From NCBI GenBank assembly GCA_009789175.1, contig CP046866.1, positions 2,480,001 to 2,544,000 on the forward strand: 64,000 bases of DNA, written 5' to 3'. The notes below the pieces were generated by a model that saw only the letters and a program-made list of their open reading frames with translations, ran no database searches and had not been told where the DNA came from. The translations under genes were made by a program, and so were the position numbers. This document shows, one piece after another, positions 1-64,000 of the stretch; the first letter of the stretch is position 1, and each line of letters begins with the position of its first letter. The stretch is from Salinibaculum litoreum. GTDB lineage: Archaea; Halobacteriota; Halobacteria; Halobacteriales; Haloarculaceae.

Positions 1-135
1 TTCGAATCGCCACGGGGCAGCAGCGCCGAGGAAGTCGCCGAAGCGATGGACATCACCGGCCCGACGCTGTTACACCACCTCCGTGCCGGTCAACGGAAAC
101 TGCTGTCGGAGTTTCTCGATGTCCGCGAGGAGTAA
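1..135 (+). CDS. C-terminal end of HTH_10 (bacterio-opsin activator type) regulator, partial
   Basis: Only the last 44 codons lie in the window. They read FESPRGSSAEEVAEAMDITG, then a helix with TLLHHLRAGQRKLL, and end at TAA. This is the helix-turn-helix signature of the HTH_10 family at the C terminus of haloarchaeal Bat-like regulators; the second helix is the presumed DNA-recognition helix. The sensor part is outside the window, so the signal it reads cannot be given. About 130 bases separate it from the ABC exporter genes, which have their own TATA-like box. Family identity is fairly sure, the target is unknown. Confidence 0.75.
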   Translation, partial: FESPRGSSAEEVAEAMDITGPTLLHHLRAGQRKLLSEFLDVREE

Positions 136-263
136 CGATGCCCACAGTGGTGTGGCCCTCTCCACTCCGTCGCACGTGCCGCTGTGACAGTCGTTGTGAG
201 CGCAGTTGCTGACTCGGAAACTGTGCGCTCCCTTTTAAGTTTCCGCTAGTGTCAGGTTTCCCT

Positions 264-1172
264 ATGGCAGCAATCGAAGCCACAAATGTCTCCAAGCGAT
301 ACGACACGGTCATCGCCCTGGACCGTGTCAACCTCACAGTCGAGGAAGGCGAGACGTTTGGCTTTCTCGGCCCGAACGGAGCCGGGAAGTCGACGTTCAT
401 CAACGCCTTGCTCGATTTCGTCAAGCCCACCGACGGGTCCCTCTCGATTTTCGGACACGACTGCCAGCGTGAGGGGGTCGCCGCCCGCAATCGCATCGGC
501 GTTCTCCCCGAGGGATACTCGGTATTCGAGCGGCTGACCGGCCGCCAGCACGTCGAGTACGCCATCGAGTCGAAAGACGCCGACGACGACCCCATCGCGT
601 TGCTCGACCGGGTGAACATGCGCGACGCCGCCGACCGCAACGCCGCGGACTACTCGAAAGGGATGGCCCAGCGACTGGTGCTGGCGATGGCGCTGGCCGG
701 CGAGCCGGACCTCCTGCTTCTCGATGAGCCGACGACAGGACTTGACCCCAACGGGGCCGCGGAGATGCGTCAAATCCTCAAAGAGGAAAACGAGCGCGGA
801 GCGACCATTTTCTTCTCCAGTCACATCCTCGAACAGGTCGAGGCCGTCTGTGACCGGGTTGGCATCCTCCAGGCCGGCGAACTCGTCGCCGTCGACACCA
901 TCGAGGGGCTGCGGGAGTCACTGGGCGGCGGGACGAAACTCGTCATCACACCCAGCCAGCTCCAGAACGGCACGCTACAGGCCATCCGGACCGTCGAGGG
1001 CGTCGAGACGGCCGTGATGCGCGAGGACACAACCATCGAGGTAACCTGTACGAACGACGCGAAGATGGACGTACTGGTCGAACTGCGCGACGCCGGGGTG
1101 GACGTGGTGAACTTCCGCACGGAGGAGGCCTCACTCGAAGACATGTTCGTCGAGTACACGAACAACCGATGA
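264..1172 (+). CDS. ABC transporter ATP-binding protein (ABC-2 exporter type)
   Basis: 302-residue ATPase of an ABC-2 type exporter. Visible motifs: Walker A GPNGAGKST near residue 40, signature YSKGMAQRL, Walker B LLLLDEPTTGLDP and the H-loop SSHILE. It would power the two membrane proteins encoded next, on the cytoplasmic face. ATG 264 is preferred over GTG 249 because a TATA-like TTTTAAG at 233-239 lies about 26 bases upstream, the spacing of haloarchaeal leaderless transcripts. The stop overlaps the next start (ATGA), so the three genes are translationally coupled. The substrate cannot be deduced; family members include NosF-like copper-maturation and drug-export ATPases. Confidence 0.9.
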   Translation: MAAIEATNVSKRYDTVIALDRVNLTVEEGETFGFLGPNGAGKSTFINALLDFVKPTDGSLSIFGHDCQREGVAARNRIGVLPEGYSVFERLTGRQHVEYAIESKDADDDPIALLDRVNMRDAADRNAADYSKGMAQRLVLAMALAGEPDLLLLDEPTTGLDPNGAAEMRQILKEENERGATIFFSSHILEQVEAVCDRVGILQAGELVAVDTIEGLRESLGGGTKLVITPSQLQNGTLQAIRTVEGVETAVMREDTTIEVTCTNDAKMDVLVELRDAGVDVVNFRTEEASLEDMFVEYTNNR

Positions 1173-1978
1173 GCTGGACAGTCATCGCCCGACAGGACGG
1201 CCGTCAGACCCTGGGTGCCAAGTCGGTGAAGTACCTGCTTGGCCTGCTGGTGCTGGTCGTCATGCTGACGGCGTACATCTATCCCATCACCGGCGAGGAG
1301 CCGATTACGACCGCCCGCTTTACCGGCTACGTCACCGGCTGGCTCACGACGCTGGTGCCGCTTGTCGGCATTCTCGTGGGCTACAACGCCGTCGTCAGCG
1401 AACGCGAATCCGGCGCACTTCGGCTCTCGCTGGCGCTGCCCCACAGCCGCCGGGACGTCCTCGTCGGGAAGCTTGCGGGTCGTGCGGGGGTGCTTGCCGG
1501 GACGGTACTGGCAACGCTCGTCGCCGCGGGCGCACTCGTCGTCTACCCCTACGGCGACCTCGAACTGCCGCGGTCGCTCGCCTTTATGCTGCTCACGGTC
1601 GGATTCTCGCTGCTGTGGACCGCCCTTGGTGTTGCCGTCTCGCTGTCGGTCGCCACCAAGCGACAGGCGCTCGTGTTGGCGTTTGGCTTCTTTTTCATCT
1701 TCGTCTTCGCGTGGGGGACCGTCGAGAGCGCACTGGAGTTGGGGCTGAACGCCGCCGGCGTCATCGACGGCGACCTCCCCGGTGCCGTGCAGTTTCTCTT
1801 CGGGCTCTCGCCGAACCAGGCGTATACGACCGTCACTGATGGCTTTCTCAACCCCGCCGCCAGCGTCTCCGGGCCGTGGTATCTAAACGAGTGGGCCGCA
1901 CTCGTCATCTTCCTCGCCTGGCTGGTCGTGCCGCTGGGGCTTGCCTACCTGCGCTTTTCCGGGAGGGACCTCGCATGA
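1169..1978 (+). CDS. ABC-2 type permease, first copy
   Basis: 269-residue integral membrane protein with about six hydrophobic segments. A conserved cytoplasmic stretch after the second segment contains VSERESGALRLSLALPHSRR, typical of NosY/ABC-2 permeases and thought to contact the ATPase. It overlaps the ATPase gene by 4 bases and the following permease by 4 bases. It is clearly homologous to that next protein, so the exporter probably works as a heterodimer of two related permeases. Substrate unknown. Confidence 0.88.
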   Translation: MSWTVIARQDGRQTLGAKSVKYLLGLLVLVVMLTAYIYPITGEEPITTARFTGYVTGWLTTLVPLVGILVGYNAVVSERESGALRLSLALPHSRRDVLVGKLAGRAGVLAGTVLATLVAAGALVVYPYGDLELPRSLAFMLLTVGFSLLWTALGVAVSLSVATKRQALVLAFGFFFIFVFAWGTVESALELGLNAAGVIDGDLPGAVQFLFGLSPNQAYTTVTDGFLNPAASVSGPWYLNEWAALVIFLAWLVVPLGLAYLRFSGRDLA

Positions 1979-2793
1979 CCTGGCAGGATATCGCCCGCAA
2001 GGATGTCAGCGACGCCGGCCGCTCCCGGACGCTGTGGGCGCTGGCCGGGCTCTTGCTCGTCGGGTTCGTTGGCTACAGCTACGGACATACCTATCTCGGC
2101 GAGGACAGTTTCCCCGCCTTCCTCGAAGGGCTCGCACAGGTCATCGGCTCCGGACTGCCGTTGCTTGGCATCCTGCTCGGCTACAAGTCAATCGTCCACG
2201 AGCGCAAAAGCGGTAGCCTCTTCCTGACGCTGTCGTTCCCACACTCCCGGCGGGACGTGATAGTCGGGAAGTTCGTCGGCCGCGCCATCGTGTTGCTCGC
2301 GCCGACGCTCGTGGCACTCATCGTCGCCGGAGTCGTGGGTGCCGTTCGCTATGGCACCGACGGCCTCGCGCTGTTCCCCTGGTTCCTCCTCGCGACCGCC
2401 CTCTATGGGGTTGTCTTCGTGGCGATCTCGATGGCGCTGTCGATGTGGACGACCGTCGACCGCTGGATTACCTTCGGCGCATTAGGGAGCTATCTCCTCC
2501 TGGTCCAGCTGTGGGACAACTTCCACAGCCTGACGATACTCCTCCTGCATCGCTTTGACTTCTCGGTGTTTGCCGATATGCCGGACTGGGCACTGCTGTT
2601 CCGACTGCTCAAGCCAAGTGAGGCCTACTATCGGCTGCTCCGTGCCGGCTTCGACGTGAGCCTGGCTGGCCGGTACGTCGGTGACGGGACGCCCCTCTAC
2701 GTCGAATGGTGGATGGCACTCGTGTTGCTGGCGCTGTGGTGTGCAGTCCCGCTTGCGGTCGGCTTCCGCCGGTTCGGTACCACCGACCTCTAG
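1975..2793 (+). CDS. ABC-2 type permease, second copy
   Basis: 272-residue membrane protein, paralogous to the preceding one: both begin M-[ST]-W-x-x-I-A-R-[QK]-D, and both carry the ERxSGxLxLxLxxPHSRRDV block followed by VGK and GRA. The start at 1975 overlaps the upstream stop and aligns with the paralogue's N terminus, so the longer upstream extension of the frame is rejected. About six membrane segments. With its neighbours it forms a three-gene exporter operon. The pair looks like an old tandem duplication. Confidence 0.88.
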   Translation: MTWQDIARKDVSDAGRSRTLWALAGLLLVGFVGYSYGHTYLGEDSFPAFLEGLAQVIGSGLPLLGILLGYKSIVHERKSGSLFLTLSFPHSRRDVIVGKFVGRAIVLLAPTLVALIVAGVVGAVRYGTDGLALFPWFLLATALYGVVFVAISMALSMWTTVDRWITFGALGSYLLLVQLWDNFHSLTILLLHRFDFSVFADMPDWALLFRLLKPSEAYYRLLRAGFDVSLAGRYVGDGTPLYVEWWMALVLLALWCAVPLAVGFRRFGTTDL

Positions 2794-2816
2794 AGAATCG
2801 AATCCGCTCGCTCGTA

Positions 2817-3140
2817 CTAGGCGATCCGCGTGTACGCGATGCCGAGGGCTAGTGCGGCCACGCTGACGCCGCCAAGCAGTTGCAGCGGACCACCGAAGAA
2901 CAAAAGCGGCGCGGCGACCAGCGCGGTGAGCGCTGTCCCGAGCCTGACTTTCGTGGATGCCCCGGTGGCGACGTAAGTCGACCCCGCCAGCGCCAGCGCG
3001 AGGCCGAGCCCAGCAGCCATCGTCGTGGCACCGAAGGTATCCTGGACGGTGAGCCCGATGGCGGCAAGCGCGAACCCCGCCATGGCAACATGTGCGACCT
3101 GTGGCTCTGCAAGCGAGACGTACTTTCGGAGGGCCTGCAT
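2817..3140 (-). CDS. Small four-helix membrane protein, unknown function
   Basis: 107 residues, almost entirely hydrophobic, with about four predicted membrane helices rich in Ala, Gly and Leu. A short polar N terminus (MQALRKYVSLAEP) precedes the first helix. The gene faces the exporter operon tail to tail and is divergent from the beta-CASP RNase gene. An AAATAC sequence about 25 bases before the ATG may be its TATA box. I recognise no family motif. Coding status is supported by the clean membrane pattern and position. Confidence 0.65.
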   Translation of the reverse strand: MQALRKYVSLAEPQVAHVAMAGFALAAIGLTVQDTFGATTMAAGLGLALALAGSTYVATGASTKVRLGTALTALVAAPLLFFGGPLQLLGGVSVAALALGIAYTRIA

Positions 3141-3243
3141 GATAGCTAACAGTATTTCTCCGCTTGGTTAAGCGTTATTAAGGAGGGACGGTGAGACAGC
3201 CGAAACCGACGGCATCAAGCGACGCGAGCGTGTATCCCGGGAC

Positions 3244-4500
3244 ATGGACCTGCGGTTTCTCGGCGGCGCTGGCGAGGTCGGTCGGAGTGCCATCCTCGTC
3301 GACGAGAGCCTGCTGTTGGACTTTGGGATGAAGACGGAGACGCCACCACAGTTTCCGGTCGGTGGCTTCCGTGGCGAGGAGGCGGTCGACCCCGACGCCG
3401 TCGTCGTCTCCCACGGCCACCTTGACCACGTCGGGGCGATTCCCGCGTTGCTGTCGGGCGATTCACGCCCGCCGATTCACTGGACGCCGCCGACTCGCGA
3501 CCTCACGCTCCGGCTTGGGGAGGACACGCTCAAGTTGCACGGAGGGACATACGACTGTCCTTTCACCGAGACGGAGCTGCGTCGCGTGACGCAAGTCTCG
3601 GAGACACATGGCTACCGAGAGTCCTTCGAGGCGGCGGGCTATGCGGTGACGTTTTTCGACGCCGGCCACATCCCCGGCAGCGCCCACGTCCTCGTCGACG
3701 ACGGGGAGACTCGTCTGCTCTACTCCGGCGACTTCCATACGTCGAATCAACGATTGGTCGCGGGGACGACTGCCCGCCCCGAGGCGGACGTGGTCATCTG
3801 TGAGAGCACCTACTCCGACGTGTCCCACGACCCGCGCGGGGACGTGGAGGAGCGCTTCGCCGAGAGCGTGAAAACGACCATCTGGGAGGGCGGGACCGTC
3901 GTCGTGCCCGCCTTCGCCATCGGGCGGACACAGGAGATGCTCATGGTCTGTGAGGCCCACGATATCCCGTGTTACGTCGACGGGATGGGCGTCGAGATAA
4001 CCGAGCAGTTCCGCCGCCACGGCGGGTTCGTCCGCGACGCCGACGCGCTCAAACGAGCCAGCGCCCACGCCCGCATCGTCGACGGCCGCGACGGCCAGCG
4101 CAAGCGCATCGCCGAGCAAAACGTCGCCATCATCACCACCAGCGGGATGCTCTCGGGCGGCCCGGCGATGACCTACATTCCGGAAATCCGGCGGCGGCCG
4201 GTGAACAAAATCGCCATGACGGGCTACCAGGTCGAGGGGACACCGGGGCGGAACTTGCTGGAGACCGGCAGCGCCGAAATCGACGGGCGCGTGATGCCCG
4301 TGAGTGCGCAGGTCGAACAGTACGACTTCTCTGCCCATGCCGACCGGGAGGGACTGTGTGAGTTCCTCACAGACTATCGGGACACGAAGGTGCTGGTCAA
4401 TCACGGCGACCGCTGTGAAGCCTTCGCAGAGGAGCTTGCAGCCGAGGGGTTCGACGCAGCGGCACCGTCGCTGGGAGCGACGTGGAGCGTTGGGGACTGA
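3244..4500 (+). CDS. Metallo-beta-lactamase/beta-CASP ribonuclease (aCPSF2/RNase J-like)
   Basis: 418 residues. The MBL metal-binding motif SHGHLDHVG is near residue 58, with further metal ligands DAGHIPGSAH and YSGDFH. The beta-CASP region follows, with VVPAFAIGRTQEML, SGMLSGGPA and a C-terminal SAHADR and NHGD. This is the layout of archaeal CPSF-like nucleases that cut or trim RNA, probably as a dimer with two zinc ions. There is no N-terminal KH domain, so it is the aCPSF2-type short form and not aCPSF1. It stands alone between a small membrane-protein gene and the antiporter. Confidence 0.88.
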   Translation: MDLRFLGGAGEVGRSAILVDESLLLDFGMKTETPPQFPVGGFRGEEAVDPDAVVVSHGHLDHVGAIPALLSGDSRPPIHWTPPTRDLTLRLGEDTLKLHGGTYDCPFTETELRRVTQVSETHGYRESFEAAGYAVTFFDAGHIPGSAHVLVDDGETRLLYSGDFHTSNQRLVAGTTARPEADVVICESTYSDVSHDPRGDVEERFAESVKTTIWEGGTVVVPAFAIGRTQEMLMVCEAHDIPCYVDGMGVEITEQFRRHGGFVRDADALKRASAHARIVDGRDGQRKRIAEQNVAIITTSGMLSGGPAMTYIPEIRRRPVNKIAMTGYQVEGTPGRNLLETGSAEIDGRVMPVSAQVEQYDFSAHADREGLCEFLTDYRDTKVLVNHGDRCEAFAEELAAEGFDAAAPSLGATWSVGD

Positions 4501-4672
4501 GACTGTCGGCTGTAGTTTTTCAATCTATTCCGGGGAACTCCTGAATTTTCTGCGACTCTACAGCAGTGTTTGGCACTGCTCTTTTCACGTACGTACAGCT
4601 GACACGATGAACCCCGTGACGAAAAGCCACTATTAAGAGCATCAGCCGGCACGTTGGCCGTAGAGACGCTAT

Positions 4673-6244
4673 ATGGTGGGCGAAACGCCAGATTCAGATG
4701 CTGTTGACGCTGAGTTACGCACGGATGTTGAAAACGCGGACACGGCGGGACCGGATATCCGGTTCCGCGGTGGCCGGTGGGTGAGTGCACTCCCGCTCGC
4801 GTTTTTCGTCGTCTGGGCCATCTTCCAGAGTGGCGTGTTGCGAATCAGCGACACGACTGGCCTGGTCGGCGGGATGCTTATCGGGCTCATCCTCGGCCTG
4901 TTTCTCGTGAAAGGCTCCTGGAAGACATACGCAGATACCATCTTCGAGGGGATGACCAGACAGGTCGCCGCGACGGCAGTGGTCGCGTGGCTGTGGGCCG
5001 GCATGTTCGCCGAGACCATCCAGACCGGCGGGTTCGTCAGCGGCCTCGTCTGGGCGGCAAACGCCGCCGACATCGGGGCCGGCCTGTTCCCCGCGGCCAC
5101 GTTCATCCTCGCGGGCCTGTTGACGACGGGCATCGGGACCGGATACGGGGCGACAGTCGCGTTTTCCTCGCTGTTTTTCCCCGCCGGGGTGTTGCTCGGC
5201 GCGAACCCCGTCCTCCTGTTCGGAGCAATTCTCTCTGGTGCGGTCTTCGGTGACAACCTCGCGCCGGTCAGTGACACCACCATCGTGAGCGCGGTCACGC
5301 AGGACGCCGACATCGGTGGCGTCGTCGCCTCGCGGTTCAAATACGCAATCGTCGCCGCGGTGCTCGCGTTTGCCGCCTACGTCATCGCGGGCCTCTCGAT
5401 GAGCGGCCCGGAAATCTCCGGTCAGGCCCGGGAAGTGCTCATCCAGAACAGCGACCCGGTCGGCCTGGTCCATCTCGTCTCGATGCTCGTCGTCATCGGC
5501 ACGGCTGTCGCCGGCCGGCACATCGTCGAGGCAATCTCGTGGGGCCTGGTCGTCGCGGTCGGCTTCAATCTCGCGCTCGGCCTCGCGTCGGTCAGCGAGA
5601 TGCTCGTCTTCAGGGCTCCCCAGGACCTCGGCGTCGCACAGTCGCTCTCGTGGCTGCCGTTTCTCGAACTCGCATCGACGGATAGTGTGGGTATCGGCGG
5701 AAGCATCATCACCGGCGCACAGGGCTTTTTCCCGCTGATCGTGCTGGTGTTGCTCATCGTCGCCGGCGCACAGATTATGATTCGTGGCGGCGGGTTCCAG
5801 GCGATACTGGAGTGGCTGCTGAGTTCCGTCGCGACCAGCGTCCGCCGGTCGGAACTGGCCATGGTGCTCGGAACGGCACTGGTCAACGCCATGATTACGA
5901 TAAACACCGCCGCCGAAATCGCCATCGCGCCCTACATCGCACGCCTCGGCGAACGGTTCAACATCAACGGCTACCGCCGGGCGAACATCCTCGACGCGAA
6001 CACGTCGGCGCTTGGGTATATCTTCCCGTGGTCGGGCGGCCTGCTGGTCGGCTTTGCAGTCATCGAATCGCTGCCAAACCAGTTCGAGTGGTTCACCGAA
6101 TCGATGGTCGTCAACCCCATCGATGTCTTCCCCTTCGTCTTCCACGGATGGTTGCTCGTGGGCGTTTTCATCCTGGCTGCACTCACCGGCTTCGGCCGTG
6201 AGTACACGACCGACCGGACGGTCGAGGAGGTCGAGCGCGTATGA
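4673..6244 (+). CDS. nhaC: NhaC-family Na+/H+ antiporter
   Basis: 523 residues with about 12 membrane helices. Family-typical segments include TGIGTGYGATVAFSSLFFPAG, FGDNLAPVSDTT and, near the C terminus, YRRANILDANTSALGYIFPW. It most likely exchanges cytoplasmic Na+ for protons, a basic need in a halophile, but NhaC relatives also carry malate/lactate or other solutes, so the substrate is inferred. TATTAAG at about 4631 would give a short 5' leader before ATG 4673. The next gene overlaps by 4 bases (ATGA), implying coupled expression. Confidence 0.88.
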   Translation: MVGETPDSDAVDAELRTDVENADTAGPDIRFRGGRWVSALPLAFFVVWAIFQSGVLRISDTTGLVGGMLIGLILGLFLVKGSWKTYADTIFEGMTRQVAATAVVAWLWAGMFAETIQTGGFVSGLVWAANAADIGAGLFPAATFILAGLLTTGIGTGYGATVAFSSLFFPAGVLLGANPVLLFGAILSGAVFGDNLAPVSDTTIVSAVTQDADIGGVVASRFKYAIVAAVLAFAAYVIAGLSMSGPEISGQAREVLIQNSDPVGLVHLVSMLVVIGTAVAGRHIVEAISWGLVVAVGFNLALGLASVSEMLVFRAPQDLGVAQSLSWLPFLELASTDSVGIGGSIITGAQGFFPLIVLVLLIVAGAQIMIRGGGFQAILEWLLSSVATSVRRSELAMVLGTALVNAMITINTAAEIAIAPYIARLGERFNINGYRRANILDANTSALGYIFPWSGGLLVGFAVIESLPNQFEWFTESMVVNPIDVFPFVFHGWLLVGVFILAALTGFGREYTTDRTVEEVERV

Positions 6245-6507
6245 GTTTCGTCTCGAAGTACCTGACTGGCTGGTCGTTCCGTACGACGACACCCAGCTTC
6301 GAGGAAGGACAGGAAGTGTCGCTGTTCGTGACCGGCACTCGCGGCGGGACGCCGGTCGCACGCGTCGGCGACACGGTACTGCGACTCTCGAATGCACCCC
6401 CGGAAGCCGTCGACAGCCGCGTCCGGGCACGGGTCACAGCGTTCGACGAGACCGACCACACCGGCGAGGCCGAATACATAGAAACCGTCGGCGAGAGCGC
6501 CTTCTAG
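6241..6507 (+). CDS. Small TRAM-like domain protein
   Basis: 88 residues, start overlapping the antiporter stop. The body (EEGQEVSLFVTGTRGGTPVA, then ARVTAFDETDHTGEAEYIE) has the spacing of a TRAM-like five-stranded beta-barrel, as found in small archaeal RNA-binding proteins, but the match is by eye only. No cysteines, no membrane segment. The overlap with nhaC suggests co-expression without proving a shared role. Its stop is directly followed by the stop of the convergent gene (6507/6508, no gap). Confidence 0.6.
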   Translation: MSFVSKYLTGWSFRTTTPSFEEGQEVSLFVTGTRGGTPVARVGDTVLRLSNAPPEAVDSRVRARVTAFDETDHTGEAEYIETVGESAF

Positions 6508-6783
6508 TCAGGCGACATCCGGTCGCACCTGGAACCGCTGGTAGCTGCCTTTCGAGAGGTCGAGCGACCCGACCCACCAGTTCCACCGCTCGACCAGCGT
6601 GTGCTCGTCAGGTGCGTCGGTCAGATGGCCGATGACCGTATCGACTGTCAGTTCGTAGTCAAAGTCCGCCGCAATCCGGCCCGAGTCTGCGAGGTCACGC
6701 GCCTGCCGCGAGATGGCTCGCCGCGTCTGCTCGTCGCCGCCGAACTGCGTCTCGAGTTCGCGTTCGAGTCTCCCCCGTTTCAT
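6508..6783 (-). CDS. Conserved-looking small protein of unknown function
   Basis: 91 residues beginning MKRGRLERELETQFGG. This start is chosen over two upstream in-frame ATGs because ACTTTGAAG at about 6808-6816 is a TATA-like box about 26 bases before 6783. The N-terminal half looks helical and charged (DEQTRRAISRQARDLADSGR), the C-terminal half has aromatic residues (ERWNWWVGSLDLSKGSY). I do not recognise the family. It lies between the antiporter operon and the RNase P RNA gene and abuts the convergent stop. Confidence 0.6.
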   Translation of the reverse strand: MKRGRLERELETQFGGDEQTRRAISRQARDLADSGRIAADFDYELTVDTVIGHLTDAPDEHTLVERWNWWVGSLDLSKGSYQRFQVRPDVA

Positions 6784-6875
6784 ATGTGAACAGACAGCAC
6801 ATAGCATCTTCAAAGTTCGCACAGGGTGGGTTGTCTGTACGCAGAACGCGCCAGCGTCGCGGCTAGCGAGTGCAA

Positions 6876-7250
6876 GCGGCTGAGGGGAGTAAGCCCCCTT
6901 CTGTTCGGCCCGGCATTCGGCTGAGCGTCCGAACCAGTGTCCGGGCTACCTTGTGGTCCGGACTTGCACCGGCGAGGATTCGCCGTTCCATCGATTCGTC
7001 GCCATCGACCCTCGGCGGGGTCTCCCCCTCCCTTGCGGTCGGGGTTCGCACGCCTCATCGGTCCGGCGACGCCGTGTCGTTTCTGTTCCAGAGCCGGCGG
7101 TCTCCCGCCCCGGGTTTGCACCCGGTCGCCTGCCTGGACGGTGGGGGGACTTTCCTCATGGGCGCGCCCGAAGGGCGCGAAACCGAGGCGGCGATAGCCG
7201 CCGAGGCGCACCTATCGAGCGGCCCACGGGGGCCGGGCTCCCTCTGCCAT
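6876..7250 (-). ncRNA. rnpB: RNase P RNA (archaeal type A-like)
   Basis: Read on the minus strand, the segment has the universally conserved GAGGAAAGUCC element (near 7158-7148) and, near the 3' end, ACAGAAGGGGGCUUACU, the two halves of the catalytic P4 region. The termini pair as helix P1: GGC-A-GAGGG at the 5' end (7248 downward) with CCCUC-A-GCC at the 3' end (about 6886-6878). Length about 370 nt suits haloarchaea. Its role is cutting 5' leaders from pre-tRNAs with several Rpp proteins. Ends are good to a few bases; no protein gene overlaps it. Confidence 0.93.
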
Positions 7251-7271
7251 CCACAGGTAGATTGTCGGCGG

Positions 7272-7279
7272 CCCTAAGG
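7272..7279 (-). promoter_or_regulatory. TATA-like box of the RNase P RNA gene
   Basis: CCTTAGGG on the minus strand is centred about 25 bases before the predicted 5' end of RNase P RNA at about 7250. It overlaps the stop codon (7274-7276) of the upstream kinase gene, so the ncRNA promoter is embedded in a coding 3' end. Inferred from spacing only. Confidence 0.5.
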
Positions 7280-8968
7280 CGTTCGGTCGTCGACCAGCCC
7301 AGGGATGCGCAACCGGGCGACTGTCCCCCCGTCGGCCGGGCGCTCGAAGGAGATGTCCCCGCCGAGTGCGGTCATCCCCCAGACCACCGCCCACAGCCCC
7401 ATGCCGCTACCGTGTTCGAGTGCGCTCTCCTCGCCGGCATCGAGCACCGAGAGTTCGTGGTCGGGAATACCGGGGCCGTCGTCGCTGACCGTCAGAAGGA
7501 CCGACCCGCCGTCTGCCGGCGTCCGCTCGGCGGTCATCTCGACGGTCGGGTCATCCCCGCCGTGGACGAGGCCGTTCTCGACGAGGCTCTCGACGACCAG
7601 CGAGAGCACCTCGTGGTCGGATTCGACGATGATGTCCCCGGGCACGTCGACCGTCACCGTCCCAGCGTGGGCTGTTTGGCAGTCCTCGGCGACCGCGGCG
7701 AGGAGGTCGGCGACCGCGATATCTTCATACGTCATCTCGCCGTCCAGCGCCTGTGTGGCCTGACGGGCCTTCTCGCCGAGGCCGACCAGCCCCTGTGACT
7801 GGGCCTCGATGCGGCCGGCGTAGTCGGAGATGTCGTCGTCGGCCTTCGACTCGATGAGGTCGGCGTAGTTGATGACGACGTTGAGGTCGTTGCGGAGGTT
7901 GTGCCGGAGGATGCGGTTGAGCACCTCCAGCCGTTGCTTGCGCTGGCGCTCGTCGGTCACGTCCTGAAAGACGACGGTGTAGCCCACGTGTGTCTCTGCG
8001 GGGTCCACGAGCGGCGTGACGGCGACGTTGAACTCCCGGCGGCGGCCACCCAGCTGGAGGGTAACGGCCTGTTCGCCGCCATCGAGGTCGACATCGTCGC
8101 CGCCATACAGCGAGTCCAGCGGGTCGGTCAGGGCGGCGCGTTTCGAGACGCCAAAGAGGTCCTCGGCGGCGGCGTTGAGCGTGATGACCCGGGATTGGCG
8201 GTCGACCATCGCCACGGCGGTGCCGATGTCGTCGATAGCGGCCCGCTCGCCGGTCCGGCGGGTCGCCGGCTTGAACTCGAACATGGTGCTGCCAAAGAGG
8301 GCGTACATATCCAGCAGGACGTGGGGGAGAAACATCGCCGCGGTGAGGTTCAGGGGATAGGAGCCGAGTTCGAACGCCCACGCGGTGAAGGCGATGGCGG
8401 GTGGAATCGGCGTTAACGCCAGTGCGATAGCCTGCCTGCGAAAGAGAGGACCGTAGCTGACGACCGTATCCACCAGCACGAACGTTCCGACCGCCCCCAG
8501 CGCGAACACGCCGAAGTACTGGATGAACACCCACGCGTGGTGGGTGTAGGTCACTGTCGCCGCACCGAAGACGGGGGCAACGGCGAAGTCACTCCAGACG
8601 AGGTGGTGCCACGGATTCGTCAGGATGAGTGCCGTCGAGAGGGTCTCGAAAGCCACCGCAGCGTAGAAACCGGGGGAGTGAACCAAGTCGACGCGGCCGG
8701 TGTAGGTCAGCGCAAAGCCCAGGAAGAACACGCCGATCCAGTTGACGGGAAGCCAGGTTAGTAGCTCCAGTGCGCGACGCAACGCCGGGTCGAAGACGAG
8801 CAAAGCGACCCCGTATGTGAGACACCAGAACACCTGGATGGCGATGACGACGAGAAACCACCGCCCGCCCGGTTCGTTCCGGTAGGGCCACAGATACCGG
8901 ACGAGGACGAGATTGGCGACCCCCGCACCGAGCGTGACGAGTACTGGCCACGGAGGTACGTCGACCAC
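7274..8968 (-). CDS. Sensor histidine kinase: 7TM sensor, PAS, HisKA-like, HATPase
   Basis: About 564 residues from GTG 8968. Order: seven membrane helices (7TM histidine-kinase N-terminal type), a PAS domain (from about residue 220), a dimerisation helix with the phospho-acceptor in ILRHNLRNDLNVV, then HATPase with N-box VVESLVENGLVHGG and G boxes SDDGPGIP and GSGMGLW. The GTG is chosen because TTTATA at 8996-8990 lies 26 bases upstream; the longer frame to 9106 would put unusual residues before the first helix. No response regulator is adjacent, so the partner is unknown. Confidence 0.88.
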   Translation of the reverse strand: MVDVPPWPVLVTLGAGVANLVLVRYLWPYRNEPGGRWFLVVIAIQVFWCLTYGVALLVFDPALRRALELLTWLPVNWIGVFFLGFALTYTGRVDLVHSPGFYAAVAFETLSTALILTNPWHHLVWSDFAVAPVFGAATVTYTHHAWVFIQYFGVFALGAVGTFVLVDTVVSYGPLFRRQAIALALTPIPPAIAFTAWAFELGSYPLNLTAAMFLPHVLLDMYALFGSTMFEFKPATRRTGERAAIDDIGTAVAMVDRQSRVITLNAAAEDLFGVSKRAALTDPLDSLYGGDDVDLDGGEQAVTLQLGGRRREFNVAVTPLVDPAETHVGYTVVFQDVTDERQRKQRLEVLNRILRHNLRNDLNVVINYADLIESKADDDISDYAGRIEAQSQGLVGLGEKARQATQALDGEMTYEDIAVADLLAAVAEDCQTAHAGTVTVDVPGDIIVESDHEVLSLVVESLVENGLVHGGDDPTVEMTAERTPADGGSVLLTVSDDGPGIPDHELSVLDAGEESALEHGSGMGLWAVVWGMTALGGDISFERPADGGTVARLRIPGLVDDRTP

Positions 8969-8989
8969 ACGCAGTGCTAGCGTGGCCGG

Positions 8990-8996
8990 TATAAAG
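8990..8996 (-). promoter_or_regulatory. TATA box of the 7TM kinase gene
   Basis: CTTTATA on the minus strand is centred 26 bases before GTG 8968. It decides the start of the kinase and implies a leaderless transcript. Confidence 0.6.
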
Positions 8997-9074
8997 AATT
9001 CCCGGGCGGGTACAACGATGCCAATCGCCCCCGAAGTTGCCACCACAGCACCCGGACCGGGCAGAGACGACAGC

Positions 9075-9081
9075 GTATTTA
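9075..9081 (+). promoter_or_regulatory. TATA box of the GT87 gene
   Basis: GTATTTA is centred about 26 bases before ATG 9105 and favours that ATG over the in-frame ATG at 9090. Together with the divergent kinase box it defines a two-promoter intergenic region of about 135 bases. Confidence 0.55.
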
Positions 9082-9104
9082 CCACTGGGATGACAGTCCC
9101 GGAC

Positions 9105-10442
9105 ATGGGCGAGGGCCGCCTCCGGGAGTGGCTGCCGGTATCGAGTCGACCGCTGGTCGCCGACAGCCACGCCGCCGCGTGGCTGGTCGCCCTCGCGTTG
9201 CTCCCGTTCGGGCTGGACGCCTACCGGGACAACCCTCGTATCGGGCTGACGACGTGGGAGCCCTCCAGCCTGATGGGCGTCAACTACCACGTCTACCACG
9301 TCGCCGCGGAGGCCGCGATGGCCGGGGAGAACTTCTACACCGTCGCCCCGCCGGGCAACCCAGGCTACCACTACCTCTACCCGCCGGCGAGCGTCCTCGC
9401 GTGGTACCCCTTCACCGCCGTCGGGTGGACGACCGGCTTCGCGCTGTTGACGCTTTTGACCGTCGTCGCCGGGCTCGCGGGTGCGTGGCTGCTCGTCGAG
9501 TACGTCGAGGAGTTCGGCCCGGCGCTTGGGTGGGTCGACGTGGCCATCGTCGCCGCTGCGTTCGTCCTCTCGACGCACTCCTTTGGCAGCATCTACTTCG
9601 GGAACGTCAACGTCCTGCTGGCCGTCGCTGTCGTCGTCGGCTTCTGGGCGCTGACACTCGACCGGGACGGCCTCGCTGGCGTCAGTTTCGCCGGTGGGGC
9701 ATCGGTCAAGGTCTTTCCCGCGCTGGTCGGCCTGTGGCTGCTCCGGGAGAAAGAGTGGAAAGCGACCGCCGTTGCCCTCGCCACCGGTATCGCGGGGCTG
9801 GTCGCCGGCGTGGCCCTCTATGGCTTCGACCGGACGTGGTACTACTTCACGGTGGTTCCCGGCGAGCGCTCCCGGACGGCTCAGTTCGTCGGCGGCTACC
9901 CCGTCGACGCCTTCCCCTACGTGACCGTCCAGCGGCCGCTTTCGCACCTGCTGTGGTCGGTCTGGCCCGCCGCCACGTACTCCCACCTCGTCGTCCTCTC
10001 CGTGGTCGTCTGTGGAGCCGTCCTCGCGTACTTCTATCTGGATGTCTCGGGCGAGCGCGAGCGCCTGATGGCGATTTTCGCGACGATGGTCGTGACCGTC
10101 CTCGTCTTCCCGGCGCTTCGGTGGTACGTCGTCCTCGTCTACCTGCCGCTGTTCGCGCTCGCGTACGTCTGGCGGGAGGGTCCCGGCCGCCTGGCGTTCC
10201 TTGCCGGTGCGCTCCTGTTCGCCGTCGGCGAGACACCCGCAGAAGTGACCGCCTACGCCGGTGACCTCCCGGGGCCGCTTGCCGACCCGGCAGTCGCCCT
10301 CGCAAGCACCGTCTCGCCGCAGACGGCCGGGCTTGCGGTCGCACTCGCCGGCTGTGTCTGGTACAAGACCAGGACGAACGGGCTGCTGGCCGACGGCGTG
10401 TCACTCCGGGCCACAGTATCCTTTAGAGACCGCCAGCCGTGA
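9105..10442 (+). CDS. GT87-like integral membrane glycosyltransferase
   Basis: 445 residues with about ten membrane helices. After the first helix comes a loop with NYHVYHVAAEAAMAGENFY, then YPPASVLAWYP. These fit GT87 polyprenyl-phosphate-sugar glycosyltransferases (mannosyltransferase-like), in which an early loop carries the catalytic acid. It would add sugars from a lipid carrier on the outer face of the membrane, for lipids or surface proteins. The stop overlaps the start of the MFS gene (GTGA), suggesting an operon. Acceptor and sugar unknown. Confidence 0.8.
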   Translation: MGEGRLREWLPVSSRPLVADSHAAAWLVALALLPFGLDAYRDNPRIGLTTWEPSSLMGVNYHVYHVAAEAAMAGENFYTVAPPGNPGYHYLYPPASVLAWYPFTAVGWTTGFALLTLLTVVAGLAGAWLLVEYVEEFGPALGWVDVAIVAAAFVLSTHSFGSIYFGNVNVLLAVAVVVGFWALTLDRDGLAGVSFAGGASVKVFPALVGLWLLREKEWKATAVALATGIAGLVAGVALYGFDRTWYYFTVVPGERSRTAQFVGGYPVDAFPYVTVQRPLSHLLWSVWPAATYSHLVVLSVVVCGAVLAYFYLDVSGERERLMAIFATMVVTVLVFPALRWYVVLVYLPLFALAYVWREGPGRLAFLAGALLFAVGETPAEVTAYAGDLPGPLADPAVALASTVSPQTAGLAVALAGCVWYKTRTNGLLADGVSLRATVSFRDRQP

Positions 10443-10450
10443 GTACGGAC

Positions 10451-11776
10451 ATGAGTGGGGCCGAGGAAGACGAGTCGGTAGACCCCTTTGACCCGTTCCG
10501 GCAGGCGCTTTCGCTCCCGACAGACGTGCTCGTACTATCGGTGGCGATGTTCGCTTTCTCGCTTGGCTTCCAGATGACCAGTCGCTACCTGCCCCAGTAC
10601 ATGCTCGCACTCGGGGCGACGCCAGTCATCGTCGGCCTCTATGGCACTGTAGGCAACATCATCAGCGCCGTCTACCCCTATCCCGGCGGTGCTATCTCCG
10701 ACCGCGTCGGCTCGCGGCTGGCGCTGACGCTGTTTGGCGTCTGCTCGACGCTTGGCTTTCTCGTCTGGCTGCTCGCCCCGCTCGTGGGAACCATCGATAT
10801 CGCGGGGCTGACCGTCGAGCCGTGGATCTGGGTGTTCGTCGGTCTCGTGCTCGCACAGGCCTGGAAATCACTCGGGCTGGGGGCGACCTTCGCCATCGTA
10901 AAACAGAGTGTGGCCCGGGACCAGCTCGCCCGTGGCTTTGCCAGCACCGAGACCTTCCGACGCACTGCCTTCCTGCTCGGGCCGGTCGGGGCTGCCGGCC
11001 TGCTGTATCTGTCCGGCGGCGACCTACTGCCGGGCTTTCTGTACATACTCGGTGTCGCGGTGGTCTTCGGTGCCGTCGCCACCGCCGTCCAGCACGTCCG
11101 CTACGATGCCAGCGAGGACACCGTCGGCGAGGAGTTCGGCGGCCTCGCCGGGATTCGGCGAGACATCGCGACCCTCCCGGCCACCCTCCGGCCGCTGCTC
11201 GTGGCCGACACGCTCGTTCGATTTGCCAACGGGATGGTCTACGTCTTCTTCGTCGTCGTCGTCGTCGAGTTACGAAGCGTTGGCCTGACCGTCAGCAGCG
11301 TCTCGCTCAGCCCGGCGGTCTTTTTCGGCCTGCTGTTGGGCGTCGAGATGGTCGTCGCCCTGCTCTCGATGTATCCCGTCGCCAGGCTCGCCGAGCGGAC
11401 GGGGCTGAAGCCGGTCGTCGCCATCGGCTTTGCAGTCTATGCGGTCTTTCCCGTCGTGTTGGTGGTCGCGCCGGCGGACCCGCTGGTGTACGTCGCACTC
11501 TTTGCGTTCTCTGGGCTGCGCTTTGCCGGCCTGCCGGCACACAAAGCGCTCATCGTCGGCCCGGCGGACCGGGACGCCGGCGGCCGGGTCACCGGTGCGT
11601 ACTACCTGCTGCGAAACGCGGTCGTGATTCCAAGCGCCGCCCTGGGCGGGCTCCTCTGGGAAGCTGTCAGTCCCGAACTCGCCTTCACCGTCGCCACCGC
11701 CATCGGCGTCGCCGGGACCGGCTACTATCTCGTCGCCGGCGAGGAGTTCGACGCCTACCAGCACACAAGTCAGTAA
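10451..11776 (+). CDS. Major facilitator superfamily transporter
   Basis: About 441 residues, roughly 12 membrane helices in two halves. The loop between helices 2 and 3 reads GGAISDRVGSRLA, the MFS motif A. An alternative GTG at 10439 overlaps the upstream stop as GTGA and would add four residues; ATG 10451 is taken here. Co-transcription with the glycosyltransferase is likely. The substrate cannot be read from the sequence. Confidence 0.85.
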   Translation: MSGAEEDESVDPFDPFRQALSLPTDVLVLSVAMFAFSLGFQMTSRYLPQYMLALGATPVIVGLYGTVGNIISAVYPYPGGAISDRVGSRLALTLFGVCSTLGFLVWLLAPLVGTIDIAGLTVEPWIWVFVGLVLAQAWKSLGLGATFAIVKQSVARDQLARGFASTETFRRTAFLLGPVGAAGLLYLSGGDLLPGFLYILGVAVVFGAVATAVQHVRYDASEDTVGEEFGGLAGIRRDIATLPATLRPLLVADTLVRFANGMVYVFFVVVVVELRSVGLTVSSVSLSPAVFFGLLLGVEMVVALLSMYPVARLAERTGLKPVVAIGFAVYAVFPVVLVVAPADPLVYVALFAFSGLRFAGLPAHKALIVGPADRDAGGRVTGAYYLLRNAVVIPSAALGGLLWEAVSPELAFTVATAIGVAGTGYYLVAGEEFDAYQHTSQ

Positions 11777-11816
11777 AATCACCAGCGGTAAACCCCGAGG
11801 CCACGACGTATCCGGT

Positions 11817-12461
11817 ATGCATCTGGATACCTATCTCGTCACACAGCAGGACCTCTCCGCGGGCCGGACGACCGAGGAAATCGTCGACGCGGCCATCGCC
11901 GGCGGCGTCGACGTGGTCCAGGTTCGGGAAAAAGACCACGGCGCTCGCGAGCAACTCGCCATCGCCCGCAGGCTTCGGGAGCCCACCGCCGAGGCCGGCG
12001 TCGCGCTGGTCGTCAACGACCGCGTGGATGTGGCACTGGCTGCCAACGCCGACGGCGTCCACGTCGGGGACGACGACCTGCCCGTCAGCGACGCCCGCGA
12101 GTTACTCGGCGAGGATGCCATCGTCGGGCGCTCGGTCTCGACAGTCGAGGCCGCACGCGAGGCCGAGCGCGCGGGCGCGGACTATCTCGGTGTCGGGACC
12201 ATCTTCTCAACCCAATCGAAAGACGACATCCCCGAAGAGGAATACGAGGTCGGGCTAGAGCGAGTCCGTGCCATCGACGACGCTGTCGATATCCCTTTCG
12301 TCGGTATCGGGGGCATCACGCCCGAAAACGCCGCAGACGTGACGGAGGCGGGTGCCGACGGCGTCGCCGTCATCAGTGCCATCACGCGGGCCGCCGACCC
12401 CGAAGCGGCCACCCGTGACCTCGACCAAGCAGTCGCTGCCGGCAAGCGACGCCGCGAGTGA
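11817..12461 (+). CDS. thiE: Thiamine-phosphate synthase
   Basis: 214-residue TIM-barrel enzyme joining HMP-pyrophosphate and thiazole phosphate to thiamine phosphate. Family signatures seen: VQVREKD near residue 38, VVNDRVDVALAANADGVHVG, the phosphate-binding YLGVGTIFST and GIGGITPENA. A GGTAAACC box about 26 bases before ATG 11817 fits a leaderless start. thiM follows 64 bases later, so the two salvage/biosynthesis enzymes are neighbours. I see no THI-box riboswitch. Confidence 0.93.
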   Translation: MHLDTYLVTQQDLSAGRTTEEIVDAAIAGGVDVVQVREKDHGAREQLAIARRLREPTAEAGVALVVNDRVDVALAANADGVHVGDDDLPVSDARELLGEDAIVGRSVSTVEAAREAERAGADYLGVGTIFSTQSKDDIPEEEYEVGLERVRAIDDAVDIPFVGIGGITPENAADVTEAGADGVAVISAITRAADPEAATRDLDQAVAAGKRRRE

Positions 12462-12525
12462 CGTAGCGGGCAGTAGTCGGTTGTACAACGGAAGACTGAG
12501 GTGGCCTGCGGTACTCAACAGTCCC

Positions 12526-13350
12526 ATGACAGTCAATCTCGACGCCGCACTCGATACCGTCCCCGAATCGTCACCGCTGGTGACCGCACTCACCAACGAC
12601 GTGACCATCAACGACGTCGCCCAGACTATCCTCCACTGGGGTGGGCTCCCCGTGATGTCCGACGACGAACGCGAGGTCGCAGATATGCTCGCGGCCGCGC
12701 AGGGCCTGCTCATCAACATGGGAACCGTCAGCGAGGTCGGCGAACGGACGATGATGACGGCTGGCGAAGCCGCCGCCGAACAGGGCATCCCGCTCGTGCT
12801 TGACCCCGTTGGCGTCGGCGCGACACCGACCCGGGACCGCGTGGCCGAACGCCTCGCATCGGAGCTTGACGTGGCCATCATCAAGGGTAACGCGGGCGAG
12901 ATTACCGCTCTGGCAGGCGAAGATGCGGAGGTTCGTGGCGTCGAATCCGTCGGCGATTACGGCGATGTCGCCACGACTGCCGTCGCCTGTGCCCAGCAGT
13001 ACGACACCGTCGTCGTCGCGTCCGGCGAGACGGACGTCGTCGCCACGGCCGAGACAGCCTACGAGGTCACCGCCGGCGACGCGATGATGGGTACCATCGT
13101 CGGGACCGGCTGCATGCTCGGCGGGACGCTGGCGACGTTCGCCGCCGCGCTCGATGACACGAGCGAGGCTGCCTTCGCCGGGACGCTCGCGTTCGGTCTC
13201 GCCGGCGAAGTAGCCGCCGACGGCGCGTTCGGCGAGTACCACGGCCCGGCCAGCTACCACGTCGCCTTCAAGGACGCCATTGCCGGCCTCCGCGAGACGG
13301 ACCACGACGACGCTGATGCCCGCATCGAGCAGGTCCTCTCGACCGAATAA
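12526..13350 (+). CDS. thiM: Hydroxyethylthiazole kinase
   Basis: 274 residues. ThiM phosphorylates hydroxyethylthiazole, supplying ThiE. Seen: N-terminal PLVTALTNDVTINDVAQTIL, INMGTV, LDPVGVGATPTRD, IKGNAGEITALAG and the C-terminal GTGCMLGG with the expected Gly/Cys catalytic loop. ATG 12526 gives the family length; the frame extends upstream into thiE but without homology-like sequence. Thiazole salvage is implied for this organism. Confidence 0.93.
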   Translation: MTVNLDAALDTVPESSPLVTALTNDVTINDVAQTILHWGGLPVMSDDEREVADMLAAAQGLLINMGTVSEVGERTMMTAGEAAAEQGIPLVLDPVGVGATPTRDRVAERLASELDVAIIKGNAGEITALAGEDAEVRGVESVGDYGDVATTAVACAQQYDTVVVASGETDVVATAETAYEVTAGDAMMGTIVGTGCMLGGTLATFAAALDDTSEAAFAGTLAFGLAGEVAADGAFGEYHGPASYHVAFKDAIAGLRETDHDDADARIEQVLSTE

Positions 13351-13405
13351 CCAGTTTCTCCACTAACCATCGAGGTTATTGAGATCGGTTGCCAAAAGAG
13401 AGCCA

Positions 13406-14821
13406 GTGACAGCGCGGCACACGCTGGCAATCTGTTGTCTCCTCGGTGTTCTCCTCGTGGCCGGCTGTCTGGGACCCGAGGGCGGAACCCGGAGCAGCCA
13501 GCCCAGCGCCGACAGGACAGTCGACACCCCAGCCGTCGGTACGCCGTCGGAAACGGCAAACGCGACGCTCGACGTTCACGTCATCGCCGTCGGGCAGGCG
13601 ACCAGTATTCTCATCGTCGGCCCGGCCGGGGAAACGATGCTCTATGACACCGGCCACTACGATACCGACGGCGAGGCCGTCCTCGACTACCTCGGCGAAC
13701 AGGGCATCGACCGCATCGACCACCTAGTCGTCAGCCACAGCGACGCCGACCACATCGGCGGTGCCGGACCGATTATCGACCACTACGAGAGCGAACGCGC
13801 AGGTGTCGGGACCGTCCACGACCCAGGTCTCCCCGCCAGCACACAGACCTACGGCGAATTCCTCGCTGCCGTCGAGCAACACAACGTTACACGCGATGAG
13901 ACACACGAGGGTGACGCCATTGGCTTCGGCGATGCCACGGTCAGCGTCCTCGGTCCACCCGTCCCCTACCTCGACAACAGGACCCGAAACGAGAACAGTC
14001 TCGTCCTCCGACTCGGCTACGGAAATACGAGCGTCCTGCTCAGCGGCGACGCCGAGGCCGACCAGGAACGCTATCTGGTCGAGCGATACGGCACTGCGCT
14101 GAACGCGACTGTCCTCACAGCGGGCCACCACGGCAGTTACAGCAGCTCCCGGGAACCGTTTCTCGATGCCGTCTCGCCCGACCGGGTTGTTATCTCCAGC
14201 CCGTACGACTCCGAATACGGCCACCCCGACGAGACAGTCCTGACCCGTCTGACCGCCCGCGGCATCCCGGCCTACTGGACCGGTACCCACGGGACGACGA
14301 CGTTCAGCAGCGACGGTGAAACCGTCACCGTCCGCACGCAGGACCGCGACCCTATCGTCGCGACGGCGCTTCGCAGCGGCGAGCCTTTCCGTCCGGGCGC
14401 GACCGACACCTCAGAGCGTCGGGAAACACTGGGTGACGGCCCCGACCAGTACACACGACTCGTTGGAGCGACTGACGCCATCGGCCCCCGACAACACCTC
14501 GAACTGACGCGGATCCGAGCCGATGCACCCGGGGACGACTACGAAAACCCCAACGGCGAGTTTCTCGTCCTCCGGAACACAGGCCAACGACCACTCGCGC
14601 TCACTAACTGGACGGTGCATGACTCGATTGGGCACCGGTATACCTTCCCCGAGACGACACTCGCGCCCGGCCAGCGCCTCACGCTCCATACCGGCAGTGG
14701 CGTCGACAACGCGACACACCACTACTGGGGCGAGCCAGATCCCGTCTGGAATAACGACGGTGACATCGTCCTCGTCACCACACCCGACGGCTATCCCGCA
14801 ATCCGACAGTCCTACGACTGA
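13406..14821 (+). CDS. Secreted lipoprotein: ComEC-like metallo-beta-lactamase plus lamin-tail domain
   Basis: 471 residues from GTG 13406. A hydrophobic signal ends in lipobox LLVAGC (Cys about residue 21), followed by a Ser/Thr-rich linker. The MBL domain has HSDADHIGG (about residue 113), LLSGDAE and AGHHGSYSS, as in the ComEC/Rec2 C-terminal nuclease-like domain. The last about 100 residues (NPNGEFLVLRNTGQRPLALT onward, then WNNDGDIVLV) form a lamin-tail domain, often found in extracellular nucleases. It is therefore a candidate cell-surface nuclease or phosphodiesterase, perhaps for DNA use as nutrient. A TTATT box about 26 bases upstream supports the GTG. Confidence 0.82.
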   Translation: MTARHTLAICCLLGVLLVAGCLGPEGGTRSSQPSADRTVDTPAVGTPSETANATLDVHVIAVGQATSILIVGPAGETMLYDTGHYDTDGEAVLDYLGEQGIDRIDHLVVSHSDADHIGGAGPIIDHYESERAGVGTVHDPGLPASTQTYGEFLAAVEQHNVTRDETHEGDAIGFGDATVSVLGPPVPYLDNRTRNENSLVLRLGYGNTSVLLSGDAEADQERYLVERYGTALNATVLTAGHHGSYSSSREPFLDAVSPDRVVISSPYDSEYGHPDETVLTRLTARGIPAYWTGTHGTTTFSSDGETVTVRTQDRDPIVATALRSGEPFRPGATDTSERRETLGDGPDQYTRLVGATDAIGPRQHLELTRIRADAPGDDYENPNGEFLVLRNTGQRPLALTNWTVHDSIGHRYTFPETTLAPGQRLTLHTGSGVDNATHHYWGEPDPVWNNDGDIVLVTTPDGYPAIRQSYD

Positions 14822-14922
14822 TACTGTCAGTTGCGAGTGCGAGGATGGGTTGAAAGAGAGGAGAGTCGCCAGTTCTCGCTGACCAGGACTCAGCGATGGC
14901 TCTGCACGTCTGTGTACGGAAA

Positions 14923-14998
14923 AGCCAAGGGCCGGATTTGAACCGGCGGTAGGCGGCTCTGCAGGCCGCTGCGTTCGGCCGGACTCTGCCACCTTGGC
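14923..14998 (-). tRNA. tRNA-Cys (GCA)
   Basis: The acceptor GCCAAGG (14998 downward) pairs with CCUUGGC (14930-14924), with U73 as expected for tRNA-Cys. The anticodon stem GCGGC/GCCGC encloses loop CUGCAGA, anticodon GCA. The T-arm contains GGUUCAAAUCC. No intron, and CCA is not encoded. It is the distal gene after 5S rRNA. Confidence 0.95.
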
Positions 14999-15021
14999 GC
15001 ACTAGATACTCTGGTGTGTAT

Positions 15022-15031
15022 CGATTTATGG
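15022..15031 (-). promoter_or_regulatory. TATA-like box before tRNA-Cys
   Basis: CCATAAATCG on the minus strand is centred about 26 bases before a start at about 15001, just ahead of the tRNA 5' end at 14998. This suggests that tRNA-Cys can be transcribed independently of the rRNA operon. Confidence 0.5.
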
Positions 15032-15104
15032 ATTGTGATACCGCTGGACTGGCGAGAGTCACTGACTCGTGACCCCCACAGCAGGCGCTTTTCACATATA
15101 CGAC

Positions 15105-15109
15105 AAAAA
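15105..15109 (-). terminator. T5 tract after 5S rRNA (possible rRNA terminator)
   Basis: On the minus strand the sequence GCGGGGGTTTTTGTCG follows the 5S gene by about 70 bases. Archaeal termination commonly uses T-runs after G+C-rich sequence. It lies between 5S and the separate tRNA-Cys promoter. Confidence 0.45.
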
Positions 15110-15178
15110 CCCCCGCACAGTGTTGTCACTATGCGAGGGGAATGAATGCGGTGGGAAAGTACCACCGCGGTATGAATG

Positions 15179-15300
15179 GGAGACGGCGAACCGAGTTTCC
15201 CAGAGGCTCGCGCACTCCAGTACTCACCGGAACGCTGGCGGGCTTAACTTCCGTGTTCGGGATGGGTACGGGTGTAACCCCGCCGCTATGGCCGTCTTAA
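15179..15300 (-). rRNA. rrf: 5S rRNA
   Basis: Minus-strand sequence begins UUAAGACGGCCAUAGCGG and contains CCCAUCCCGAACACGG, AGUUAAGCCC, AGUACUGGAGUGCGCGAGCC and GGGAAACUCGGUUCGCCGUC. The terminal helix pairs GACGGC with GCCGUC. Length about 122 nt as in other haloarchaea. Ends may be off by one or two bases. Confidence 0.95.
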
Positions 15301-15359
15301 CGCCGACTCGCGGAATCGAACCGCGATCTGACCACTGTCGGTCGATCTACTCCGTGCAT

Positions 15360-15390
15360 ACGTGCGATCCAGATTGCGCCTGGACTCGTT
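15360..15390 (-). other. 23S processing stem, 3' arm (bulge-helix-bulge)
   Basis: The plus strand holds ACGTGCGATCCAG, 7 bases, then CTGGACTCGTT, exactly complementary to 18404-18434 on the other side of 23S. In RNA the two 7-base inserts (GCGUCCA and GCGCAAU) form four pairs (GCGU/GCGC) flanked by a 3-base bulge on each strand, the canonical bulge-helix-bulge cut by EndA-type endonuclease. The endA gene is in this same window. Confidence 0.88.
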
Positions 15391-15410
15391 CAACGAGTCC
15401 AATGCGGTAT

Positions 15411-18325
<2,915 letters not shown>

Positions 18326-18333
18326 TTGTGGTT

Positions 18334-18383
18334 GTGAGTCCCGGTGGGGACTCACGGAATGTGTGAGTTCCAGATGGAACTCA
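18334..18383 (-). repeat. Two tandem 22-base hairpins in the 23S leader
   Basis: GTGAGTCCC-GGTG-GGGACTCAC (18334-18355) is followed six bases later by GTGAGTTCC-AGAT-GGAACTCAC (18362-18383). Each is a perfect 9-bp stem with a 4-base loop; the stems differ only by paired C/G to T/A changes, a sign of selection for structure. They lie inside the bulge-helix-bulge stem, just before mature 23S. Confidence 0.8.
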
Positions 18384-18403
18384 CGACGTCGATTGAACTC
18401 GAT

Positions 18404-18434
18404 GAACGAGTCCAGTGGACGCCTGGATCGCACG
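18404..18434 (-). other. 23S processing stem, 5' arm (bulge-helix-bulge)
   Basis: AACGAGTCCAG, seven bases, then CTGGATCGCACGT on the plus strand, complementary to 15360-15390. It forms the long stem enclosing 23S and carries the bulge-helix-bulge described for the partner arm. Confidence 0.88.
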
Positions 18435-18548
18435 TACACACGGTGTCATCCACACGCCCGTGGTGAACGGTGCGTGTATCGACCCTTCCCACCCGCGCTT
18501 GCACGGGATGGTGCATCGGTCTGTCGTACCCGAACGAAGCGCCGTATC

Positions 18549-18565
18549 CCACTTAAGGGGCACGG
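18549..18565 (-). promoter_or_regulatory. Internal rRNA promoter between tRNA-Ala and 23S
   Basis: The minus strand reads CCGTGCCCCTTAAGTGG, the same CCCTTAAGT core as the three promoters ahead of 16S. Its position downstream of tRNA-Ala and about 225 bases ahead of 23S matches internal spacer promoters known in haloarchaeal rRNA operons. Confidence 0.7.
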
Positions 18566-18585
18566 TTCGGAACGGGTACGAAACA

Positions 18586-18657
18586 TGGACCCACTGGGAT
18601 TTGAACCCAGGGCCTCCGCCTTGCAAAGGCGGCGCTCTGCCACTGAGCTATGGGCCC
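18586..18657 (-). tRNA. tRNA-Ala (UGC) in the 16S-23S spacer
   Basis: Acceptor GGGCCCA pairs with UGGGUCC (one G-U), discriminator A. D-arm GCUC/GAGC, anticodon stem CCGCC/GGCGG with loop UUUGCAA, anticodon UGC. No intron, CCA not encoded, 72 nt. A spacer tRNA-Ala is the standard euryarchaeal arrangement. Confidence 0.96.
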
Positions 18658-18695
18658 GTCCGCCGTATAGTGTTAGCCCTGGTAGTTCATAGGTG

Positions 18696-18738
18696 CCCGG
18701 CCGGTCGTTGCTGACGACGACGTGTGACCGAGCTTCGA
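18696..18738 (-). other. 16S processing stem, 3' arm
   Basis: ACCGAGCTTCGA (18727-18738) is perfectly complementary to 20322-20333. CCCGGCCGGTCGT (18696-18708) pairs with 20354-20366 with two G-U pairs. The unpaired 18-20 bases between the helices presumably hold the bulge-helix-bulge, though I could not draw it as cleanly as for 23S. Confidence 0.75.
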
Positions 18739-18810
18739 GAGTTCATCGAGAGAGGCGAACCCCTCTCGGTGCCAAAGGTGGGCTGGGGTAAAACCCCAGT
18801 CCCGATCGTT

Positions 18811-20284
<1,474 letters not shown>

Positions 20285-20321
20285 GTCCCCTGCAAAGCAG
20301 GGGGGATGTAGGCGGGAACTA

Positions 20322-20366
20322 TCGAAGCTCGGTGACACGGCGGCGTCACGGCGACGACCGACCAGG
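20322..20366 (-). other. 16S processing stem, 5' arm
   Basis: TCGAAGCTCGGT (20322-20333) and ACGACCGACCAGG (20354-20366) pair with 18727-18738 and 18696-18708 on the far side of 16S. A further small hairpin, CCCCTGC-AAA-GCAGGGG, lies between this arm and the 16S 5' end. Confidence 0.75.
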
Positions 20367-20560
20367 TGTCACCGAACTACCAGGGCTAACATCAGATCCC
20401 ATCTATACGGCGGACCGCAGGGGTGGAATCCTCATTTCCTTCGGACCTATTCGTATGCCAGTAAGGGCCTTAAACCCTTCGTGTTGGCATCGGTCCGATC
20501 GGCACCGGTCGGCTGTTCCGACCAGGCCTCCTTCGCGTTCAACCCAAATCCCCTGTATCA

Positions 20561-20568
20561 CTTAAGGG
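20561..20568 (-). promoter_or_regulatory. rRNA promoter, proximal (TATA element)
   Basis: Minus strand GATGCCCTTAAGTGATACAGGG. It shares GCCCTTAAGT with the two copies further upstream and lies about 277 bases before 16S. Confidence 0.8.
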
Positions 20569-20639
20569 CATCGGATTGCCCGTCGCCGGATTCGCCCGGC
20601 GTCGGGGCGTTTGCATTCCATTCGGAACGCCCTGTTATA

Positions 20640-20647
20640 CTTAAGGG
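20640..20647 (-). promoter_or_regulatory. rRNA promoter, middle (TATA element)
   Basis: Minus strand GTTCGATGCCCTTAAGTAT followed by AACAGGG. It lies 79 bases from the proximal copy, and is almost identical to it over about 20 bases. Confidence 0.82.
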
Positions 20648-20721
20648 CATCGAACGGAGGCCAGGGCCCAACTTTGTCGGGCCCGGCGCCGCTTCGCATC
20701 ACAGTCGAAGGGCAGGTTCCA

Positions 20722-20729
20722 CTTAAGGG
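20722..20729 (-). promoter_or_regulatory. rRNA promoter, distal (TATA element)
   Basis: Minus strand GTTCGACGCCCTTAAGTGG followed by AACCTGC. It lies 82 bases from the middle copy. The near-constant spacing of about 80 bases marks a tandem promoter array typical of haloarchaeal rRNA operons. Confidence 0.82.
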
Positions 20730-20740
20730 CGTCGAACGAA

Positions 20741-21260
20741 CTATCCATCGAGATTGCCTGTCACGCCAGGGTGTAACGGGCACAGACACGCCATCCGGAT
20801 AATCCTCGAGTACGCGAGAACACGTCCCCGTGATGGAGTCGACTGCCAGTTGTACGCGCCTGTCTACAGAACCGCCCACCGTTCGTCGACACTGGCGAGC
20901 CGGTATTGTTGATAGACACGTTGCCCATGGCACATCCATTTCTGAGGCGTTCCCTTCATCGCCGGAACAGTCTGCCAGTGCGAATGCTGTTCGGTCGGGA
21001 TACCCGAGTAGCGAATAATCCAGGGGGATGCAAGTGCAGTGAGTCTCACAACTGCTGTCAGAACGGGTCATGTCCCTGGTGGGTACCTGTGGGCGTGATA
21101 CTATCGCGTGGCTGGAGGCCGGCCGGTCATCCCACCGGTCGCCGGTCCGGTCTGGCCGGGTGGAGGCCACGCGTTCGCCCGGTTCCCGTCTGTAGACTTA
21201 ATCCCAGTGTTCGACGGCGCTGCCGCTGTCCGAGTAGGGCAAAGAATGGTCGATGGCTAC
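20741..21260. other. Gene-free stretch between the rRNA promoters and MC1
   Basis: I see no convincing gene in these 520 bases. Open frames on both strands lack a good start signal and any family motif. A possible stem is CCAGGG (about 21020) with CCCTGG (about 21073) enclosing GCAGT/ACTGC; this is weak. The region may hold upstream rRNA control sequences or a small RNA, but nothing here proves it. Confidence 0.4.
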
Positions 21261-21572
21261 CTAGATTTCGTCGAGATGCTCGACGCCCTGTTTGGAGACG
21301 TTGCCCTTGGTAATGTCGCCGGGCATCCAGTCGGGTTTGTCGTCAGGTGCCTCCTCTTCCCAGGCCCAGCCCTCATAGACGTGGACCTTGTGGGTACCCT
21401 TCTCCCGTAGCCGCAGTTCCGTTGGATCCGCATCGTCCTCCGACGATGCTGGGTCGAGTCGTCGCGCCGCTTTCAGCGCCGCCTGCCGAGGTGTCCCCCC
21501 GGAGAAGACACTCGTCTCTTCGCCGTTGCCCTCGCGGAGCGCAAAGTTGCGCTTGTCGCTGTCTTGTGCCAT
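21261..21572 (-). CDS. MC1-family non-histone chromosomal protein
   Basis: 103 residues. After a short N terminus come KRNFALREGNGEETSVFSGG, TPRQAALKAARRL and the aromatic C-terminal KGTHKVHVYEGWAWEEEAP, the pattern of archaeal MC1, which binds and bends DNA as a monomer. The family is normally about 90-105 residues; here, as in halophiles, it is acidic. TATA-like TTTATAATGG lies about 50 bases before the ATG (21618-21625), implying a leader of about 25 bases. It is the first gene beyond the rRNA control region. Confidence 0.9.
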   Translation of the reverse strand: MAQDSDKRNFALREGNGEETSVFSGGTPRQAALKAARRLDPASSEDDADPTELRLREKGTHKVHVYEGWAWEEEAPDDKPDWMPGDITKGNVSKQGVEHLDEI

Positions 21573-21833
21573 GATTTCTACCGCTCCATGTCAATTCAGC
21601 ACATGACCCATTATAAATATACCCCCCAAATCCGCCCGCCCTGCGGTGGTCCTTTTATACAGATGGGTGCGAAACGGTCCGAAACGAGCGGTGACTGTCC
21701 CCGAAGCCGGCTCAGAGTGGTCATTCGAGAGGGAGTCAGCGCTCGCGCGCGCCGCTGACCGGGCGACGGCGACCGGCTATCGCGCGGTAGACTTAAGTGT
21801 ATCCTCCGGCGAAGCACCGTCTAGAGTAGCGCG

Positions 21834-22031
21834 ATGGTCCGAAAGAAGAAGCTCAGCCCCAGTGGCGCAAAAGACGAGGACGGCGAGTACCACAACGTCC
21901 ACATCAATCTCCACGAAGACGAACTCGCCGTGGCGGGGATGGACATCGGCGATGAAGTGTTCGTCCGCGTGCGTGAGGACAAGATAATCATCCAGAAAGC
22001 CGACGCCGACGACGTCGAGCACGAATTTTGA
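21834..22031 (+). CDS. Small AbrB/SpoVT-like protein
   Basis: 65 residues: a basic start (MVRKKKLSPSGAKDEDG) then HINLHEDELAVAGMDIGDEV and VRVREDKIIIQKADADD, the beta-strand/loop pattern of the AbrB-type swapped-hairpin DNA-binding fold. Likely a dimeric DNA-binding or antitoxin-like protein, but no toxin gene is adjacent. ACTTAAG at about 21790-21797 is its TATA-like box. pyrD starts 16 bases downstream, so the two are probably one transcript. Confidence 0.7.
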   Translation: MVRKKKLSPSGAKDEDGEYHNVHINLHEDELAVAGMDIGDEVFVRVREDKIIIQKADADDVEHEF

Positions 22032-22047
22032 GCCTGCCATCGCTTCT

Positions 22048-23100
22048 ATGACTCTCTACGACCTGGCCAAGCCAGTCCTGTTTCGCCTGCCCGCGGAGAC
22101 CGCCCACACCGGCGTCCACATGTTGTTACAGGCGACACAGGCGACACCGCTGAAATCAGTACTGGCCCGCCGCTACACCGTCGACGACGACCGCCTCGAA
22201 ACGACAGCGTTCGGGCAGCACTTTCCAAACCCCGTCGGTGTCGCCGCAGGCTTCGATAAAAACGCCGAGCTTCCAGCAGCACTCGCTGGGCTGGGCTTTG
22301 GGTTCGTCGAGGTTGGTGGTGTTACAGCCGAGCCCCAGGGCGGGAACCCGCGACCGCGCATGTTCCGCCTGCGCGACGACGAGGCACTCATCAACCGGAT
22401 GGGACTGAACAACGACGGCGCCGACGTCGTGGGTCGCCGCCTGCTGCGGACCGACGTTGACATCCCCGTCGGCGTCAATATTGCCAAGACCGAACACGTC
22501 GCACCCGGGAACGCGCCGGCGGACTACCGCCAGACCTACGAACGGGTCGCGGAGGGGGCCGATTTCTTCGTCGTAAACGTCTCCTGTCCCAACTCACAGG
22601 GCTTCGAGGAGCTACAGAACCGGGAGTCGATGGCAGCCATCTTCGAGACGTTGACCGAGGCGGGTGCCAGTCCCCTGCTGGTGAAGCTCTCGCCGGACCT
22701 TCCCGAACCGGCCGTCGAGGACGCCCTCTCTATCGTCTCGGAGTTCGACCTCGATGGCATCGTCGCCACCAACACCACCACCGAGCGACCGGCCTCGTTG
22801 CGCTCGAACAACCGCCTCGAAACGGGCGGACTCTCGGGGGCACCCATCGAGGAGCCCGCGACGGAGATGGTCCGCTTTGTCGCCCGGCGCACCGACGTAC
22901 CCGTCGTCGGCGTCGGCGGCGTCTCCACGGCCGAAGACGCCTACCGGAAGATTCGGGCCGGGGCCAGCCTCGTCCAGCTATACACCGGGCTTGTCTATCG
23001 TGGCCCGTCCATCGCCCGGGACATCAACGAGGGGCTGCTGGAGTTGCTTGCCGAGGACGGCTTTGACTCCGTCGAGGAAGCTGTCGGTGCGGACCTGTAG
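22048..23100 (+). CDS. pyrD: Dihydroorotate dehydrogenase (quinone, class 2)
   Basis: 350 residues. It oxidises dihydroorotate to orotate in pyrimidine synthesis, passing electrons to membrane quinone. Class 2 marks: N-terminal helical extension (MTLYDLAKPVLFRLPAETAH), GVAAGFDKNAE, the catalytic serine in NVSCPNSQGF, VKLSPDL, NTTTERP, and VGVGGVSTAEDA with the C-terminal GASLVQLYTGLVY for FMN. Probable second gene of the operon with the AbrB-like gene. Confidence 0.94.
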   Translation: MTLYDLAKPVLFRLPAETAHTGVHMLLQATQATPLKSVLARRYTVDDDRLETTAFGQHFPNPVGVAAGFDKNAELPAALAGLGFGFVEVGGVTAEPQGGNPRPRMFRLRDDEALINRMGLNNDGADVVGRRLLRTDVDIPVGVNIAKTEHVAPGNAPADYRQTYERVAEGADFFVVNVSCPNSQGFEELQNRESMAAIFETLTEAGASPLLVKLSPDLPEPAVEDALSIVSEFDLDGIVATNTTTERPASLRSNNRLETGGLSGAPIEEPATEMVRFVARRTDVPVVGVGGVSTAEDAYRKIRAGASLVQLYTGLVYRGPSIARDINEGLLELLAEDGFDSVEEAVGADL

Positions 23101-23293
23101 GCACCACGCGATGAGATAGTCCCACCCATCAGTTTTCTCTCAGATAGACATCTTCCAGCAGCCGACAGGATAGATATTTTTCAGCCGTTCTCGGGCCGTT
23201 TTTCTGCAGGTCTACTGTCGTGTGGTCGCTTATTTCTCAAAACGTGAAAAACACGGGGGGCGTTTTAGTATAGCAGGTGAGCACAGTGGCGAT

Positions 23294-24508
23294 ATGCATG
23301 CTCGTATCGGCAGGCAATACAGGACTCTCGTCTGGTGGACGATGGATGTCGTCGGCATCTCACGCTCACTGCGCTGGAAGGTGCTGATTGCGGTTGCCAT
23401 CCAGTTTCTCGTCTCCGTTGCGCTGACGCTTGTCCCACTCGTGGTCTCGGGCTGGGCGCGTCTCTGGGCGACTGCCGGACTGTTCGGACTCGCCAGCATC
23501 GCTTTCGTCAACACGGTACTCATCCTCGAAGACGACATCATCACGCCGATTCTGTCACTGCAGGAAGCCTCCCGACGTATCGAGCGGGGGAACCTCGACG
23601 TGAGCGTGCCGGCGACCGACCAGCGAGACGAAATCGGCGACCTCTGTCGCACCTTCGAGGAGATGCAACACAACCTGACAGTCGTCGCCAACCAGGCCGA
23701 GGCGCTCGCGACACAGCGGTTCGATGACCCGGTACTGGAAGCGGATGTCCCCGGCCGGTTCGGGTCTCTTCTCCAGCGGATGACCACCAACGTCAAAGAG
23801 TACGTCCAGCAGGTCGAAGCGGACCGGGACAGGTTCCAGTTGTTCAATTATCTCGTCGGCCACGACGTGCCCAATCTCGTCAACATCATCTACGCTCGAC
23901 TGGACTTGCTCCAGGACCGATGTCCCGACGAGGAAGTCCGTGCAGACCTCGAAGTGATCGAGGACCAGACACAGGAAATCGAGTACGTCGCCAACACGGT
24001 GGCCGACCTCACGACCGAGAAATCGGTCCGGCGAGTGGACATCAAGCACGTGCTGGTCCGGGAAGTCGAACGCATCCGCGACTCCTTCCCTGACGCAAGA
24101 GTGTCCCTAGCCCTGCCCAGTGACCCAGTCTACCTGCGGTGTAACGACCTCCTCTCGCGTGTCTGTGAGAACCTCATCGTCAACGGTATCGAACACGACG
24201 GCGGCGACGCCCCGCGTGTCGAGGTGACACTCGAAGATGCCGGCGAGTACGTCGAACTGACGGTGTCCGACGAGGGTCCCGGTCTGGACCTGGCCGACCC
24301 CGACCGACTGTTCGAGACCGTCAGCGAAGGGACCGGCCTGAACATCGTCCACACAATCGTCACCGCGTTCGAGGGCGACATCTGGCTCGAAGAGACATCG
24401 AGTGACGGCTCGACGTTCGTCGTCCGTCTCCCTCGCGACGACGCCGAAGCCGGCCAAAGTGAGGGGACAACCGATTGGTTCCAGGAGATGGAGAGTTCAC
24501 CGGGCTGA
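23294..24508 (+). CDS. Membrane sensor histidine kinase with HAMP domain
   Basis: About 404 residues. Two membrane helices lie near residues 20-70 with almost no outer loop, followed by a HAMP linker (ITPILSLQEASRRIERGNLD, RDEIGDLCRTFEEM), a helix with the acceptor in YLVGHDVPNLVNII, then HATPase with ENLIVNGIEHDG, SDEGPGLD and GTGLNIVHTIV. The H-box GHDVPN differs from the usual HDLRNPL. ATG 23294 is chosen because TTTTAGTATA at 23263-23272 sits about 26 bases upstream; ATG 23342 is possible. With almost no outer domain it probably senses a membrane or internal signal. No regulator gene adjacent. Confidence 0.87.
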   Translation: MHARIGRQYRTLVWWTMDVVGISRSLRWKVLIAVAIQFLVSVALTLVPLVVSGWARLWATAGLFGLASIAFVNTVLILEDDIITPILSLQEASRRIERGNLDVSVPATDQRDEIGDLCRTFEEMQHNLTVVANQAEALATQRFDDPVLEADVPGRFGSLLQRMTTNVKEYVQQVEADRDRFQLFNYLVGHDVPNLVNIIYARLDLLQDRCPDEEVRADLEVIEDQTQEIEYVANTVADLTTEKSVRRVDIKHVLVREVERIRDSFPDARVSLALPSDPVYLRCNDLLSRVCENLIVNGIEHDGGDAPRVEVTLEDAGEYVELTVSDEGPGLDLADPDRLFETVSEGTGLNIVHTIVTAFEGDIWLEETSSDGSTFVVRLPRDDAEAGQSEGTTDWFQEMESSPG

Positions 24509-24544
24509 CCGGAATCTTATGTACGCCCCACGTGAAACGCCGGT

Positions 24545-24637
24545 ATGGACCTCGCGGGGCAAGCAAAGCGTGGACTCGTCTGGCTCGTCGCGGTCGGTCT
24601 CGTGGCATTTACTGTCTGGCTCGTTGCCGGCCCGTGA
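24545..24637 (+). CDS. 30-residue single-helix membrane peptide
   Basis: MDLAGQAKRG is followed by a hydrophobic stretch of about 20 residues (LVWLVAVGLVAFTVWLVAGP) and a TGA stop. CTTATGTA at about 24516-24523 is a TATA-like box with leaderless spacing to the ATG. The positive-inside N terminus and clean helix argue for a real small membrane protein rather than chance. Similar tiny membrane ORFs are common but poorly annotated in haloarchaea. It lies between the kinase (+) and pheT (-). Function unknown. Confidence 0.6.
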   Translation: MDLAGQAKRGLVWLVAVGLVAFTVWLVAGP

Positions 24638-24722
24638 CCACTGTTCGACCGGAAAATCGCTCGTCGGTCCGCAGATTTGCCGCTCGCTCCGTCGAAAACC
24701 AATCCGTTCAGTCTCGCGTCCC

Positions 24723-26471
24723 TTACTCCAGTGCGTCCAGTCGGAACTCGAAGGCAGCCACCGGCAGTTCGAGGTCGTGTTCGACCAGCACTTTCGGGTG
24801 GACCTCGCCGAGGACACCGACCGAGTCACCGTCGAGGACGATTTCAGCGGTCCGGCCGTCGATGAACGTCGGGTGGTCGGTCGGCGGCGTCTCCAGCGTC
24901 TTCCCGAAGGCGTCTGCGACCGCCTGTAGGCGACCCTTTACGTTTTCATACGACGCGTCCGTACGCGCGAGCGCGCCCGAGACCGTCCGGTGCTCCGCGA
25001 CGCCCGTATTCTCGGTGTCGTCGGTGTGTGCTGCCAGCCCGATTTCCGCGATGTCCTGTGGATATGCGCGGTGGGTGTTGCGTTCGAGCACCATCAGAAG
25101 CGAGGGCAGGGCCCACGTCCGCAACATGGTGTAGTCCTCGCTGTATGGTTCCCGGATGGTGACCGGGTCGACAGCCCCGACGGCGTCGGTCGCACCGTCC
25201 TCGCGTGGGTCGGCGAGTCCCATCCGCTCGAAGTTCTCCTCGGCGTTTATCATATGGAAGTTCAGCAGGTCCTCGAACCCGAGCCCCACGAGGGCATCGC
25301 GGGCGGCATCTTCCAGTCGGGAGCGCTCGTGGCGGCCACCGACCGTCGACGCCTCGGGATAGCGAGGGTCGAGGTCGTTGAACCCGAACGCGCGGCCGAT
25401 GTCGTCGACCACGTCAAGCGGGTGGAGCACGTCGACACGGTAGGGCGGGACCTCCACGTCGTAGGCCGCGCCGTCATCGACCGCTGTGGCGTCCAGCCCA
25501 GCGCGCTCGGCACAGTCGATGACGGTCCCCTCGTCGACATCGACGCCGAGAATCGTCTCGATACGGTCGTGAGTGACGGTCTTCGAGCGCACAGCGAAGT
25601 CCGGGCGGGAAAGCGTTTGGCCCGCATACTCGCCGGGTGCATCGTCGTCGTAGTCGACCTCGACGCGCTCTATCTGGCCGCCCCGGGCCGAGAGCGCATA
25701 GAGGACGATGTTGAGCATGTGGTCGACGGTCCACTGGTCGGTCCCGGTCAACTCGATGAAGAGGTCCCGCGAGTCGGTGGTGACCTCAGTCCGACGGCCG
25801 TTGATGACCGGCGGGAACGAAAAGAGTCCGAGGTCGTCGTAGATGGCCGGATACCGGTCGAAGTCGTTCACGAGGTCGGCGTAGGTTTCGCCGGTCGGGT
25901 GCTGGTCGAGTACTTCCGCGGGCGTCATCTCGCCGTCGCTATCCAGCGGGACGAACGAGTCCTCCGCAGGAGCGACGCTGGTGTAGGTGACCGACTTGTT
26001 GGCCCGCCCGTCGTCTGTGGCGGGAGAGCCCTTGAGCATCGTGAGGTCGTGGATACCGATGGCACCCTTCGAGCGCTTGCGGCCCATGGTCGCGTGGAGT
26101 TTCTCCTGTAACTGGATGAGCGATTCCAGTGCGGCATCGTCTAGGTCCAGCCCGCGGACGATAGCGCCGGTGACGTAGGGCCGCCCCTCGGGCTGTCCCT
26201 CGACGGCGATGGTCCAGTCGGCGTCGTTGACGCTTGGGATGTAGACGCCGCGGTCGTCACCGTAGTGATAGCGCAGCGAGCGGGCGATGCCCTCGACGGA
26301 GAGTCGGTCCAGCCGGTCGGGGGCGAACTCCAGTTGCATCTCGTCGTCCTCGGTCCAGCCCTCGAACTCCAGGCCCAAATCGAACAGGTCCGTCTTGAGC
26401 TGGTCGTCGTCTTTGTCCTCGTGACCGGTCAGGTCCCGCAGTTCGTCGGGGTCGACATCGACGACTGGCAT
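24723..26471 (-). CDS. pheT: Phenylalanyl-tRNA synthetase beta subunit
   Basis: 582 residues, archaeal/eukaryotic-type beta chain without the bacterial anticodon-binding-like extension. B3/B4 region: HDLTMLKGSPA and YPAIYDDLGLFSFPPVINGR; B5: YTMLRTWALPSLL near the C-terminal class-II-like core. It forms the alpha2-beta2 enzyme with PheS, contributing editing of mischarged Tyr. The start overlaps the pheS stop (TGATG). It ends 85 bases from the small peptide gene on the other strand. Confidence 0.95.
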   Translation of the reverse strand: MPVVDVDPDELRDLTGHEDKDDDQLKTDLFDLGLEFEGWTEDDEMQLEFAPDRLDRLSVEGIARSLRYHYGDDRGVYIPSVNDADWTIAVEGQPEGRPYVTGAIVRGLDLDDAALESLIQLQEKLHATMGRKRSKGAIGIHDLTMLKGSPATDDGRANKSVTYTSVAPAEDSFVPLDSDGEMTPAEVLDQHPTGETYADLVNDFDRYPAIYDDLGLFSFPPVINGRRTEVTTDSRDLFIELTGTDQWTVDHMLNIVLYALSARGGQIERVEVDYDDDAPGEYAGQTLSRPDFAVRSKTVTHDRIETILGVDVDEGTVIDCAERAGLDATAVDDGAAYDVEVPPYRVDVLHPLDVVDDIGRAFGFNDLDPRYPEASTVGGRHERSRLEDAARDALVGLGFEDLLNFHMINAEENFERMGLADPREDGATDAVGAVDPVTIREPYSEDYTMLRTWALPSLLMVLERNTHRAYPQDIAEIGLAAHTDDTENTGVAEHRTVSGALARTDASYENVKGRLQAVADAFGKTLETPPTDHPTFIDGRTAEIVLDGDSVGVLGEVHPKVLVEHDLELPVAAFEFRLDALE

Positions 26472-27988
26472 CAGTACACCACCTCCACGTCACGCAGTAG
26501 TTCGAGGTCACACAACGTCCCGTGGACATCACGAATGTCCTCAAAGCCATACATCAACATGAGTAGTCGCTCCAGGGAGAGTCCCCAGGCCATCACGTCA
26601 CAGTCGACGCCGAGCGGTTCGAGCACTTCCTCGCGGAAGATGCCGGAGTTGCCGACCTCCACGATGTCGCCCGTCTCGGGGTGAGTGCCGAACAGTTCGA
26701 AGCTGGGCTCCGTGTACGGGTTGTAGTGGGGCTTGAACTCCAGGTCGGTGATGCCGAACTGCTCGTAGAACTCGGTGAACGTGCCAAAGAGGTCCCGCAC
26801 CGAGAGGTCCTCGGCCATCACCCAGCCCTCGATCTGGAAGAACTCGAGCAGGTGCGTCGGGTCCAGTGTGTCGTTGCGATAGACCTTTTCGACGCTGAAA
26901 TACCGCTGTGGGGGCTCCAGTTCGCCGACCTGATGGCCCGAGAGATACCGCATCGACAGGGAGGTCGTGTGTCCCCGCAGGTCGAGCCGACTGGCGGTCT
27001 CCTCGGTCCACGGGGAGTGATACCCCTCGCCGTCCTCGCCGACACCCTCCTTGTGTGCCGAGCGGACGTTTTCGACCAAGTCGTCGGGCAACGACCCGAT
27101 TTCGTCGGGCGTCTCCAGTGCGAACTGGTCCCAGTGTGTTCGCGCCGGGTGGTCCTGTGGCATGAACAGGCAGTCGTTGATCCAGAACTGCGCGTCGGCG
27201 TGGGGACCCTCCATCTCCTGAAAGCCCATGCCGACGAGGACATCCTTGACCCGGTTGGCGGTCTGGCGGAGGATGTGCTCGCGGCCACCCTGGAACTGTT
27301 CGGCGTCGGCCTCGACGTTGTACTCGGCGAACTCGACGTCTTCCCACTCACCGCTCGTGAGCATCTCGGGGGTGAGCTGGTCGACGGTTTCGGCGGCCTC
27401 GACTCCCCCCATCAGCGCAGTGACCCCATCGTCGGTCAACTGGACGTACCGAATCGTCGATGCCGAGCGGTCGACGAGGCCCCGACTCTCCAGTTGGTCG
27501 AGGACGGACGCCGCGATGTCCTCGCCGCCGGTCTCCTCGGCAGCGAGCCGTTCCAGTGCCAGGCGCTCGTCGTCGGTCGCGGGGTCGGCGTCGGCATCAG
27601 CCGATACGTCGCCGCTGTCGACATCGCCGTAGCCCTTCCGGGCGAAATTGGCCAGTGCGATGTCGACTGCGGGACCGTCCAGTCCGGCGGCCCCGAGCAG
27701 TTCACCCAGCGAGACCGGTTCCGTCTCGGCACCGGCTTCCAGTGCGGCCTTATACAGGCGGAGCTCGGGCAGTCCCGCATCCGCGTAGGTCTCGCCTTCG
27801 TCGGTGACGGTGACCGATTCGTCGGTCTCCTCGGAGACCGCGACAAGGCCTTCGTCTTCGAGTTCGAAGGCGGCACGCGTCGCGGCCTCCGGTTTCAGGT
27901 CGGCCTGCTCGGCCACCTCGGTTATCGGGCGGTCCTCGTCGGCACTTGCGGTCTCTAACACCGCAAGTTGTGCGTGTGGCAGTTTCAT
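26471..27988 (-). CDS. pheS: Phenylalanyl-tRNA synthetase alpha subunit
   Basis: 505 residues, class II synthetase. The N-terminal about 200 residues are winged-helix-like repeats (LPHAQLAVLETASADEDRPI) that bind tRNA. The catalytic part shows motif 2-like FSVEKVYRNDTLDPTHLLEF and motif 3-like VMAWGLSLERLLMLMYGFED, with the Phe-pocket segment FKPHYNPYTEPS. First gene of the pheS-pheT operon. The GC-rich 5' region faces a short inverted repeat at 28107-28161. Confidence 0.95.
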   Translation of the reverse strand: MKLPHAQLAVLETASADEDRPITEVAEQADLKPEAATRAAFELEDEGLVAVSEETDESVTVTDEGETYADAGLPELRLYKAALEAGAETEPVSLGELLGAAGLDGPAVDIALANFARKGYGDVDSGDVSADADADPATDDERLALERLAAEETGGEDIAASVLDQLESRGLVDRSASTIRYVQLTDDGVTALMGGVEAAETVDQLTPEMLTSGEWEDVEFAEYNVEADAEQFQGGREHILRQTANRVKDVLVGMGFQEMEGPHADAQFWINDCLFMPQDHPARTHWDQFALETPDEIGSLPDDLVENVRSAHKEGVGEDGEGYHSPWTEETASRLDLRGHTTSLSMRYLSGHQVGELEPPQRYFSVEKVYRNDTLDPTHLLEFFQIEGWVMAEDLSVRDLFGTFTEFYEQFGITDLEFKPHYNPYTEPSFELFGTHPETGDIVEVGNSGIFREEVLEPLGVDCDVMAWGLSLERLLMLMYGFEDIRDVHGTLCDLELLRDVEVVY

Positions 27989-28106
27989 GATTGGTCTACC
28001 GCGGTATCGGCAGTTAACGCTTCATACTCGCCCCGGCGGACAGTTTCGTCGCGATGGCCTCTCACGGCCGCCGCGAGTCCACCGCCCTCCTCAGGCGAAG
28101 AAGAAA

Positions 28107-28161
28107 TCGAACCCCACGAGAGCCGACTGCTGGCTGGCGGTACTCCGTGGCTGGGGTTCGA
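28107..28161. repeat. 10-bp inverted repeat upstream of pheS
   Basis: TCGAACCCCA (28107-28116) and TGGGGTTCGA (28152-28161) are perfect complements around 35 bases. The arms resemble tRNA T-arm sequence but no tRNA can be folded. It stands in the 268-base region between divergent pheS and the small CxxC gene, so it could be an operator or a leader hairpin for pheST. Confidence 0.5.
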
Positions 28162-28256
28162 ATGCCATGTGCGGGCGATTGTGACGGGCCGGGAAAAGCG
28201 TTCTGGATAGAACACCCGACCGGAGTGTTTTCGTCGTCGTGGCCCGAACTGTCGGT

Positions 28257-28505
28257 ATGAGCGACGATGTCGTCGTCGACTGCGAGGACTGTGCGTTCCG
28301 CGAGACCGTCGATGCGCTGGGACGGGCACGCCTCGCCCTCGCAGACCACGAGACAAAGACCGGCCACAGCGTCGACTGGCACATCGGCGGCGTCGACAGC
28401 GGCGTCGAACAGGCCGGTGCCGATGCCGGCGTCTGTGGTATTCCCGGTGCCGAGAACCCGGATACGCCGCTTCTGGACTGGCAGCGCACCGACGAAGAGG
28501 AGTGA
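28257..28505 (+). CDS. Small cysteine-containing protein of unknown function
   Basis: 82 residues. The N terminus has VDCEDCAFRETVDALGRARL, a CxxC pair; a histidine-rich middle (ADHETKTGHSVDWHIG) and a further Cys in GVCGIPG follow. This could be a small zinc-binding fold of C2H2-like type, common in haloarchaea; metal binding is inferred. ATG 28257 is taken over the in-frame ATG at 28239. It converges with trpS, 12 bases apart. No function known to me. Confidence 0.65.
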   Translation: MSDDVVVDCEDCAFRETVDALGRARLALADHETKTGHSVDWHIGGVDSGVEQAGADAGVCGIPGAENPDTPLLDWQRTDEEE

Positions 28506-28517
28506 GCGCGCTGGCGG

Positions 28518-30092
28518 TCAGCGCTTGCGGTCGGAATCCAACTCGATATCCAGTTCGTCGAGTTTCTCCTCCCACTCCTCGCGTTTTTCCTGATGGTCGT
28601 CGAGGAACTCCTCCATGAGTTCTGCAGCCTGCTCCTTGCAGCCACCACAGAGTCGCTCGCCGTTGACACACTCGTCGTAGACTTCCTTGGCGAACTCGTC
28701 GTCGTCACCCGACAACAGGTAGGCGTACAGTTCATAGACCGGACACTCGTCGGCCTCCCCGCCGAGTTCCCGCTGTTTCTCCGCTGTCTCCCGGCCGCCC
28801 GTCGTCGCCGCTTTCACCTTGTCGTAGCCGTCTTCGGGGTCATCGAGGAGGCTGATGTGGCTGGCCGGAATCGAGGATGACATCTTGCCGCCGGTCAGCC
28901 CGGTCATGAACCGATGGTAGATGGAGGAGGGCAACAGGAAGCCGTAGCCGCCGTGGTCGAGTTCCACGTCGCGGGCGAGGGTTTCGGCCTCGTCCTGAGA
29001 GAGGTCGAAAGCATCGATGTGGTTGTCGTACACGCGCTTTTCGCCGTCGACGGCGTCGATGAGTGCCTCGAAGGCCTCGTCGGTCGCCCGGCGGTCGACG
29101 ATGCGCACGCGCGGGCGGAGTGGTTCTTTGCCTGCCTCGCGCAGCATCGTAATCGTCGAATCGAGCGTCGTGGCCTCCACGTCGGTCGCGCCGGGTTCGC
29201 GCTCGGCTTCGAGGAACTCGGCAGCGTCGCCACACCGCACCGTCTGGTCAGGGTGGCGTTCGGAGAGGGTCTGGTAGGCATAAGCCAGCAGTTGTCGCTG
29301 GGCGTCGTCGGCCTCGAAGCTGGCATAGGCCTCCGTGACGCCGAAATAGCGCATGCGCTGGGCGAGGTCGCGAGAGAGACGGATATGGGGGTCCTGGTCC
29401 GGGCCGACGGGGATAATCGTCGGCTTTGGCTCCTCCAGTTGCGGGTAGAGGATGTCCGCCATCTGCGTGACGACCGACTGCATGTGCGACACGTCGGTCT
29501 CGCCGTCGAAGTCGTAGATGGCCTGCAACTCCGAGAAGTTCGCCTCCGCACCGAGTTCGAAGGCGAGGTCCTGTACGTCCCGGTTGGCCGACTGGCGGTA
29601 GAGTTCACCCTCCTCGGGGTCAAAGCCCAGTGCGAGCAACGAGAGGATGTAGTTGCGGGCGTGTTCGTCGATTTCAGCCCACGAGAGGCCGCGAGCGCTG
29701 TGGGCTTCGAGGTCGGCGATAAGGGCGTAGGCATCCCCGCCCTGCTGTTGATGCCAGATGATTTCGTCGAAGACGAGTTTGTGGCCGATGTGGGGGTCGC
29801 CGGTCGGCATGAACCCGGAGAGGGCAGCATAGGGGTCGTCGTTGCGCATCGCTCGCGCAATCTCGCGGTACTCGCGGTGACCGAAGATGACCCCACGGCG
29901 CATCAGGTAATGTGGGTCGGGAACTTCCTCCAGCACCGCCTCGAAGCGCTCGATACCGAACTGGTCGAACAGTTTCCGGTAATCGGAGACGGTCGAGGAG
30001 CCCCACGGGTCAAGCGCCACATCGCCCGTGCCGTGGGCGTCCGTCCCACCGTCAGGTGCTACCTCGTCACCGTCTTGAGAGTCGCGGGTCAT
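28518..30092 (-). CDS. trpS: Tryptophanyl-tRNA synthetase
   Basis: About 524 residues, class I synthetase. HIGH-type motif GDPHIGHKLVFDE and KMSKS-type motif TGGKMSSSIPASH are intact, with the catalytic Rossmann fold between (VGPDQDPHIRLSRDLAQRM). The C-terminal extension has CGGCKEQAAELMEEFLDDHQ. An in-frame ATG at 30236 would add 48 acidic, low-complexity residues; TATA-like sequences exist for both starts (about 30125 and 30276), so the N terminus is unsure. Typical haloarchaeal TrpS begin close to ALDPWGSSTVSDY, as from 30092. Confidence 0.93.
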   Translation of the reverse strand: MTRDSQDGDEVAPDGGTDAHGTGDVALDPWGSSTVSDYRKLFDQFGIERFEAVLEEVPDPHYLMRRGVIFGHREYREIARAMRNDDPYAALSGFMPTGDPHIGHKLVFDEIIWHQQQGGDAYALIADLEAHSARGLSWAEIDEHARNYILSLLALGFDPEEGELYRQSANRDVQDLAFELGAEANFSELQAIYDFDGETDVSHMQSVVTQMADILYPQLEEPKPTIIPVGPDQDPHIRLSRDLAQRMRYFGVTEAYASFEADDAQRQLLAYAYQTLSERHPDQTVRCGDAAEFLEAEREPGATDVEATTLDSTITMLREAGKEPLRPRVRIVDRRATDEAFEALIDAVDGEKRVYDNHIDAFDLSQDEAETLARDVELDHGGYGFLLPSSIYHRFMTGLTGGKMSSSIPASHISLLDDPEDGYDKVKAATTGGRETAEKQRELGGEADECPVYELYAYLLSGDDDEFAKEVYDECVNGERLCGGCKEQAAELMEEFLDDHQEKREEWEEKLDELDIELDSDRKR

Positions 30093-30429
30093 CGATTGGC
30101 CACTAGTCTCCCCGTCAGACGCAAAAAGTGTTCGTTTCCCCGGGTCTGCGGCGTCCACGCAGTCGGTACTCGCCGGAGTGTCGTCCCCGGCGACAGCAGT
30201 ACTATCAGTGTCTGTCGTGTCGTCGTTCGCTGGCATAGCTCTGAGTTGTTACAGTCGGCAAGCGATACCCGGAAAAAGCGAGGGAGCACCGCGGTCGACA
30301 CCGGGGAGTGACGCTCGCCGGTGCCGGCCCGCGATACTGTCCGCTTCCCGTGCTAGTGCCAGCGCCAGCGACTCCGGGAAGGGGACGTCACAGGCTGACC
30401 GAACACAGGGAGACAGATAAGTGTCACTA

Positions 30430-31527
30430 TCAGGGCGTCAGCCGCTCGACGGAGAGCCACTCGATGCCCGCGGTCGCGCCGGTCAGTGCGAAGACGATGC
30501 GTTTGCGGACACCGTGTGCCAGCCGCACGTCCAGGGCCAAATCGCGTGGTGCGAAGGCGTAGGTCGGCGACAACACCCGGACCAGCGTCTCGGAGTGACC
30601 GAGGTCATCGACGCTATCGACGTGAGCGTAGGTTCGGAAATCCGCGCCGAATTTGAACCCCGTCTTCGGGGCGACCCCCGCTGTCCGGAGCGCGCTGTAG
30701 ACCCGTAGCCGGCGGTCGAAGCGCTCGCCTTCGACGGAGCGGCCTCGCTCGATGACCGCCTGCTCGCCGTCCCCGTCCTGCGCGGCATCACCTGCGTCTC
30801 CTTCCCCATCGACCACCGACAGCGTCCCGTTGCTGGCGAGGTAGGCCGCCTCGACGAGCGAGAGTTGGACCGGGCCGCCGTTCTCATCGAGCCGCTGGCC
30901 GTAGAAGGCACGCTCGTGCAGGCTCGTCGGCGGGTCCCAGACGAGCACCCGGTCGGCCAGCAGGTCGCCGGTCACCGGCTCCAGATCGTGATGGGTCGAC
31001 CCCGTGATTGTCGGGCTATCGATCTCCAGATAGGTGAGTTCGCTCTCCTCGTCGACGACGGCGAGGACCCCCGTCCCGTCACCGTCGGCGGCCGCCAGTG
31101 CCTGTAGCTCGTCGGCGGTGACCTCGGCGCGCTCGCTGACCGCCCGCACACGGTAGGCAACGGTGTCGTCCCACGGCCCTTTCCCGCGGGGGTAGACGAC
31201 GAAATCGCCCGTCTCGTCACCGACCCGGCTATCGAGCGTCGGCGTGAGATAGAACCCGCGGTCCCGGAGGTCTTTGTAGACGAAGAAGGCCACCTCCGAG
31301 ACGGCCGTCGAGGCGAGAAACGACCGGAAATCGAGCCGGTCGCCATCGTGGCCTTCCCGGCCGTCGACGACGACATCGAGGTCCCCCCGGAAGAGGAGGT
31401 GCGCGGCCTCGACCGGCGCGAGGACGACTCCGCCGTCGTCCGGGCGGCCGTAGCCACGGGCGTCGTAGAACTGCTCGCGGGCCTGCCGGCCGGCACGAAC
31501 GAGATCGCCATCGTAGGTCGCATCCAT
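30430..31527 (-). CDS. endA: tRNA-splicing endonuclease EndA (tandem-domain type)
   Basis: 365 residues, about twice the single-domain length: an N-terminal degenerate repeat and a C-terminal catalytic repeat, the alpha2 homodimer form of Euryarchaea. In the active half: KFGADFRTYAHVDS (Tyr), HSETLVRVL (His) and RLAHGVRKRIVFA (Lys), the expected triad. It cuts bulge-helix-bulge structures in pre-tRNA and rRNA precursors, such as the stems around 23S in this window. It starts 23 bases after the NucS-N/zinc-ribbon gene, so it is operonic with it. Confidence 0.93.
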   Translation of the reverse strand: MDATYDGDLVRAGRQAREQFYDARGYGRPDDGGVVLAPVEAAHLLFRGDLDVVVDGREGHDGDRLDFRSFLASTAVSEVAFFVYKDLRDRGFYLTPTLDSRVGDETGDFVVYPRGKGPWDDTVAYRVRAVSERAEVTADELQALAAADGDGTGVLAVVDEESELTYLEIDSPTITGSTHHDLEPVTGDLLADRVLVWDPPTSLHERAFYGQRLDENGGPVQLSLVEAAYLASNGTLSVVDGEGDAGDAAQDGDGEQAVIERGRSVEGERFDRRLRVYSALRTAGVAPKTGFKFGADFRTYAHVDSVDDLGHSETLVRVLSPTYAFAPRDLALDVRLAHGVRKRIVFALTGATAGIEWLSVERLTP

Positions 31528-31550
31528 ACTCCCGAATCGACGCCCGCGGT

Positions 31551-32312
31551 TCAAAGCCCCTGCGAAGCGTCTGCGCTGCCGTCAGCACTGGAGTGGTCCG
31601 CATGCTCACAGTGAGTATCGAGACACCGTCGCCCGCTCTCGGTCTCGAAGAGTGGGAGCCCACACGTGCAGGTGCCGTCGTGGACGCCGTCGGGGAACGC
31701 GTAGCCCGTCTCGCAGTCGGGATAGCTGTCACACCCGAGGATGAGTCCGCCCCGGCGGAGTACACGCAAGTCCTCGCCACAATCCAGGCAGTCCCATGCC
31801 CGGTCGAAGGCCGCCCGGACGCGCTCGTCGAGTGACTCACAGTCCCGGTCGAGACAGAGGAGAAAGGTCGCACCGCGCTCGACCCGAATCCCGGGGAGGC
31901 CGCAGTCACACGCGTCGTCGGTCACGGTGGCCCCCGTAGGCAGTCTATACTGCCGGTCACAGCCCGGACAGGAGACAGTCCCGCGGGTGCGGACGAGTCG
32001 CCCCTCACAGTCCGGGCACTCCGCGACGGGGACGCCGGCGTCGGTGGTCGGATACTGCCCCCGGACGTGGGCATCGTGAACGTCGACTCGGAGGCGCTGG
32101 TCGCCGTCGGTCGCTGTGACAGCGTCGTCGCCGACAGTGACCGCCTCGGGACGGGTGAGCCAGGCGACGGGCTGGTAGCCGGCGGCGTCGTGGACCAGCG
32201 TCGTCCCGTCGGGCTTGACGACGACGAGAACATCGCCGTGCTGGTGGCGGTCACGGTTGCCGGTGAACGTCGTGGTACAGGTGCCAGCGATGACGTGGGT
32301 AGCCTCGGGCAT
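31551..32312 (-). CDS. NucS N-terminal-like domain plus topoisomerase-type zinc ribbons
   Basis: 253 residues. The first about 60 residues (HQHGDVLVVVKPDGTTLVHD, GYQPVAWLTRPEAV) resemble the beta-rich N-terminal domain of NucS/EndoMS. After it come at least three CxxC-rich modules (ECPDCEGR, SCPGCDRQY, DCLDCGEDL, GCDSYPDCETGY, CTCGLPLF), like the C4 zinc ribbons of topoisomerase I. The PD-(D/E)XK nuclease half of NucS is absent, so it is probably a nucleic-acid-binding protein. CTTTAGA at 32345-32339 supports ATG 32312. Operon with endA. Confidence 0.72.
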   Translation of the reverse strand: MPEATHVIAGTCTTTFTGNRDRHQHGDVLVVVKPDGTTLVHDAAGYQPVAWLTRPEAVTVGDDAVTATDGDQRLRVDVHDAHVRGQYPTTDAGVPVAECPDCEGRLVRTRGTVSCPGCDRQYRLPTGATVTDDACDCGLPGIRVERGATFLLCLDRDCESLDERVRAAFDRAWDCLDCGEDLRVLRRGGLILGCDSYPDCETGYAFPDGVHDGTCTCGLPLFETESGRRCLDTHCEHADHSSADGSADASQGL

Positions 32313-32470
32313 GGGCAGGGGTGGTCCCGGTCTGGTATCTAAAGGTTCGGGAGCGTGGCTGTCAGTGAGTGGAATGATAAGCAGAGCGAACGGTTGGATT
32401 GGGGGTGGTCCCCTCAGGCTGGAAGACGCGATGGATTGGCTGGCGGTGGTGAGGAGTCCACCGGTATGGT

Positions 32471-32734
32471 TTAGGACTTGTAGTCGCGGCCAAGCACGAG
32501 CCCGGCAAAGTTGACCGCCAGCAGCCCCCCGACCAGCCAGGGATGCTGGGAGACGAGGCCACTGACGAGCAGGCTCGCGAGGACGAACGGAAGCAAGACC
32601 GCCGTCCAGAAGCCAGCGAACCGGAGTGCAGGCAGGCACAACTGTCGCAGGGACTTGGCACCGATGGACCGCCGCTGGGCAACGGCGGAGTCGGACTCGA
32701 GCGGGGATGCATTCGACATGGATGGACTCCTCAT
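32471..32734 (-). CDS. Small two-helix membrane protein
   Basis: 87 residues with a polar N-terminal 40 and two hydrophobic segments (FWTAVLLPFVLASLLVSGLV and WLVGGLLAVNFAGLVLG). CTTATATTG at 32764-32756 is exactly 26 bases before ATG 32734, favouring it over the ATG at 32719. No known family recognised. It lies alone between the zinc-ribbon gene and the helicase. Confidence 0.65.
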   Translation of the reverse strand: MRSPSMSNASPLESDSAVAQRRSIGAKSLRQLCLPALRFAGFWTAVLLPFVLASLLVSGLVSQHPWLVGGLLAVNFAGLVLGRDYKS

Positions 32735-32910
32735 TCCCGTCTATGGTAGAGACCCCAATATAAGCGCCAGACAGTTAGCGCGATTTCGCCTCGTTTTCCT
32801 CTGCCTAGTTCCACGCGGGAACCTTTCACACCACCCGCTCGACGTTTTACAACTGCAGGAGAACCATTTAGAAACTTTATCGAGTGGTCTGCTCGTTCCT
32901 ATTCGATTAG

Positions 32911-35298
32911 TTATGATTTGGTGACGCGGACAGTGCGCTTACTGACTACAGGCGGCAGCGCAAGGTCGGGGAAGGCGACGTGGACGGCGAATGTGAGTTC
33001 CGGTTCGTCGCCGCCGAAGATGGCCACGGGTAGCGTCGTCTCGCCGAGATAGCTCTCCTTGCGCGTCATCTCGCGGCCGTTGACAGTCACGCGCAGGCCC
33101 GCGCGAGCGTCGCCCGCGGTCGTGCGCACGGTCACTTCCCGCAGGACGCGCTCGCCGTCGGCGACGGAGTCTGGAATCGACTCCCAGTCGACCTCGATGG
33201 CGGGGAGTTCCCGTGCACTCTCGACGACGCGTTCGGCAACACTGTCACCGAGGCCGGCTGCCGTGAGGCGGCTCGTACCGGCTTCGAGAACGTCTGCGGG
33301 CGTCGCGTAGCCGGCGGCAGACAGCGTCCGGGCACGGCCAGGACCGACGCCGTCGATAGTCGTCAGGCCGATGGCGTCCTCGCTGACGCCGTGTTCGACG
33401 CGGGCTTCGATGCGGCAGACGAGGTTCGCTGCCTCGCTGGTCCCGAAGCGGTCGACGATGGCGCGCATCGCAGCGAGCAATCGGAGGGCGTTCTGGCGGA
33501 TAATCCACGCGTCGCTTTTCAGCGCACCCGGTGTGGAGCCGTCCATCCCGGAACGGAGGATGGCAAGGACCTTCCGGGGACCGGGGTCCAGGTCCGTCGC
33601 CGTCTCGCCAAGGACGGCGTTGACGGCATCGTCCTCGTCGCTGCGGGCGCTGACGCTCTGGAACTCCGGCGTGTTGGCGACAGTGCGCAACACGTCGAGT
33701 TCGGTCACGTCCCGTTCCGCGAGGTCGGCAAACTGGCGGGCAGTCTCCAGTCGGAGATAGAACTTCGAGGCCAGGCGGCCAAGCGGCGTCGGGTCGACAG
33801 CCAACTCGTCCATCTCGACGAAGCCGCGCTCGACCAGCCACTCCAGGGCCTCGCTGACCCGGCCACGGAGGTCCTGGTCGTAGCCCGCGCCGCGACTCGC
33901 GCGGACGTAATAGAAGGTCGTCTCCAGCCAGTCCATCGCCTCCTCGACGCCGCCGACAGTCCCCAGCGCAATCTCGGCATTGAGATGGACCGCGAGGTCG
34001 CTCGCGCTCCCGTCGGTGTCGGGTGGTTCGGCCAGCCGGGATTCGATTGTCTTGCCGTCTTCCAGCAGCGCGCGATAGCGGTCGAGGTCGCTGCGGTCAC
34101 AGACGATAGTCGCGTAGCCGCGGTCGTCGTAACCGGGTCGGCCCGCCCGGCCGAGCATCTGGAGGACATCAAGCGGGCTCATATCGACCTCGCCCTCCAG
34201 CGGGTCGTGAAGCTTGGTATCCCGGATGACGACACACCGGGCGGGGAGGTTCACGCCCCAGGCGAGCGTCGAGGTCGAAAAGAGCAGTTGAATCTTCCCC
34301 TCGCGAAACCACTGCTCGACGAGGTTCTTGTCTTCCCGGGAGAGACCAGCGTGGTGAAAGCCCACGCCGTCCAGGACCGACTGGCGCAGGGTATCGTTCG
34401 AGAGGTCGGCAGCGTCAGTGTGGAAGTCGTAGTCGCCGCGCGCGCCGATGGGGACATCGCGCTCGGCGAGTTCGTCGCGGCTCTTCTTTGCAGCCTGGAC
34501 GGTGTCCTGCCGGGAGGAGACGAAGACGAGCGCCTGCCCCTCGTCGCGGATGTGGGGTTCGGCCTCGTCCAGCGCGCGATAGAGGCGGCGGTACTTGTCG
34601 GCGAAGGCGTTCTCGCCGTGGCTGTAGGTGACCACATCGGCCGCAAGCGGGACCGGGCGATAGGAGTCATCGAAGGAAAACGTGGTCTCGTCGGTGGCGT
34701 CGAGCCAGTCGGCCACGTCGGAGACGTTTGGCATCGTCGCCGAAAGGGCGACGACGCGGGGGTCACAGAGCCGCCGGAGTCGTGAAATCGTGACTTCGAG
34801 GACGCTACCCCGGCGCTCGGAGTCGAGCAAGTGGACCTCGTCGATGACACAGCAGTCTACGTCCGTGACGAACTCGTAGCGCCGGGAGTCGTGTTTCCGG
34901 GTCGCGGAGTCGGCCTTCTCGGGGGTCATCACGAGGATGTCCGCCCGCTCCGCCCGGCGGGGGTTCAGGTCGCGCTCGCCGGTGACGACGTACACCGAAT
35001 AGCCCATCTCCTCGAAGCGCTCCCACTCGCGTTCTTTCTCGTTTGTGAGTGCACGCAGCGGTGCGAGAAAGAGCGCAGTCCCACCCTCTTTGAGCGTCTC
35101 ACAGATGGCGACTTCGGCGATGGCGGTCTTGCCGCTGGCGGTGGGTGCGCTGACGACGACGTTGTCGTCGGTATCGAGCAACGCCGGCAGCGTCTCCGTC
35201 TGCATCGCGTTGAACTGCTCGAATGGAAACGCCGGCGCGAACTCGGGCAGCACCTCCTCGACGGGGAGTTCGGTCGTAGCGTCGGCGTGGCCGCTCAC
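32911..35298 (-). CDS. Ski2/Hel308-family DEAD/DEAH helicase with Sec63-like part
   Basis: About 795 residues from GTG 35298. Motif I APTASGKT, II DEVHLLD (DEVH), III SATMPN, IV-VI FVSSRQDT, TLAWGVNLP, QMLGRAGRPGYDD. Then winged helix, a helical ratchet/Sec63-like region, helix-hairpin-helix (LTTIDGVGPGRARTL) and a C-terminal beta domain (RTTAGDARAGLRVTVNG). Overall layout recalls Brr2/Mer3 and Hel308 (superfamily 2, 3'-5'). Haloarchaea have two Hel308-type proteins; this may be the second. Probable role: unwinding at stalled forks or recombination intermediates; an RNA role cannot be excluded. Confidence 0.85.
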   Translation of the reverse strand: MSGHADATTELPVEEVLPEFAPAFPFEQFNAMQTETLPALLDTDDNVVVSAPTASGKTAIAEVAICETLKEGGTALFLAPLRALTNEKEREWERFEEMGYSVYVVTGERDLNPRRAERADILVMTPEKADSATRKHDSRRYEFVTDVDCCVIDEVHLLDSERRGSVLEVTISRLRRLCDPRVVALSATMPNVSDVADWLDATDETTFSFDDSYRPVPLAADVVTYSHGENAFADKYRRLYRALDEAEPHIRDEGQALVFVSSRQDTVQAAKKSRDELAERDVPIGARGDYDFHTDAADLSNDTLRQSVLDGVGFHHAGLSREDKNLVEQWFREGKIQLLFSTSTLAWGVNLPARCVVIRDTKLHDPLEGEVDMSPLDVLQMLGRAGRPGYDDRGYATIVCDRSDLDRYRALLEDGKTIESRLAEPPDTDGSASDLAVHLNAEIALGTVGGVEEAMDWLETTFYYVRASRGAGYDQDLRGRVSEALEWLVERGFVEMDELAVDPTPLGRLASKFYLRLETARQFADLAERDVTELDVLRTVANTPEFQSVSARSDEDDAVNAVLGETATDLDPGPRKVLAILRSGMDGSTPGALKSDAWIIRQNALRLLAAMRAIVDRFGTSEAANLVCRIEARVEHGVSEDAIGLTTIDGVGPGRARTLSAAGYATPADVLEAGTSRLTAAGLGDSVAERVVESARELPAIEVDWESIPDSVADGERVLREVTVRTTAGDARAGLRVTVNGREMTRKESYLGETTLPVAIFGGDEPELTFAVHVAFPDLALPPVVSKRTVRVTKS

Positions 35299-35394
35299 AG
35301 TGGGAGAGAGGGCGGGGCAGTCATAGGCGTTTCCATGCCGGCGTGGACACGAGAGGACACCACCCTTTTGCCAGCCCGCCTCTAACGGCCGATA

Positions 35395-36318
35395 ATGAGT
35401 CGTGCCCGGAAACCGGAGTGGCTGAAGATGCAGCCACCGGCAGGCGAGCGCTTTACCGACATCAAGCAGTCCCTGCGGGAGCGTGACCTCCACACAGTCT
35501 GTGAGGAGGCCAACTGTCCGAACATGGGGGAGTGTTGGTCAGGCCGTGAGGGGCCGGGCACAGCGACGTTTATGCTCATGGGTGAGCGCTGTTCGCGGGG
35601 CTGTAATTTCTGTGATGTCGAGACCGGGGGGATGGACCCGCTGGACTCTGACGAGCCCGAAAACGTCGCCGACGCGGTCGCCGACATCGGCCTCGATTAC
35701 GTGGTGCTCACCTCCGTGGACCGCGATGACCTGCCCGACCAGGGGGCCGGACACTTCGCCGAGACCATCCGGGAAATCAAGCGACGCAACGAGGACGTGC
35801 TGGTCGAAGCACTCATCCCGGACTTCCAGGGTGAGGCCGACCTCGTCGGCGAGGTCATCGACGCCGGGCCGGACGTACTGGCTCACAACGTCGAGACGGT
35901 CGAGCGGCTGCAGTGGCCGGTCCGGGACCGCCGGGCGGGCTACGAGCAGTCCCTGTCGGTGCTGCGCCAGGTCGCCGAGGAGAGTGACGCCTACGCGAAG
36001 ACGAGTCTCATGTTGGGCGTCGGCGAGTACGACCACGAAATCTATCAGACGCTCGGGGACCTCCGGAGTGTGGGCGTCGACATCGTCACGCTGGGGCAGT
36101 ACCTCCAGCCCTCCCGCTCGCATCTGGAGGTCGCCGACTACGTCCATCCCGACGCCTTCGAGACGTGGCGAGAGGTCGCCGAGGAGGAACTGAACTTCCT
36201 GTACTGTGCCTCGGGACCGATGGTCCGCTCGTCGTACCGGGCGGGCGAGTTGTTCATCGAGGCGCTCGAACGGGAGGACGCCTCCGCGGCCGCCGCCCGT
36301 GAGCGGGCGCGCTCATAG
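35395..36318 (+). CDS. lipA: Lipoyl synthase
   Basis: 307 residues. Radical-SAM enzyme inserting two sulfurs into octanoyl-lysine. Auxiliary cluster motif CEEANCPNMGEC and radical SAM motif CSRGCNFCDVET are complete; C-terminal SGPMVRSSYRAGE is conserved. CCCTTTTG at 35363-35370 is a leaderless-distance TATA box. It stands about 340 bases ahead of the lipoate-dependent dehydrogenase cluster and presumably lipoylates its E2 at Lys43. Confidence 0.95.
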   Translation: MSRARKPEWLKMQPPAGERFTDIKQSLRERDLHTVCEEANCPNMGECWSGREGPGTATFMLMGERCSRGCNFCDVETGGMDPLDSDEPENVADAVADIGLDYVVLTSVDRDDLPDQGAGHFAETIREIKRRNEDVLVEALIPDFQGEADLVGEVIDAGPDVLAHNVETVERLQWPVRDRRAGYEQSLSVLRQVAEESDAYAKTSLMLGVGEYDHEIYQTLGDLRSVGVDIVTLGQYLQPSRSHLEVADYVHPDAFETWREVAEEELNFLYCASGPMVRSSYRAGELFIEALEREDASAAAARERARS

Positions 36319-36658
36319 CCCGAGCGCCGATTCGGGACAGCAGTACGTCGAGACGCACGTTAATAGGGTGGGACGGCCGCCGGTTCGGCCCGTCGAACGG
36401 CATGGAGCCGGAGACGCCCACTACAGCCAGCGAGTCCCGCGAACCCTGCCGTCGCGTCCAGGACAGTCCACCAGTCACTGCGTCGTGTCGAGAACGCAGG
36501 CTGGCTGTCCGCCGCTTCACCTACCACGTTCAGAGAAACTCACTTTTCTTTATTATTTCTTCTGAGGAGGTCTCGATATCCGTGTCAGCGGACGCATACC
36601 GCCACCGAGTGACACCCCGCGAAAACCATATACCCCTTCCCACGTCATAGTCTAGCAT
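36319..36658. other. Intergenic region with promoters between lipA and the dehydrogenase
   Basis: No reliable gene. CATATACC at 36627-36634 is a good TATA box for the E1alpha gene, with a start of transcription near 36659. GTTAATAGG at 36359-36367 is a second TATA-like sequence with no clear gene behind it; an 82-codon frame from ATG 36402 has no recognisable features. A T-rich stretch (about 36540-36570) follows it and could end a short transcript. Confidence 0.5.
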
Positions 36659-36675
36659 ATGCCAGTATCAGGCAG

Positions 36676-37809
36676 GTGGTCTTTCTGAGCGTACTCCAGC
36701 GTGACCCGGACGACCGGGTCCGCATCCTGGACGAGGACGGACAGGTCGTCGACGGCGCAACGGTGCCGGACCTTTCCGAGGAAGACCTCGTCGAGATGTA
36801 CCGCGAGCTGAAGTTGGGCAGACACTTCGACCAGCGAGCGGTCAGCCTCCAGCGGCAGGGTCGCATCGGGACCTACCCGCCGCTGGCGGGACAGGAGGCC
36901 GCACAGGTCGGCAGCGCCCACGCGCTGGCCGAGGACGACTGGGCGTTTCCAAGTTACCGCGAACACGTCGTCGCCTACGCGATGGGCTGGCCGCTGGAGA
37001 AGATACTGCTGTACTGGATGGGGACCGAAGAGGGAAACGTCGCCCCGGAGGACGTCAACATGTTCAGCATCGCGGTGCCCATCGCCACACAGATTCCCCA
37101 CGCGGTGGGTGCGGCGTGGGCCGGGAAACTGAAAGGCGACGACAACGCCGTGCTCTGTTATTTCGGCGACGGGGCCACGAGCGAAGGCGACTTCCACGAG
37201 GGGCTGAACTTCGCCGGCGTCTTCGACGTGCCCGCGGTCTTTTTCTGTAACAACAACCAGTGGGCCATCTCGGTGCCCCGGGAACGCCAGTCCGCGAGCG
37301 CGACGCTTGCCCAGAAGGCCTACGGCTATGGTTTCGAGGGCGTGCAGGTCGATGGGATGGACCCGCTTGCGGTGTATCAGGTCACCAAAGAGGCCATCGA
37401 GAAGGCAAAAAGCGGCGAGGGCGACAACGGGGCCATCGGGTCGGCGACCCGGCCGACGCTCATCGAGGCGGTACAGTACCGCTTCGGGGCACACACCACC
37501 GCCGACGACCCCTCGGTCTACCGGGAGGACGAGGAGGTCGAACGCTGGAAGGACAAAGACCCCATCCCACGGCTGGAAACGTACCTGCGCGAGCAGGGCA
37601 TCCTCGACGACGAGCGCATCGGGACTATCGAGACCGGGATACAGGAGGAGGTGGCAGACGCCATCGAAACTGCCGAGGCCACCGAGCGCCCGGACATCGA
37701 GGAACTGTTCGCCTACGTCTACGCGGACATGCCCAGGCGACTCGAACAGCAACTGGAGTACCTGCGGCGACTGCGCGCCGACCACGGCGACGGGGTGCTA
37801 CTGGAATGA
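36676..37809 (+). CDS. 2-oxoacid dehydrogenase E1 alpha subunit
   Basis: 377 residues from GTG 36676. Thiamine-diphosphate-dependent decarboxylase chain: [38 protein letters not shown] (ThDP/Mg motif GDG...N), [13 protein letters not shown], and the phospho-loop-like [16 protein letters not shown]. It pairs with the next gene. Start is odd: the expected ATG of homologues (M-S-V-L-Q-R-D-P) is CTG at 36685, preceded by AGGTGG at 36674-36679, so initiation may be at CTG. TATA at 36627-36634. Substrate unknown; archaeal complexes may use branched-chain oxoacids. Confidence 0.9.
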
Positions 37810-38807
37810 GCACAGCCGAGAGTGGCAAGACAGAGAGCCTGACGCTCGTCCAGTCGGTGAGAGACGCCCTCTACGGGGAGATGAGCAGGAACGAGGATGT
37901 CATCGTGATGGGCGAGGACGTGGGGCAAAACGGCGGCGTCTTCCGTGCGACACAGGGGCTCTACGAGGAGTTCGGCGAGGAGCGCGTCATCGACACGCCG
38001 CTTGCGGAATCGGGTATCGTCGGCACCGCTGTCGGGATGGCCGCCTACGGGTTGCGGCCGGTCCCGGAGATGCAGTTTATGGGCTTTATCTACCCCGCCT
38101 TCGACCAGATAGTGAGCCACGCGGCGCGTCTGCGGACCCGCAGTCGGGGCCGCTTTACCTGTCCGATGGTCGTTCGCGCACCCTACGGCGGGGGCATCCG
38201 TGCACCCGAACACCACTCCGAGTCGACGGAGACGCTCTTCGTCCACCAGCCCGGGCTGAAAGTCGTCATCCCCTCGACGCCCTACGATACGAAGGGACTG
38301 CTCGCCGCCGCGATTCGTGACCCCGACCCGGTCGTCTTCCTCGAACCCAAACTCATCTATCGGGCCTTCCGCGGGGACGTCCCCGAGGGGACGTATACGG
38401 TCGAACTCGGCGAGGCTGCCGTCCGCCGGGAAGGGAGCGACATCTCGGTGTTCACCTGGGGTGCGATGACTCGGCCGACAGTCGAGGCTGCCGAGAACCT
38501 CGCCGAGGAGGGCATCGACTGCGAGGTGGTGGACCTGCGGACGCTCTCGCCGCTCGATGAGGAGACCATCGTCGAGTCCTTCAAGAAGACCGGCCGCGCC
38601 GTCGTGGTCCACGAGGCACCCAAGACCGGCGGCCTGGCCGGGGAGGTAATCGCCACCATCCAGGAGGAGGTGTTACTCTATCAGGAAGCGCCCATCGGCC
38701 GCGTCACAGGCTTTGACGTGCCGTTCCCGCTGTACGCGCTGGAGGATTACTACCTCCCCGAAGCGGCGCGCATCGAAGACGAAATCCGGGAGACAGTCGA
38801 GTTCTGA
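37806..38807 (+). CDS. 2-oxoacid dehydrogenase E1 beta subunit
   Basis: 333 residues. Transketolase-like chain: [59 protein letters not shown] and the C-terminal [20 protein letters not shown]. Starts in ATGA overlap with E1 alpha. The heterotetramer decarboxylates a 2-oxoacid and transfers the acyl group to the lipoyl arm of E2. Confidence 0.94.
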
Positions 38808-38809
38808 CC

Positions 38810-40465
38810 ATGGCCTTCGAGTTCGAACTGCCCGACGTGGGCGAGGGCGTCGCCGAGGGAGAACTGGTCGAGTGGCACGTCGCGGTCGGCGACCACGTCG
38901 CGGAAGACGAGGTGCTCGCGGATGTCGAGACGGACAAGTCAATCGTCGACCTCCCGTCGCCGGTCACAGGCACCATCGCGGAACTGCACGCCGAGGTCGG
39001 CGATGTGGTCCCCGTCGGTGACGTGGTCGTAACCATCGACACCGACGCAGAGGTGAACGGCGACGCCGATGAGACGACAGTCGACGCCGAGACCGAGCGG
39101 GAAGGCGAGGACGCCGGAGGCGAGGACAGCGGCGAGACACCAGCCAGTGGCGGGCGCGTCTTCGCACCGCCACACGTCCGCCGACTGGCTCGCGAACTCG
39201 GCGTCGACGTGACGAGCGTCGCGGGTAGCGGGCCGGGCGGGCGGGTGACCGAACAGGACGTGCGGGCAGCCGCCAGCACGGGCGGGTCCGACGACGACGA
39301 TGTCGCCTCCGCTGTCTCGAAGGTTGATGAGAGCGACAGCCCGGAGTCCGTGGCTTCGACAGCCAGCGACGACACGGAACCCAAAGCAGCCGTCTCGAAG
39401 GTGAGCGATGATGGCGATGCTACCGAACCCGAGTCAGCCGTCTCGAACGTGAGCGACGACAGCAAGCGGTCCGCAGTCAGGAAAGCCTCGGACACCGGTG
39501 AACAGAGACCAGCGGCGGCCGACCGCGAGAAGACGCTGGCCGTGCCCGCAACGAGGAAACTCGCCGAGGAGGAAGGCGTCGAGATGGACGCGGTGCCGAC
39601 AGAGAAGACCCAGGACGGACACGCGTTCGTCGAGCCGGAGGACATCCGCACATACGCCGAGGCACAACAGGCCACACAGCAACAGGAGGCGACAGCCGTT
39701 TCCGAGACGGCGACCGCGGGCGAAGCCACGACGGAAGCCGTCACCGGGGAGGCAGCCGTCGCCGACGGTGAAGTCACGCGGGAACCCTACAGCGGCATCC
39801 GGCGGAGCATCGGCCAGCACATGGAGGAGTCGGTCTACACCGCGCCACACGCCACGCACCACGACACCGCCGTCATCGACGAGTTGGTCGCGACACGGGC
39901 GGAGTTGAAACCGCGGGCCCAGCAGCGTGGCGTCTCCTTGACCTATCTCCCGTTCGTGATGAAAGCCGTCGTCGCCGCCCTGAAGGAGTTTCCAGTCCTC
40001 AACACGACGCTCGACGAGGACAACGAGGAGGTCGTCTACAGACACTTCTACAACATCGGCGTCGCAACCGCGACCGAGGCGGGGCTGATGGTGCCCGTCG
40101 TCGACGCCGTCGACGGGAAATCACTCGTCGAAATCGCGGCCGAGACCGCCGACCTCACAGAGCGTGCCCGGGAACGTGACCTCGCCCGCGAGGAGATGCA
40201 GGGCGGCACGTTCTCGATTACCAACTTCGGAGCCATCGGCGGGGAGTACGCCACACCCATCATCAACTACCCGGAGACGGCGATTCTCGGCCTCGGGAGC
40301 ATCGAACAGCGGCCGGTCGTCTCCGACGGGGAGGTTGTGGCCGCACACACCCTCCCGCTGTCGCTCTCTATCGACCACCGCGTCATCGACGGTGCCGAAG
40401 CCGCCGGCTTCGTCAACACCGTCATCGAATACCTGGAGAACCCGACCCTGCTCTTGCTGGAGTGA
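38810..40465 (+). CDS. Dihydrolipoamide acyltransferase (E2), two subunit-binding domains
   Basis: 551 residues. Lipoyl domain 1-80 with Lys43 in ETDKSIVDLPSP; a first peripheral-subunit-binding domain about 118-155 (FAPPHVRRLARELGVDVTSV, then GPGGRVTEQDV); a linker with repeated AVSKV/SAVSNVSDD units; a second, diverged binding-like domain about 243-286 (LAVPATRKLAEEEGVEMDAV); then the acyltransferase domain 325-551 with catalytic DHRVIDGAEAAGF. Two bases after E1 beta. The second domain and the long acidic linker (about 155-245) are unusual. It accepts the acyl group from E1 and passes it to CoA. Confidence 0.92.
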   Translation: MAFEFELPDVGEGVAEGELVEWHVAVGDHVAEDEVLADVETDKSIVDLPSPVTGTIAELHAEVGDVVPVGDVVVTIDTDAEVNGDADETTVDAETEREGEDAGGEDSGETPASGGRVFAPPHVRRLARELGVDVTSVAGSGPGGRVTEQDVRAAASTGGSDDDDVASAVSKVDESDSPESVASTASDDTEPKAAVSKVSDDGDATEPESAVSNVSDDSKRSAVRKASDTGEQRPAAADREKTLAVPATRKLAEEEGVEMDAVPTEKTQDGHAFVEPEDIRTYAEAQQATQQQEATAVSETATAGEATTEAVTGEAAVADGEVTREPYSGIRRSIGQHMEESVYTAPHATHHDTAVIDELVATRAELKPRAQQRGVSLTYLPFVMKAVVAALKEFPVLNTTLDEDNEEVVYRHFYNIGVATATEAGLMVPVVDAVDGKSLVEIAAETADLTERARERDLAREEMQGGTFSITNFGAIGGEYATPIINYPETAILGLGSIEQRPVVSDGEVVAAHTLPLSLSIDHRVIDGAEAAGFVNTVIEYLENPTLLLLE

Positions 40466-40531
40466 CACCGGGACCAGTCGCGTCGGTCGTCCGACCGGCA
40501 GGGTTATCCCCTCCTGTCACTTCTAGAAGAT

Positions 40532-41005
40532 ATGATTTCGCTGGACGTGTCCACCGCGATGACGACGCCGGTTCGAACGATTCCTACAGACTACACGGCC
40601 GCCGAGGCCGCCCATGAAATGCGTGGTGCAGGCATCGGGTCGCTCGTCGTCGAGGACGAGGACAGCGTGGTGGGCATCGTCACCCAGTCGGATGTCATCG
40701 ACCTCATCGCCGACGGGACCGACGTGGCCGGGGCGACGGTGACGGACATCATGTCGACGCCGGTCGTGACCGTCGAGCGGAACGCGCGCGTCCTCGACGC
40801 GGCGGAGTCGATGAAAGAACACTCCGTCCGCAGGCTACCTGTCTGCACAGGCGAGCGAACAGCGGATGACACCATCGCGAGCGACGACCTCGCCGGCATC
40901 GTCTCGACAACGGACCTCACCCACTACCTCCCGCGGCTTCGCAACACTATTCTCCGGGAGCGAGGCGGGAAAAACACTGTCGACGGCAGCCCCGCCCCGC
41001 AGTAG
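40532..41005 (+). CDS. Protein with two CBS domains
   Basis: 157 residues forming one CBS pair: TTPVRTIPTDYTAAEAAHEM with GSLVVEDEDSVVGIVTQSDV, and STPVVTVERNARVLDAAESM with RRLPVCTG and LAGIVSTTDLTHYL. Such pairs bind adenine nucleotides and act as sensors. It stands between E2 and E3 on the same strand; GTTATCC at about 40503 could be its own promoter. A regulatory role toward the dehydrogenase is a guess from position only. Confidence 0.88.
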   Translation: MISLDVSTAMTTPVRTIPTDYTAAEAAHEMRGAGIGSLVVEDEDSVVGIVTQSDVIDLIADGTDVAGATVTDIMSTPVVTVERNARVLDAAESMKEHSVRRLPVCTGERTADDTIASDDLAGIVSTTDLTHYLPRLRNTILRERGGKNTVDGSPAPQ

Positions 41006-41037
41006 ACTGAAGTCCCTGCCCACGCGAAGGGTAGACG

Positions 41038-42450
41038 ATGGTCGTCGGAGATGTCACAACTGGAACGGAACTGCTGGTCATCGGCGGCGGGCCGGGCGGC
41101 TACGTCGCCGCTATCCGGGGCGCACAGCTCGACCTCGACGTGACTCTCGTCGAGAAGGACGCCTACGGTGGGACCTGTCTCAACCACGGCTGTATTCCCT
41201 CGAAGGCACTCGTCTCGGCGACGGACGTGGCACACGCTGCTGGGTCGGCCGAGCATATGGGCGTCCACGCCGACCCCGCAATCGACATGCAGGGGATGGT
41301 CAGCTGGAAGGACAAACTCGTCCGGACGCTCACGAAAGGCGTCGAACACCTCTGTTCGGACGCCGGCGTCAACCTCATCGAGGGCCGCGCCGAGTTCGCC
41401 GGCCACGACACCGCCCGCGTCGTCCACGACGGCGAGGGCGAGGGGTCCGAGTCCATCAGCTTCGAACACGCCATCATCGCGACCGGGAGCCGCCCCATCG
41501 AGATTCCCGGCTTCGAGTTCGACGGCGAGCGCATTCTCTCCTCGCGGCAGGTCCTCTCACTTGAGAGCGCGCCCGACAGCATGCTCGTCGTCGGCGGCGG
41601 GTACATCGGGATGGAACTCGCGACGGTGTTCCAGAAGGTGGGCACCGACGTGACCGTCCTCGAACAACTCCCCGACGCCCTGCCGACCTACGAGGACGAC
41701 GTGACCGAAGTCGTCCGCGACCGGGCCGAGGAACTCGGCGTGGACTTTCACTTTGGCCACCGCGCGACGGGCTGGGAAGAAGACGGCGACGGCCTCCTCG
41801 TCACGACCGAGAGCGACGACGGCGAGGAGACCTTCGCGGCCGAGAAATGTCTGGTTGCGGTCGGTCGCCGCCCGGTGACGGAGACGCTCAACCTCGACGA
41901 GACGGACATCGAGACCACCGAGAACGGATTTATCGGGACCGACAGCAAGGCCCGAACAGACATCGAGCACATCTTCGCCGTCGGCGACGTGGCCGGCGAG
42001 CCGATGCTCGCCCACAAGGCGTTCAAGGAAGGCGAGGTCGCAGCCGAAGTCGTCGCCGACGAGCCAGCCGCACTCGACTATCAGGCGATGCCCGCCGCCG
42101 TCTTTACCGACCCCGAAATCGGGAGCGTCGGCATGACCGAAGCCGAGGCCGAGGACGCCGGCTTTACACCCGCCGTCGGGCAGATGCCCCTGCGAGCCTC
42201 CGGCCGTGCGCTCACCGTCGACGACACCGACGGATTCGTCCGCGTCGTCGCCGACGCCGAAAGCGGGTTCGTACTCGGCGGGCAAATCGTCGGCCCCGAC
42301 GCCTCCGAGATGGTCGCCGAACTCGCGCTCGCCATCGAGATGGGGGCGACGCTTGAGGACGTGGCTGCCACCGTCCACATACACCCCACGCTCTCCGAGG
42401 CCGTCCACGAGGCCGTGAAAGGCGCTGCTGGCCGCTCGATTCACTACTGA
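41038..42450 (+). CDS. lpdA: Dihydrolipoyl dehydrogenase (E3)
   Basis: 470 residues. FAD motif IGGGPGGYVAAIRGAQLDLD, redox disulfide GGTCLNHGCIPSKAL, NAD motif VGGGYIGMELATVFQKVG, FAD motif HIFAVGDVAGEPMLAHKA, and C-terminal HIHPTLSEAVHEA with the His-Glu pair. It reoxidises dihydrolipoamide with NAD+. Closes the E1alpha-E1beta-E2-CBS-E3 cluster. Its downstream region holds the hairpin/double-T element shared with 55.6 kb. Confidence 0.95.
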   Translation: MVVGDVTTGTELLVIGGGPGGYVAAIRGAQLDLDVTLVEKDAYGGTCLNHGCIPSKALVSATDVAHAAGSAEHMGVHADPAIDMQGMVSWKDKLVRTLTKGVEHLCSDAGVNLIEGRAEFAGHDTARVVHDGEGEGSESISFEHAIIATGSRPIEIPGFEFDGERILSSRQVLSLESAPDSMLVVGGGYIGMELATVFQKVGTDVTVLEQLPDALPTYEDDVTEVVRDRAEELGVDFHFGHRATGWEEDGDGLLVTTESDDGEETFAAEKCLVAVGRRPVTETLNLDETDIETTENGFIGTDSKARTDIEHIFAVGDVAGEPMLAHKAFKEGEVAAEVVADEPAALDYQAMPAAVFTDPEIGSVGMTEAEAEDAGFTPAVGQMPLRASGRALTVDDTDGFVRVVADAESGFVLGGQIVGPDASEMVAELALAIEMGATLEDVAATVHIHPTLSEAVHEAVKGAAGRSIHY

Positions 42451-42466
42451 GTATTGTTCCCGCTCT

Positions 42467-42576
42467 GGTTCGAGCCGCAGCTTCGCCGTGCTCGAACCTC
42501 TCGCGGCAAAAAGCTACGCTAAAAAGGCTCGGCGCTCGCTCCGTTCGCGCCGAGTGAACCGCGGCGCTTTGCGCCG
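42467..42576 (-). terminator. Stacked hairpins with double T5 tract, copy 1
   Basis: Between the convergent E3 and exonuclease genes. Inverted repeats: GGTTCGAG/CTCGAACC (42467-42498), CTCGGCGC/GCGCCGAG (42528-42554) and CGGCGC/GCGCCG (42562-42576). Read on the minus strand, the second hairpin is followed at once by AGCCTTTTT, eight bases, TTTTTGCCG (42529-42504). This suits a terminator for the minus-strand exonuclease gene. A second copy of the arrangement is at 55.6 kb. Confidence 0.7.
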
Positions 42577-42603
42577 TGGCTGCTGGTGTGACCGCAGTTC
42601 CGC

Positions 42604-43347
42604 TTACTCCGGGGTCACGAACACGTCCTCGTGTAGCTGGTCGGTGACGACCTCGACCAGTCGCTCCATGTTCGCGGTGTCGTCACGGTTGTACGAGACC
42701 AGCGTCTCCAGTGCCGCGTCGTCGCCGCGCTGGTACTCCCGCCAGAGGCGGACGGCGTCCCGCCCGGAGAGGTCCGGCCGGTCGCGGTCGATACCGACGC
42801 GTTGCTCGATTTCTTTCAGCCCGCCGGTCAGCCCGAGTTGCCGACAGGGATACATCAAATCGAGATGGGGCAGGTCGATAGAGAGGTCGAACGTGGTTTC
42901 GAGGAAGGGTACGTCGAATCGTTTGCCGTTGAAGGTAACGAGCAGTTCGGCGTCGGACAGTTCCGATCGGAGGCGGTCAGCGGTGAGGTCCTGCCCGTGG
43001 ACGAGGGCGTTCGTCTCGCCTGCGCGATGCAAGCCGACGACGGTCACGTCGTCAGCGTGCTGGTCCAGGCCCGTCGTCTCGATATCCAGAAAGCAGGTCC
43101 GCTCGCGGAAGTTCTCGTACATACGCCACTGCGACCCGGAAGGGAACTGTTCGGCGAAGAAGTCGGCGTTTGCGGCGGCGAGGTGGTCCCGGGCGTCGTC
43201 GATGAACGCCTCGATGCGGTCGGCGGTCGTGGGGCCGACGACGGAGCCGTCGAAGTCGTCCCACGTCGTGATACCGCGACGCCACAGTTTGCGCTCGGTG
43301 GTCTCGCCCACGCCCTCGACCGGAATGAAGCTGTTCTCGATGCGCAC
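42604..43347 (-). CDS. DnaQ/YprB-like 3'-5' exonuclease (ribonuclease H-like)
   Basis: 247 residues from GTG 43347. N-terminal helix-hairpin-helix-like segment (FIPVEGVGETTERKLWRRGI), then DEDD-type exonuclease core: FLDIETTGLD (D, E), VTFNGKRFDVPFLE (D) and YNRDDTANM (D). This resembles the YprB-type RNase H-like superfamily. Substrate, DNA or RNA, is unknown. GGCTAAGAGG about 26 bases upstream is a TATA-like box. It precedes the terminator element and follows msrA by 41 bases. Confidence 0.83.
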   Translation of the reverse strand: MRIENSFIPVEGVGETTERKLWRRGITTWDDFDGSVVGPTTADRIEAFIDDARDHLAAANADFFAEQFPSGSQWRMYENFRERTCFLDIETTGLDQHADDVTVVGLHRAGETNALVHGQDLTADRLRSELSDAELLVTFNGKRFDVPFLETTFDLSIDLPHLDLMYPCRQLGLTGGLKEIEQRVGIDRDRPDLSGRDAVRLWREYQRGDDAALETLVSYNRDDTANMERLVEVVTDQLHEDVFVTPE

Positions 43348-43388
43348 GTCTGCCCGGGGTTAGCGGGGGAGCCTCTTAGCCCCAGCGG

Positions 43389-44069
43389 TCAGCAGACGCG
43401 GCGGCGCACCTCGTCGAGTGCCATCGGCGAGAGGTCAAGCGCCGCGAGCAGGTCCCGGCGTTGCTCGTCGGTGCCGTGGCCGGCGACGAAACCGTTGAGT
43501 CGGGCAGCGGCCGTCGAATCGACGAAGGCATCGCCACAGCACTCCAGCAGTTCGTCGCCGATGATAGGGGTCGACCGGAGTTCGTACTTCTGATGATATC
43601 CCTCGGCGAGGTGAAAGCGCTCCAGTGGCTCGATATCGGTCCGGACAGCCCGGCCTGTCCGGTCAGCGAGCGCCTCGCTTGCGGCCTCTGCTGCGCGGCG
43701 CTGGGCCGCGTCGTGAGTGAGGACGACACCGCGGTACTGGCGCTTGCGGGCGTTGCTCGCCCAGTTGTGCTGCTCCCAGACCGCGTCGAGCAATCCCTCG
43801 TAGCTGAGAGTCGCGGGGTCGAACTCCACCTGAACGACCTCGGTGTGGTCGCCCAGCGCGTAGTAGCTCGGGTTCGGGTCCGTGCCACCGGCGTAGCCGA
43901 CGCGGGTACGGACGACGCCGTCCATCGCACCGAAACGGGCATCGGGACCCCAGAAACAGCCCAGGCCGAACGTCGCCGTCTCAGTCTCCGCCGGGTCGGG
44001 AGCCCGTTTGTCGACCGCGAGACACGTCGGGTCCCTGTACGACCAGTCACTCCGTGGCATACTCCCCAT
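43389..44069 (-). CDS. msrA: Peptide-methionine (S)-S-oxide reductase
   Basis: 226 residues. Active-site motif GLGCFWGPDARF with catalytic Cys, then RVGYAGGTDPNPSYYALGDH and QYRGVVLTHDAAQ, and FHLAEGYHQKY near the C terminus. Repairs oxidised methionine in proteins. TAATATAGG at about 44106-44098 supports an ATG at 44069, divergent from the DUF192 lipoprotein gene. Two vicinal Cys in LLECCGD may be the resolving cysteines. Confidence 0.94.
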   Translation of the reverse strand: MGSMPRSDWSYRDPTCLAVDKRAPDPAETETATFGLGCFWGPDARFGAMDGVVRTRVGYAGGTDPNPSYYALGDHTEVVQVEFDPATLSYEGLLDAVWEQHNWASNARKRQYRGVVLTHDAAQRRAAEAASEALADRTGRAVRTDIEPLERFHLAEGYHQKYELRSTPIIGDELLECCGDAFVDSTAAARLNGFVAGHGTDEQRRDLLAALDLSPMALDEVRRRVC

Positions 44070-44154
44070 TACAGACGGAGGAACTTCGGCATTTCGCCTA
44101 TATTACCCACGTAGGATTTGAATCCTTTTGGACGAGCGCTCCCTCGGGAGATGC

Positions 44155-44703
44155 GTGGAGAAGAGCGCGTCAGCCACACGGCGGCGGCTACTCGGGGCGC
44201 TCGGAGCGACCGGTCTCGGGTGGCTAGCGGGCTGTGCGGGAGACGCGGCCGACCAGCCTGCGACGACCACGGGGACTGCCCGTGCGACACCGACGGCGAC
44301 GCCGGTCCACGCCGACTACGAGACGACCGTCGTGCGCGTCGAAACTGAGAGTGGCGAGCGCCTCGGGAGCGTGACAGCCGCCATCGCGGATACGTCGTCG
44401 TTACGGTTCACGGGCCTCTCCGAGACCGAATCGCTGCCCCCGGACCGCGGAATGTTGTTCGTCTACAGCACGGTCGCGGACCGGACCTTCGTGATGCGGG
44501 GGATGGATTTCGGTATCGACATCGTGTTCGCCGACGCCGACGGCCGGATTACGACGGTTCATCACGCACCCGCGCCGGGCCCCGACGAGGACGGCAGCGA
44601 GCAGCGGTATCCCGGCCGCGGGCAGTACGTGCTGGAAGTAAACCGCGGGTGGACGACAGAACGCGGCATCGGGTCCGGCGACGTGCTCCGCGTTGAGCTG
44701 TGA
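44155..44703 (+). CDS. Tat-exported DUF192 lipoprotein
   Basis: 182 residues from GTG 44155. Twin-arginine signal TRRRLLGALGATGLGWLAGC with lipobox LAGC, Thr/Ala linker, then a DUF192 domain (VTAAIADTSSLRFTGLSETE, GMLFVYSTVADRTFVMRGMD, DIVFADADGRI, EVNRGWTTERGI). Function of DUF192 is not established. CCTTTTGG at 44124-44131 is about 26 bases before this GTG; TTG 44128 is less likely. Divergent from msrA. Confidence 0.8.
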   Translation: MEKSASATRRRLLGALGATGLGWLAGCAGDAADQPATTTGTARATPTATPVHADYETTVVRVETESGERLGSVTAAIADTSSLRFTGLSETESLPPDRGMLFVYSTVADRTFVMRGMDFGIDIVFADADGRITTVHHAPAPGPDEDGSEQRYPGRGQYVLEVNRGWTTERGIGSGDVLRVEL

Positions 44704-44746
44704 GGACGGCAGTAGCTTTTCACCGGTCCGTCTCGGAGGGGGACAC

Positions 44747-45043
44747 ATGAGCGACCCCGAGAAGACGCTGGAGGAGTGGAAAGACGAGATGCAGGCCGAA
44801 CACGAGGCGGCGATAGCCAATCCCGACCCCGAGGAGGACCACCGGATAGAGGGCGTAACCCAGGTCAACTACCGCGTCTACTACGAGTACGACGCCGACA
44901 GCGACGAGCTAGAGCAGACCAGAACAGAGCAGGTCGACGAGTTGACCGACCCCGAACTGCGGTCGTGTGCCTGCGGCGTGCGCGGGATGACGCCCGAGGA
45001 AGCCCGCCAGCACGTCGCTGCAGCCCAAGACGGACAGGAATAG
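44747..45043 (+). CDS. Small acidic CxC protein, unknown function
   Basis: 98 residues, acidic, with QVNYRVYYEYDADSDELEQT, LRSCACGVRGMTPEEARQHV. The two Cys form a CxC pair. AGCTTTT at 44714-44720 lies about 26 bases upstream of ATG 44747, so it may have its own leaderless transcript. No known family recognised. It converges with phaC. Confidence 0.6.
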   Translation: MSDPEKTLEEWKDEMQAEHEAAIANPDPEEDHRIEGVTQVNYRVYYEYDADSDELEQTRTEQVDELTDPELRSCACGVRGMTPEEARQHVAAAQDGQE

Positions 45044-45118
45044 AGCAGCGACGGGCAAGGCGGGGAACAGAGCAGACAGGGTCGCCCGACACGCAGCCGA
45101 CAGCGGCCGGAGGACACG

Positions 45119-46486
45119 CTATGTGAGGTTCTCCAGCCAGTTCTCGGCCCGGCCAGGAGCTGTCTCTGCAATCGCTGCCAGTTCGTCCGGGTCGTACTCG
45201 CGGAGGTCGGCCACCGTCTCGATGCCCGCGTCGGCGAGCCGTTCGGCGTAGGTCGGCCCGATACCCTCGACGGCATCGACTGTCGCCGCCGCCCCGCTCG
45301 TGGCTTCGGCGCTGTCGACGGAGACTTCGCCGCCGAGAGAGACTGTCGGGTCGGCTGCCTCCGACGTGTCGTCGGCTGTACTGTCAGTGGCTATCCCGTC
45401 GTCACGGCCGGCGTCGCGCTCGGCGAACCACTCACAGACAGCCGGCCAGAGCCGTTCGTGGGCCTTGCTGGAGACGGAGATACCGATATGGCCGGCAGGG
45501 AACTCGACGAGACGCTGGTCGTCGCTCGCGATGTGGTCATGGAGTGGCTTGCTCGATGCCGCGGGGACGATGTGGTCGTACTCGCCGACGATTTGCTGGA
45601 CCGGCATCTCTATCTCTCCGAGGTCGATAGGTGTGTCACCCATCTCGTAGTCGCCTCTGACAAGTTTGTTCTCCCGGTAAATGTCGTTGATGAACTCCCG
45701 GTAGGTCTCGCCGGCTACGTCGACGCCGTCCCATATCCACTGCTCCATGCGTGCGAAGTTGCGGACGTACTCCTCGTCCTCGATGTTCTCGTAGAGGGTG
45801 ACGTACTTCGTGACGTACTGGTCGATCGGGTCCATCAGCGAGAACTCCATGGCGAGCAGTTCCGCGGGAATGTTTCCCAGTGCGTCGACGGTCGTATCAG
45901 GGTTGTAGTGGTTCGCCCACCGTTCGAGGATGCCCCCGGTGCCGTCGAGGGCAAGTGGCGTCGCCATCAGTGAGAGGGTCCGGACGTGTTCGGGGTACTG
46001 GGTGGCGTACATGATGGACATGGTACCGCCCATGCAGTAGCCAAGCAGATGGACATCGTCCGTGCCCGCATGCGCCAGTGTGGCCGCCATGCAGTTGTCG
46101 GTGTAGCGGTCGATGTAGTCGTGCATCGTCAGCGTCTGGTCGAGCCGTGAGGGCTCGCCCCAGTCGATGAGATAGACGGCAAAGCCCGCCTCCAGCAGGC
46201 GGCGGATGACGCTGCGGTCGGGCTGTAAGTCCAGAATGTAGGGACGGTTCACGAGGGCGTAGACGATGAAGATGGGCGTCTCGTGTCGTTTCTGTTCGGG
46301 TTCGTAGTAGCGAAGCTTGAGCTTGTTCTCCCGGTAGATGACCTCGTTGTCAGTATGACCTACGTCGGCAGTGGCGATGTCGACGAATCGCTCGGGCATG
46401 ATGTCGGCCTTCTCCGCGGCCGCTGCCATCAACTCGATAGTGCGCCGTTGCGCGTCAATGGCGGCAGTCATCTGGTCGGTGTTCAC
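45119..46486 (-). CDS. phaC: Class III polyhydroxyalkanoate synthase PhaC with C-terminal HhH domain
   Basis: 455 residues. alpha/beta-hydrolase core with lipase-like box LLGYCMGGTMSI (catalytic Cys), Asp in GEYDHIVPA and His in FPAGHIGIS. GTG 46486 is chosen because GGAGGTG lies 6 bases upstream on the minus strand, an unusually strong Shine-Dalgarno for a haloarchaeon. After the core, an acidic linker leads to a helix-hairpin-helix domain (VEGIGPTYAERLADAGIETV). No phaE gene is adjacent, unlike class III operons in Haloarcula. Polymerises (R)-3-hydroxyacyl-CoA, if functional. Confidence 0.85.
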   Translation of the reverse strand: MNTDQMTAAIDAQRRTIELMAAAAEKADIMPERFVDIATADVGHTDNEVIYRENKLKLRYYEPEQKRHETPIFIVYALVNRPYILDLQPDRSVIRRLLEAGFAVYLIDWGEPSRLDQTLTMHDYIDRYTDNCMAATLAHAGTDDVHLLGYCMGGTMSIMYATQYPEHVRTLSLMATPLALDGTGGILERWANHYNPDTTVDALGNIPAELLAMEFSLMDPIDQYVTKYVTLYENIEDEEYVRNFARMEQWIWDGVDVAGETYREFINDIYRENKLVRGDYEMGDTPIDLGEIEMPVQQIVGEYDHIVPAASSKPLHDHIASDDQRLVEFPAGHIGISVSSKAHERLWPAVCEWFAERDAGRDDGIATDSTADDTSEAADPTVSLGGEVSVDSAEATSGAAATVDAVEGIGPTYAERLADAGIETVADLREYDPDELAAIAETAPGRAENWLENLT

Positions 46487-46756
46487 CAGGACCACCTCCG
46501 CGGCGTGACGGCACTGTGACGACAGGTCTCGCTCATCGACTGAGACGTGAACGAGCGGGACAATAGTAGTGGGTGTTCCTCCAGCCCCACGAGAGCCGAG
46601 CAGCCGCTCCCTTCCGGTGGTTTTGTCACTGCCACACATGAGACCCAGTCACAGTCAGACAGGAGAGAGAGAGTCGTTACTGACGGAATGGCTAGTGTCT
46701 CGGAAGATGAGTGGCCGGCCAGTTGCAGGGACAGTGGCCCCTTACTCGCGGCGGGG

Positions 46757-47458
46757 CTACTGTTCGGTGCAGATGTCCACGAAGTTGCGGAGAATCTGTA
46801 GCCCCGTCTCACCCGATTTCTCGGGGTGGAACTGCGTGCCGAAGACGTTGCCTGCCTCGTTAGCGATGATACTCGGGAAATCGAGTCCGTAGTCGGTGGT
46901 GGCGACGACTGCCGCGTCGTCGTCGGGGTCGGCATAGTAGGAGTGGACGAAGTAGGCGTACTCCCCATCGACGGAGGCGTCGCTTCCGTCTGCTCGTCGG
47001 GTCTCCGACCCGCCGGTGTCGACGCCCTCGACAATCGGGTGGTCACGCTGTACGTCGAGTTCGTTCCAGCCCATCTGTGGGACTTTCACGGAGTCGGGAA
47101 AGCGGAGGTTCGTGCCGGGGATGAGGTCCAGCCCCTCGGCGTCACCCTCACCGGCGTGGTCGGCCTCCTCACTGGTGGTCAACAGCATCTGCATCCCGAG
47201 ACAGATACCGAAGATGGGCGTGCCAGCCTCGGCCTCGGCCGCGAGAGCATCCCGGAAGGGGCCGGCGTTTTCCATCCCTTCGCTGAACGCGCCAACACCC
47301 GGGAGGACGATGCCGTCGGCGGCCCCGATGGCGTCGGGGTCGTCGGTGAGGTCGACGGCAGCGCCCGCGCGTTCGAGGCCGCGCGTGACGCTGCGAAGGT
47401 TACCCAGCCCGTAGTCGACGACGACCACGTCGGCGGCAGCCTGTCGCGTCGCAGTCAT
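46757..47458 (-). CDS. hisH: Imidazole glycerol phosphate synthase, glutaminase subunit
   Basis: 233 residues. Class I glutamine amidotransferase of histidine synthesis: VDYGLGNLRSV, LPGVGAFSEGM, catalytic Cys in GICLGMQMLL, KVPQMGWNEL, and His/Glu in FGTQFHPEKSG. It feeds ammonia to HisF, which is not in this window. ATG 47458 gives the family length; the frame runs on upstream into the phosphatase gene without family similarity. An acidic insert near residues 155-170 is halophile-typical. Confidence 0.94.
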   Translation of the reverse strand: MTATRQAAADVVVVDYGLGNLRSVTRGLERAGAAVDLTDDPDAIGAADGIVLPGVGAFSEGMENAGPFRDALAAEAEAGTPIFGICLGMQMLLTTSEEADHAGEGDAEGLDLIPGTNLRFPDSVKVPQMGWNELDVQRDHPIVEGVDTGGSETRRADGSDASVDGEYAYFVHSYYADPDDDAAVVATTDYGLDFPSIIANEAGNVFGTQFHPEKSGETGLQILRNFVDICTEQ

Positions 47459-47507
47459 GGAAGCGGATACGAACAGGTCGCCTAAATCAGTTCGTTTTCC
47501 CGCAGTA

Positions 47508-48311
47508 CTACCTCTGGCCGGCCGCAACCGTCTCACTGGCGACAGCCAGAAGGTCGTCGTGGCAACAGCTATTCGAGGCGAGCAGTCCCGTACTCGCGAG
47601 GTTCCATGGGTTGCCGTCGAGGTCAGTGACGGTGCCGCCGGCCTGCTTGACCATGAACACACCAGCCACGGTGTCCCACGGGTTGGCGTCGACAGTAGTA
47701 ATTGTTCCATCAAGCGCACCGGATGCGACGTGTGCAAGCGTCGCCTGCGCACACCGGAAGCGGGCGAGGTCCCCGAAGCGAGTGACGATGCCAGTGGTCG
47801 CCGCGGCGTACTCCTCGCGGCGGTCGAAGTCCCACCAGATAGTCGGCGCGACAGCCATCCGCTCGGGGTCAACGCGGTCGCTGACAGTAATCGGTGACCC
47901 GTTGCGTGTGACGCGGTCGGGGCCGGCGACGTAGGTGTCACCGAGTGCGGGAAGGACCGTTGCCCCGGCGACCGGCTTCCCGTCGATGACGGCCGCGACG
48001 CTGGTCGCCCAGACCCGGATGCCACGGACGTAGTTGTTGGTGCCGTCGATAGGGTCGACAATCCACGCCGGACCAGTCTCCGGGACAGCAGTCATCCCCT
48101 CCCCTTCCTCGCCGACGACTGGCTCGTCCGGAAATGTCTCCCGGATAGCATCGACGACGGCGGCCTGTGCGTCCCGGTCAGCGCGTGTCACCACGTCTGT
48201 CTTGCCGTCTTTTGTGTCGACTGTCAGGTCAGTCCGAAACAGCGACAGTGCGCGGTCGCCACCACGTTGTGCGGCCGTCAGTGCGGTCTCGACGCGCCGA
48301 CTCTCGTGCAT
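47508..48311 (-). CDS. Inositol monophosphatase-family phosphatase
   Basis: 267 residues. Metal site VVGEEGEGM (Glu), WIVDPIDGTNNYVRG (DPIDGT) and DANPWDTVAGVFMVKQAGG (WDxxAG) are all present. It likely dephosphorylates inositol phosphate, fructose bisphosphate or a related sugar phosphate with Mg2+; archaeal members are often dual IMPase/FBPase. The ATG at 48311 is preferred to an upstream in-frame ATG at 48368. Possibly co-transcribed with hisH, 49 bases downstream. Confidence 0.9.
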   Translation of the reverse strand: MHESRRVETALTAAQRGGDRALSLFRTDLTVDTKDGKTDVVTRADRDAQAAVVDAIRETFPDEPVVGEEGEGMTAVPETGPAWIVDPIDGTNNYVRGIRVWATSVAAVIDGKPVAGATVLPALGDTYVAGPDRVTRNGSPITVSDRVDPERMAVAPTIWWDFDRREEYAAATTGIVTRFGDLARFRCAQATLAHVASGALDGTITTVDANPWDTVAGVFMVKQAGGTVTDLDGNPWNLASTGLLASNSCCHDDLLAVASETVAAGQR

Positions 48312-48500
48312 ACGAACGGGGCCGCAGGGCCCCCACAAAGCCCCATCGGTTCCGCACCGTATAGACAACAGACGGTACCCATATGGCTAGATATATAGAT
48401 CCTATTCTCGAAATATGCATTTGAATACCCACTTGACCAATTATACACAAATAGACAGAACATATGAGCGTTTTACGGACTGGGGAGAGAGGAGAGCCAT

Positions 48501-49436
48501 ATGCGGGACAGACGCACGTTCCTGAAAGGTTTCGGCACGGCAGCAGCCGTCGGTGCCGTTGCGGGGTGTACAGGTGAGGGCAGTTCCTCCGACGACGAGC
48601 CCTACGTCGACGGGCAAATCAAGTTCCTGATGTCGCCGACGGAGCCACAGGACCAGCTACGGGCACAGTACACGCCCATCAAAGAGCGGTTGAACGACCA
48701 CATCGACGAAGTCGACACGGTCGAGATGCAGTACGCGTCGGACTATGCAGCGACGCTGACGGCACTTGGGTCGGGGACCGGCGACATAGCGGAGACGGGG
48801 CCGTTCGCGGCTGCACTGGGCGTCGAGTCGGACAACGCCGAAGTCCTCCTCCAGCGATACGGCTACGGTGGCTGGACGTACTCAAGCGTCGTCGTGACGC
48901 GACCGGAGACCGACATCGAGACGCTGAGCGACCTCGAAGGGAAGACAATCGCGTTCGCGGACGCGCTAAGCGCAAGCGGGTCGCTGTATCCGCTGGGAAT
49001 GATAGCCGAAGCCGGTCTCTCGATTCCAGACGAACCGGGCTCGCCATCCGGTGCGGATTTCGACCCCAGCTGGTCGGACCACTTTGCGGCCATCGAAGCA
49101 GTCACCGCAGGCACCGCAGACGCTGCGGGTGTCGGCCTGTTCGCAGCGGTCAACGACGAGCGCGAGATTCAGGAAGGGCTCGCGGAGGTCGCACGGGAAG
49201 ACGGGATTCCACGCGCCCCGATTGTGGTTTCGCCCGAGCTGACCGACGAGGAGACGACGACCATCGAGGAAGCGTTCACGGAGGCCAGCGACGAGCTGTA
49301 TCTCGGCGAGGACGGCGAGGAAGGGACCGACGACGACCTCTGGTTCGAGGATGTCCGGACGGCGGACGCTGACACCTACCAGCCAGTCGTCGACAAGGCG
49401 AACCAGCTCGGTTACAGCGAAGACATCTTCGGGTAG
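48501..49436 (+). CDS. phnD: PhnD-like substrate-binding lipoprotein
   Basis: 311 residues. Tat-type signal RRTFLKGFGTAAAVGAVAGC, lipobox VAGC. Mature part has IKFLMSPTEPQDQLRAQYTP and, in the second lobe, SLYPLGMIAEAGLSI, as in phosphate/phosphite/phosphonate-binding PhnD. GTTTTACGG at 48470-48478 is about 26 bases before ATG 48501. First gene of a phnD-C-E set in the order of phosphonate-type ABC importers. Confidence 0.88.
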   Translation: MRDRRTFLKGFGTAAAVGAVAGCTGEGSSSDDEPYVDGQIKFLMSPTEPQDQLRAQYTPIKERLNDHIDEVDTVEMQYASDYAATLTALGSGTGDIAETGPFAAALGVESDNAEVLLQRYGYGGWTYSSVVVTRPETDIETLSDLEGKTIAFADALSASGSLYPLGMIAEAGLSIPDEPGSPSGADFDPSWSDHFAAIEAVTAGTADAAGVGLFAAVNDEREIQEGLAEVAREDGIPRAPIVVSPELTDEETTTIEEAFTEASDELYLGEDGEEGTDDDLWFEDVRTADADTYQPVVDKANQLGYSEDIFG

Positions 49437-49437
49437 T

Positions 49438-50247
49438 ATGGCTCGGATTTCCCTGACTGACGTGACGAAAGTCTACGACGACGTGCGAGCGGTTGATGAA
49501 GTATCATTGGCCATCGAGGACGGCGAGTTCGTCGTGTTGCTCGGCCCGTCCGGTGCGGGGAAGTCGACGCTGTTACGGCTTCTCAACGGGCTCGAACCCG
49601 TGACTGGGGGCACAGTGACCGTCGCCGAGGAGCCGGTCAACGATACGCGCCCGGACGTGGCGATGGTGTTCCAGATGCACAACCTCGTCGAGAGTATGAG
49701 CGCATACCGAAACACGCTGACTGGCGCGCTCGGACGGACGGGGACGCTGCGAAGCATCGCCACCCAGTACGACGAGGTGACCGAGCGGACAGCCCTGTCG
49801 GCACTGGAGACTGTCGGATTGCTCGATGCGGCCGACCAGCGGGCCGACAGCATGAGCGGCGGCCAGCAACAGCGGGTGGGCATCGCACGTGCACTCACAC
49901 AGGACCCCCAGCTATTGCTCGCGGACGAGCCTGTCGCAAGTCTCGACCCCAAGGCCGCAGAGGACGTGATGGGCTATCTCCGGGCTGCGGCTGACGAGCG
50001 GGACCTGACCACCATTGTCAGCCTCCACCAGGTCAACATCGCCCGGGCCTACGGCGAGCGGTTCATCGGGCTTCGAGAGGGCGAGGTCGTCTTCGATGGC
50101 TCCCGCGAGGAGTTGACGATGGATGCGGTCTCGGACATCTACTACGATGGAGAGGACGGCCCCGTACAGACGGTGGGGCAAAAAGAGGGAAACGCCGAGG
50201 GGCCGCCAGCGGGCGACCAGTCAACCGACGAACTCCAGGCACAATGA
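49438..50247 (+). CDS. phnC: PhnC-like ABC transporter ATP-binding protein
   Basis: 269 residues. Walker A GPSGAGKST, Q-loop MVFQMHNLV, signature LSALETVG... MSGGQQQRVGIA, Walker B LLLADEPVASLDP and H-loop SLHQVNIARAYG. ATG 49438 directly follows the phnD stop. It drives uptake through the PhnE permease. Confidence 0.92.
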   Translation: MARISLTDVTKVYDDVRAVDEVSLAIEDGEFVVLLGPSGAGKSTLLRLLNGLEPVTGGTVTVAEEPVNDTRPDVAMVFQMHNLVESMSAYRNTLTGALGRTGTLRSIATQYDEVTERTALSALETVGLLDAADQRADSMSGGQQQRVGIARALTQDPQLLLADEPVASLDPKAAEDVMGYLRAAADERDLTTIVSLHQVNIARAYGERFIGLREGEVVFDGSREELTMDAVSDIYYDGEDGPVQTVGQKEGNAEGPPAGDQSTDELQAQ

Positions 50248-50317
50248 TGGCACGCGACCAGCCGGGACGACAGCGGAGAGCCGAGTTGGGCGTGTCCAGT
50301 CCCCGACCAATTGAGAT

Positions 50318-51391
50318 ATGACTCCGGAGACAGAGACCGACGACCGCATCGAGTCGGCGAGACAGCGCCTGTGGCGACAGCGGCTGCTCAAGCGTGGCGT
50401 CGTCATCGTCGGGCTGGTTGGGTTGCTTTATCTGACAAATAACGTCTTTCTTGACTTTCTCGGCTTCGATTTCCGGCAGCTAACCAACGAGCGGGCTCAG
50501 ACACAGATGAGGAGTTTCATCGATGGCCTGTTGCCACCGAACTTCGAGGACCTGACGACGCATACGAAAGCCGAGGAGATTACCGGTCTCGACGCGCTGT
50601 GGGTGACGCTTTCGACGTGGGAGTTCGGCCTGCTGTGGGGCATCATCCCCGGGCTCTGGCCGACACACATCATGGATACGCTGGCGGGGGCACGGGCAGG
50701 CAACGGTAACGTCATCGTCTCGGCGGCATACACCACGGTCGCGGCCGGCTTCGCTGGCACGGTCCTCGGATTCCCGCTGGCGCTTGCCTTCGGCGTGCTC
50801 GGCTCAGAACGGGTCATCCCCTTCCCGTTTAATTTCATCTTTCGTGGCACGATGTCGACCATCCGGGCGATTCCAGCTATCGTCTGGACGCTCATCTACA
50901 TCCCAATTTTCGGCATCAGCCCGGCCACAGGCGTATTAGCTATCACGACGGATACGGTCGGAAACCTGGGTCGGCTGTTCACCGACGAGCTCGAAGAAAT
51001 CGAGGAGGGCCCCATCGAGGCAATCCGCTCTGCGGGGGGCAACCGCGCACAGGTCGTCGCGTTCGGCATGTTGAGTCAGGTGACAAACGCCTTCATCGCG
51101 TGGACGCTGTATATCCTCGAAATCAACACGCGCATCGCTATCACGCTGGGCGTCCTGGGTGTTGGCGGCCTCGGGATGTATATCGACAACAAACTCGGGC
51201 TGTTAGACGCCGGGTACTCGGAGGCTGCGGCAGGGCTGGTGATGGTCATCGGCATCGTCCTCACTATCGAGTTGGTGTCCTCGCGCGTCCGGGCGAGGCT
51301 CCGCCCGAGCGACCACGACGGTCGAACCCTGCTCGATGCGCTGCAGGCGCTTTTCGCGCCGGGCAAGTGGTTGGGTCGGCTCAACAGATAG
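50318..51391 (+). CDS. phnE: PhnE-like ABC transporter permease
   Basis: 357 residues. An N-terminal charged stretch and a first membrane helix, a soluble segment, then a five- to six-helix BPD_transp_1 domain with EAA-type loop EGPIEAIRSAGGNRAQVVAFG. There is a 70-base gap after phnC. No C-P lyase or phosphonatase genes follow, so the set may import phosphate, phosphite or phosphonates for use elsewhere. Its stop abuts the convergent UDG stop with no gap. Confidence 0.88.
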   Translation: MTPETETDDRIESARQRLWRQRLLKRGVVIVGLVGLLYLTNNVFLDFLGFDFRQLTNERAQTQMRSFIDGLLPPNFEDLTTHTKAEEITGLDALWVTLSTWEFGLLWGIIPGLWPTHIMDTLAGARAGNGNVIVSAAYTTVAAGFAGTVLGFPLALAFGVLGSERVIPFPFNFIFRGTMSTIRAIPAIVWTLIYIPIFGISPATGVLAITTDTVGNLGRLFTDELEEIEEGPIEAIRSAGGNRAQVVAFGMLSQVTNAFIAWTLYILEINTRIAITLGVLGVGGLGMYIDNKLGLLDAGYSEAAAGLVMVIGIVLTIELVSSRVRARLRPSDHDGRTLLDALQALFAPGKWLGRLNR

Positions 51392-51994
51392 TCAGAAACT
51401 GCCCAGCGTCGACTGGCCGCCGTCGCCGGCGTACTCGGCGGCCTTGTCGAGCGTGTCTGTAAACGTGGCCTCCTGACTGCGGTCGTACAGCGTCGCTGCC
51501 GGGTGCACCGAAATCAGCACCGGACGGATGGTGTCTGCGACGGTCGCATCGGCGATGTCGCCGGCCTCGCTGGTGACGGCCACGTCCCGGCCGAGCAGGT
51601 GCTCGGAGGGGACTTTCCCGAGAGTGATGATGAGTTCGGGGTCGACGCGCTGGATTTCCGCGTCGAGATAGGTCCGGCAGTTGCCCAGTTCCTCTGCGTG
51701 GGGGTCGCGGTTCTCGGGGGGGCGACAGCGCACGCAGTTGGTGATGCGCACGTCCGCGCGGTCCAGTCCAACCTCACGGAGTCCATCGTCGAGGACGGAC
51801 CCGCTCCGACCGACGAATGGCTCGCCCTGTTCGTCCTCGTTTGCGCCGGGACCCTCGCCGACGAAGAGCAAGTCGGCGTCGGCAGGGCCGGTGCCATCGA
51901 CAATGCGAGTGCGCGACTCGACCAGTGCGGGACAGCGCTCACAGCCGGTCACGGAGAGGCCGTCCATACACGCCGGCGGGTCACCGTCGTCCAT
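51392..51994 (-). CDS. udg: Family 4 uracil-DNA glycosylase (Fe-S)
   Basis: 200 residues. Motif 1 VGEGPGANEDEQGEPFVGRS and motif 2 SVHPAAT; cluster ligands CERCPAL and CVRCRPPENRDPHAEELGNC give four Cys for a 4Fe-4S. Removes uracil from DNA, important at high temperature and under deamination stress. ATG 51994 is supported by a TTTGG box about 26 bases upstream. Confidence 0.9.
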   Translation of the reverse strand: MDDGDPPACMDGLSVTGCERCPALVESRTRIVDGTGPADADLLFVGEGPGANEDEQGEPFVGRSGSVLDDGLREVGLDRADVRITNCVRCRPPENRDPHAEELGNCRTYLDAEIQRVDPELIITLGKVPSEHLLGRDVAVTSEAGDIADATVADTIRPVLISVHPAATLYDRSQEATFTDTLDKAAEYAGDGGQSTLGSF

Positions 51995-52047
51995 ACTCGC
52001 GGATAACACTCCGAACCCAAAGATGCTCCCCTCTCTGCGATGGCCGG

Positions 52048-52605
52048 TCACTCCGGCCGGCGAAACTCGTCGCCGGCACGGGCGGCGATACGGGCGAGCC
52101 GGAGCGGTTCGGGCCGGCCGCCCTCGGGGGTGAACGCCCGCACCACGTCATCGGCCGCGTCGTCGCCGATACCGACATTACGGACGAAAAGCGCCTCGCC
52201 ATCGACAGCGAGCCGGCGGCGGTCAGGCTGGGCGTGGTAGGTAGCCAGACGCCTGCTCGCAGCCACGCCGTCGAAGGCCTCACGGATAGCGTCGGCCAGT
52301 CCCGCACTCTCCTCGAAGGAGACGGCGACGACGGGGCGGTCGACGTGGTCGGACAACGCGTGTAAATCGATGACGTTGAACCACGCCGGGGCGATACCGG
52401 CCACGAGAAGATAGCGCACGTCCGGGCGGTCGAGCCGGTCGACGAGTGTGGTAACGGCCTCGGTGGCGTCGGTGCCCCCGACGGTACACGAGCCAAAGAC
52501 GACATCGTCGACGATGCGGTTCGCGCGAACAACCACGCCAGCGAGCGTGCTGGTCTCCTGTCGGTACGACTCCGCGATGCCAAGGGCGCGGACCCCGGCT
52601 TTCAC
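52048..52605 (-). CDS. DUF99 family protein
   Basis: 185 residues from GTG 52605, which overlaps the stop of the preceding small gene (GTGA). RALGIAESYRQETSTLAGVV, VVFGSCTVGGTDAT and LLVAGIAPAWFNVIDLHAL match DUF99, a family with an endonuclease V-like fold in archaea; whether it is a nuclease is unproven. Translational coupling with the acidic small protein suggests a shared role. Confidence 0.82.
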   Translation of the reverse strand: MKAGVRALGIAESYRQETSTLAGVVVRANRIVDDVVFGSCTVGGTDATEAVTTLVDRLDRPDVRYLLVAGIAPAWFNVIDLHALSDHVDRPVVAVSFEESAGLADAIREAFDGVAASRRLATYHAQPDRRRLAVDGEALFVRNVGIGDDAADDVVRAFTPEGGRPEPLRLARIAARAGDEFRRPE

Positions 52606-52781
52606 GTGTTCTCTTTGATGTCTTGCAACCGGTCGAGCAGTTCGTCGTTCGAGGCAGTGAATTCGAACTCGACATCACCGTCGTGTGCGTTCTCCTCGGC
52701 GTTGACGCCGTCCTCATCCTCGAAGTCCGTGTCGTACTCCTGGTTGTCCTGTTCGGATTCGTCGTAGCTCCCGAACCCCAT
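52602..52781 (-). CDS. Small acidic protein upstream of DUF99
   Basis: 59 residues: MGFGSYDESEQDNQEYDTDF, an acidic middle and a C-terminal helix FTASNDELLDRLQDIKENT. About one third Asp/Glu. ATTTTTCAG at about 52812 is a leaderless-distance TATA box. This kind of protein is common in haloarchaea (annotated DUF5786-like, from memory); function unknown. Confidence 0.7.
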   Translation of the reverse strand: MGFGSYDESEQDNQEYDTDFEDEDGVNAEENAHDGDVEFEFTASNDELLDRLQDIKENT

Positions 52782-52902
52782 ACACCCAACAGTTAGGGAT
52801 TCCAACTGAAAAATCACTCGGGCGGTTGGAGTGGTACCACGGCACACGACAGCAGGGAGTGCCGACCCCAGTTTGAAGCCACCAGCGACCCATCCAGTGG
52901 AT

Positions 52903-53514
52903 ATGGATGTCCACAATGTCACCGCCGACGCGGAGGAGTTTACCTGCAACGCCTATCTCGCGCTGGGTGCGGAGCCGACACTGGTCGACGCGGGCGCGAT
53001 GGCCGGCGTCGAAGACGTAGTGGGGGAGTACACTGACGACCTCTCGAAAGTGGTGGTGACACACCAGCACGACGACCACGTCGACCAGCTTTCGGCGGTC
53101 GTCGAAGCCTTCGACGCGGACTGCTATGCCTACGCCGACCACCCGGCACGGACACACGAGCTTACGGACGGCGACACCGTCGACATCGGTGACGAAGCGT
53201 GTGACGTGGTGTACACGCCGGGCCACGGCGACGACCACGTCGCGTTCGTGGGCGATGCGTCGCTGTTCTCGGGTGACGTGGTGGTACACGACGACGGCGC
53301 GTTCGACTACGGGAGTTTCGGACGGACGGACTACCCGGGTATGAGCCGAGAGCGTCTCATCGAAAGCATCAGAGACCTTCTAGAACGAATGCCCGAGGGC
53401 GTCGAACACATGTACGCGGGCCACGGGAGCGAATTCCACGGCGATGTCCGCGATGTCGTAGAGACGGCTCTGGGACGAGCGGAGAAGCGGGAACCGAAAT
53501 ATCCGGCAGAGTGA
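52903..53514 (+). CDS. Metallo-beta-lactamase fold hydrolase
   Basis: 203 residues. Zinc motif VTHQHDDHVDQL (HxHxDH), further ligands in TPGHGDDHVA and LFSGDVV (Asp), AGHGSEFHG near the C terminus. GTTTGAAG at about 52871 supports ATG 52903. Glyoxalase-II-like size, but substrate not deducible. An inverted repeat follows its stop. Confidence 0.85.
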   Translation: MDVHNVTADAEEFTCNAYLALGAEPTLVDAGAMAGVEDVVGEYTDDLSKVVVTHQHDDHVDQLSAVVEAFDADCYAYADHPARTHELTDGDTVDIGDEACDVVYTPGHGDDHVAFVGDASLFSGDVVVHDDGAFDYGSFGRTDYPGMSRERLIESIRDLLERMPEGVEHMYAGHGSEFHGDVRDVVETALGRAEKREPKYPAE

Positions 53515-53517
53515 GCG

Positions 53518-53578
53518 CCCGGTCCCGTACTGGGCGTCGCTTCGGCGGTGGAGTGAGCGGTCCCCGTCTGGGACCGGG
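53518..53578. terminator. Inverted repeat between convergent genes
   Basis: CCCGGTCCC (53518-53526) and GGGACCGGG (53570-53578) are perfect 9-bp complements, lying 3 bases after the metallo-hydrolase stop and 2 bases before the zinc-ribbon stop. A bidirectional terminator or stabilising hairpin is likely. No T-run follows. Confidence 0.6.
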
Positions 53579-53580
53579 AG

Positions 53581-53955
53581 CTACGCCGCCAGTGTGGAGA
53601 TGGTTGCCGGCACTGTATCGGTACGTGATAAACGGACAGCACAGTCGTCTGTCAACTCCACCGATGGATACGGCCATGCCGACCAGACGAAAGCGAGCCG
53701 AAGCGACCGAACGAATAACGAACCGCCGGTAGGCGGGTCGTGGGACGACGATGACACAGGTGACTCTGCGGTCGCCGGTCGCTCCGTGACCACTGCGTCG
53801 CAGGCCGGACAGCCATAGACACAGCGGTCCTCACCCGTCTGGACCTGCCAGTCACCGTCGATAGGGCTCTCGTGCCCACAGTCCGGACAGAAGAGGACAC
53901 TCTTCTGCCGGGGGGCACGCGCCGCCGACGCCGACTGACTGGACTGGGGTGGCAT
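53581..53955 (-). CDS. Zinc-ribbon domain protein
   Basis: 124 residues. One zinc ribbon, FCPDCGHESPIDGDW and CVYGCPACDAVVTERP, gives four Cys ligands. The C-terminal half has mixed Ser/Pro and an aromatic hydrophobic stretch (RLAFVWSAWPYPSVELT). CTTATGG at about 53981 is at leaderless distance. Function unknown; possibly nucleic-acid binding. Confidence 0.75.
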   Translation of the reverse strand: MPPQSSQSASAARAPRQKSVLFCPDCGHESPIDGDWQVQTGEDRCVYGCPACDAVVTERPATAESPVSSSSHDPPTGGSLFVRSLRLAFVWSAWPYPSVELTDDCAVRLSRTDTVPATISTLAA

Positions 53956-54072
53956 GCGCTCAGTAGTACGCCACGAACGTCCATAAGTATGACGCTGAGG
54001 CCCAACAGATGGTAAGTGGTGGTTTCAATAGCCGTTAACAGGTGTTTTTATAATGGGTGTGGACAGGTTGCG

Positions 54073-54219
54073 ATGGGCCGGTGGCTGGTGGGTCGCTCAG
54101 GCGAGAACCGACAGGTGCCAGCGGCGGTGCTGTCGCTGGTCACGTCCGTGCACAGAAAGCGAGAAAGGAACGCTCAGGCGCTGCGGGTCTCGCGGGCTTT
54201 CGGTCGGAGGTTCCCGTAG
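54073..54219 (+). CDS. Doubtful 48-residue basic ORF behind a strong TATA box
   Basis: GTTTTTATAAT at 54044-54054 is among the best TATA-like sequences in the window and sits about 24-26 bases before ATG 54073. The frame encodes [14 protein letters not shown] and an Arg-rich remainder, unlike the acidic proteome here, and its 3' part is antisense to L40e. It may be a noncoding or antisense transcript rather than a protein. Confidence 0.2.
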
Positions 54220-54323
54220 CCGCACTTGCGGCACTCGTTCGTTCGCTGCGGGTTGCGGGCGTTACAACGCATACAGACCTGCTTGGTGAAGATGCGGTCC
54301 TCCGCTTTCTCGAATCTGGCCAT
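54174..54323 (-). CDS. rpl40e: Ribosomal protein L40e
   Basis: 49 residues: [40 protein letters not shown] and PKARETRSA. The C4 zinc motif CxxC-x10-CxxC is intact. This is a conserved archaeal large-subunit protein homologous to the ubiquitin-fused eL40. CTTAAAC at about 54351 lies 26 bases before the ATG. It diverges from the enolase-like gene, start codons about 80 bases apart. Confidence 0.95.
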
Positions 54324-54404
54324 GTTCGCCGGTATTCGGTCGGCGCGTTTAAGTGTCGTGGTTTCGGCCGTAGCGTTATCCGTCCCGGCGTCGTCAACGC
54401 GTGT

Positions 54405-55454
54405 ATGTACGACGCTCTCGCGGACCTCCCGCTGACTATCGAGGAGTTCACCACCGAGCGCCGGGAACGGGACACCTCCAGTGGCTTTGCGCGTGCGACG
54501 ACGGTCCTCACCCTGCGTGGCGACGACGCCGTCGGCCGCGGCGAGGACGTGACCTACACCGCCGAGGAACACGACCCCGAGTGCTGGGAAACACTTGAGC
54601 TCTCCCTTGCCGGCGAGTACACGCTCGATTCCTTCTCGGAGTTCGTCGGTGGTCTCGACCTCTTTCCCGACCCGCCCGAGCGCGAGGTGTTCCGCAACTA
54701 CCGCCGCTGGGGGGTCGAGAGCGCCGCCCTCGATCTGGCACTCTCACAGGCCGAGACCACCCTCGCCGATGCGCTCGGCCGCAACGTCGACCCCGTGCGC
54801 TTCGTCGTCAGCACGCGACTTAGTGACATGGAGAGTGAGCAGTCACCGACGGCAGACCGGGTCCACCACTGGCTGGATGTCGACCCGGAGCTACAGTTCA
54901 AACTCGACCCCACGCCCGACTGGCCCGAGCCTATCATCGACGACCTCGCCGCCACCGGGACGGTGGTAACCCTCGACTTTAAGGGGCACTATGAGGGGAC
55001 CGAAGTCGAGACCCCGCCGGACCCCGCACTCTACGGGCGCCTGCTGGAAACGATGCCCGAAGCCATCATCGAGGACCCCGCGCTGACCGAGGAGACCCGC
55101 CCGCTGTTCGAGGGCCACGAGGACCGCGTGTCCTGGGACGCCCCAATCCACGGTATCGGCGACATCGAAGCCCTGCCCTTCGAGCCGGACTGGCTCAACA
55201 TCAAACCCTCCCGCTTCGGGAGCGTGGAGTCGCTGCTGGCGACGATGGAGTACTGCGAGGAGCGCGGAATCGAGACCTACGGCGGCGGCCAGTTCGAACT
55301 CGACGTGGGACGACGCCACATCCAACTGCTCGCGGGCATCTTCTCACCCGATGCACCGAACGACGTGGCCCCGAGCGGCTACAACGCCCCCGAGCCACAG
55401 TCCGGGCTACCGTCGAGTCCACTGGACCCGCCGACAGTCGACCGAGGATTCTAG
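54405..55454 (+). CDS. Enolase-superfamily-like protein (MR/MLE type)
   Basis: 349 residues. The C-terminal barrel shows [32 protein letters not shown] (KxxH), [13 protein letters not shown] and [15 protein letters not shown]; the order Asp-Glu/Asp-Lys along strands recalls muconate-lactonising enzyme/OSBS or dipeptide epimerase relatives. The N-terminal part is not a clear capping domain. Function cannot be assigned. GTTATCC at about 54375 gives the leaderless start at ATG 54405. The terminator-like element at 55.6 kb lies after it. Confidence 0.72.
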
Positions 55455-55527
55455 AACGGCGCGCTGTTTGGGGACTCGATATGTGCAGTCAGCCTGCGGA
55501 GTGAGTAATTTGCATTCGGGCCAGCAT

Positions 55528-55632
55528 TCGCGCGAACGGAGTGAGCGCGATTCACTGAACGCGAGGCGAAGCCGAGCGTTCAGCCTTTTTCGCCCACGTT
55601 TTTGCCGTGAGTGGTTCGCGCGGAGCGCGAAC
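55528..55632 (+). terminator. Stacked hairpins with double T5 tract, copy 2
   Basis: After the enolase-like gene. TCGCGC/GCGCGA (55528-55550), CTGAACGC/GCGTTCAG (55555-55583) and GTTCGCGC/GCGCGAAC (55614-55632). AGCCTTTTT, eight bases, TTTTTGCCG runs 55582-55607, directly after the second hairpin. The same element, opposite strand, is at 42504-42529. GCGCGAACGGAGTGAGCGC at 55530-55548 is 18 of 19 identical to the complement of 42532-42550. Confidence 0.7.
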
Positions 55633-55728
55633 CCGAGCGGGAAAAAGGTGGTCTGTATCAAACAGTTCCTCTGTAACGACTGGGGGTCTGGAACCTATTC
55701 TCTGATACCCTCACACTACCCCAGCCGG

Positions 55729-56235
55729 TCACTCCTCGTCGGCGAGATACTCGTCCTGAACGGCCACAACCTCGGCCGAATCCGCACACTCCGCGTACCG
55801 CCGCAGTGGCTCCTCGTTCAATTCCAGGAAGGTATGCCCCCACGAGAACGGCTCCAGAATTGTCTCGGCCTGCTGGCGCTCGCCGAGAATCGCAAGCGCA
55901 CCGGCGAAAGCCTCCACCGTGTTGAGTTGAAACGCGGTCCCGTAGTTGACGGGGTTGGCGGCCACGAGGAAGGGCAGTGAGCGATGGACACCGTCGAGGT
56001 CGAAGGCCTCGCGTTCGGCGGTCTCCCAGGAACAGTCCAGCGCGACGAGTTGGTCCCCGACGGAGTCGTGGCGGTCGGCCGGCGAGATCGCACGCTCGGC
56101 GAAGGGGTTGAGAACGATACCCGGGGGCACCTCGCGAGTCGACCGGTGCAGCGTGGCGTGGTCGAACTTCGCCAGCCGCCGGGCCGTACACTTCTCGGGG
56201 TCGTCGTCACCCTCGTAGCGAACGTGCAGGTCCAC
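55729..56235 (-). CDS. tsr3: Tsr3-like rRNA aminocarboxypropyltransferase (DUF367)
   Basis: 168 residues. [68 protein letters not shown] and [20 protein letters not shown] are the DUF367/Tsr3 signatures. It adds an aminocarboxypropyl group from SAM to rRNA (the eukaryotic 18S site; an archaeal 16S counterpart is inferred). No leader sequence of note; divergent from the tailed peroxiredoxin. Confidence 0.92.
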
Positions 56236-56420
56236 ACTCCTCGTTCTCGGCCGGGCGGCAAAAACAACCCGACCGCGAGGCAGGGCGATACTAGTCCCTC
56301 CACCGGCACGGCAGGACCCACTGGTTTCCTGACGACGTGCCGCTGTACCCCACTGCGGAGGGGTATCGGTTGCTGTGTTCCCCCCACACTGTTAAGTGTG
56401 CGTGCGGAAATGTCGTCATA

Positions 56421-58028
56421 ATGATTGACGAAGGGGAGACGGCCCCGGAGTTTTCCCTGCCAGCGGTCGTCGACGGCGAGGTGGGCGAGGTGGCACTCTC
56501 GGACTACCTCGGGGACGACATCGTCATCCTTGCGTTCTATCCGGCGGATTTCAACCCCGCGTGTTCCGGCGAGACGACCGGTCTCGACGAACTCGACCTC
56601 TTTACGATGCAGAAGGATGTCTCCATCGTCGGCATCTCCGCGGACAGCGTCTACAGCCACCGGGCCTTTGCCGACGACTACGACCTGCACATCCCGCTTC
56701 TGTCCGATGTTCACGGCGAAGTGGCGACCGACTACGGCGTCGTCGCCGACGCGGAGGAGGGCTATCTGGTCAACCGCGCCGTCGTGGTCATCGACCCCGG
56801 CGGGGAGGTCCAGTACACCTGGCAGACCGAGGAACTCACACACCTCCCACCGGTCGAGACGGTCCGGGAGGCGGTCGAGGCTGTCGGCGGGTCCAGTACC
56901 GCCGAGGCCCGGTACCGGGTGGGCCACGCCCATTACGTCGAGGGACGGCGGGCCTTTACCAAGGCGATGCAGTCCTTCGAGGATGCGGAGTGGATGATGG
57001 CACAGGGGGATTTCACCCGCGCCCACGAGGAGTTCGAGGAGGCGGCGGACCAGTTCAACACCGCCGTCCGCTTCGGCGAGGACGACAGAGCCATCACGTA
57101 TTTTGAGCGCGCCGAAGAGAAAGCCGAGGCGCTGTGGCAGGCCGCCGAGTGGCTGGCAGACTCCGCCAGTGCCTACGCCAGCGGCGAGGGCGCGAACGGC
57201 GAGGAGATGCGGTCGGATGCCGAGACACCGCTGGAGGAAGCGCGGGACATCCACGAGCCGCCGGACCCCGACGACTTCCCACCCGAGGAGGACCCCGACG
57301 ACCTGGCCGACGAGGAGTCTGTCCTCCCGACAGAAGAGGACGGCCCACCCGCCGCCCTGGAGTCGGACATCGGCCCCAAAACACCGGAAGCCGAAGAACT
57401 CGCCGCGGAGATGGACAGTGGCAGCCCGGTCGACGAACCCCCCGGAGACACACCAGCGGAGGAGACCACAGCCGAGGAGACGAGCGCCAGCGACGACACT
57501 GAGGACGGCGAAGAAGAGATAGACGACGAAGAGTTAGAGGAAATCGCGGCCGAACTCGAAGCACAGACCAAGCAGGCACAGGCCGAACAAGAAGTGGACA
57601 CTGCGTCGACACCGGAGGGCGTCGTCCCGGACGCGACGGCTATCGCCGACGAGAGCGGCGACCCGGACCTCGGAGAGACGACCGAGACCCGCGACGAGTC
57701 CGCGACAGGGAGTCCCGACGCGTCGAGTGGAGAGACTACCGGTCCCGAAGATGCAGTCGGTGCGGGCGAAACCGACGCCGCCGACGCGGTCGATGGCGGG
57801 GAGGAGCCTGCCAGCCCTGGGAGCCACAGCGATGAGGGGGCCAGTGACGAGGAGACTGGTGACCCCGATACCGAGGACGGCGAGGAGGATATCGAACTCG
57901 ACCTCGCGGACCCGACCGAAGGGAAAGACATCGAACCGGACGAGGCCGCGGAGTTCGACGACGAGGACGATGAGACCGGTGACGAAGACCTCGGGAGCGG
58001 GGACCACGGCGTCCCCGATTCACTGTGA
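56421..58028 (+). CDS. Peroxiredoxin-like domain with helical module and long acidic tail
   Basis: 535 residues. Residues 1-153 form a BCP/AhpC-type peroxiredoxin (FYPADFNPACSGETTGLDEL with Cys about 49, then HIPLLSDVHGEVATDYGVVA). In the usual PxxxTxxC motif the Thr is Asn here, and Cys49 is the only Cys in the protein, so at most a 1-Cys enzyme. Residues about 155-265 are TPR-like helices (FEDAEWMMAQGDFTRAHEEF). The last about 265 residues are Asp/Glu/Ser/Pro/Thr-rich low complexity. GTTAAGTG about 26 bases upstream fixes ATG 56421. Typical family length is 150-200. Confidence 0.85.
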   Translation: MIDEGETAPEFSLPAVVDGEVGEVALSDYLGDDIVILAFYPADFNPACSGETTGLDELDLFTMQKDVSIVGISADSVYSHRAFADDYDLHIPLLSDVHGEVATDYGVVADAEEGYLVNRAVVVIDPGGEVQYTWQTEELTHLPPVETVREAVEAVGGSSTAEARYRVGHAHYVEGRRAFTKAMQSFEDAEWMMAQGDFTRAHEEFEEAADQFNTAVRFGEDDRAITYFERAEEKAEALWQAAEWLADSASAYASGEGANGEEMRSDAETPLEEARDIHEPPDPDDFPPEEDPDDLADEESVLPTEEDGPPAALESDIGPKTPEAEELAAEMDSGSPVDEPPGDTPAEETTAEETSASDDTEDGEEEIDDEELEEIAAELEAQTKQAQAEQEVDTASTPEGVVPDATAIADESGDPDLGETTETRDESATGSPDASSGETTGPEDAVGAGETDAADAVDGGEEPASPGSHSDEGASDEETGDPDTEDGEEDIELDLADPTEGKDIEPDEAAEFDDEDDETGDEDLGSGDHGVPDSL

Positions 58029-58030
58029 CC

Positions 58031-58396
58031 ATGAACGAGGACGGGTCAGAGACGGGTCCCGACCGCACGCGAGTCGAGACGGCCCGTACCTACTACCGGG
58101 CACTCGACGAGGACGACTACGACGTGCTCGCAGACCTTCTCGCGGCGGATTTCGTACACGACCGGCCGGACATGCGACTGGAGGGTCGCGAGCGGTTCGT
58201 CCAGTTCATGCGCGAGGAGCGCCCGACGAAAGACACCAGCCACCCCATCGACGCCGTCTACGACCGACGCGACGGCACCGATGTGGTCGTCCGGGGGCGC
58301 TTGCTTTCCCCCGATGGTGACCTGCTCACGACGTTCCTCGATGTGTTTTCCTTCGACGGAGAGAGAATCGAACGCATCGAGACGTTCGCGCGATAA
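58031..58396 (+). CDS. SnoaL/NTF2-like small protein
   Basis: 121 residues. VETARTYYRALDEDDYDVLA, LLAADFVHDRPDMRLEGRER and VFSFDGERIERIETFAR follow the NTF2/SnoaL cone-shaped fold used by polyketide cyclases, ketosteroid-isomerase-like enzymes and many unknowns. GTG 58025 overlaps the upstream stop as GTGA and is an alternative start. Function unknown; coupling to the peroxiredoxin gene by overlap or near-overlap. Confidence 0.8.
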   Translation: MNEDGSETGPDRTRVETARTYYRALDEDDYDVLADLLAADFVHDRPDMRLEGRERFVQFMREERPTKDTSHPIDAVYDRRDGTDVVVRGRLLSPDGDLLTTFLDVFSFDGERIERIETFAR

Positions 58397-58441
58397 GCTA
58401 TCACCGCGCAGCGGTTTGAGACGGCGCTCCGAGAGCGGCTG

Positions 58442-59824
58442 TTACTCTTTTTCGCCGGCACCGACGGCGCTCTCGCCGACGGGGTCGTGGCCCTCGATGA
58501 CTTCCTGGCCGTCAAGGTATGGACGCAACGCCTCGGGGACGGTGACGGTACCGTCGTCGTTCTGGTAGTATTCGAGGATAGCGACCATCACGCGGGGCAG
58601 GGCCAGCCCGGAGGCGTTCAGCGTGTGGAGATACTCCGCGGACTCGTGGCGCTCGGGGCGGTACCGCAGGCCGGCACGGCGGGCCTGGAAGGACTCGAAG
58701 TTCGACGCCGAGGAGACCTCCAGCCAGCGGCCGCCGCGGTCGGGACCGTGGTCCATGTCGTCACCCGGTGCCCACACCTCGATGTCGAAGGTCTTCGCGG
58801 ACGCGAATGTCAAATCGCCGCCGCAGAGCTTGACGACGCGGTAGGGAAGCTCCAGTCGGCGCAGGACTTCCTCGGCTTCATCGACGAGGGCATCGAGGCG
58901 CTCGTCGCTATGGTCGGGTTCGACGAAGTTCACGAGTTCCACCTTGTTGAACTGGTGGACGCGGACGATACCGCGTGTCTCGGTGCCGTGTTCGCCCGCT
59001 TCCCGCCGGAAGTTTGGCGTGTAGGCCTGGTGTTTGATTGGGAGGTCGTCGGCGAGCAGGATGTCGTCGCGGTACATGTTGGTCACGGGGACTTCGGCGG
59101 TGGGACACAGCCAGAGGTCGTCGTCCTCGTAGTCGTCGTGTTCGCCGCCGCCGACGCGGTAGGCGTCCTCGTTGAACTTCGGGAGCTGACCGGTCCCGCG
59201 CATCGACTCGGAGGTGACGGGGATGGGCGGGAACACCTCGGTGTACTCTTGCTCGCGGTGGATGTCACGCATGAACGCCATCAGTGCGTGTTCGAGCCGT
59301 GCACCGTCGCCTTTCAGGAAATAGAAGCCGCCGCCGGCGACTTTCGCGCCGCGCTCGAAGTCGATAATCTCCATCTCCTCCCCGAGGTCGTAATGGGGGA
59401 CCACGTCGTCGGGGAGGTCACGGCCGTCCTCGAAGCCGACGCGACGGACTTCCTCGTTGTCGGATTCGTCCTCGCCGGGCGGGACATCGGCCTGCGGGAC
59501 GTTCGGGACTTCCAGCAGGCGCTCTGTGAGTTCCTCGTCGAGATCGTCTGCGCGCTGTTCGACCTCCTGAATCTCGGCTTTGAGTTCCTGCGAGCGCTCG
59601 ATAGCGTCCTGTGCTTCCTCGTCTTTTCCGTCCTGTTTGAGCTCGCCAATCTTGCTGGAGACCTCGTTGCGCTGGTGGCGGAGGTCGTCACCGCGTGCCT
59701 TGAGTTCGCGCCACTCCTCGTCGAGTTCGAGAATGGCGTCGAGGTCGACATCCCCGGTCCCCCGGAGTGCGAGGGCGTCGCGGACGGCCTCGGTGTGCTC
59801 GCGGACGAACTGCCTCGATAACAT
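58442..59824 (-). CDS. serS: Seryl-tRNA synthetase
   Basis: 460 residues, class II. N-terminal long coiled coil (LKARGDDLRHQRNEVSSKIG) for tRNA-Ser, motif 2 FRREAGEHGTETRGIVRVHQ and motif 3 ASGLALPRVMVAILEYYQND, with the active-site FNEDAYRVGGG region. Bacterial/standard type rather than the methanogen type. GGTTTTGCC about 26 bases before ATG 59824. Last gene of the minus-strand block here. Confidence 0.95.
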   Translation of the reverse strand: MLSRQFVREHTEAVRDALALRGTGDVDLDAILELDEEWRELKARGDDLRHQRNEVSSKIGELKQDGKDEEAQDAIERSQELKAEIQEVEQRADDLDEELTERLLEVPNVPQADVPPGEDESDNEEVRRVGFEDGRDLPDDVVPHYDLGEEMEIIDFERGAKVAGGGFYFLKGDGARLEHALMAFMRDIHREQEYTEVFPPIPVTSESMRGTGQLPKFNEDAYRVGGGEHDDYEDDDLWLCPTAEVPVTNMYRDDILLADDLPIKHQAYTPNFRREAGEHGTETRGIVRVHQFNKVELVNFVEPDHSDERLDALVDEAEEVLRRLELPYRVVKLCGGDLTFASAKTFDIEVWAPGDDMDHGPDRGGRWLEVSSASNFESFQARRAGLRYRPERHESAEYLHTLNASGLALPRVMVAILEYYQNDDGTVTVPEALRPYLDGQEVIEGHDPVGESAVGAGEKE

Positions 59825-59915
59825 GTGCCCGGATTCTCGATGTGGTGGCAAAACCGTGTCGCTCTCGCCCGGAAGCGGGGCCTACAACTAAGTGAGTCCT
59901 CGCGCAGGTAGAGGT

Positions 59916-60704
59916 ATGGAGACGCTGGCGGTACTGGAAAGTGCGCCCGGTCGCCTGGCGTCGGTCATCGAGACGGCCGCGCTCCGTAACAGACCGGGCG
60001 AGACGACGCGGGAGATGTTCATCCGGGTCAGCGAGGAGGCAATCGAGACGCCGGCCAGCGGCGCGGACACCCGACTCGGGTCCTACTGTACGTTGCGTGC
60101 CGAGTGGCTGGACCGGCTGGCGGTAAGCGGGAACGTCGCGGTCGATGCGATGTTCGAAATCGAGCCGTTTCTCGGCTGGCTCGACTGGGTCGAGGCCGAC
60201 ACCGTCCGGGTCGAACTCGTCGGCGAAGCCGCCGTCGCCTCGGAACTGGTCATCACCGGCGACGACGAGCAGGTACGGATGGCCTGCATCGACGACCCGG
60301 CGTTGCTCGACAGCGTGGACACGGACCTGCCCGACCGGTTCGACGGCGACCAGTTTCTCGACGGGACCGGGACGCCGATGCCCACCACCGTCGAGACCAC
60401 CGCCGAACAGCTGTCGCGGCTGGTTGCCGCCGTCGACCGCGCGGAGAGCACCGACGGCTACCCGCTCGTCGTTCGGGACGGCAGCCTCGGTATCGACGTG
60501 GAGGGGACGGAGGCCCACGCACGGGCGGCACTCGACGCACCCGCCGAGGGACCGGCCGTCACCAACAACTACGGGCAGGCCTTCGCTGCCGTCGTCGCCG
60601 GCCTCGACGGTGCGGTGACCCTCCAGACCGGTCCAGGCGAGGCGGTGGCGTTCGTCCGCGCAGGCGAGGCGTTCACCCTTCGGTTCGTCGTCGCACCGGT
60701 CTAG
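59916..60704 (+). CDS. Possible sliding-clamp-like (PCNA-fold) protein
   Basis: 262 residues. Two repeated halves of about 130 residues, each with an N-terminal helix and beta strands. Halves contain LSRLVAAVDRAESTDGYPLV and end TLQTGPGEAVAFVRAGEAF, resembling PCNA/beta-clamp domains by eye; length is near that of archaeal PCNA (about 247). It lacks an obvious PIP-pocket match and could be another beta-rich fold. CAACTAAG about 26 bases upstream supports ATG 59916. It converges with the exchanger gene, overlapping by 4 bases. Confidence 0.6.
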   Translation: METLAVLESAPGRLASVIETAALRNRPGETTREMFIRVSEEAIETPASGADTRLGSYCTLRAEWLDRLAVSGNVAVDAMFEIEPFLGWLDWVEADTVRVELVGEAAVASELVITGDDEQVRMACIDDPALLDSVDTDLPDRFDGDQFLDGTGTPMPTTVETTAEQLSRLVAAVDRAESTDGYPLVVRDGSLGIDVEGTEAHARAALDAPAEGPAVTNNYGQAFAAVVAGLDGAVTLQTGPGEAVAFVRAGEAFTLRFVVAPV

Positions 60705-61711
60705 TTGGGGAGGACGCCGGTGACGCCGAGGATTTCGAGAGCGACCCAGCCGATGAACAGGCCATAGCAGGCGAGCAACAGCACCGCCTCCCGGGCCGTG
60801 AGACGGAGACCGGTTCGTATCGCCACGAAGAGGACGACCGTCACCGCCACGAGCGCGCCGAGCATCGGTGCTGCCACGCGGAAATCGACGAGCGCGCTGC
60901 CGGCGACGAGGACGCCGACGGGGACAGCCACCAGCAGGTCGAAGACGTTGCTCCCCAGGACGTTGGCGAGGCTGCCCTCGCTGTCGTCGACGCGGGCGGC
61001 GCGGGCGCTGACGATTGCATCGGGGACGCTGGTGCCGGCGGCGACGACGGTGACACCCCACAGGAAGTCGGGCGTCCCGAGCAGGTCACCGAACCCGACA
61101 GCGGCGTTGACGAGGAACTCGACGCCGACGAGAATCGCAGCCAGCCCGAAGACGAACCGGCCGGCCTGTCGGGCGACGCTATCGACCGGGACCTGGTCGA
61201 CGCGGCGGTCGTTCGCGTCGGCGTACTGGACGTACAGGTACAGTCCGTACAACGCGAGCGGGACGACAGCGAGTTCACGGGTGAGCGTGCCGACAGAGGA
61301 GCCCGACACAACGGGACTGTAGACAGTAGCGACGGCAAAGGTACCGAACAGGGCCAGAATCGACAGCAGGTAAAACAGCGCGTCCTTGTAGACCAGCGCG
61401 CGGTTGGCCGCGAGCGGTTCGTCGACGCCAAGCCTGCTCACTGCAGGGATGACGAGAATGTTGAACACGGCCGACCCGACGACGGCGCTGACGCCAAGCT
61501 GGAAGGTGTCGTAACGAATCGCCGCGACGAGGACACTCGCCAGTTCGGGAAAACTGGAGCCGACGGCGACGACGACGGCTCCGTGGATCACGCTCGGCAG
61601 CCCGAAATGCGCCGAAAGTTTCCGGCCGGCGTCTTCGAGTCGGGTACTCCCGACCCACGACACGGCCGTACCGACGAGTGTGAGAGCAATCAGCCACAGC
61701 ACCGTCTCCAT
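60701..61711 (-). CDS. Na+/Ca2+ exchanger-type cation antiporter (CaCA)
   Basis: 336 residues, about ten membrane helices in two inverted halves. Alpha-repeat 1 GSSFPELASVLVAAIRYDTF and GSAVFNILVIPA; alpha-repeat 2 AGTSVPDAIVSARAARVDDS and LGSNVFDLLVAVP hold the ion-binding acidic residues. Probably exports Ca2+ against Na+ entry, as in YrbG. The gene overlaps the convergent unknown gene by 4 bases. Confidence 0.9.
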   Translation of the reverse strand: METVLWLIALTLVGTAVSWVGSTRLEDAGRKLSAHFGLPSVIHGAVVVAVGSSFPELASVLVAAIRYDTFQLGVSAVVGSAVFNILVIPAVSRLGVDEPLAANRALVYKDALFYLLSILALFGTFAVATVYSPVVSGSSVGTLTRELAVVPLALYGLYLYVQYADANDRRVDQVPVDSVARQAGRFVFGLAAILVGVEFLVNAAVGFGDLLGTPDFLWGVTVVAAGTSVPDAIVSARAARVDDSEGSLANVLGSNVFDLLVAVPVGVLVAGSALVDFRVAAPMLGALVAVTVVLFVAIRTGLRLTAREAVLLLACYGLFIGWVALEILGVTGVLPN

Positions 61712-61793
61712 GCTGGAGCGTCCGTCTCGCGTCCATTAGAAACGTGGCGGTTCGGCGGCCAGCCTGCTCGTACGCCAGTCGACGCGTCTCGTA

Positions 61794-62690
61794 TCACTCC
61801 CCGGTCTGGCGGGCGTTGACCGCGAGCACCGGCTGGTCGGCATGGCGGATGACCTGTTCGGTCGTGCTGCCAAGCAGGAACCGCGAGAGCCCCGTCCGAC
61901 CGGCTGTTCCCATCGCGAGCAGATCGATGTCGGCCTCGTCGGCGTACTCGACGAGGGAGTCGGCGGGCGTTCCCGTTCGCACCTCGGTCACGGCATCGAG
62001 GCCGGCCTCGCGTGCCCGCCGTGCGACCTGCTCGGTGGCGTCTTCGCCGACGGATTCGAGTTCGGAGAGGACCTCCCCGGGCGTCGCGATGCCGGGACTC
62101 GACACCCCAGTGCCGACGTAGACGACGTGAACAGCATGGACCCGTGCGCCCGTTTGCTCGGCAACGGCGAGTCCGTGTTCGACGGCCGGTTCGACCGCGT
62201 CACTGCCGTCGGTCGGAACGAGCACCTCCTCGAAATCGATTGCCGCGTCGATGGTCCCGTCGTCGGGGACACGGGTCGTGAGCACCGGCACGTCGGCGTG
62301 GCTGACGACCCGCTCGGCGACACTGCCCAGAACCGTCCGACGAACCCCGGTCCGACCGTGGGTCCCCATCGTGATGAGGTCGATGTCGGCTTCCTCGACG
62401 TAATCGAGGATGGTCGCCGACGGCCGGCCGGTTCGGACATCGGTCTGTACCTCGGCAGTCTCCAGTCGCTGTTCGGTGTCCCGAATCGACTCGCGGGCGT
62501 CGGCTCTCAGTTCGTCGATGAACTCCTCGCCGACCCCGCCTGCCGAGAAGGGGCCGGCGTGTGCGTCGATATCGACGGCACAGAGCAAGTGGACCGACGC
62601 ATCGAACGTCGCCGCAAGATACTCGGCGTGGACCGCCGCCCTGGCCGCGTGGTCGCTTCCGTCGGTTGGCACCAGAATATCGTCGTACAT
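61794..62690 (-). CDS. Tandem universal stress protein (UspA-UspA)
   Basis: 298 residues, two Usp domains. Each begins ILVPTDGSD or VLVPTDGSD and each ends with the ATP-binding G-x2-G-x9-G-S/T motif (MGTHGRTGVRRTVLGSVAER and MGTAGRTGLSRFLLGSTTEQ). Tandem Usp forms an internal dimer that can bind ATP; stress or transport regulation is likely. GGTTTTAAGCC about 26 bases upstream supports ATG 62690. Confidence 0.92.
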   Translation of the reverse strand: MYDDILVPTDGSDHAARAAVHAEYLAATFDASVHLLCAVDIDAHAGPFSAGGVGEEFIDELRADARESIRDTEQRLETAEVQTDVRTGRPSATILDYVEEADIDLITMGTHGRTGVRRTVLGSVAERVVSHADVPVLTTRVPDDGTIDAAIDFEEVLVPTDGSDAVEPAVEHGLAVAEQTGARVHAVHVVYVGTGVSSPGIATPGEVLSELESVGEDATEQVARRAREAGLDAVTEVRTGTPADSLVEYADEADIDLLAMGTAGRTGLSRFLLGSTTEQVIRHADQPVLAVNARQTGE

Positions 62691-62813
62691 ACCTACGCCG
62701 AGACGCGCCGAGGGCTTAAAACCGACAGCGGAATGGCACACACTGGGGATGGGCTGGGCCGCGCTGCGGCCAGTCGACAAAGCTTCATTGTCTGTGCCAC
62801 GGTATCAAAAGTC

Positions 62814-63257
62814 ATGGCAGCAAACATCGGCGAGGAACTGGACGAGTACGAGACGGCGGCGTTTCTCCGCGAGCAGGGGCTGGGGGTGGTGAGTCTCGCA
62901 ACAGCGGGCGAGGCGTATGCGGTACCGATGGCGTTCGCCTATGACGAGGACAGGAACCGGTGTCTCCTCCGGTTCGTCATGGGCGAGGAGAGTCGCAAGC
63001 GGTCGGTTCTCGCGGGGACCGGGACGGCGACACTCGTGACATTCGAGTGGCACGGGGCCGACGACTGGCGAAGCGCCGTCGCACGCGGGCCAATCGAAGA
63101 ACTGCCTAATGAGGACCTCGCGGAGGCGGCGGCGCTGTTCTCGGAACTGGGAGCCGAGGCCGCACTCGACGTGTTCAACGGGCCGATTTCGGACTACGAG
63201 ACGGGGTGGTACGCGCTGGAAATCGAGGAGGTGACCGGCCGCGGCGCGTTCGAGTGA
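62814..63257 (+). CDS. Pyridoxamine-5'-phosphate-oxidase-like flavin protein
   Basis: 147 residues. LGVVSLATAGEAYAVPMAFA, LRFVMGEESRKRSVLAGTGT, VTFEWHGADDWRSAVARGPI are the split-barrel flavin-binding family (Nim/PNPOx-like). Probable FMN-dependent reductase or F420-type protein; substrate unknown. Stands between UspA and a channel gene. Confidence 0.82.
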   Translation: MAANIGEELDEYETAAFLREQGLGVVSLATAGEAYAVPMAFAYDEDRNRCLLRFVMGEESRKRSVLAGTGTATLVTFEWHGADDWRSAVARGPIEELPNEDLAEAAALFSELGAEAALDVFNGPISDYETGWYALEIEEVTGRGAFE

Positions 63258-63322
63258 GCGGGCTGGTCGGGGCCGGACACGCCACCCCCGACAGTCAATA
63301 GCAGGGAGGGACACACCCCGGT

Positions 63323-64000
63323 ATGTCTCTCAGGAACCGGAAGGCGCTCTCCTATCTCGCGCTGGTCGTCGTCACGACCGTCGTGTTGACGCTGGTCTAC
63401 AACACTGGGATGGCTGTCTGGGAGGGGCGGCCACGGCCGCTGTATCGCTCGCTGGAGGTCGTCATCCAGAGTTTCACGACGACCGGCTACGGCGAGGACG
63501 CACCGTGGCAGACCCCGCAGATGAACCTGCTGGTCATCCTGATGCAGTTCACCGGCATCGGGTTGATACTCACCGCCGTCGATATCTTCGCGGTCCCGTG
63601 GCTTCGGGACGCCCTCTCGCCGACGGCACCGACGACTGCACCCGAACAGGAGGGACACATCGTCGTCTGTGGACACACGCCCCGAACGGAGGCACTCATC
63701 GAGGAACTCGACGCCAGGGAGCAGGCGTTCGTCCTCGTCGAGCGAGACGAGACACGGGCACAGCGCCTGCACGAAAACGAATACGCGGTCGTCCACGGCG
63801 ACCCGGAATCGACTGACGTGCTCCGGGCGGCCCACGTCGAGACCGCTCGCGCCGTCGTCGCCGATGTCGCCGACGACACGAACGCGAGTATCGTCCTCTC
63901 GGTGCGGGCCGTCGACCCCGACGTACAGATAGTAACCTTAGTCGAGGACGCCGAACTCGCGGAGTACCACAGCGTCGCCGGTGCCGACGAGGTGCTGTCA
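63323..64000 (+). CDS. K+ channel with TrkA-N domain, partial (cut by the window end)
   Basis: 226 codons seen, open at 64000. Two membrane helices flank a pore loop with TTTGYGED, a K+ selectivity filter, then a TrkA-N/RCK Rossmann domain (GHIVVCGHTPRTEALIEELD, with VCGHTPR in place of the usual GxGxxG). It is a ligand-gated potassium channel of the Kch/MthK type, probably gating by NAD(H) or Ca2+. Start at ATG 63323. Confidence 0.85.
   Translation, partial: MSLRNRKALSYLALVVVTTVVLTLVYNTGMAVWEGRPRPLYRSLEVVIQSFTTTGYGEDAPWQTPQMNLLVILMQFTGIGLILTAVDIFAVPWLRDALSPTAPTTAPEQEGHIVVCGHTPRTEALIEELDAREQAFVLVERDETRAQRLHENEYAVVHGDPESTDVLRAAHVETARAVVADVADDTNASIVLSVRAVDPDVQIVTLVEDAELAEYHSVAGADEVLS

Follow-up and report, generated by a model that had tools for sequence, protein, structure and literature searches.

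A 535-residue protein of the haloarchaeon Salinibaculum litoreum joins a PrxQ-derived peroxiredoxin (Prx) domain to a helical module and a long acidic tail, and has probably evolved from an antioxidant enzyme into either an unusual peroxidase or an adaptor that responds to redox state. We tentatively favor the adaptor, in which a thiol switch, slow or selective, would govern the assembly of partner proteins, probably including a co-encoded SnoaL-like protein, over a close rival, a working peroxidase of altered chemistry, and over a less likely pure pseudoenzyme. The gene lies in a 64,000-nucleotide stretch of contig CP046866.1 (the window), and its features and conserved neighbors are collected in Table 1.

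Table 1. Positions in the window of the Prx gene, its parts and its conserved neighbors.
Feature	Position	Strand	Evidence or remark
TATA-like element (TGTTAAGT region), probable leaderless promoter	56389..56396	+	about 28 nt 5' of ATG
Whole gene: PrxQ-derived domain, helical module and acidic tail, 535 aa	56421..58028	+	orthologs, synteny
Peroxiredoxin domain, residues 1-157	56421..56891	+	PF00578, E 2e-29; predicted model vs. PrxQ 4g2e
Active-site loop PADFNPAC: Pro41, Asn45 (Thr/Ser position), Cys48	56541..56564	+
Thr53, position of the resolving Cys of CxxxxC in tail-less orthologs	56577..56579	+
Arg119, conserved active-site Arg	56775..56777	+	invariant in all rows with Prx and helical module
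Predicted four-helix module, residues 158-276	56892..57248	+	AlphaFold2, module alone: pLDDT 95, pTM 0.89
Acidic, probably disordered tail, residues 286-535	57276..58025	+	38% D/E
Conserved tail motif EIDDEELEEIAAEL	57517..57558	+	strict pattern in 27/59 tails, 0 in shuffles
Conserved tail motif ELDLADPTE	57894..57920	+	pattern in 36/59 tails, shuffled mean 0.14
Conserved C-terminus GVPDSL	58008..58025	+	9/59 tails, 0 in shuffles
SnoaL/NTF2-like protein, probable operon partner	58025..58396	+	PF12680, E 8e-12
Tsr3-like gene (Ribo_biogen_C), divergent conserved neighbor	55729..56235	-	PF04034, E 1.9e-45
Seryl-tRNA synthetase, convergent conserved neighbor	58442..59851	-	PF00587 and PF02403

Gene structure and domains

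The gene runs as a single uninterrupted frame from an ATG at 56421 to a TGA at 58028. An earlier start at a GTG (56337, 563 aa) was rejected because the orthologs begin at the position of ATG 56421. The TATA-like element, TTAAG, has about the same spacing in Salinibaculum and several other orthologs and suggests that the Prx gene probably has a leaderless transcript. A preliminary description, made from the letters of the window, had listed a long one-piece frame, a good promoter, a very long acidic low-complexity tail, a Thr-to-Asn exchange in PADFNPAC and only one Cys in 535 residues, and all of these held.

The identity of the N-terminal domain as a Prx is certain, by sequence and by fold. 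Residues 5-132 scored 102 bits for AhpC-TSA (PF00578; cut-off 26), and the predicted model of residues 1-290 (mean pLDDT 89, pTM 0.69) aligned in its Prx part with Sulfolobus tokodaii PrxQ (4g2e) over 146 residues (Z 24.1, rmsd 1.5). The closest known systems are PrxQ/Bcp enzymes (S. tokodaii PrxQ, 4g2e/2ywn, and S. solfataricus Bcp4, 3hjp; Z 24 and 23.6), which have the same fold and matching positions for Pro41, Cys48 and Arg119. The 1-Cys Prx AhpE of Mycobacterium tuberculosis (1xxu, 4x0x) is of similar fold (Z about 23) and resembles the S. litoreum protein in the single Cys, but identity is 29% over the aligned part, and Asn45, the helical module and the tail set the latter apart.

The helical module is predicted to consist of four antiparallel helices (residues 158-187, 191-218, 222-253, and 257-276). 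It had been described as TPR-like; the helices are borne out by the model, whereas the likeness to TPR is a sub-threshold resemblance, with scores below the Pfam cut-offs for TPR_2 (20.3 bits vs. 27), TPR_16 (19.3 vs. 32.7) and TPR_14 (19.4 vs. 23.5). Other Pfam matches were scattered and weak (TPR, SNAP and MIT, the last at 0.065 at best), profile searches of solved structures returned no significant match, and no paper on Prx-TPR fusions in archaea turned up in the literature searched. By fold, the module resembled MIT domains, receptor sensor domains and designed bundles, all below the level that is meaningful for helical bundles; the spastin MIT domain (3eab) aligned with Z 10.7 and rmsd 1.3 over 86 residues, and generic helical bundles score equally high. 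The same module (profile E about 1e-30) occurs in three Haloarcula proteins (L171, 1887-2426; L172, 1986-2597; L173, 1992-2528), which have no Prx domain and carry instead a short, Cys-rich N-terminus of CxxC...CxxC type that resembles a Zn ribbon. Weaker relatives of the module were found in lipoproteins.

The tail contains 52 Glu and 43 Asp among its 250 residues (95/250), has a net charge of -91 and is 11% large hydrophobic residues; the folded part has 23% Asp/Glu and 29% hydrophobic residues. Haloarchaeal proteins often carry acidic disordered extensions. Judged from its composition, the S. litoreum tail is probably a disordered region, and its short motifs may serve binding. Although the tails are hard to align and related rows inflate motif counts, the motifs span genera. 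The motif resembling DIDDEELEEIxAEL recurs in different genera, and the tails that bear GVPDSL are those of Salinibaculum and Halovenus-like relatives. A DNA pattern for ELDLADPT-like sequences was found in 14 of 57 family genomes, at most once per genome, and 12 of the 14 matches were placed inside the Prx gene.

Active site

The active-site motif is FYPADFNPACSGETT, in which Asn45 aligns with the Thr of solved PrxQ-type homologs, including that of the S. tokodaii loop FYPAAFTQVC. In an alignment of 14 Prx structures, P-x3-[TS]-x2-C was called invariant, Ser was rare and the Arg was strictly conserved (PMC5719442). The S. litoreum protein keeps the peroxidatic Cys (Cys48), the preceding Pro (Pro41) and the active-site Arg (Arg119) and departs from the pattern at the Thr/Ser position. 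Cys48 is its sole Cys. The resolving Cys that lies five residues past the peroxidatic Cys in atypical 2-Cys PrxQ/Bcp enzymes (CxxxxC) is Thr53 here; the protein differs from PrxQ/Bcp in Asn for Thr/Ser, in the missing resolving Cys and in the added helical module and 250-residue tail. The single Cys agrees with a 1-Cys Prx of the AhpE/Prx6 type, but the Thr of PxxxTxxC does not. The Thr/Ser of this motif is called invariant; a family in which it is replaced, with Cys, Pro and Arg maintained by purifying selection, offers a natural experiment on the role of the residue.

Other Prx-fold proteins also depart from the motif. In stand-alone relatives the Thr position is filled by Ser or His, and those with His mostly retain CxxxxC; the His of small haloarchaeal Prx (FYPFDFHPVC; L124, L126, L130 and others) is, on the alignment, a second departure from PxxxTxxC. 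Two stand-alone Prx-fold proteins encoded elsewhere in the S. litoreum genome (L007 at C1:317435 and L006 at C1:2767322, 1501-1887 each) are without the peroxidatic Cys, have the loop sequences DFVPAPTAD and YPMDGAFPATYIW, respectively, and are possible pseudoenzymes.

Distribution and history

Searching 392 genomes of the order yielded many relatives, and another 80 loci came from scanning named genomes; once near-duplicates were removed, 106 distinct proteins remained. Residue states were read by alignment column in 59 tailed rows, or 60 when L120, whose tail is frameshifted, is included. L120 was rejected as a tail-less Asn member, as its tail runs on in another frame. The closest protein is that of Salinibaculum sp. 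KK48 (79% over residues 1-284). All the long-tailed proteins belong to Haloarculaceae (Haloarcula, Halorientalis, Halovenus, Halosimplex, Halomicrobium, Halorhabdus, Halapricum, and others), and tail-less orthologs that end at about 290 residues occur in Natrinema, Natronosalvus, Haloarchaeobius, Halorubellus, Halostella and Salinarchaeum.

The two groups differ at the active site. Position 45 is Asn in 55 of 59 tailed proteins (56/60 with L120), Ser in two and Gly in two, whereas it is Ser in 22 of 23 tail-less orthologs and Glu in the other. The immediate ancestral residue was Ser and not Thr, which refines the exchange as it was first described. The CxxxxC pair, a likeness to PrxQ/Bcp, is retained by all 23 tail-less orthologs and by 25 of the 59 tailed proteins; Cys53 is gone in the other 34, the S. 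litoreum copy among them. Cys48 is retained in 58 of 59 tailed rows (59/60 with L120), the exception being Halorientalis marina with Ala, and Pro41 and Arg119 in every protein with a Prx domain and helical module. At the DNA level, 52 of the 391 genomes in the class contain a match to a pattern for FYPxDFNPxC, a single one each, and all 52 are Haloarculaceae (assigned via named loci). From this pattern and the residue counts, the Asn exchange is a clade-wide departure and not an error in a single genome. A Cys-less, tail-less paralog with Prx domain and helical module (L054, 3983-4867; L055, 3965-4849) has the loop FYPSDFGPRS, with Gly at position 45; genomes G059 and G172 carry it beside a tailed Asn gene, and G103, of the same genus, has a matching hit.

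All three parts of the protein are under purifying selection. Pairwise dN/dS is lowest in the folded parts, at 0.03-0.27 in the Prx domain and, with the exception of one near-identical pair, 0.02-0.28 in the helical module; the tail has values of 0.23-0.57. In the tree of the Prx domain, the Haloarculaceae rows formed one branch (support 100/100) with the Cys-less paralog inside it. By parsimony on a 282-residue tree, position 45 changed five times, Cys53 four times, and Cys48 and the tail twice each; a topology test did not reject a single clade of tailed proteins (p-AU 0.71). The resolving Cys was lost repeatedly, including in the S. litoreum copy. Whether the Asn exchange and the tail occur together in other species had been proposed as a check, and at the level of clades they do; Ser or Gly replaces Asn in four of the tailed proteins, and the coupling amounts to two independent pairs on the tree. 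Because Asn45 and the tail have about one origin each, their association may be coincidence.

Conserved neighbors

The order tsr3 - Prx - SnoaL - serS is common to several haloarchaeal families, tailed and tail-less, though not all loci keep all three neighbors, and one group (L043, L048, L050, and L051) lies away from it. The shared locus makes tailed and tail-less genes orthologs and shows that one and the same gene either gained or lost the tail. The tail-less proteins of Natrinema, Haloarchaeobius, Halostella and Salinarchaeum share module order, locus and SnoaL-like neighbor with the tailed ones; they differ in having Ser rather than Asn, in retaining CxxxxC and in having no tail. Upstream of tsr3, a 465-residue frame without a Pfam match (54057-55454) is conserved in most Haloarculaceae loci; its product presumably resembles an enolase-superfamily enzyme.

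The GTG start of the SnoaL-like gene overlaps the Prx stop (an ATG follows at 58031), and in 46 of 51 loci this gene begins within 60 nt of the end of the Prx gene, whether or not the family has the tail. By its position, it is a probable operon partner of the Prx gene. It has a solved homolog of ketosteroid-isomerase fold, Hmuk_0747 (4kvh, 4mjd; E 1.7e-37 to 4kvh), a likeness that concerns the neighbor and not the Prx itself; no functional paper on Hmuk_0747 turned up in the literature searched. The pairing is the best lead to function and offers a testable partner whose homolog has been solved. In Halapricum, the apparent Prx-SnoaL fusion at L088 was rejected as proof of partnership because its junction resembles a frameshift.

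Possible function

In the explanation that we tentatively prefer, Asn would have replaced the active-site Ser of a PrxQ-type Prx in the Haloarculaceae ancestor, where a long, acidic and disordered tail would also have been acquired; the S. litoreum lineage would additionally have lost the resolving Cys. Cys48, beside Pro41 and Arg119, would react slowly or selectively with an oxidant and give weak peroxidase activity, and the helical module and the short motifs of the tail would hold partner proteins, probably including the co-encoded SnoaL/NTF2-like protein. Oxidation of Cys48 would then alter the assembly held in this way. Asn45 in tailed vs. Ser in tail-less proteins, the loss of Cys53, tail motifs above shuffled expectation and the SnoaL pairing make this adaptor plausible. 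In Deinococcus radiodurans PrxQ, loss of either Cys abolishes peroxidase activity, and the single mutants retain holdase activity (PMC6590489). If the D. radiodurans enzyme is a guide, its need for both cysteines makes it unlikely that the S. litoreum copy runs the PrxQ cycle. Selection on Cys48 and Arg119, together with the several canonical Prx encoded in the same genome, favors a thiol switch. Against the adaptor, 25 of 59 tailed proteins retain both cysteines, the helical module matches no sequence family or fold specifically enough to point to protein binding, acidic extensions are widespread in haloarchaea and the association of Asn45 with the tail may be coincidental. The fuller proposition, that a redox-sensing adaptor arose by the Ser-to-Asn exchange, loss of the resolving Cys and a motif-bearing tail and forms with the SnoaL/NTF2-like protein a two-gene haloarchaeal module not described before, is doubtful.

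Only slightly less likely is a working peroxidase of altered chemistry: Asn45, in place of Ser/Thr, would hydrogen-bond the substrate, the S. litoreum copy would act as a 1-Cys enzyme, and the tail would mainly aid solubility in salt. Asn is both a hydrogen-bond donor and an acceptor and so may serve catalysis, and the His of stand-alone haloarchaeal relatives, mostly with CxxxxC, implies that the position tolerates other polar residues. Retention of Pro41, Cys48 and Arg119, strong purifying selection on the Prx domain and the match of the model to both PrxQ and 1-Cys AhpE (Z 23-24) are consistent with such an enzyme; the Thr/Ser described as invariant in Prx (PMC5719442), the repeated loss of the resolving Cys (four state changes on the tree) and the tailed member with Ala for Cys48 speak against it. 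We found no peroxidase activity data for the protein or for the Ser-bearing tailed members. The tail-less Ser orthologs at the same locus, the tailed proteins with Ser or Gly and the Ala-for-Cys ortholog are ready comparisons.

A pseudoenzyme, in which the Prx fold is a structural platform only and Cys48 goes unused, is rather improbable. Ala at this position in the H. marina ortholog, the Cys-less paralog of G059 and G172, and the two further Prx-like proteins of S. litoreum (L006, Cys-less, and L007, without the active-site Cys) show relatives of this kind, but Arg119 is present in all tailed rows and Cys48 in all but one of the 59, which goes beyond structural demand. The preliminary suggestion of a scaffold or sensor rather than a peroxidase is sustained in part: Asn45 in 56 of 60 tailed proteins, loss of the resolving Cys, an added charged tail with conserved motifs, Cys-less paralogs and canonical Prx in the same genome agree with it, whereas Pro41, Cys48 and Arg119 are almost always retained and position 45 takes Ser, His, Glu or Gly in relatives. 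Finally, that the tail is an artefact of frameshift or a fused neighboring gene, the latter named beforehand as a possible refutation, can be dismissed; frameshifts were seen in single records (L088, L120), but in about 59 distinct proteins the tail is read in frame with the rest and is followed by the same neighbor, at a syntenic locus to which it was added, with dN/dS below 1 and conserved motifs.
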